From the IMG/VR virus record IMGVR_UViG_3300030106_005733, positions 1 to 21,686 of that record: 21,686 bases of DNA. One strand, 5' to 3'. A program made the position numbers and the translations under genes. Of the stretch, positions 1 to 21,686 are shown piece after piece. This stretch comes from a virus. Below the pieces are notes generated by a model. The model ran no database searches. It had not been told where the DNA came from and was given only the letters and a program-made list of their open reading frames with translations. Positions within the stretch are counted from its first letter, which is position 1, and each line of letters opens with the position of its first letter.

Positions 1-40
1 GCGGAAAGCCCCAGAGGTTCTCAAAAAGGAAACCGGCGCG

Positions 41-481
41 ATGCTCACCAAAAAAGAAATGGGCGAGGCGGTTCGAAGGATGCTTGGCAAGGAATCTGGA
101 GCGGCGTTGAGTGAGAAGGAGCTTGCAAGCTTAGGTTTGCGTGTCGATCCTCTCGATAAAATGCAAAGCGGAGGAGCTATGAAAAAGAAAAGAATGAATG
201 CTAAAGGCATGATGGCTGGCGGGAAGATGAAGGCCAAAGGCATGAAGGCTGGAGGCAAGATGAAAGCGAAAGGCATGATGGCTGGCGGCAAAATGAAAGC
301 CAAAGGTATGAAGGCCGGAGGCAAGATGAAAGCCAAAGGTATGGCCATGGGCGGCAAGATGAAAGCCAAGGGCATGGCCAAGGGCGGAAAGATGACCACC
401 AAGGGTTACGCCAAAGGCGGTGCAGCTGGCGGTATGAGAAAGCCTTCAAATAAAAATAGCGGATTGTATGGCCGCAGATAG
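41..481 (+). CDS. Lys/Met/Gly-repeat phage protein, possibly 5'-partial
   Basis: Highly basic protein of 146 aa if it starts at the ATG at 41. Residues 1-50 look like an ordinary helical domain. Residues 56 onward are six near-perfect copies of an 11-residue unit (GMxxGGKMKAK), then a degenerate GYAKGG unit and a basic tail. Such Lys/Gly repeat tails are known from marine phage virion proteins, where DNA or RNA binding is plausible; the function here is unknown. The reading frame is open to the left edge of the window, so the true start may lie upstream. An AAGGAAA sequence sits about 10 nt before the ATG at 41, so an internal start is also possible. The stop (TAG) overlaps the GTG of the next gene by one base, suggesting coupling to the tail operon. 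Confidence 0.7.
   Translation: MLTKKEMGEAVRRMLGKESGAALSEKELASLGLRVDPLDKMQSGGAMKKKRMNAKGMMAGGKMKAKGMKAGGKMKAKGMMAGGKMKAKGMKAGGKMKAKGMAMGGKMKAKGMAKGGKMTTKGYAKGGAAGGMRKPSNKNSGLYGRR
206..403 (+). repeat. 33-bp in-frame tandem repeat, six copies
   Basis: Six consecutive 33-bp units encode GMxxGGKMKAK, followed by a partial seventh unit (GYAKGG). Copies differ mostly at synonymous or variable positions: residues 3 and 4 alternate MA, KA, MA, KA, AM, AK. The repeat sits wholly inside the coding frame. Confidence 0.9.
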
Positions 482-1179
482 TGGCGTATCTGCAAAGCAA
501 CGTCCCTTACTTCAAATGTTGGGTTCGTAAGGAATACACGCACAATCATGAGAAGTACCATGGCGAATTCATCCACGCCATGGCGATTGCTGTCACGACG
601 ATGCCGACCCGCTGTCTCAGCTTCCAGGTCATTTTCACCGGGGCTGAAACGTACGACGATGACGAAGAGCCAAACGTGCATGGCGGTGCGATGTGGGCCC
701 GTATGCCCATCACAGCCCTAGTCGGTGACACGCCCCTGGAGGAGTGGCCAGAGCCGATGCCGGTTTGGGCGGCTCAACCCTGGGATTGCTCGTCTCGGGA
801 TCACGCCGTCTATGTTTTGGATCGCTGCACGCCTTGTCCCTGGTTAGCAAAAATCGATGGCGAGATGTATCCCGCCAAGTATCTTTTCACCGTTGATTAC
901 ACAAACAACGAAATCGCCGACGATCCCGCTCAGCATAAGCAGAGCCATGTGCTGGAGCTGCTGGATGCTGGTGAGTGGACGGGCAATATCGTAGCACTGC
1001 CGAACAACCGGGTCAGAGTGACTCACCCCGCCTGGTTCGAGACCGGCGAGGGCGCTCCTGATTTTCGCCCGTCGCAACATATCCATTACTCAAAGTCTGA
1101 TTTGGATTACACTCTGGACGTGAACCAAGTGTTCGATAATCTTTACGCGGAGACGAAGCGTGGCGGTAAGCGGAAGTAA
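481..1179 (+). CDS. conserved phage protein of unknown function in tail operon
   Basis: A 232-aa protein. I do not recognise a domain with certainty. It is rich in Trp, Pro and acidic residues, with a short Cys pair (CTPC) near residue 117 and no signal peptide or membrane segment. The GTG at 481 overlaps the upstream TAG, and the 3' end overlaps the next gene by 20 bp, so it sits inside the coupled virion operon just before the gp4-like tail factor. That position suggests a structural or assembly role, inferred from context only. The C-terminus is basic (KRGGKRK). Confidence 0.75.
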   Translation: MAYLQSNVPYFKCWVRKEYTHNHEKYHGEFIHAMAIAVTTMPTRCLSFQVIFTGAETYDDDEEPNVHGGAMWARMPITALVGDTPLEEWPEPMPVWAAQPWDCSSRDHAVYVLDRCTPCPWLAKIDGEMYPAKYLFTVDYTNNEIADDPAQHKQSHVLELLDAGEWTGNIVALPNNRVRVTHPAWFETGEGAPDFRPSQHIHYSKSDLDYTLDVNQVFDNLYAETKRGGKRK

Positions 1180-1855
1180 AAATTTTGAGCTAGATGTTGC
1201 GGATTACGTCGAAGAGGCATTCGAGCGGTGCGGCTTAGAGCTGCGTACGGGTTACGATCTGAAGACAGCCAATCGATCGCTCAACCTCATGTTGGCCGAG
1301 TGGGCCAACAGAGGGCTGAACCAGTGGACGATCAACCAAAAAGAGATCTCCCTGATAAAAGATACGACCGTCTACACGATCGATACCACAACGCCAACTG
1401 CGACGATCGATGTGCTTGATGTCTTCATTCGGGAGACATTGGGCGGAGTTTCCACCGACGTGCCAATGACGAGGATGTCCCGATCGGAATATGCAAACAT
1501 TTCTACCAAGACAAGCACTGGCAAACCGAACCAATATCTGATCGACAAGCAAATTAGCCCGACCATCACTGTTTGGCCTGCACCCGATCAGAACTCTAAA
1601 TACGAGCTGTATCTCAACGTACTCAGTCGTATGGACGACGCTGACGCTGGCTCTGACACACTGCAGGTGCCGTTCCGATTCTTCCCCTGCCTGGCGGCTG
1701 GTCTGGCTTATTACTTGGCTTTGAAAAGAGCACCAGAAAAGGTGGCCATGCTGAAACAGCTGTACGAAGAAGAGTTCGAGCGTGCTTTGAGCCAAGACCA
1801 GGATCGTGTGTCTTTCCGGGTTGCGCCTGATTTACGCGGCTACAACTTAGGCTGA
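1160..1855 (+). CDS. P22 gp4-like tail accessory factor / head-tail connector
   Basis: A 231-aa protein whose N-terminal half reads like the P22 gp4 tail-accessory family: an early helix (DVADYVEEAFERCG) followed by the hallmark stretch SLNLMLAEWANRGLNQWT at about residues 45-62. In P22, gp4 binds under the portal, plugs the DNA exit and gives a platform for gp10. The GTG start at 1160 lies inside the end of the previous gene, with GGAG about 7 nt upstream. The stop overlaps the ATG of the next gene (TGATG). Length is somewhat above P22 gp4 (about 166 aa); the extra C-terminal part (residues about 165-231) is helical and charged. The assignment rests on remembered family patterns, not a search. 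Confidence 0.72.
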   Translation: MAVSGSKNFELDVADYVEEAFERCGLELRTGYDLKTANRSLNLMLAEWANRGLNQWTINQKEISLIKDTTVYTIDTTTPTATIDVLDVFIRETLGGVSTDVPMTRMSRSEYANISTKTSTGKPNQYLIDKQISPTITVWPAPDQNSKYELYLNVLSRMDDADAGSDTLQVPFRFFPCLAAGLAYYLALKRAPEKVAMLKQLYEEEFERALSQDQDRVSFRVAPDLRGYNLG

Positions 1856-2178
1856 TGGCATACGCAAGCAACAGACGGGCGTATGGGATCTGCGATATCA
1901 CAGGTTTTCGGTATCGCCTGAAAGACATGAAAATGACATGGGATGGCCTCCTCGTCGGCCCCGATCAGTGGAGCGCAAAACATCCGCAGCTGATGCCCAA
2001 GCCCTCACCGATCGATCCCCAAGCTTTGCAAATAACTCGCCCAGACCAAGCGGCTGACGGCAATGACTCTACGGTCTTCACGGTTTATACAAACGTGGGC
2101 GATGGAAAGCTTGGCACACTTTTGCAAACATTTGCACTTACTGCTAGTGTCGGCACTGTAGAGGTAACTACATCATGA
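1855..2178 (+). CDS. small conserved virion-operon protein
   Basis: A 107-aa protein that starts on the ATG overlapping the upstream TGA and ends overlapping the next ATG (ATGA). The N-terminal half has a motif GICDITGFRYRLKDMKMTWD followed by a VGPDQWSAKHPQ stretch, a pattern I associate with small proteins of marine tailed phages next to connector genes. The C-terminal 40 residues are Thr/Val-rich and probably beta-structured. It contains one Cys, so no zinc site. Function unknown; a head-tail interface or adaptor role is inferred from position only. Confidence 0.75.
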   Translation: MAYASNRRAYGICDITGFRYRLKDMKMTWDGLLVGPDQWSAKHPQLMPKPSPIDPQALQITRPDQAADGNDSTVFTVYTNVGDGKLGTLLQTFALTASVGTVEVTTS

Positions 2179-2825
2179 GCTTCACTTTAGCGACACTGAA
2201 ATCGACCGTGCAAGATTACCTGCAAGTCAACGAAACGACTTTCAACAACAATCTAAACACGTTCATCAAAGAGGCGGAGAGCAGGATCTTCAAGCTTGTT
2301 CAGCTGCCTGAGCAACGCAAAAATGTGACGGGCACGGCGACATCGGGCAACCGGTTTCTCGCCACACCCTCTGATTTCTTTGCGCCGTTTTCGCTCGCGA
2401 TTATAAACAGTAGCAGCAAATACATATACCTGGATTTCAAGCACCCTTCGTTCCTGAAGGAGTTTAGTCCGACGTCCACAACCACCGGGACGCCTAAGTA
2501 TTATTCGTTGTTTGACGATTCTGCTTTCGAGCTTTCTCCGGTGCCCAATGCAAACTTTACTGTCGAGCTTCATTACCTACACAAGCCAGCATCGCTGACG
2601 GCGGGCAGTGACTCAGGTTCGACTGTGCTCTCAACAGATCACCCCGACCCGTTGCTTTATGGCACCCTGGTCGAGGCCGCTGTTTTTCTCAAGGAAGCCC
2701 CTGACGTAGTTGCCAACTTCGAGGCTCGTTTTAAGGAGGGCGTCGCACGCATGAAGAATGTGAGCGAAGGCCGTGCCACACGAGACGAGTTCCGATATGA
2801 CTTACTGCGATCAGGTGTGACTTGA
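2175..2825 (+). CDS. phage adaptor / head-tail connector-like protein
   Basis: A 216-aa protein with the typical opening of phage adaptor proteins of the T7 gp11-like and DUF6682-like kind: TLKSTVQDYLQVNETTFNNN then FIKEAESRIFKLVQLPEQR at about residues 29-50. The middle is beta-rich (P..F.LSPVP), and the C-terminal helical segment ends in REDxxR-like charged residues (RATRDEFRYDLLR). It lies between the gp4-like factor and the hub protein, consistent with a ring connecting head and tail. The start (ATG at 2175) overlaps the previous stop, and the stop overlaps the next ATG at 2825. Family name is from memory and is moderately sure; an adaptor role is the best guess. Confidence 0.65.
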   Translation: MSFTLATLKSTVQDYLQVNETTFNNNLNTFIKEAESRIFKLVQLPEQRKNVTGTATSGNRFLATPSDFFAPFSLAIINSSSKYIYLDFKHPSFLKEFSPTSTTTGTPKYYSLFDDSAFELSPVPNANFTVELHYLHKPASLTAGSDSGSTVLSTDHPDPLLYGTLVEAAVFLKEAPDVVANFEARFKEGVARMKNVSEGRATRDEFRYDLLRSGVT

Positions 2826-3547
2826 TGGGGAAGATTCAAGAACTACGAGGCAAAAAAGTGGCAATACTCGGTTTGGGAGCATCTCAAATCGATTACGTCA
2901 TAGGCGTCGAAAACAGCAAAACCTGGGATGAGGTTTGGACGATAAACTCCGCGTTAGCCGTTTTTGAATGCGACCGGGTTTTTATGATGGATCCAGCCAG
3001 TCGGTTCCTGGATACGGACGACGCTGGAAATCAAACGGATGTGATGCGTCGGCTTCTGCCCATCTACACAAAACCAATCTACACTTGCCAGCTCGACGAG
3101 CGCGTGCCAAGCCTGGTCGAATACCCTCTCGAGGAGGTTATTGAGGATCAACGCTGTGCTTACATGAACACCACCGTCGCTTACTCTCTCGCCTTCGCGG
3201 CATACCATCGAGTTGAGCATGTAGATCTTTTCGGCATGGATTTTTCGTATCGGCAAAACCTGCATTTTGCGGAGGCCGGTAGAGCTTGCGTAGAGTTTTG
3301 GTTGTGCAAGCTCATCTCCATGGGAATCACAGTCGGGGTGAGTCCACGCAGCTCTCTGCTCGACCAGAACGTCGAGTTAGAAGAACGGCTGTATGGTTAT
3401 CACCGTCTCCCAAATCCGAAGGTTGCCATGCCAAACCCCGAAGGTGAGTGGGTGGTTTGCGATCGCTCCGACCTTGCAGCCATGGTGAAAAAGCATGGTC
3501 TTGAAACCACAGAGCCCCTGCGATCACCGGAGCCATACAAGGGATAA
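2825..3547 (+). CDS. GT42 / DUF115-fold-like enzyme in the tail operon
   Basis: A 240-aa protein. It opens with a Rossmann-like strand and glycine motif (VAILGLGAS, residues 12-20). Next come INSAL (40-44), DRVFMMD (50-56), MNTTVAYSLAFAA (114-126), HVDLFGMDFSY (132-142) and a late MGITVGVSPRSSLL (166-179). This order matches the fold of GT42 sialyltransferases and of MptE-like/DUF115 proteins: nucleotide-site GxGxS, an Asn, a T/S-V-Y helix, a 'GxDF' strand and a terminal 'SPxS' strand. Donor and acceptor are unknown. ATG at 2825 overlaps the upstream TGA; a TTG at 2822 would add one residue and is less likely. A role in virion or host-surface glycan modification is inference. Confidence 0.55.
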   Translation: MGKIQELRGKKVAILGLGASQIDYVIGVENSKTWDEVWTINSALAVFECDRVFMMDPASRFLDTDDAGNQTDVMRRLLPIYTKPIYTCQLDERVPSLVEYPLEEVIEDQRCAYMNTTVAYSLAFAAYHRVEHVDLFGMDFSYRQNLHFAEAGRACVEFWLCKLISMGITVGVSPRSSLLDQNVELEERLYGYHRLPNPKVAMPNPEGEWVVCDRSDLAAMVKKHGLETTEPLRSPEPYKG

Positions 3548-3549
3548 TT

Positions 3550-3834
3550 ATGTCGAGAGGTGAAATACAGCTTGGGCAGGTAATGGTGTCGACCACAGAC
3601 AACCGAGGGCACGACGCTGAGTTTTGGGCTGAACAAACAACTAACAAGATTTTAGGTATTAGCGCAGAGGCTGAGCCGCATATCAGGATGCAAGCTGAGG
3701 CTTTCCGAAACCAGGTCTATACCCTTATACTGTTGGGCATGAAGAACGCCATCGCTTCTGACCGGGTGACGATACGAGGCTTACTTGCAGCCCAGGGCCA
3801 CGAGGATATGGCAAAAATTATCAAGGAGCTTTGA
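3550..3834 (+). CDS. small conserved phage protein
   Basis: A 94-aa protein that begins two bases after the upstream stop. It contains VSTTDNRGHDAEFWAEQ at about residues 13-29, then a mostly helical remainder (AEPHIRMQAEAFRNQVYTLI) ending in GHEDMAKIIKEL. I recall this signature from short proteins in marine phage structural clusters but know no established function. No Cys, signal peptide or membrane segment. It is followed directly by the beta-rich 142-aa gene, whose AAGGAG ribosome site lies inside the end of this gene. Confidence 0.75.
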   Translation: MSRGEIQLGQVMVSTTDNRGHDAEFWAEQTTNKILGISAEAEPHIRMQAEAFRNQVYTLILLGMKNAIASDRVTIRGLLAAQGHEDMAKIIKEL

Positions 3835-3835
3835 T

Positions 3836-4264
3836 ATGGCCATCACGTCCGCGATCCCCACCAGCTTCAAACAAGAGATTCTTGTCGGCACCCACAACTT
3901 TACGGCGACAAGTGGCAACACGTTCAAGCTTGCCTTATACACCTCCAGCGCAACATTGGGCGCTTCAACCACAGCTTTCACGACGACAGGTCAAGCCTCT
4001 GGCACAAACTACACGTCCGGTGGCTCTAATCTAACCTCCGTCACTCCAACGACTAGCGGAACCACAGCGGTGTGCGATTTTTCGGATCTGACTTTCGGGA
4101 CGGCTACCGTGACTGCACGCGGGTGCCTTATCTACAACTCCAGCGCATCGAACAAGGCTGCGGCGGTAATAGATTTCGGTGGTGACAAAACCAGCACCGC
4201 AGGTGATTTCACAGTGGTGTTCCCCAGTCCCACGGCGACCGGCGCGATCATTCGGATCGCGTAA
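3836..4264 (+). CDS. beta-rich small virion protein
   Basis: A 142-aa Thr/Ser/Gly-rich protein lacking Lys clusters and rich in predicted beta strands (HNFTATSGNTFKLALYTSSA, residues 20-39). The pattern resembles small minor tail or decoration proteins of aquatic podophages. The ATG at 3836 is preceded by AAGGAG with 7 nt spacing; the reading frame extends 17 codons further upstream, but those overlap the previous gene and lack a ribosome site. The C-terminal strand ends TGAIIRIA. It immediately precedes the hub-like gene. Function is inferred from context and composition. Confidence 0.78.
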   Translation: MAITSAIPTSFKQEILVGTHNFTATSGNTFKLALYTSSATLGASTTAFTTTGQASGTNYTSGGSNLTSVTPTTSGTTAVCDFSDLTFGTATVTARGCLIYNSSASNKAAAVIDFGGDKTSTAGDFTVVFPSPTATGAIIRIA

Positions 4265-4270
4265 TGCCTC

Positions 4271-6169
4271 ATGCCGCTGCAAACCTTAGACTTCCAGCCA
4301 GGCGTCGACAAAGAGGGCACTGACTATTCTGCGAAGGGTGGTTGGGTCGATAGCAATCTGATTCGCTTTCGCAAGGGTCGAGTTGAAAAACTGGGCGGCT
4401 GGCTGAAGCTCGGCACGACTTACTTTCTCGGAAAAGCGAGGGCCCTGCACTCGTGGATCTCCCTGGGAGGCGTTCGCTACCTAGGTATTGGCACAACTGT
4501 CAAATATTATATCGAGGAGGGTGAGGCGTTTTACGATATCACCCCGATTCGCCTGACGACCAACGCTGGAGATGTCACGTTCAGCGCGACCGATGGTTCA
4601 TCCACAATCACTGTGACCGACACGTCCCATGGCGCCGTGAATGGCGACTTTGTAACCTTCAGCGGTGCCGCTTCGCTGGGCGGCAACGTCACCGCAGCGG
4701 TGCTGAATCAAGAATATCAGATCGATCTTGTCACGACCGTCAACGCCTACACCATCACCGCAAAAGACACAGACGGCGCCACCGTCACGGCAAATTCATC
4801 AGATTCTGGTAACGGCGGTTCGAGCACGGTCGGCGCTTACCAAATCAATGTTGGTCTCGACACTTTCATCAAGTCATCGGGCTGGGGCGTAGGCACATGG
4901 GGGTCTGGCGGTTTTGGCTCTGCCTCGAGCATCAGTGCTGTGAACCAGCTGCGATTGTGGACGCATGATAATTACGGTGAAAACCTGATCATCAATCCGC
5001 GAGGCGCTGGCATCTTTCGGTGGGTAGAAAACAACGGTGTCAGCACAAGGGCGCTCGAGCTTTCAGGGATATCGGGAGCGAATCTTGTGCCAACCGTCGC
5101 GTTGCAGGTGATCACCTCCGAAACCGATCGGCACTTGATCGTGTTGGGGGCAGACCCGATATCGGGCAGCAGCCGTACCGGGGTAATCGACCCAATGCTG
5201 ATTGCATTCAGTGATCAAGAAAACGAACTCGAGTTCGAGCCGACCGCTACGAACACAGCTGGTTCGTTGCGTTTATCCTCCGGCTCTTTCATCGTGGGAG
5301 GCATCAAATCCCGACAAGAGGTTTTGGTTTTCACCGACACCAGCCTGTACTCGATGAACTTCATCGGGCCACCCTTGACCTTTGCTCTGAACCTGGTCAA
5401 TGAGGGATCGGGTCTCATCGGCCCGAAGGCGGCGGTCAACGCGCCAAACGGCGTATTTTACGCAAGCAAGACGGGGTTCTATTTTTATAACGGCTCAGTG
5501 AAAAAGCTGCCATGTTCCGTTCAAGAGTTCGTCTTCAACGATCTCGACTTGGGGCAGGCGTTCAAATGCCACATGGGTGTGAACAGTGAGTTCGGAGAAA
5601 TTTGGTTTTTCTACCCAAGCATCGAAGACGCAACGGGTGAGATCAGCCGTTATGTGATTTATAACTACGAAGAGAATCACTGGGCTGTTGGCAGTTTGAT
5701 CCGATACTCCTGGTTAGATGCAGGTATCGAAGATCTTCCTGCAAGTGGAGCCACTACCCCACAGGGCGAGTGCATTTTCGAGCACGAGACTGGCTTCGAT
5801 GACAATGGCGCTGCGATGACTGGCGTATTCATAGAGAGTGCGGATCTTGATATCAGCTCAGGCGATAGCTTTAGCTTCATCAAAAAGATCATACCGGACA
5901 TGAAGTTTGTCACCGATCCAGCGGTGTCGAATACTCCTGCCATGAATATCGTTTTGAAACGGCGTGACTTTCCGAACCAATCTCTGACCGTAGATGCCAC
6001 AACGCAAGTGACACAATCCTCGACGTTCAGTAATGTCCGAAGCCGCGCGCGACAGATGGTATTCCGGTTCGAAAGCGACGACGATAATACTGCAAATGAT
6101 CAACTCGGTTACAAGTGGCGGCTCGGCTCAACGAGGATTGACATACAGCCTAGCGGCAGACGTGCATGA
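4271..6169 (+). CDS. P22 gp10 / T7 tail-tubular-B-like tail hub protein
   Basis: A 632-aa protein, close to the size of podophage nozzle or hub proteins (P22 gp10 is about 470 aa, T7 gp12 about 790 aa). The N-terminus has the family-style opening FQPGVDKEGTDYSAKGGW, then SNLIRFRKGRVEKLGGW (residues 29-45), in which a 'source/parameter' loop defines a beta-propeller start. Residues about 95-190 form a Thr-rich beta insertion (HGAVNGDFVTFSGAASLGGN). The middle contains repeated propeller-like strands (FTDTSLYSMNF, NGVFYASKTGFYFYNG). It lacks a clear ribosome site and starts 6 nt after the upstream stop, so reinitiation is likely. The stop overlaps the next ATG. Confidence 0.75.
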   Translation: MPLQTLDFQPGVDKEGTDYSAKGGWVDSNLIRFRKGRVEKLGGWLKLGTTYFLGKARALHSWISLGGVRYLGIGTTVKYYIEEGEAFYDITPIRLTTNAGDVTFSATDGSSTITVTDTSHGAVNGDFVTFSGAASLGGNVTAAVLNQEYQIDLVTTVNAYTITAKDTDGATVTANSSDSGNGGSSTVGAYQINVGLDTFIKSSGWGVGTWGSGGFGSASSISAVNQLRLWTHDNYGENLIINPRGAGIFRWVENNGVSTRALELSGISGANLVPTVALQVITSETDRHLIVLGADPISGSSRTGVIDPMLIAFSDQENELEFEPTATNTAGSLRLSSGSFIVGGIKSRQEVLVFTDTSLYSMNFIGPPLTFALNLVNEGSGLIGPKAAVNAPNGVFYASKTGFYFYNGSVKKLPCSVQEFVFNDLDLGQAFKCHMGVNSEFGEIWFFYPSIEDATGEISRYVIYNYEENHWAVGSLIRYSWLDAGIEDLPASGATTPQGECIFEHETGFDDNGAAMTGVFIESADLDISSGDSFSFIKKIIPDMKFVTDPAVSNTPAMNIVLKRRDFPNQSLTVDATTQVTQSSTFSNVRSRARQMVFRFESDDDNTANDQLGYKWRLGSTRIDIQPSGRRA

Positions 6170-6477
6170 GCAAGCTGCTCGAAACGCGGCTGCCGTTTGC
6201 CCAGGGCGAAACGGTGTCAGCCGATACGTTCAACAGACTCATCCGTATTCTCGAACTGAACCTGAGCCGTGTCGATTTCACAATATCACCGCATTTCAAC
6301 GCCACCGAAATCAGTGAGCTTCAGTTTGCAACCGGCTCGATCATATTTAATACTACGACGCAGATTCACCAAGCTTTCGACGGGACGCAGTTCAGGGATC
6401 TGTATAGTCATCAGACGTACCCGACAGGCTTGGCGGCAACGACAGCAGTGGGTGGAGTATCGGTGACAATATCATGA
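6166..6477 (+). CDS. small tail protein
   Basis: A 103-aa protein whose ATG overlaps the hub stop (ATGA) and whose stop overlaps the next ATG. It carries FAQGETVSADTFNRLIRILE (residues 11-30), then FATGSIIFNTTTQIHQAFDG, a 'G.IIFN...Q.FDGT.FRDL' pattern that looks like a short beta-hairpin module seen in tail-fibre junction proteins. No cysteines or membrane segment. Its position directly after the hub gene suggests a tail-associated protein; a precise function cannot be given. Confidence 0.75.
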   Translation: MSKLLETRLPFAQGETVSADTFNRLIRILELNLSRVDFTISPHFNATEISELQFATGSIIFNTTTQIHQAFDGTQFRDLYSHQTYPTGLAATTAVGGVSVTIS

Positions 6478-8432
6478 TGGAACTCGAGCAAGCGTTACTC
6501 AACGTCTACAACACAAAAGACAGGCAAACAGCTGAGCCTTTTGCTGAAGGCGGAACCGTCGTCGAAGCTGAAACAGAGACAACTCCCGAAATGGATCGGA
6601 TGCTGATGGAGGCGCAACAAGGTGTCGCCGAGGGAGCACAGCAGGATCCAAACGCCTCCTTGATTGAATACATCGATGAGCTGATGGCTCAACGCGACCA
6701 AGCAGAAGACCCTGGCGAGCGCGCCCAAATCGAGCACATGGCGGAAGCAGCGGTGCTGAGCCAGGAGGCCCCGATGGCCGCTCAAGCTTTTGAGATCGCA
6801 GCACAAGGCCGGGGCGAAGACACTGCCTTGGCGCACCTTAGACCGGGTGAGGTGGTTCTGCCGCCAGAAATGTTCGAGGATCCAGAGTTTGAACGGATGG
6901 TCGAGAGCCGTTTTGGCGAGCTTGATCTGGATCCAGAGGCCCATGTCGTTGGGCTTGGTATTGCAAGCCTCAACCCGATCACCGGGTTGGAAGAGTTCGG
7001 CTTTTTCAAGAAGATCGCCAAAGGAATCAAGAAGGTTGTAAAAAAGGTCGTCAAGCCGATCGCAAAAGTCGCTCAATTTATTCCGGGGCCCTGGCAACCG
7101 ATCGCAGCGTTGGCGAACAAAGCATTTACCGTTTATGACGTAGCCAAAGGTCGAGCCAACCCTTTGAGCTTGTTGACTGTTGCAGGGCCTCTGGCGACTG
7201 GTGGTGGTCTTGGCAAAAATATTGGAGACATCACAAAAGCTGGTGGTGGCAGCTTCCTCGGCGGCATAGGTAAAGGGCTCGCCGGAACGGGCTCTGCTTT
7301 ACGCGGCGGTATTGGGAGTTTGTTCTCAAACCCCGTTGAAGCGTTGACGAAAGACCTGCCGAACCTATTAAAAACTGCAAACTATCAAGGGATGTCGCCC
7401 GCTGAAAGGACAACAGATGCCGTATCGCGTTTGCGCGAACTGACCCAAGACCCGAAAATAAATGAGTTAGTGCAAGGATTCCGAAAAGCTGGCTTGAATC
7501 CAGTTCAGCAAATACAAGCTCTCCAACAAGCGGGAGCAGGCGGATCGATGCTCGGCAACATCTTCAGCGGTCAAACTTCGTTGGGGAATATTTTAGGCGG
7601 CACGGGCCTGCCGGGGCAGCAAAGCGGTGGTGGACTCGGTGGATTACTTGGCGGCGGGCAGCCAGGCCAAAGCCAGCTTGGTTTGATTGAAGACTTTTTG
7701 AAAGGCAGGCCGTCAGACCCGGTGCGACAAGGCGGAGGCATTGGCGGTTTGTTCGGCGGCGGCGGCGGCGGTGGTTTCAACTTAGGAACCCTCGGCGCGC
7801 TCGGTGCTGCCGGCTTGATTGGCAAGCTTGCCTATGACGAAGCCAAGAATATGCGCGGTGTGCCCTTGACTCCGCTCACGCAAGAGGGCTCAACAGGCCG
7901 ATACAATATAGAGGCCGAGATAGCTCGTCGTATGGGCAAAGAAGCGCCCGATCCGGTTGAGTTCGGTTTATTGCCAGAAGGCACAATACCAACTCTGAGC
8001 GGCGGTAGACCGACACCGACGCCAAGGGAGGAATCACAGCAGCCTGTCATGTCGGACGGAATTCAAGTCGGCGGGAGGATGAAAAGAAATCCCGAAGGCA
8101 TGATCAACATGATGTACGGTGGCCCAGTCATGGCCTTCGCCGAGGGCGGCGATGTCGCGATGGAAGATTTCAAAAGAATGGATGGCCCAATCAACGGGCC
8201 TGGCACCGAGGTCAGCGATGACATACCGGCGATGTTGTCAGATGGTGAGTTCGTCATGACTGGACGCGCAGTGCGAGGGGCCGGGGCGTTTGATCTCCAA
8301 AGAGGTGACGGCGGCATTCTGACGCTTACGCCGAACGGCAGTGAAAGCAGAGACAAAGGTACAAATCTTATGTACGAGATGATGGAGCTGTTCTCTGAGT
8401 TCGCTGACAAACCAAAGAGGGCGGCCGCATGA
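6474..8432 (+). CDS. large internal/ejection-type virion protein with amphipathic cationic helix
   Basis: A 652-aa protein. It is acidic at the N-terminus (residues 1-100). Residues 122-130 (HLRPGEVVL) and about 582-597 (DDIPAMLSDGEFVMTG) are two copies of a 'GE.V' motif common in phage tape-measure and internal proteins. Residues 177-199 form a striking cationic amphipathic segment (FFKKIAKGIKKVVKKVVKPI), followed by an Ala/Gly-rich hydrophobic stretch, as in membrane-inserting ejection proteins. Residues about 230-460 are Gly-rich with poly-Gly runs (GGGGGGG near 428). FAEGG occurs at 23 and 555. Start ATG overlaps the upstream stop; the second ATG three bases on is an equal candidate. Function as a genome-ejection protein is inferred. 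Confidence 0.7.
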   Translation: MMELEQALLNVYNTKDRQTAEPFAEGGTVVEAETETTPEMDRMLMEAQQGVAEGAQQDPNASLIEYIDELMAQRDQAEDPGERAQIEHMAEAAVLSQEAPMAAQAFEIAAQGRGEDTALAHLRPGEVVLPPEMFEDPEFERMVESRFGELDLDPEAHVVGLGIASLNPITGLEEFGFFKKIAKGIKKVVKKVVKPIAKVAQFIPGPWQPIAALANKAFTVYDVAKGRANPLSLLTVAGPLATGGGLGKNIGDITKAGGGSFLGGIGKGLAGTGSALRGGIGSLFSNPVEALTKDLPNLLKTANYQGMSPAERTTDAVSRLRELTQDPKINELVQGFRKAGLNPVQQIQALQQAGAGGSMLGNIFSGQTSLGNILGGTGLPGQQSGGGLGGLLGGGQPGQSQLGLIEDFLKGRPSDPVRQGGGIGGLFGGGGGGGFNLGTLGALGAAGLIGKLAYDEAKNMRGVPLTPLTQEGSTGRYNIEAEIARRMGKEAPDPVEFGLLPEGTIPTLSGGRPTPTPREESQQPVMSDGIQVGGRMKRNPEGMINMMYGGPVMAFAEGGDVAMEDFKRMDGPINGPGTEVSDDIPAMLSDGEFVMTGRAVRGAGAFDLQRGDGGILTLTPNGSESRDKGTNLMYEMMELFSEFADKPKRAAA

Positions 8433-10078
8433 GCATTTTGACGCCGGGACAGTTGGCACAAGTTCGTCGTTTCCAGGAAGGCGGCAGCGCAGGACAGCCG
8501 TTTGTGGGCGGTGTCACCAAGACAGAAACTCGCATGGATCCGATCACCCAGCAGCTTTTGTTTGGGCTTGACGGGCGAGGCGGTTTTATCCCCGGCGCTT
8601 TCCGCGCAGCAGAGCGAACATTCTTTGATGATCAGGGCAGGCCGATCGTCATACCACAAGAAATAGCTGGTCTGTCTCCCGATCAAATCAGAGCGATGCA
8701 GCTTGCACGGCGCAACGTGGGCGTGCAAAGACCCTTCATCGATAGGGCTGTCAGAGAGGGTGCGGCAGGAATCGGTTCAATCCGCAGAGGCTTGGAAGAC
8801 CAAGCTCTTGCGTCTCGCAGGGCTCTCGAAGCCACACGAGAGGGCGCTGGTTTCGCGCTTGATCAACGCGATCGGGCTTTGATGGATGCTCTGCGCGGCA
8901 CGCAAGAGGGTCGAGGTCGAGCCTTACTTGCCGAGGATAGATTGCGTGGCGATCTCAGCGATTTGGCTCGACGGGGCGTGCGAGACACCCAACGATTTGG
9001 CATGGATCTTGCGCGCGCTCGTGACGTCGGTCTGAGCGAAGCGCAAAGGTTGAGAAGAGGTCTCGGGGAATCTGAGCAATTGCTCAGGGGCACGACCGGA
9101 GATTTTGATTTGGCAGCTGCGACTCAACGACTGCAAGATCCTTTCGAGGAGCAGGTCGTTCAGCAGATGATTCAAGATGCAACTGAAGGGCTTGCAAAAC
9201 AAGACATAGCCCAGGCTGCTCGAGACATACAAACCGGTGGCGAGTCGGCTTTCGGGTCTCGAGCCCGATTGACGGCAGCTGAGCGGGCCGAGGCTTTGGG
9301 TCGAGGTTTGGCGAAGAGTGTTGGCGGTCTGAGATCCCAAGGTTTTCAAAGAGCACAACAAACCGCGATCGCAGAAGACGAGCGGAGACGGCAAGCAGCC
9401 AGGAGCGCAGCTTCTGGCCTGGCTGGTTTGCGGGGCCAAGATTTTGCCGCTGGCACCGGATACGGCAACCTGTTGCAGCAAACCGCTCAGCAACAACTAG
9501 GCGCTCAACAGCAGCTAGGTGCGCAACTAGGACAGCAGGCTCAACAGCGTTTTGCAGCAGGTACAGGCTTAGGCCAGACGCTCACACAGCTGGGTCAGCA
9601 AGATGCAGCCGCACGCCAAGCAGCCGGACAAACCGGTATGAATATCGCAGGACAGCTCGCCGGGCAGTTCGGTCAGATCGGCCAACAACAGGCGGCTGGC
9701 GGCCAGGCGCTCGGCGCAGCTCAGATGGGATTTGGTCAAACGCTTGCCGGGCTCGGTAGTCAAGCCCAGCAGGCCGGTATGCAGGATGTGGCAGCACTCC
9801 AGGGTATCGGCGGCATGGCCCAACAGCAAAGGCAGCGTGAGCTAGACGCTCAGAGGCAGGCGTTGCTGCAAGCGCAGCAGGCTCCGCTCGCGCAATATCA
9901 GGCGTTGATGCCATTCGTTCAATTGAATCGTCCTGGTCAAACTCAATTCCAAACTCAGTTCACTCCGCCTCCTTCTGCGCTAGGCGCAGGACTGACCGCA
10001 GGGCTGGGCGCTTTGGGAGCACTTGGCACCTACGCCTCACAAAACACGCCGTACGGCCGTCCCAACATACCGATGTAA
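8429..10078 (+). CDS. Gln/Ala-rich helical internal virion protein
   Basis: A 549-aa protein. The N-terminal ~90 residues include RFQEGG at 14-19. From about 100 to 330 it is strongly helical and Arg/Glu/Ala-rich, suggesting coiled coil. From about 340 to 480 it is dominated by Gln/Ala/Gly with imperfect repeats: DFAAGTGYGNLL, RFAAGTGLGQTL and MGFGQTLAGL mark three starts. The C-terminus is Gly/Ala/Pro-rich (FTPPPSALGAGLTAGLGA). The composition is typical of ejected internal proteins of podophages. Start ATG overlaps the previous stop (ATGA). No catalytic motif seen. Structural/ejection role is inferred from composition and position. Confidence 0.7.
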   Translation: MSILTPGQLAQVRRFQEGGSAGQPFVGGVTKTETRMDPITQQLLFGLDGRGGFIPGAFRAAERTFFDDQGRPIVIPQEIAGLSPDQIRAMQLARRNVGVQRPFIDRAVREGAAGIGSIRRGLEDQALASRRALEATREGAGFALDQRDRALMDALRGTQEGRGRALLAEDRLRGDLSDLARRGVRDTQRFGMDLARARDVGLSEAQRLRRGLGESEQLLRGTTGDFDLAAATQRLQDPFEEQVVQQMIQDATEGLAKQDIAQAARDIQTGGESAFGSRARLTAAERAEALGRGLAKSVGGLRSQGFQRAQQTAIAEDERRRQAARSAASGLAGLRGQDFAAGTGYGNLLQQTAQQQLGAQQQLGAQLGQQAQQRFAAGTGLGQTLTQLGQQDAAARQAAGQTGMNIAGQLAGQFGQIGQQQAAGGQALGAAQMGFGQTLAGLGSQAQQAGMQDVAALQGIGGMAQQQRQRELDAQRQALLQAQQAPLAQYQALMPFVQLNRPGQTQFQTQFTPPPSALGAGLTAGLGALGALGTYASQNTPYGRPNIPM

Positions 10079-10093
10079 CCGAGCTGATATCTG

Positions 10094-10909
10094 ATGGCTA
10101 TTTCTCGAGCGCAACTGTCTGAACAAATCGACGCCCTTTCAAAAGGCGGCGAACCAACGGCGGCTGCGCCTGAAGCGGATCCGACAGTGGCTGATCAATA
10201 TGTGGCTGGATTGAAATCTATCGACCGATCGCCTGTGGCCTACAAAGACGTAGCTGAAAGAGCGAGAGAGCTGGCGGCTTTCTTCCCAGCACCCAGGCGC
10301 ATGAGCCTGTTTGACCTGGCCAGCAGTGTGGCGAGAGGCCTCGCACAAAACGCACAAAGCGGTAGACCCACGCCACTGGGCTATGGTCTCGGCGTGGGCT
10401 TCGATTTGTTTACGCAGGAATCACAGCGCCGTAGAGATGAAGCCGACAAGATGAAACAGCAGCTGTTGCTGATGGCCCGCCAAGAGATCGAGAAGGAGCG
10501 GGCTGACGACATCAAGATCGCAGAAGCGGGGCTCGAGGCCTCCTTCAAATTACAGCTCGAAAAACTCAAGCAAGCAGGGTCGGGTGTATTTCAGGGAAAA
10601 GGCGATCTGGCTTCTGCTTTGAATTTTATTTTGCGCGCGGAGCAAGAGCCGGAACTAAAAAAGACTGCGGAATACAAGATCGCTCTGGCAGTAGCAGGCA
10701 GGCCGAGGACGCAGGTGATACAGACCGAAGAGGGCGCCAAAACGATCGTCGTACCCGGCTTAGATATCAACAAAGCTCTGGGCACTACGACAGACGCCAC
10801 TACGACTCCTCCACCAGAAGCGCCTGAAGGATTCACTTTTACGGGCGAGTATCTTGATGGCAAACCGGTTTTTGAAAACGCCGATGGCGAACGGGGCACA
10901 ATGCAATGA
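10094..10909 (+). CDS. internal virion-type protein
   Basis: A 271-aa protein, 15 nt after the previous stop. The ribosome site is weak (GAGCTGAT). Residues 70-115 contain a hydrophobic, Gly-rich region (LFDLASSVARGLAQNA, GYGLGVGFDLF) followed by a long Lys/Glu/Gln helix (about 113-175). The C-terminal third is Thr/Pro-rich and includes a short beta segment (GEYLDGKPVFENADGERG). The 'SVARGLAQNA' to 'GYGLGVGFDLF' layout resembles small internal proteins of marine podophages. Stop overlaps the next ATG (ATGA). Function inferred only. Confidence 0.7.
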   Translation: MAISRAQLSEQIDALSKGGEPTAAAPEADPTVADQYVAGLKSIDRSPVAYKDVAERARELAAFFPAPRRMSLFDLASSVARGLAQNAQSGRPTPLGYGLGVGFDLFTQESQRRRDEADKMKQQLLLMARQEIEKERADDIKIAEAGLEASFKLQLEKLKQAGSGVFQGKGDLASALNFILRAEQEPELKKTAEYKIALAVAGRPRTQVIQTEEGAKTIVVPGLDINKALGTTTDATTTPPPEAPEGFTFTGEYLDGKPVFENADGERGTMQ

Positions 10910-11547
10910 GCACGTTCAAGCGTTTGACACCTGACGAAGAGGCTCGACTCTCAAAAGCACCTACGTCTGGGTTTGAAGCGAAACCGATCGCAGGGACAGA
11001 AAAGAAAAAAGACCCGTTTACTGAAGGGCAAAAAAAAGCAGCGGGCTTCGCCGTGCGTATGGATGCTGCGGTCGGACAGATGGAGGCGCTCGAGGACAGC
11101 GGTTTCAACCCCGTCAACGCTTATGATGTCACGGTTGAAAACTTCCCGTTCGTCGGCGACTTGGTTGAAAACTATTTCAAAACCGCTAAGTATCAGCAGT
11201 ACAACAGAGCCGTGAATGATTTCTTGACGGCCCAGCTGCGCAAAGAGTCTGGCGCACAGATCAATGCGAGTGAGTTCGATCTCATGTACAAAACGTACTT
11301 ACCTCTCCCTGGCGATAAGGAGGCCGTTCTCCAGGCCAAGCGCGAGGCTCGACGCGCTGCGTTAGCGGCCATGATAGGCGACGCGGGCGAAGCATATAAA
11401 CGCACGGCCGATATCGTGGCCGCTGAGGCGGGAGACGCTGCGCCATCCCGCCCATCGTCTGACGAGGCTTTACGGATCTTGATCGAAAGAGCTAAAAACA
11501 ATCCCGAGTTACAGGCTGAACTCAGACAGAGGGGGCTCATACCGTGA
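10906..11547 (+). CDS. conserved podophage virion/internal protein with FTEGQ and LRKESGA motifs
   Basis: A 213-aa protein. It shows a string of motifs I recognise as a common podophage internal-protein family: PFTEGQKKAAGFAVRM at about residues 37-52, then FLTAQLRKESGAQIN at about 106-120 and YLPLPGDKEAVLQAKREARR at about 130-149. The family pattern (helix, LRxESGA, then PxPGD, then Lys/Arg helix) is widespread in phage structural clusters, but its role is not defined that I know of. Start overlaps the upstream stop; the end overlaps the GTG of the next gene. High helix content and many charged residues. Probably ejected with the DNA or part of an internal core, by position only. Confidence 0.72.
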   Translation: MSTFKRLTPDEEARLSKAPTSGFEAKPIAGTEKKKDPFTEGQKKAAGFAVRMDAAVGQMEALEDSGFNPVNAYDVTVENFPFVGDLVENYFKTAKYQQYNRAVNDFLTAQLRKESGAQINASEFDLMYKTYLPLPGDKEAVLQAKREARRAALAAMIGDAGEAYKRTADIVAAEAGDAAPSRPSSDEALRILIERAKNNPELQAELRQRGLIP

Positions 11548-14102
11548 CGCAGAACGCGCTAGATACGCTAAGTGACGACACTTTGTTGCGGATGGCTACC
11601 CCGGTCGGGAAAGGCATGGGTGTCGCAGACACCGGTGATTTCGATAATAGTGTGCTCATGGATATCGCTGCGCGACGCCTGTCTGATTCAGTCGACACGC
11701 AGAGTGGAGCGCCTGCTGGCGTAAGGGCCCAGGTCGCTGCCGCACAACGCCAAGAGGACAAGCTGTCGACTCTCAAGAATTTTTTCCCTGACGCCGTGCC
11801 GGTCGAGGTTTTCGATCCAGAGTATGGTGCGACCAAGTTCGGTCGGGGCAACTTTGTTTTCACCAATCCAGAGACGGGTCAGCTCACCCTGTTCGATGAG
11901 GATATCCGCCTGTTCGGTATGCCCATCCCGACGTTGGGAGACATCGCAGACGTTGGGCCTGAGATAGCCGAGACAGTGGGCGGCGTCGGCGCCGGTTTGC
12001 TTGCAGCAGGCGCGGCCGGAACAGCAGCTTCCCCCACCATTATTGGATCGGTGCCAGCCGCTACAGCCGCATTTATCGCGGGTGAGGGTTTGGGCAGCGC
12101 GACGGCTCGAGAGGCTTACATTAGCATTTTGGATTATTTCGGCGAGACCGAGGACAACCGGACTGGCCTGGAACGGCTAGGCGACTTCTCTACCACCGCC
12201 GCAATCAACGCAGCTGCGGGGCCGATCGTCAGCAAACTTGTCGATGGGGTGAAGTTCGTTTCCGGCGCACCGATTCGATATGCAAGCCGAGCAATGTCTG
12301 TCCCTGCGAGAGAAGCGTTAGAACGCATGACGAGAGCAGGCGTGTCGTCGCCTACCCTGGGCCAGGTCACGGGTAGTCCGTTGTTCAACCTGGTCGAAAA
12401 CTCTGTGCTTTCGAATCTGCCCACATCGACTGTTACGATGCGTAACAACGCGCAGCAAACCATCAGAGAGATTGATGCGTCTGTAGCAAAATTGGCAGAG
12501 CAATATGGCGGAGCCCGCACAACTTCAGACGCGGCTTACCGAACAATGGATGCTGCCCAGGCAGCGCGTGCTCGATATGACGAGAAAGTAAACGAGATGT
12601 ACAACGCAGTCGGGGATCTGATTCCTGATGATTTGACTTCTCAAGCCAAAAACACCATCGAATTTACACAGCGGTACTTGGCTGACTCGCGCAGTGCGAC
12701 CGGCAAAGAGGATGTTGCTACCGCTCTGAGACAAGCAGAGAAAGTGTTACAGGACGCAAAGGATGGACTGCTTACTTACGATCGACTCAAGGATTTTCGC
12801 AGCAGCTTGATGAGCACGGTTCGCAAGGCAGAGAGCCAGGGCGCCTTGGATAAATCTGAGCAGAGAGTAAAAGAGCTGGTCGGCTTCGTTACAAAAGACC
12901 TGGATGATCTCGTGGGTTCTGCGAGCGGTCGTCAGCTTGATATGTTCGACGAGGGTGCTGGTGTCAATGCTGGGCAAGAAATCCTCAAGCGATACAAAGC
13001 TGCAAATGCCTTTGTCCGCGAGAATATGAAGAAAGGCGGCGACGTTGCTTTTATCGATGACGTGATTAAGCGCGGCGAGTCAGAGGCCACCGGAGCTTTG
13101 CGATTCGTTTTGAGTGGAACGAAAGAGGGCGGCGAGCGCATCGAAAAACTGCGCCGACAATTCACACCGGAAGAGTTCAATGTCTTGTCGGGCTTCATGC
13201 TCGGAAAGATGGGAACACCCACAGCCAGTGTCATGGGCGCTTCTGAGATCGGCGAAGCAGCTGCCAAAGAAGGGGCGGATATTGTTTCTGACGCGGGCTT
13301 CTCTCCGGCCAGATTCTTGACCAATTGGAACAACCTTTCCCCAGAAGCAAAGCAGGCTTTGTTCAACGGCACCGAATACAAAGAGCTTGTGCCTAAACTG
13401 GACGACCTGGTTTTCACGATCGAGCGAGTAGGTAAAGCCGCGTCAGATATGGCAAACCCCTCTGGAACCGGTCGAGCAATCGCAGCCATGGGAATGCTAG
13501 GGGTGTTAGGTGCCGATACTGCGTTCGGTCGTATGATGGGCTCTGACGGCTTTGAGTACGGATTCGGCAGTTTGATTGGCCCGTATGCTGGGGCCAAGCT
13601 GATGACCAACCCTGACTTTGTGAAGTGGCTGACCACCGGCGTCGAGAAAGCGGTATACAATCCTAAGTCTTTCGGTCAACACGTCCGACGCCTGGGCCAA
13701 ATCTTCGAGGTGAACCCTGATATACGGGACGAGGTTCGCGGTGTTTTACAGGGTTTGACGCAAGAGACGATCGAGCCCCTACCGACTGAAGGCAGCAAGT
13801 CTCAGCAAGAAAAGGGTCAGACGCCTCGTGACAATGAGATCGGTTTCCGAACAGCGGTGCCCAAAAGCACGGCAGATCGCATATTGCCTAACACCGACGA
13901 GATGATGGCTCGGGCTAACACCATGACCATCCCCCAGGTAGGGCCACCCCAGGTTGATGTTTTTGAGCCATTACCAGAAGCAGAGCCAGCAATGCCTGCA
14001 TTCTCAGTCGCTGACTCTCCGACGATTTTACCCAACCCCCAGGATCGAGAGATTGCTCAAAGGTTGCGTGGGCCTTTAGGTGGGATCGCTAGTCTCAGTT
14101 AG
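11544..14102 (+). CDS. large internal virion protein (possible ejection/core protein)
   Basis: An 852-aa protein with GTG start overlapping the previous stop (GTGA). Residues about 143-186 are an Ala/Gly-rich hydrophobic stretch (GAGLLAAGAAGTAASP) that could insert in membrane. Residues about 290-470 are helical and charged (coiled-coil-like). A second Ala/Gly/Met-rich segment (GRAIAAMGMLGVLGAD) lies at about 640-655. The C-terminus ends in a conserved-looking tail (SPTILPNPQDREIAQRL), similar to ends of other marine podophage internal proteins. Last of the plus-strand virion operon. Its 3' end overlaps the convergent minus-strand gene by 27 bp. Confidence 0.7.
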   Translation: MTQNALDTLSDDTLLRMATPVGKGMGVADTGDFDNSVLMDIAARRLSDSVDTQSGAPAGVRAQVAAAQRQEDKLSTLKNFFPDAVPVEVFDPEYGATKFGRGNFVFTNPETGQLTLFDEDIRLFGMPIPTLGDIADVGPEIAETVGGVGAGLLAAGAAGTAASPTIIGSVPAATAAFIAGEGLGSATAREAYISILDYFGETEDNRTGLERLGDFSTTAAINAAAGPIVSKLVDGVKFVSGAPIRYASRAMSVPAREALERMTRAGVSSPTLGQVTGSPLFNLVENSVLSNLPTSTVTMRNNAQQTIREIDASVAKLAEQYGGARTTSDAAYRTMDAAQAARARYDEKVNEMYNAVGDLIPDDLTSQAKNTIEFTQRYLADSRSATGKEDVATALRQAEKVLQDAKDGLLTYDRLKDFRSSLMSTVRKAESQGALDKSEQRVKELVGFVTKDLDDLVGSASGRQLDMFDEGAGVNAGQEILKRYKAANAFVRENMKKGGDVAFIDDVIKRGESEATGALRFVLSGTKEGGERIEKLRRQFTPEEFNVLSGFMLGKMGTPTASVMGASEIGEAAAKEGADIVSDAGFSPARFLTNWNNLSPEAKQALFNGTEYKELVPKLDDLVFTIERVGKAASDMANPSGTGRAIAAMGMLGVLGADTAFGRMMGSDGFEYGFGSLIGPYAGAKLMTNPDFVKWLTTGVEKAVYNPKSFGQHVRRLGQIFEVNPDIRDEVRGVLQGLTQETIEPLPTEGSKSQQEKGQTPRDNEIGFRTAVPKSTADRILPNTDEMMARANTMTIPQVGPPQVDVFEPLPEAEPAMPAFSVADSPTILPNPQDREIAQRLRGPLGGIASLS

Positions 14103-14354
14103 CTGCGGTAAGTAATCCGGCTCAGCCGGAGTGGCAACGATCATCGCGCCGTTGACGTTCCAATCGAAGTCATAACCCATATGCACGTCACCCTCGACTT
14201 CGATCATCAGGTTGCGGCTGGTTAGCCGGAGCAGGGCTGCCTGCTGATGGAGGGTCATCCGACTGAAAAGATCAATAACTTCACTGGCCTCCAGCATCGG
14301 CTGGTAGCTTTGTGGCAGTCGCTCCTGCGATTGTTTTTTGAAGAAGTTGATCAA
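14076..14354 (-). CDS. small unknown protein, coupled to RHH gene
   Basis: A 92-aa protein read from a TTG that overlaps the upstream TGA (TTGA); no ATG is available until residue 20. The N-terminus has a basic FFKKQSQER stretch, then LFSRMTLHQQAALLRLTSRN (residues about 30-49), helical. The C-terminal part is acidic and Pro/Tyr-containing. I recognise no domain. It is transcribed with the RHH regulator and ends within the 3' end of the large virion gene on the other strand. Alternative start at the internal ATG of residue 20 would give 73 aa. Confidence 0.5.
   Translation of the reverse strand: MINFFKKQSQERLPQSYQPMLEASEVIDLFSRMTLHQQAALLRLTSRNLMIEVEGDVHMGYDFDWNVNGAMIVATPAEPDYLPQLTETSDPT
14116..14130. 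other. short perfect hairpin at convergent gene junction
   Basis: TCCGGC-TCA-GCCGGA, 6-bp GC-rich stem with a 3-nt loop, starting 14 nt after the plus-strand stop codon at 14102. No T-run follows on either strand, so it is not a standard intrinsic terminator, but it lies where a convergent terminator is expected. Confidence 0.35.
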
Positions 14355-14542
14355 TGGTAGTCTTCTCTGAATAACTTGCGGTGCTCTTGGTCGATCATGC
14401 GTTTGAGTTGGGCGATCAAAGTGCGGCCCTCGTGATTGCAGATATCACGCAGCATCTCATAGGTATCTGTGTCGATCGCGAGCGACTTGCGCGCAGGCTT
14501 GTTAGCGTGCGTCTGATCGTCTATTTCTGCCGTTTCATCCAT
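14351..14542 (-). CDS. ribbon-helix-helix (CopG/Arc-like) DNA-binding regulator
   Basis: A 63-aa protein. After a charged N-terminus comes the RHH pattern: strand KSLAID (residues about 19-24), helix TDTYEMLRDICNHEG, then helix TLIAQLKRMIDQEH. This is the size and layout of CopG/Arc-type regulators, which bind DNA as dimers and usually repress their own promoter. The ATG is at 14542 with AAGGG about 9 nt upstream. A minus-strand promoter (-35 TTGTAC, 17 bp, -10 TAGAAT) lies just upstream, and two 10-bp direct repeats sit inside its spacer, fitting autoregulation. Divergent from the oxygenase gene, so it may control that too. Confidence 0.6.
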   Translation of the reverse strand: MDETAEIDDQTHANKPARKSLAIDTDTYEMLRDICNHEGRTLIAQLKRMIDQEHRKLFREDYH

Positions 14543-14568
14543 GCCGGAACCCTTCGAATAATTGCTCG

Positions 14569-14607
14569 ATTCTACAAGATTGTATAAGATTGTACAATGT
14601 ACGAGAT
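14569..14607. promoter_or_regulatory. divergent promoter/operator with 10-bp direct repeats
   Basis: On the minus strand, TTGTAC (14597-14592), a 17-bp spacer and TAGAAT (14574-14569) make a sigma70-like promoter for the RHH gene. AAGATTGTA occurs at 14576-14584 and again at 14586-14594, a 10-bp repeat (one DNA turn), followed by the palindrome GTACA-A-TGTAC (14592-14602). The plus-strand element TATAAG (14583-14588) could serve as a -10 for the oxygenase gene, but its ATG at 14597 is then almost leaderless. The layout fits binding of an RHH dimer array. Confidence 0.45.
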
Positions 14608-15310
14608 AAAAAACTATATGTTATCAATGCAGTCGCATTGGTTTATAAACCAACCTCTCTATAAGGCTGTCCAGGAAACTGTTCCGATCATCGCGGAGTA
14701 TCGCACTAAGGAGGGTGTGAACCGTATGCCGCGCACCCCAGCACAGCAGCTGTGCAAAAAAATTTTTCCTGATATCTACCGGGTGCCGCTCTTTCGTCGT
14801 CAGTTTTGCAAGATGCTGGTGGAGGAGATCAAGCACATGGAAAGGGAGATCGTGTTCCAGGTGAACGAGGATGAGGACGAGCTGCGACAGATCCCCGAGA
14901 TCGTTCTGCGCGATCACGTCCCGGAGCTGTACCGTAATATGTGGTTCGTCGTTCAGAACGTGTTGAACCCAATTTTTTACAGCCTGTATCAGCGCGACTG
15001 TCACGACGTCGCCTCGATCCAGATCGCGAACTACAACCCCAAAGACAAACAAAAAGGCGCCTGGCACCATGATGAAAGCGCCGACATCAGTGTCGTTGTC
15101 CCTTTGAACACCGATGGGTACAAGGGTGGCGGGACTGAGTTCCACAACCATGGCGTGCTGAACCCGCTGCCCAGCGGACACGCGCTGATCTTCCCTAGCT
15201 TCACCAATCTGCACCGTGGCCTGGCGGTCGAAAGCGGTGATCGATACCTCCTGGTCTTCTGGCTACATAACAAGAGACGCCTGGTCGAAAACTACGAAGA
15301 GCTTGTTTGA
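14597..15310 (+). CDS. 2-oxoglutarate/Fe(II)-dependent oxygenase (prolyl/lysyl hydroxylase type)
   Basis: A 237-aa protein. The C-terminal domain carries the full signature: H157-x-D159 in WHHDESADISVVVPLN, GYKGGGTEF, H206 in NLHRG, and the 2-oxoglutarate-binding R216, exactly 10 residues after H206. HHDES...VPLN...GGGTEF is typical of procollagen-lysyl and prolyl hydroxylase-like enzymes, which hydroxylate proteins or nucleobases and need Fe(II), O2 and 2-oxoglutarate. Phage members are frequent; substrates are usually unknown. The N-terminal 130 residues are helical and of unknown role. Start: ATG at 14597 lacks a ribosome site; 14618 and 14627 are alternatives. Soluble, no signal peptide. 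Confidence 0.78.
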   Translation: MYEIKNYMLSMQSHWFINQPLYKAVQETVPIIAEYRTKEGVNRMPRTPAQQLCKKIFPDIYRVPLFRRQFCKMLVEEIKHMEREIVFQVNEDEDELRQIPEIVLRDHVPELYRNMWFVVQNVLNPIFYSLYQRDCHDVASIQIANYNPKDKQKGAWHHDESADISVVVPLNTDGYKGGGTEFHNHGVLNPLPSGHALIFPSFTNLHRGLAVESGDRYLLVFWLHNKRRLVENYEELV

Positions 15311-15315
15311 GCGAA

Positions 15316-15333
15316 AAATAATTCAAATTATTT
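15316..15333. other. perfect AT-rich inverted repeat upstream of promoter P1
   Basis: AAATAATT-CA-AATTATTT, 8-bp arms with a 2-nt centre, 5 nt after the oxygenase stop and 12 nt upstream of the -35 of promoter P1. It may be an AT-rich operator or UP-like element; as a terminator it would be weak. Confidence 0.4.
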
Positions 15334-15344
15334 GTATAAAAGTG

Positions 15345-15373
15345 TAGACATCGACACGGTAATATGCCATAAT
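15345..15373 (+). promoter_or_regulatory. promoter P1 (repeated early-type promoter)
   Basis: -35 TAGACA (15345-15350), 17-bp spacer, -10 CATAAT (15368-15373), followed by AGGAGAAGTG-ATG. The spacer holds CGACACGG, shared with P2 and P3, and the preceding TTGTATAAAAGTG is shared with P2. The hexamers and spacing match sigma70. Confidence 0.7.
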
Positions 15374-15396
15374 TACTTCGTAATTGAGGAGAAGTG

Positions 15397-15594
15397 ATGA
15401 TGCTAATACTGAAGATCAACGAAATGACCCGAAACGACATGGTGAAGATTGCCGAGGCATCTCCCGCCGAAATGACCGCTGAGATGGCAGAGTTCTTGGC
15501 GGAGCTGGTCAAAAAAGGCAAGTACGCCAAACCCACCGGTGACGAGTTTGACGTGTTCGATGAGCTGTTCGATGCGATGGAGGAAGCCGCTTAA
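15397..15594 (+). CDS. small unknown early-type protein
   Basis: A 65-aa acidic protein. It begins with a short hydrophobic start (MMLILKINEM) followed by a helical, Met/Ala/Glu-rich body (AEASPAEMTAEMAEFLAELV) and an acidic C-terminus. No motif recognised. AGGAG lies 5 nt before the ATG at 15397 (8 nt before the second ATG at 15400); a GTG at 15394 is possible but less well spaced. First gene after promoter P1. Confidence 0.6.
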   Translation: MMLILKINEMTRNDMVKIAEASPAEMTAEMAEFLAELVKKGKYAKPTGDEFDVFDELFDAMEEAA

Positions 15595-15606
15595 TCCAAC
15601 TGACGA

Positions 15607-15655
15607 GACCAGGTGGTGCCTGGTCGAAACCCCTACGGGGGTCTTGGATAACCAA
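15607..15655 (+). other. three consecutive hairpins between two small genes
   Basis: GACCAGG-TGGTG-CCTGGTC (15607-15625), ACCCC-TACG-GGGGT region (15629-15642) and TTGG-ATAA-CCAA (15644-15655). They fill most of the 74-nt gap before the next ribosome site. None is followed by a T-run, so a simple terminator is unlikely; RNA regulation or processing is possible. Confidence 0.45.
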
Positions 15656-15668
15656 ATGGAGAAGTGAT

Positions 15669-15830
15669 ATGAACTATTTGCAAGAGCAATACATCGAGTC
15701 GTTACATTCTGCGCTCGATGGTTGTTACCGAGACCTCGATTATTACGAGAGCCTCGGCCACCAGAGTAGGATCGATGAGGTCGAGCGGGTGATCGCTTCT
15801 CTCAAAAAACAGATCGATGAGGCCGCATAA
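15669..15830 (+). CDS. 53-aa small helical protein
   Basis: ATG at 15669 is preceded by GGAGAAGTGAT, the same ribosome-site cassette as the neighbouring genes. Translation gives 53 aa, strongly helical, rich in Glu/Asp/Leu/Tyr (ESLHSALDGCYRDLDYYESL), ending EAA. It is too short for usual gene calling, but has a good ribosome site and ends in a GC hairpin around its stop codon. No function recognised. Confidence 0.6.
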   Translation: MNYLQEQYIESLHSALDGCYRDLDYYESLGHQSRIDEVERVIASLKKQIDEAA

Positions 15831-15836
15831 GCGGCC
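15821..15836 (+). terminator. GC-rich hairpin over the stop codon
   Basis: GGCCGC-ATAA-GCGGCC with the TAA stop of the 53-aa gene in the loop, then ATTTCTCC. T-content is low, so it may be a partial terminator or RNA stabiliser. A similar hairpin ends the LPD29-like gene at 18111. Confidence 0.4.
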
Positions 15837-15875
15837 ATTTCTCCTGGAAAAAGTGCAAATAATTGTATAAAAGTG

Positions 15876-15904
15876 TAGACAACGACACGGGATTATGAGA
15901 CAAT
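15876..15904 (+). promoter_or_regulatory. promoter P2 (repeated early-type promoter)
   Basis: -35 TAGACA (15876-15881), 17-bp spacer starting ACGACACGG, -10 GACAAT (15899-15904). The upstream ATTGTATAAAAGTG is shared with P1. Read as one site, GTGTAGACAACGACAC has GTGT/ACAC ends. It leads into the PP-loop ATPase gene with AGGAG before its ATG. Confidence 0.7.
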
Positions 15905-15928
15905 ACTCTTGTTGTTGAGGAGAATGTG

Positions 15929-16735
15929 ATGAAAATTTTGTCTTTCGGTGGTGGTGTTGACTCTAGTGCGATCTTGACGATGCACTTGATGGAGAAGGAT
16001 CTCGGGATCGAGGAGGTCATTTTCGCCGACACAGGAGCCGAGTCCAAGAAGACGTACGAGAACGTCGAGTTTTTCAAAGGCTTGTGTGCCGATGCTGGCT
16101 TGCCGTTCACGATCGTCGCCAAAGATGGTGAGAACATTACCGAGTGGGTCACTAGGTTGGGAATCGTTCCGGTGATGCCTGGCGGGAGCCACGTCTGTTC
16201 TAAGAAGTACAAGGGTGACGTGATCCAGAAGTGGATCGACACCAAGTACCCCGACGAAGAGATCACCTACTTGATCGGGATCGAGTTGGACGAGGGCCAC
16301 AGAACCGAGAGGTTCACCAAGCCCAAGGGCGACAAGAACACTTACGAGTACCCCTTGGTCGAGATGGGTATGACCAGGCAAGACTGCGTTGACTTGTTGG
16401 CCAAGTACGGAGTCGAGGTCGCCAAGTCTAGCTGTGTCTTCTGCCCCTTCATGAGCCCCAAGGAGATCAAGGACATCAGGAACGATCCAGAGGCTTGGGA
16501 GACAATCAAGCTTGTCGAGAAGAACTTCAGCGAGGCATCTCCCAGAAAACACCAGGCTTGGATCGATGCAGGCAAGCCGTTGAACAAGGGCGGCAAATGC
16601 AACAAGGGACACTGGAGAAAAGACTCCTGGGCTGAGGGCGCCAGGTTGTTCACCAAGAAACACAACGGCAAGAAGATGACCGTCCAGGAATGGGAAGCGG
16701 CAATCGATGCCGGAGAGTTAGACCAAGTAGCTTAA
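15929..16735 (+). CDS. PP-loop ATPase (PAPS reductase / DndC-like family)
   Basis: A 268-aa protein with a PP-loop SFGGGVDSS (residues 5-13), the ATP-pyrophosphatase signature that activates a substrate by adenylation. Next come FADTGAESKKTYENVEFF (32-49), HVCSKKYK (88-95, with C90), RTERF, then SSCVFCPF (167-174, C169 and C172). C90 plus the CxxC fits a metal or Fe-S site, as in phage PAPS-reductase-like and DndC-like proteins; the true substrate is unknown. ATG at 15929 is placed 6 nt after AGGAG. It follows promoter P2 and starts a four-gene run sharing unusual leucine codon use. No other dnd gene is seen. Confidence 0.72.
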   Translation: MKILSFGGGVDSSAILTMHLMEKDLGIEEVIFADTGAESKKTYENVEFFKGLCADAGLPFTIVAKDGENITEWVTRLGIVPVMPGGSHVCSKKYKGDVIQKWIDTKYPDEEITYLIGIELDEGHRTERFTKPKGDKNTYEYPLVEMGMTRQDCVDLLAKYGVEVAKSSCVFCPFMSPKEIKDIRNDPEAWETIKLVEKNFSEASPRKHQAWIDAGKPLNKGGKCNKGHWRKDSWAEGARLFTKKHNGKKMTVQEWEAAIDAGELDQVA

Positions 16736-16750
16736 ACAAGGAGAAGTGAT

Positions 16751-17074
16751 ATGGGAATTTTAGTCGACATCTACAGGAACGGACGCGACTGCACCAATGG
16801 TGGTGAGTCATCTTTCGCGAAGGGTTTTTGTGTGATGAACGCCGAGGGGCCTTTCGAACCGTCCGACAGATATCCAGCTGCGCAGTTGGTGGTTGCAATG
16901 CCGATGGGTGGGAGAAAGATATTGAGATTGATCCCCGAATCTGTGAGAGACAGGTGGACGATGTTTGGCGGTAACTACGCAGGAACCTCTGATGGTAGGT
17001 TTGGCGCGCTTTGCGAAGAGTTACTTGGCTTTTATTTCTACGGCGCGGTTGCGATTCACGACAGGGTGGAATGA
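16751..17074 (+). CDS. unknown protein in PP-loop/hydrolase cassette
   Basis: A 107-aa protein of unknown function. AAGGAGAAGTGAT-ATG places the start firmly. It contains NGRDCTNGGESSF (residues about 10-22), then FCVMNAEGPFEPSDRYPAAQ, an LVVAMPMGGRK strand and a C-terminal LLGFYFYGAVAIHD helix. Probably alpha/beta and soluble; no known motif. The stop overlaps the next ATG (ATGA), so it is translationally coupled to the HD hydrolase and may act with it. Leucine codons: no CTG. Confidence 0.72.
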   Translation: MGILVDIYRNGRDCTNGGESSFAKGFCVMNAEGPFEPSDRYPAAQLVVAMPMGGRKILRLIPESVRDRWTMFGGNYAGTSDGRFGALCEELLGFYFYGAVAIHDRVE

Positions 17075-17532
17075 TGAAAAATGCCAAAGACTTGATTAGG
17101 GCGATCGACTTCGCAATGACCTATCACGAGGGCCAGGTCGACAAGGGTGGGGCGCCGTATGTGCTCCACCCGATCCGAGTGATGATTGCAGTACATAAAT
17201 TGAATCCTGGTTTGCCGATCGAGGGTTTGATCGCTGCGGTGCTTCACGATGTACTCGAGGATACCGACGCTACGATCGGCGACATCGAGGTCTTGTTCGG
17301 CGAGGAGGTGGCGAACACGATCGCCTTGTTGACCAAGATACCGTACGAGCCAAACGACTTGTATTACGACCGATTGAAGGAGTACGACACAGCTGCCTGG
17401 ATCAAGTTGGCCGATTTGCAGGACAACTTGGATGTAACCAGGTTGACCAGCTTCACCGAGAAGGATGCAGCTAGGGTTGCCAGGTACAAAGTGCGAGAGC
17501 GAGAGTTGCTCGAGCATTTGGGCGAGGCATAA
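17071..17532 (+). CDS. HD-domain (p)ppGpp hydrolase, MESH1/SpoT-like
   Basis: A 153-aa single-domain protein with the HD signature of SpoT/MESH1 hydrolases. H19 begins HEGQVDKGGAPYVLHP (19-34), with H33; then AAVLHDVLEDT (55-65), with H59-D60 and E63-D64; FGEEVANTIALLTK (76-89); and IKLADLQDN (111-119), with D115. No synthetase domain follows, so it is a small alarmone hydrolase, predicted to remove the 3' pyrophosphate of (p)ppGpp with Mn(II); MESH1 relatives also act on NADPH. Start ATG at 17071 overlaps the previous stop; the upstream in-frame extension to 17011 lies inside the previous gene. Likely counters host stringent response, by inference. Confidence 0.82.
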   Translation: MMKNAKDLIRAIDFAMTYHEGQVDKGGAPYVLHPIRVMIAVHKLNPGLPIEGLIAAVLHDVLEDTDATIGDIEVLFGEEVANTIALLTKIPYEPNDLYYDRLKEYDTAAWIKLADLQDNLDVTRLTSFTEKDAARVARYKVRERELLEHLGEA

Positions 17533-17541
17533 GAAGCTCGC
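17522..17541 (+). terminator. hairpin around stop of hydrolase gene
   Basis: GCGAG-loop-CTCGC with the TAA stop of the hydrolase in its 10-nt loop, and only short T stretches after it. It separates this gene from promoter P3. Weak terminator or RNA end-structure. Confidence 0.3.
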
Positions 17542-17580
17542 TCGTTATGTCAAATTGGTATATAAAAAACTACAAAAAAG

Positions 17581-17609
17581 TAGACAACGACACGGTAATT
17601 TGAGACAAT
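17581..17609 (+). promoter_or_regulatory. promoter P3 (repeated early-type promoter)
   Basis: -35 TAGACA (17581-17586), 17-bp spacer ACGACACGGTAATTTGA, -10 GACAAT (17604-17609). Same hexamers, spacer length and CGACACGG as P1 and P2, but the upstream GTGT half is AAGT here. Confidence 0.7.
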
Positions 17610-17619
17610 ATCTTTGTCG

Positions 17620-17631
17620 GGGGATGACCCC
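17620..17631 (+). other. 5' leader hairpin before LPD29-like gene
   Basis: GGGG-ATGA-CCCC stem-loop in the leader, 6 nt before the GGAG ribosome site. It could tune translation or mRNA stability. Confidence 0.4.
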
Positions 17632-17648
17632 ATTAACTAGGAGAAGTG

Positions 17649-18119
17649 ATGATGAAGACAGAAGCAGCGAAGTGTGCAGCGGTGATCAGAAAGTATATGA
17701 AGGCCAAGGGTGTCAAAGCCTCTGTGACTTCTAAAAACTACAGCATGGGCGACAGTGTGAACGTCAAGATCAAAGAGATCATCGATCCCAAGGTCTTGAA
17801 CGAGATCAACGACGACTTGGCCATGTATCAGTACGGCAAATTCGACGGGATGCAAGACCTGTACGAAAACACAAACGTCATGGACGAGATTCCACAGACG
17901 AAATACTTGTTCATTGAGTACGATTACAAGGTCGCCGATGTTTTCACTGAGACCTTGGTCGAGATCTTGAAGGACAAGATCAATTATGTCGGCCCCAATC
18001 CCGAGTACGAATACCAACAAATGGCCAGGGGCATCTTGTACGGCAGAGAGCAGTTCATGACTTTCGGCGAAGCTTGCGCCGCGATCATTGAGTATTGCAA
18101 CAAAAACGAGGCCGCGTAA
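17649..18119 (+). CDS. LPD29-like protein (large polyvalent-protein-associated domain)
   Basis: A 156-aa protein. The N-terminal KCAAVIRKYMKAKGVKASVT then SKNYSMGDSVNVKI (residues about 7-40) fits the LPD29 layout ('A..IRK.LKA..p..kFSVrS..YSgGdsi.V'), and FDGMQDLYENTN follows at about 74-85. LPD29 is known mainly from mobile elements and phages, and no activity is firmly assigned. Residues 86-156 are helical. TAGGAGAAGTG precedes the ATG. Shares the CTG-poor leucine codon use of the preceding three genes. Its stop sits in a hairpin with the loop GTAA. Confidence 0.68.
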   Translation: MMKTEAAKCAAVIRKYMKAKGVKASVTSKNYSMGDSVNVKIKEIIDPKVLNEINDDLAMYQYGKFDGMQDLYENTNVMDEIPQTKYLFIEYDYKVADVFTETLVEILKDKINYVGPNPEYEYQQMARGILYGREQFMTFGEACAAIIEYCNKNEAA

Positions 18120-18124
18120 GCGGC
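18111..18124 (+). terminator. GC hairpin over stop codon of LPD29-like gene
   Basis: GCCGC-GTAA-GCGGC with the TAA stop in the loop, then TCTCCC, with no T-run. Compare 15821-15836. Confidence 0.35.
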
Positions 18125-18154
18125 TCTCCCAACCTCAAAAAAACAAGGAAAGTG

Positions 18155-18436
18155 ATGAGCGAAGAAATAAATTATCAAATGGGCGAAGAACAAATCCAAG
18201 CGATCGACGAGTTCCAGGACGGCATTCTCGATCTGATTCAAAACATGGGCGAGAGGGAGGTGCCACCGGAAGAGGTGATTTTCCAGGCGGTGCGAATCTT
18301 CTCTGAATTTGCTTTCGACATGGCGCCGTCTGAAGAGGTCGCTCGCGAGACGATCGACATCAGCGTCCGGGAGGCTTACAAGAATGTGTTCGAGGGTGGT
18401 CGTGAGCCATGTCCCAACTGCTCAGTCAAGCATTGA
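18155..18436 (+). CDS. small acidic protein with CPNC motif
   Basis: A 93-aa protein. AAGGAAAGTG precedes the ATG at 18155; the frame extends 20 codons further upstream, but those overlap the previous gene. The body is acidic and helical (QIQAIDEFQDGILDLIQNMG, residues about 13-32) with a C-terminal REPCPNCSVKH that gives a CPNC pair, possibly part of a zinc site but lacking two ligands. No function recognised. Leucine codons here include CTG and CTC, unlike the upstream cassette. Confidence 0.68.
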   Translation: MSEEINYQMGEEQIQAIDEFQDGILDLIQNMGEREVPPEEVIFQAVRIFSEFAFDMAPSEEVARETIDISVREAYKNVFEGGREPCPNCSVKH

Positions 18437-18449
18437 GGAGGTTGGTCAT

Positions 18450-18746
18450 ATGAAAGCCACTCAAAAAATTGTGACCAATCACCCGACCGCAGCGGTGTTT
18501 GATTACTCAACCTCAAACAAACTGCGTACTGTTTTTTTCAATTTCGTCGAGCAGTTCTACCTGCCAGATCTGAAGGAGGTCGAGCCCGACTGGGCTGATC
18601 TGTTTATCGCGGTGGTGGTGAATCACGACGCGACGGTTGATCAGATCGATCGGATCCTGGACGACGCGCTCGACCGAATGGGGCACCCGCCTCTTTCGCT
18701 TGTGAAGCACGTTCGGCGTATGCGTCGAGAGACTCTCCAAACTTAA
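18450..18746 (+). CDS. small unknown protein, last gene before terminator
   Basis: A 98-aa protein with start at ATG 18450, preceded by GAGGAGG about 8 nt upstream. Contains FFNFVEQFYLPDLKEVEPDW (residues about 29-48), AVVVNHDATVDQIDRILDD (54-72) and a basic C-terminus. No domain recognised. CTG leucine codons are used. It ends 70 nt before the strong terminator at 18816. Confidence 0.7.
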   Translation: MKATQKIVTNHPTAAVFDYSTSNKLRTVFFNFVEQFYLPDLKEVEPDWADLFIAVVVNHDATVDQIDRILDDALDRMGHPPLSLVKHVRRMRRETLQT

Positions 18747-18815
18747 CCTCAAACCAACGCTCCCAGCGGTACTTCCTGCTGGGTACAAACTCTCGGCGCT
18801 TGCGCCAGATCGAAC

Positions 18816-18854
18816 GGGCCGCATGGTATTTGATATCAGCGGCCCATTTTTTTT
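18816..18854 (+). terminator. strong intrinsic terminator of the early gene run
   Basis: GGGCCGC, bulged A, TGGTAT, TTG loop, ATATCA, GCGGCCC, then A and T8. Thirteen paired bases (one G-T wobble) and a clear T-run on the plus strand. It ends plus transcription before the convergent minus-strand exonuclease gene. Confidence 0.85.
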
Positions 18855-18868
18855 CCTGGGCTAGATCC

Positions 18869-19639
18869 TCAGCTGAGATCGCCAATGCCAAACTCGGTGA
18901 CACTCTGCTGGTTGAATGGCTGGTACTCCCCCTTTTGCTCACACTCGAGCGCCAAAGCCATCGCCTGCTCATTGCGCGCGTCAGCGTACGCTAAGGCTTC
19001 CTCAGAGAGCGTATACACGGCGTAAGGGTAGGGGTGTGCCTTCTCCTGGGCTAGGAAGTAAAACTTCTCTGTGGGCAATCCTACAGCCCTACAGCCGTTG
19101 AGATAATAAGCAGCTTGCTGGTGGTAGTTGAACGAGTTGATTGCCGATCGGAATCCCCTGGCGGATGCGTCGCGGCAGGTTTTGAGATCCCAAACGTCAG
19201 TCCCGGTATGCCAGTCTAGTTTGCCCTTGCACGGCTGACCGTTCCACTCCCAGCAAAGGGTCAGCTCGACCCGGTGCTCTGGTTTCGGTACGTACTCTTC
19301 CACCACCTGGCGCCGTTCCATACAGACGTCATACAGATCTTGCTTGCATGGTGTGCGATCGCCGAGGCCCTCTAGCCACTCTGCGTACTCTGCCTTGCCT
19401 GCTTTGGTTCGCTTGTCAACGACTGGTTCGATCGCGTACTCGTCGAAAAATTTGTGGTGCTCCAGGAAAACCGTGTGCTGCACTCGGCCCTCGAGAAGGG
19501 CGGGTGATTCCTTGAACTCCTGGTGTTTCCAGGTGTACGGACAACGAATGATCGAGGTCAGATCGTGCGATCGCCAAGCTGGGATCGAGTCATAGGTGGG
19601 GTAGTCGAGGTCTTCGTAAATACCGGGTTTGAAATCCAT
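18869..19639 (-). CDS. RecE/lambda-exo-type PD-(D/E)XK exonuclease
   Basis: A 256-aa protein. It shows GRVQHTVFLE (residues 51-60), a H...LE motif, then KGKLDW (138-143) with D142 and VWDLKT (149-154) with D151-K153. NYHQQAAYYL (171-180) supplies the Tyr/Gln motif. These are the RecE-like nuclease elements; such enzymes digest 5' ends to make 3' tails for annealing or recombination. Start: ATG at 19639 has GGAG 6 nt upstream; 19642 is also possible. The longer reading frame to 19813 runs over the noncoding hairpin region. Part of the minus-strand replication/recombination group with SSB. Confidence 0.75.
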   Translation of the reverse strand: MDFKPGIYEDLDYPTYDSIPAWRSHDLTSIIRCPYTWKHQEFKESPALLEGRVQHTVFLEHHKFFDEYAIEPVVDKRTKAGKAEYAEWLEGLGDRTPCKQDLYDVCMERRQVVEEYVPKPEHRVELTLCWEWNGQPCKGKLDWHTGTDVWDLKTCRDASARGFRSAINSFNYHQQAAYYLNGCRAVGLPTEKFYFLAQEKAHPYPYAVYTLSEEALAYADARNEQAMALALECEQKGEYQPFNQQSVTEFGIGDLS

Positions 19640-19653
19640 CATCTTCTCCGAGA

Positions 19654-19746
19654 TCAGAACAACGATAGCAAGAAGGCCAGGAGCCAAATGCTTGCCGCCA
19701 GTGTCACGCCATACAACAAACCCTTTTTTGTCTCGTCGTCTAGCAT
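19654..19746 (-). CDS. 30-aa membrane microprotein
   Basis: ATG at 19746, stop at 19654, giving 30 aa: a charged start (MLDDETKKG) then a hydrophobic single transmembrane segment (LLYGVTLAASIWLLAFLLSL). It sits directly upstream of the exonuclease, and its stop is followed within 5 nt by the exonuclease's GGAG. The ribosome site is weak (GGCGGG then T7), so this call is less sure than the other small gene. Function unknown. Confidence 0.5.
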   Translation of the reverse strand: MLDDETKKGLLYGVTLAASIWLLAFLLSLF

Positions 19747-19749
19747 GGC

Positions 19750-19909
19750 AAAAAAACCCGCCTTTTGGGGAACGCGGACGGGGCGCGTTAGGAGAGAGTG
19801 TGTCGGCTCCCATCCCCTGCTCGTCTTCGACCGCCCTGACGAGCTAGGACATGAAGGGCCACAACGCCCCGGTCAAAATAGTCCCGCCTGTAGGCTCAGT
19901 GGGCGGGGC
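19750..19909. ncRNA. hairpin-dense noncoding stretch, candidate structured RNA (minus strand)
   Basis: About 160 nt between two minus-strand small genes, with no supported gene of its own. Hairpins in plus coordinates: AACGCG-7 nt-CGCGTT (19771-19789); GCTCGTC-12 nt-GACGAGC (19819-19844); GGGC-6 nt-GCCC (19856-19869); GTCCCGCC-13 nt-GGCGGGGC (19881-19909). The minus RNA ends in GGCGGG-T7 (19762-19750), like a terminator or attenuator, just before the microprotein ATG. The last hairpin is also a possible minus-strand terminator of the upstream gene. Confidence 0.4.
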
Positions 19910-19933
19910 ACTGTTGGAGGGCGTGATGAACCC

Positions 19934-20041
19934 TTAGCCTAAACCGAATCCGACCACCAGGCCGAGACCGAATGCCCCGAGCATGGCGTATCCCGTAAAT
20001 ATAGGCAACCGGTTGGCGCCCCAAAATTTACGATGATTCAT
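19934..20041 (-). CDS. 35-aa membrane microprotein
   Basis: ATG at 20041 with GAGGAAAAG upstream; it overlaps the end of the DUF3310 gene by 14 bp. The 35-aa product has a basic N-terminus (MNHRKFWGANRLP) and a Gly-rich hydrophobic segment (GYAMLGAFGLGLVVGFGLG) that should span the membrane. Translational coupling and a proper ribosome site support a real gene. Function unknown; holin, superinfection or host-membrane roles are possible but unproven. Confidence 0.6.
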   Translation of the reverse strand: MNHRKFWGANRLPIFTGYAMLGAFGLGLVVGFGLG

Positions 20042-20450
20042 AACTTTTCCTCGGATCGTCGCCCATCGAAAACCGCTGATACCATATCGATTTTGCCTTA
20101 TCCTGGTTCGCATCATCCTTTTTCCCTGCTCTCCATATGTATTTGAAGCTGGCAATCTCAGCGTACTCCTGCACTCTCTTGAGCCCGAACGCAGACACCA
20201 TGGCGTCGATGCACTCGATTTCTCCAGAGGCGTAGTGACTGGGTGAGTTCACCATATCGCCTTTTTTGTGCAGTATCTCGCGCCAGGTTTCGTCTGGATC
20301 GCTCTGCATAGCGTCCCAAACCGACTGCGCAAGCCCGTAATGCGTTTTAACAGCCACCGACGCCTCGCCCACCCCGCACCCAGGGTTCTGCTCAAAGTAT
20401 CTGATCAGCTCCGGCGCTCTGGGCGATTTCAAACCTCTGTATTGCTTCAT
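20028..20450 (-). CDS. DUF3310 protein (T7 gp1.7-like)
   Basis: A 140-aa protein. Residues 67-127 (VNSPSHYASGEIECID, FKYIWRAGKKDDANQDKAKS, WYQR) match the DUF3310 pattern found in T7 gp1.7, a nucleotide kinase that phosphorylates dGMP/dTMP. The N-terminal 66 residues, which are not in T7 gp1.7 as I remember it, are basic and helical and may bind a partner. GAGG lies 5 nt before the ATG. Between SSB-like and microprotein genes in the minus-strand replication group. Catalytic activity is inferred, not shown. Confidence 0.72.
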   Translation of the reverse strand: MKQYRGLKSPRAPELIRYFEQNPGCGVGEASVAVKTHYGLAQSVWDAMQSDPDETWREILHKKGDMVNSPSHYASGEIECIDAMVSAFGLKRVQEYAEIASFKYIWRAGKKDDANQDKAKSIWYQRFSMGDDPRKSYESS

Positions 20451-20458
20451 GCTTGCCT

Positions 20459-21148
20459 CTAAAACGGAATGTCGTCCTCAAAATCAGCTTCCTCGACGTC
20501 AGCTGCTGCCACAGACGCAGGCTTGTCGTTACCCTTGGCCAGAGCTGCTTGCATCTCAAAGCACGGCTCAATCTTCTCCTTGCCAGGCTCATCACACCCA
20601 GCGATCCCCCAGCGGATAAATTGCGGCAGCTCTTCAAAGATGTCACACATCTTTTTGCTCTGCTCATTCGACTCGCCAGTGAACTCCTTGAGGTAGTCCT
20701 CGAGGTCAAACACCACCTGCTCGTTGATGGTGGGCACCTTCTTGGCTCCACCGTCCGCGCTGAACACCCCGGTCACTTTCGAGCGGCCGCCGCTCGTCAA
20801 ACCGACGCTGATTTTGCAGCTTACACCCAGGATCGCAGTCAGATCGAAGCCTGCCAGCTCCTTTTCGCTGAAGGGCCGGTTGCGCCACATTTGCAGATCG
20901 CGGCGAAGGTTCGACCGCTCACCCAGGCTTAGGGTGTACTCTTTGAACTCGGACATCGGACGGCCGTCCTCTAGCAGGCATTCGGGCAGCTCCCAAAAGA
21001 TATACAGCTTGTGCTTCTTTGAGATCTCGCCTTTGAAGTCCGTCAACTGGGTGCCCGCGTCCACGATCTTATAGCAGATCGCTGAATGCTCACCCTGGGG
21101 TGTCTGTTCGTATTCGGAACCCCCCGAGTCTGATGCTAGAATGGCCAT
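20459..21148 (-). CDS. phage single-stranded DNA-binding protein
   Basis: A 229-aa protein ending in the acidic tail EADFEDDIPF, the typical SSB C-terminus that recruits partner proteins. The body has beta segments (HSAICYKIVDAG, YIFWELPEC, EFKEYTLSLG) and a Gly/Ser loop (SVGLTSGGRSKVTG), consistent with an OB fold. It does not clearly resemble T7 gp2.5. AAGGA stands 8 nt before the ATG. First gene of the minus-strand group, divergent from the primase. Confidence 0.68.
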   Translation of the reverse strand: MAILASDSGGSEYEQTPQGEHSAICYKIVDAGTQLTDFKGEISKKHKLYIFWELPECLLEDGRPMSEFKEYTLSLGERSNLRRDLQMWRNRPFSEKELAGFDLTAILGVSCKISVGLTSGGRSKVTGVFSADGGAKKVPTINEQVVFDLEDYLKEFTGESNEQSKKMCDIFEELPQFIRWGIAGCDEPGKEKIEPCFEMQAALAKGNDKPASVAAADVEEADFEDDIPF

Positions 21149-21158
21149 GCCGTTGTCC

Positions 21159-21212
21159 TTGTGTTTTGCATAAAGTTACAACATTATGCACAAGGGCAAA
21201 CGAGTGATGCAA
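21159..21212. promoter_or_regulatory. divergent promoter region with inverted repeat
   Basis: Inverted repeat TGCATAA-10 nt-TTATGCA (21167-21190). Plus-strand candidate: TTGTGT (21159-21164), 17 bp, CATTAT (21182-21187). Minus-strand candidate: TTGCAT (21212-21207), 18 bp, CATAAT (21188-21183). Both share the repeat, so one protein could control SSB and primase together. Confidence 0.4.
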
Positions 21213-21220
21213 GGAAAAAC

Positions 21221-21277
21221 ATGGCAATTAAGATCGAGGGCAGCAAAAAGAACCATACCCCAAGAGAGGGCTTGTGA
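21221..21277 (+). CDS. 18-aa leader ORF upstream of primase
   Basis: ATG after AAGGAAAAAC, 18 codons (MAIKIEGSKKNHTPREGL), stop TGA overlapping the GTG of the primase frame. Either a coupled leader peptide or the N-terminus of the primase separated from it by a frameshift. Confidence 0.4.
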   Translation: MAIKIEGSKKNHTPREGL

Positions 21278-21686
21278 TTGGCGGAGACATCGGTCGTGCA
21301 TACATGCAGATCGATGGCAAACAAAAGCTCGTCGGGTGGTATCAGTGTTGGCTTGACCAAGAAGTGCCATTCGGTCGCTGCGGTGATCGCACCGTGAGCA
21401 ACGACGAGCCGATCGCAAAATGGCGGGCTGAAAACGACGGCAAGCATCAGATGACTGACGCGCAGCGGGCCGAAATGGCCAGGCTTTCTGAGCAAGCGCG
21501 AAAAGACCGCGAGAAGCGGCAAAAAAAAGCCGCTGAGACTGCAAAAAAACTATGGGATACCTACGAACAAGCCAGTGAATCCAACGCTTATCTGGTTCGC
21601 AAGGGCGTTGAGAACCATGGTTTGAGGGAGACAAAAGACGGCCGGTTGGTGCTCCCGGTGCTCGATGCAGACTTGAAAATCGTCGG
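21274..21686 (+). CDS. TOPRIM-type DNA primase/helicase, 3'-partial
   Basis: A 137-residue fragment, cut by the window edge. Contains GWYQCWLDQEVPFGRCGD (21-38), a charged coiled helix (62-95: TDAQRAEMARLSEQARKDRE), and then LWDTYEQA, AYLVRKGVENHGLR (105-118) and GRLVLPVLDAD (123-133). The 'YL.RKGV..HGLR...G.LV.PV.D' pattern is known from P4-alpha/DUF5906-type primases that carry a TOPRIM domain next. The GTG at 21274 overlaps the leader stop; GAGGG is 3 nt before. The frame is closed upstream by a TAA at 21229, and family members normally have about 20 more N-terminal residues. Confidence 0.68.
   Translation, partial: MIGGDIGRAYMQIDGKQKLVGWYQCWLDQEVPFGRCGDRTVSNDEPIAKWRAENDGKHQMTDAQRAEMARLSEQARKDREKRQKKAAETAKKLWDTYEQASESNAYLVRKGVENHGLRETKDGRLVLPVLDADLKIV

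Follow-up and report, generated by a model that had tools for sequence, protein, structure and literature searches.

Why should one virus place the same promoter, down to a block of spacer bases, ahead of three different sets of genes, and what reads that block? The question is raised by the promoters P1, P2 and P3 in the window, which covers a virus record of 21,686 bases from end to end; the record probably represents a fragment of a genome, and its DNA matches no named phage. The first-pass annotation had read the three as TAGACA, 17 spacer bases and CATAAT (P1) or GACAAT (P2 and P3), with a fixed CGACACGG inside the spacer, and both the positions (Table 1) and the block are confirmed here; in each promoter a TG precedes the -10, one base apart from it. 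The motif TAGACA-N-CGACACGG-N5-TG-N-NANNNT is matched exactly by P1, P2 and P3 and nowhere else in the record, and the 15-mer TAGACANCGACACGG has three matches there at up to two mismatches, all on one strand, with none for a reversed-pattern control. A plain sigma70 scan was dropped as a detector, having returned six matches in this record against 6.3 expected in shuffles.

The TTGTATAAAAGTG that had been noticed upstream of P1 and P2 is indeed common to them and is lacking at P3. The upstream regions of P1 and P2 match the UP-element consensus well, P1 agreeing at 12 of its 14 specified positions and P2 at 11; P3 agrees at 8. A perfect AT palindrome, AAATAATTCAAATTATTT (15316-15333), overlaps the UP-like region of P1. 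The sharing of ribosome sites goes further than first described, with six starts in 15388-18160 preceded by GGAGAAGTGAT or a close variant. P1 and P2 had also been said to contain an imperfect palindrome with GTGT and ACAC ends; the two four-base ends are present and nothing beyond them, and as a conserved operator the palindrome fails, the left GTGT arm occurring at 25 of the 77 non-redundant motif sites known from uncultured podovirus-like contigs.

Table 1. Promoters, genes and leader hairpin at the variable locus of the window
Feature	Position	Strand	Details
RHH protein gene	14351..14542	-	conserved beside locus; possible regulator (candidate)
2OG-Fe(II) oxygenase-like gene	14597..15310	+	left edge of variable locus in relatives
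P1	15325..15373	+	AT-rich UP-like region 15325-15344; TAGACA 15345-15350; CGACACGG 15352-15359; TG 15365-15366; CATAAT 15368-15373
P1 first gene, 65 aa	15397..15594	+	no function assigned
P1 second gene, 53 aa	15669..15830	+	no function assigned; same ribosome-site repeat
P2	15856..15904	+	UP-like region 15856-15875; TAGACA 15876-15881; block 15883-15890; TG 15896-15897; GACAAT 15899-15904
P2 first gene, PAPS-reductase/SspD-like	15929..16735	+	profile match
P2 second gene, phrog_6045	16751..17074	+	no function assigned
P2 third gene, HD-domain phosphohydrolase	17074..17532	+	
P3	17561..17609	+	A-rich upstream; TAGACA 17581-17586; block 17588-17595; TG 17601-17602; GACAAT 17604-17609
P3 5'-leader hairpin GGGG-GAUGA-CCCC	17619..17631	+	hairpins of relatives covary
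P3 first gene, 156 aa	17649..18119	+	weak LPD29 match
P3 second gene	18155..18436	+	no function assigned; ribosome-site variant GGAAAGTGATG

Scans of viral contigs gave 95 stretches with the exact pattern and 81 with a degenerate one, partly coding or chance matches; in many contigs the sites have the complete surroundings of a promoter, and several contigs bear two or three such sites. The motif thus recurs in relatives, so the objection that it might be absent from them falls. Matches in coding sequence that recur from contig to contig (for example the TCGGCG... and TTACGCTC... sets) have no AT-rich upstream region and were set aside, five matches in the species-genome collection of cellular sequences, without leader or upstream context, were taken as chance, and T4-like phages, which the consensus matched weakly by blastn (E about 2), were dropped. 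Blastn against named phages gave no convincing match. The larger motif-bearing contigs have many proteins in common, and two close relatives of the record (G009 and G015) each contain all three promoter cassettes of the window. By TerL and portal, the closest named relatives of the longest motif-bearing contig (G004, 55.5 kb) are HTVC023P, HTVC027P, 023Pt_psg01 and DSL-LC04, with identities to the first three of 57-61% for TerL and 47-54% for portal; the motif does not occur in the scanned parts of 023Pt_psg01 and DSL-LC04, the first 50 kb of each. The motif carriers are uncultured aquatic viruses of bacteria, distantly related to the Pelagibacter phages HTVC023P and HTVC027P.

How far the block is conserved was measured with a profile built from 35 non-redundant sites, which in 0.97 Mb found 95 sites above 14 bits, the maximum in shuffled sequence being 2.0. 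As the seed pattern had forced CGACACGG, the columns from the -35 to the block were removed for a leave-out search, and 78 sites scored above the top of 5.8 million shuffled positions; exact CGACACGG stands in register at 72 of these 78, and four of the remaining six are one change away. No other part of the motif is as conserved as the block. The earlier claims that P1, P2 and P3 form one promoter class and that a plain sigma70 promoter would not require their fixed CGACACGG are supported. Otherwise the sites look like sigma70-type promoters, with an AT-rich upstream region, a -35, the spacer block and an extended -10, and the sigma70-like -35, TG, -10 and UP-like tract recur across relatives. 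Two classes can be told apart: 51 of the 77 sites (class 1) have mostly TAGACA, TATACA or TGTACA and a spacer mostly of 17, and the other 26 (class 2) have TTG(C/T)ACA and a spacer mostly of 16. In one contig (G002, 663 on the minus strand and 732 on the plus strand) promoters of the two classes are arranged back to back with a separation of about 69 bp, and likewise in G012, G017 and G006. More distant phages that bear the RHH gene have GGACACGG at the same place and, in one set, another block, TTGCACATTTGTGCACATCTG; in four of these more distant phages (L288, L297, L299 and L305) a TTTGTGCACATCTG-like spacer block, at the same locus and with different genes behind it, is a second regulatory dialect.

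At 93 of the 95 profile sites a start codon with a ribosome-site-like sequence is found 48-95 nt downstream, counted from the first base of the -35. The open reading frames behind the sites belong to 49 unrelated families, mostly of small proteins (median 93 aa). The sites are found mainly at a variable locus 3' of the 2OG-oxygenase gene, with the first cassette usually directly after the oxygenase, at a distance of about 800-890 bases from where RHH starts; a few stand ahead of genes of another kind, a helicase gene in G004 among them. In the window, the virion genes and the oxygenase-like gene lie to the left of P1, and P3 also leads further small genes. The first protein behind P2 (15929-16735) matches the model of SspD, of the Ssp phosphorothioation defence system, at an E-value of 7.8e-16, although the PAPS-reductase family is broad. 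Two gene ends in the window form GC hairpins with the stop TAA in the loop (GGCCGCATAAGCGGCC at 15821-15836 and GCCGCGTAAGCGGC at 18111-18124), and the protein encoded at 481-1179, amid virion genes, matches phrog_3704, whose label of ferredoxin looks doubtful.

In many cassettes the promoter is followed by a hairpin that begins about four bases into the presumed transcript; it is absent from P1, P2 and all short-leader cassettes. Across 12 gapless leaders all 72 cells of the six-pair stem are paired, two-sided changes are found at four of the six pairs, 18 cells are double-changed against 7.1 in shuffles, and pairing drops to 47-71% when the partner is shifted by one to three columns. This covariation is a stronger test than the RNA z-scores of single leaders, which are weak (median -0.7). 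The hairpin sits between promoter and ribosome site and is unlike a terminator because no T run follows its stem; a stem so close to the 5' end may protect the mRNA.

Homology between contigs breaks at the cassettes. In the pairs G013/G014 and G017/G006 promoter identity is 97% while neither flank exceeds the chance level, G038 and G046 are 98.9% identical until the start codon of the cassette gene, the divergence of G005 from G024 likewise begins at the start codon, and between G004 and G023 homology runs as far as the final base of CGACACGG. Of 351 homology ends in the interior of contigs, 37 lie within cassettes against 3.7 expected, about ten times as many, a count over related contigs that includes both partners of each pair and in which a conserved leader beside a variable gene attracts alignment ends even where no recombination has taken place. 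If the comparison is limited to 2 kb around cassettes, 10.6 of 233 homology ends, which are non-independent, are expected there.

The explanation that we consider probable is that P1, P2 and P3 are copies of a lineage-specific promoter cassette for accessory genes which doubles as a recombination junction. Such a cassette would run from an AT-rich UP-like region through a -35 (usually TNNACA) and the near-invariant CGACACGG to an extended -10, followed in many cases by a short 5'-leader hairpin, as at P3, and then by ribosome site and start codon. It would serve small accessory genes at the variable locus 3' of the oxygenase gene, and recombination between cassettes, presumably homologous, may exchange the genes behind them and leave the expression signals intact, an exchange made possible by the likeness of the cassettes. 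The cassettes would be active early, and the host would probably supply both the RNA polymerase that transcribes them and its main sigma factor. CGACACGG would be a protein contact, perhaps an unusual one of the polymerase. A T7-type RNA polymerase (PF00940) was found in none of 12 records, which may be incomplete, with a positive T7 control, and sigma region 4 in none of the 12 records searched, most contigs being fragments; with neither a phage polymerase nor a phage sigma factor found, the host polymerase is the likely reader. Against this explanation speak the fixed spacer block, which is unusual in a plain host promoter, and the lack of a hairpin at P1, P2 and every short-leader cassette.

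The block could instead be the binding site of a phage activator which, in the manner of the T4 MotA box, aids or replaces the sigma contact at a poor -35, and the promoters would then be middle or activator-dependent ones. TTGACA is the -35 at only two of the 77 sites though often one change away, and the adjoining block is nearly invariant, with a fixed place beside the -35 and a distance to the -10 that is constant within a base or so, all of which fits such a site. Yet the UP-like tract, the TG and the -10 are all there, a full set that an activator-dependent promoter does not need, and no conserved activator came to light: the shared genes examined encode only two evident DNA-binding candidates, the RHH protein and a helix-turn-helix protein. 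The latter, with an HTH_3 match, was rejected as a regulator, being terminase-small-subunit-like by sequence and context. We doubt the common activator first proposed for the three promoters but regard it as possible; the palindromic operator proposed with it is not supported. It is likewise possible, and we suggest it tentatively, that CGACACGG is read by a factor which the phage carries, injected or made very early, and which recruits host polymerase to the accessory-gene promoters. It seems unlikely to us that the block serves as the operator of a repressor such as the RHH protein, by which the accessory genes would be silenced later as Aca proteins shut off early and anti-defence genes. 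The RHH protein is conserved beside the locus and its model has a CopG/Arc-like RHH fold (33 of 63 residues above pLDDT 90; the best structural matches of this predicted model, to MatP, CopG, Arc and antitoxins, all have weak E-values), and in the named-phage collection neither the protein nor the promoter motif was found. Its gene, however, has different repeats and no CGACACGG in its upstream region in the relatives inspected, its strand motif RKSLA is unchanged in more distant phages with other spacer blocks, and the site, which is asymmetric and has no conserved dyad symmetry, never changes its orientation relative to the promoter. As a reader of CGACACGG at P1 to P3, the part for which it had been put forward, the RHH protein appears a weak candidate. 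Between the RHH and oxygenase genes (14571-14610) lies TTGTATAAGATTGTACAATGTAC, two near-palindromic boxes 10 bp apart that are kept in close relatives and resemble TTGTATAAAAGTGTAGA upstream of P1 and P2; they are a possible autoregulatory site of the RHH protein.

Two further accounts are less likely still. Ordinary host promoters, alike through shared descent or duplication and with a block of no special function, would explain why close relatives carry the same trio of cassettes, but the proteins shared with G004 have a median identity of about 60% and the block is nevertheless near-invariant, both flanks are unrelated in several pairs, and the leave-out conservation test disfavours any account without selection, all of which makes this very improbable. 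The least credible reading is that the cassette is a site-specific recombination site for a serine recombinase with CGACACGG as its core. The break between G004 and G023 at the end of CGACACGG and the presence of a serine recombinase family in 13 of the 21 larger contigs agree with it; many other breaks, however, are located at the start codon or in other parts of the cassette and share no single fixed base, promoter elements are conserved throughout, and no inverted-repeat structure was seen.

The accessory-gene promoter cassette resembles the PeSLs, which in the work of Arbiol (2010) and Comeau (2014) are reportedly small intergenic elements made of a sigma70-like promoter and a stem-loop, tied to gene shuffling and densely placed in variable regions, where small accessory genes lie; their stem-loop is said to act as a terminator, the title of Comeau 2014 having 'promoter-terminator'. 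The sigma70-like promoter and the shuffling of genes with cassettes as junctions are found here too, whereas the leader hairpin, missing at P1 and P2, has no T run and lies between promoter and ribosome site, and a near-invariant spacer block is present. PeSLs are promoter-early stem-loops of T4-type phages (PMC4503421, PMC5348500), and the lineage here is podovirus-like, with TerL and portal of HTVC023P type, in place of a T4-like myovirus; on the terminator and on phage group the cassette is not a member. The early promoters of T4, with their layout of UP, -35, TGn and -10 (PMC2988021), likewise combine several polymerase contact elements with extra consensus positions and need no phage polymerase, but here an eight-base spacer block is the most conserved part, the -35 is rarely TTGACA and the early timing is presumed. 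In archaeal viruses a conserved early regulatory sequence has served to find anti-defence genes (PMC11065993); there too one conserved promoter leads many small unrelated genes and a neighbouring regulator was proposed as a later repressor (PMC11065993), whereas the promoter elements here are bacterial and the functions of the genes, where assigned, are predicted ones. The SAS and ESAS of Cluster K mycobacteriophages are short repeats at the translation starts of different gene families (PMC3203893), comparable to the repeat GGAGAAGTGAT before six starts here; the 13-bp GGGATAGGAGCCC that marks SAS at start codons is not that repeat, and ESAS are 17-bp inverted repeats (PMC3203893), unlike the asymmetric promoter motif. 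In the haloarchaeal virus HGTV-1 a PeSL-like TATA-like region and inverted repeat precede most ORFs of one genome arm, and gene shuffling was suggested there as well (PMC3950731), although that case concerns an archaeal promoter in one genome.

The motif marks where uncultured aquatic phages keep small genes open to exchange, many of which have no recognised relatives, and a search for the promoter can serve as bait to find such genes without homology, as for the archaeal anti-defence genes (PMC11065993). Promoter-led gene shuffling is also extended to a podovirus-like lineage, and a sharp question is raised as to the reader of a near-invariant eight-base block inside a promoter spacer. If that reader is a factor carried by the phage, the block would be a regulatory code common to the whole group, and any gene acquired behind a cassette would be expressed at once.
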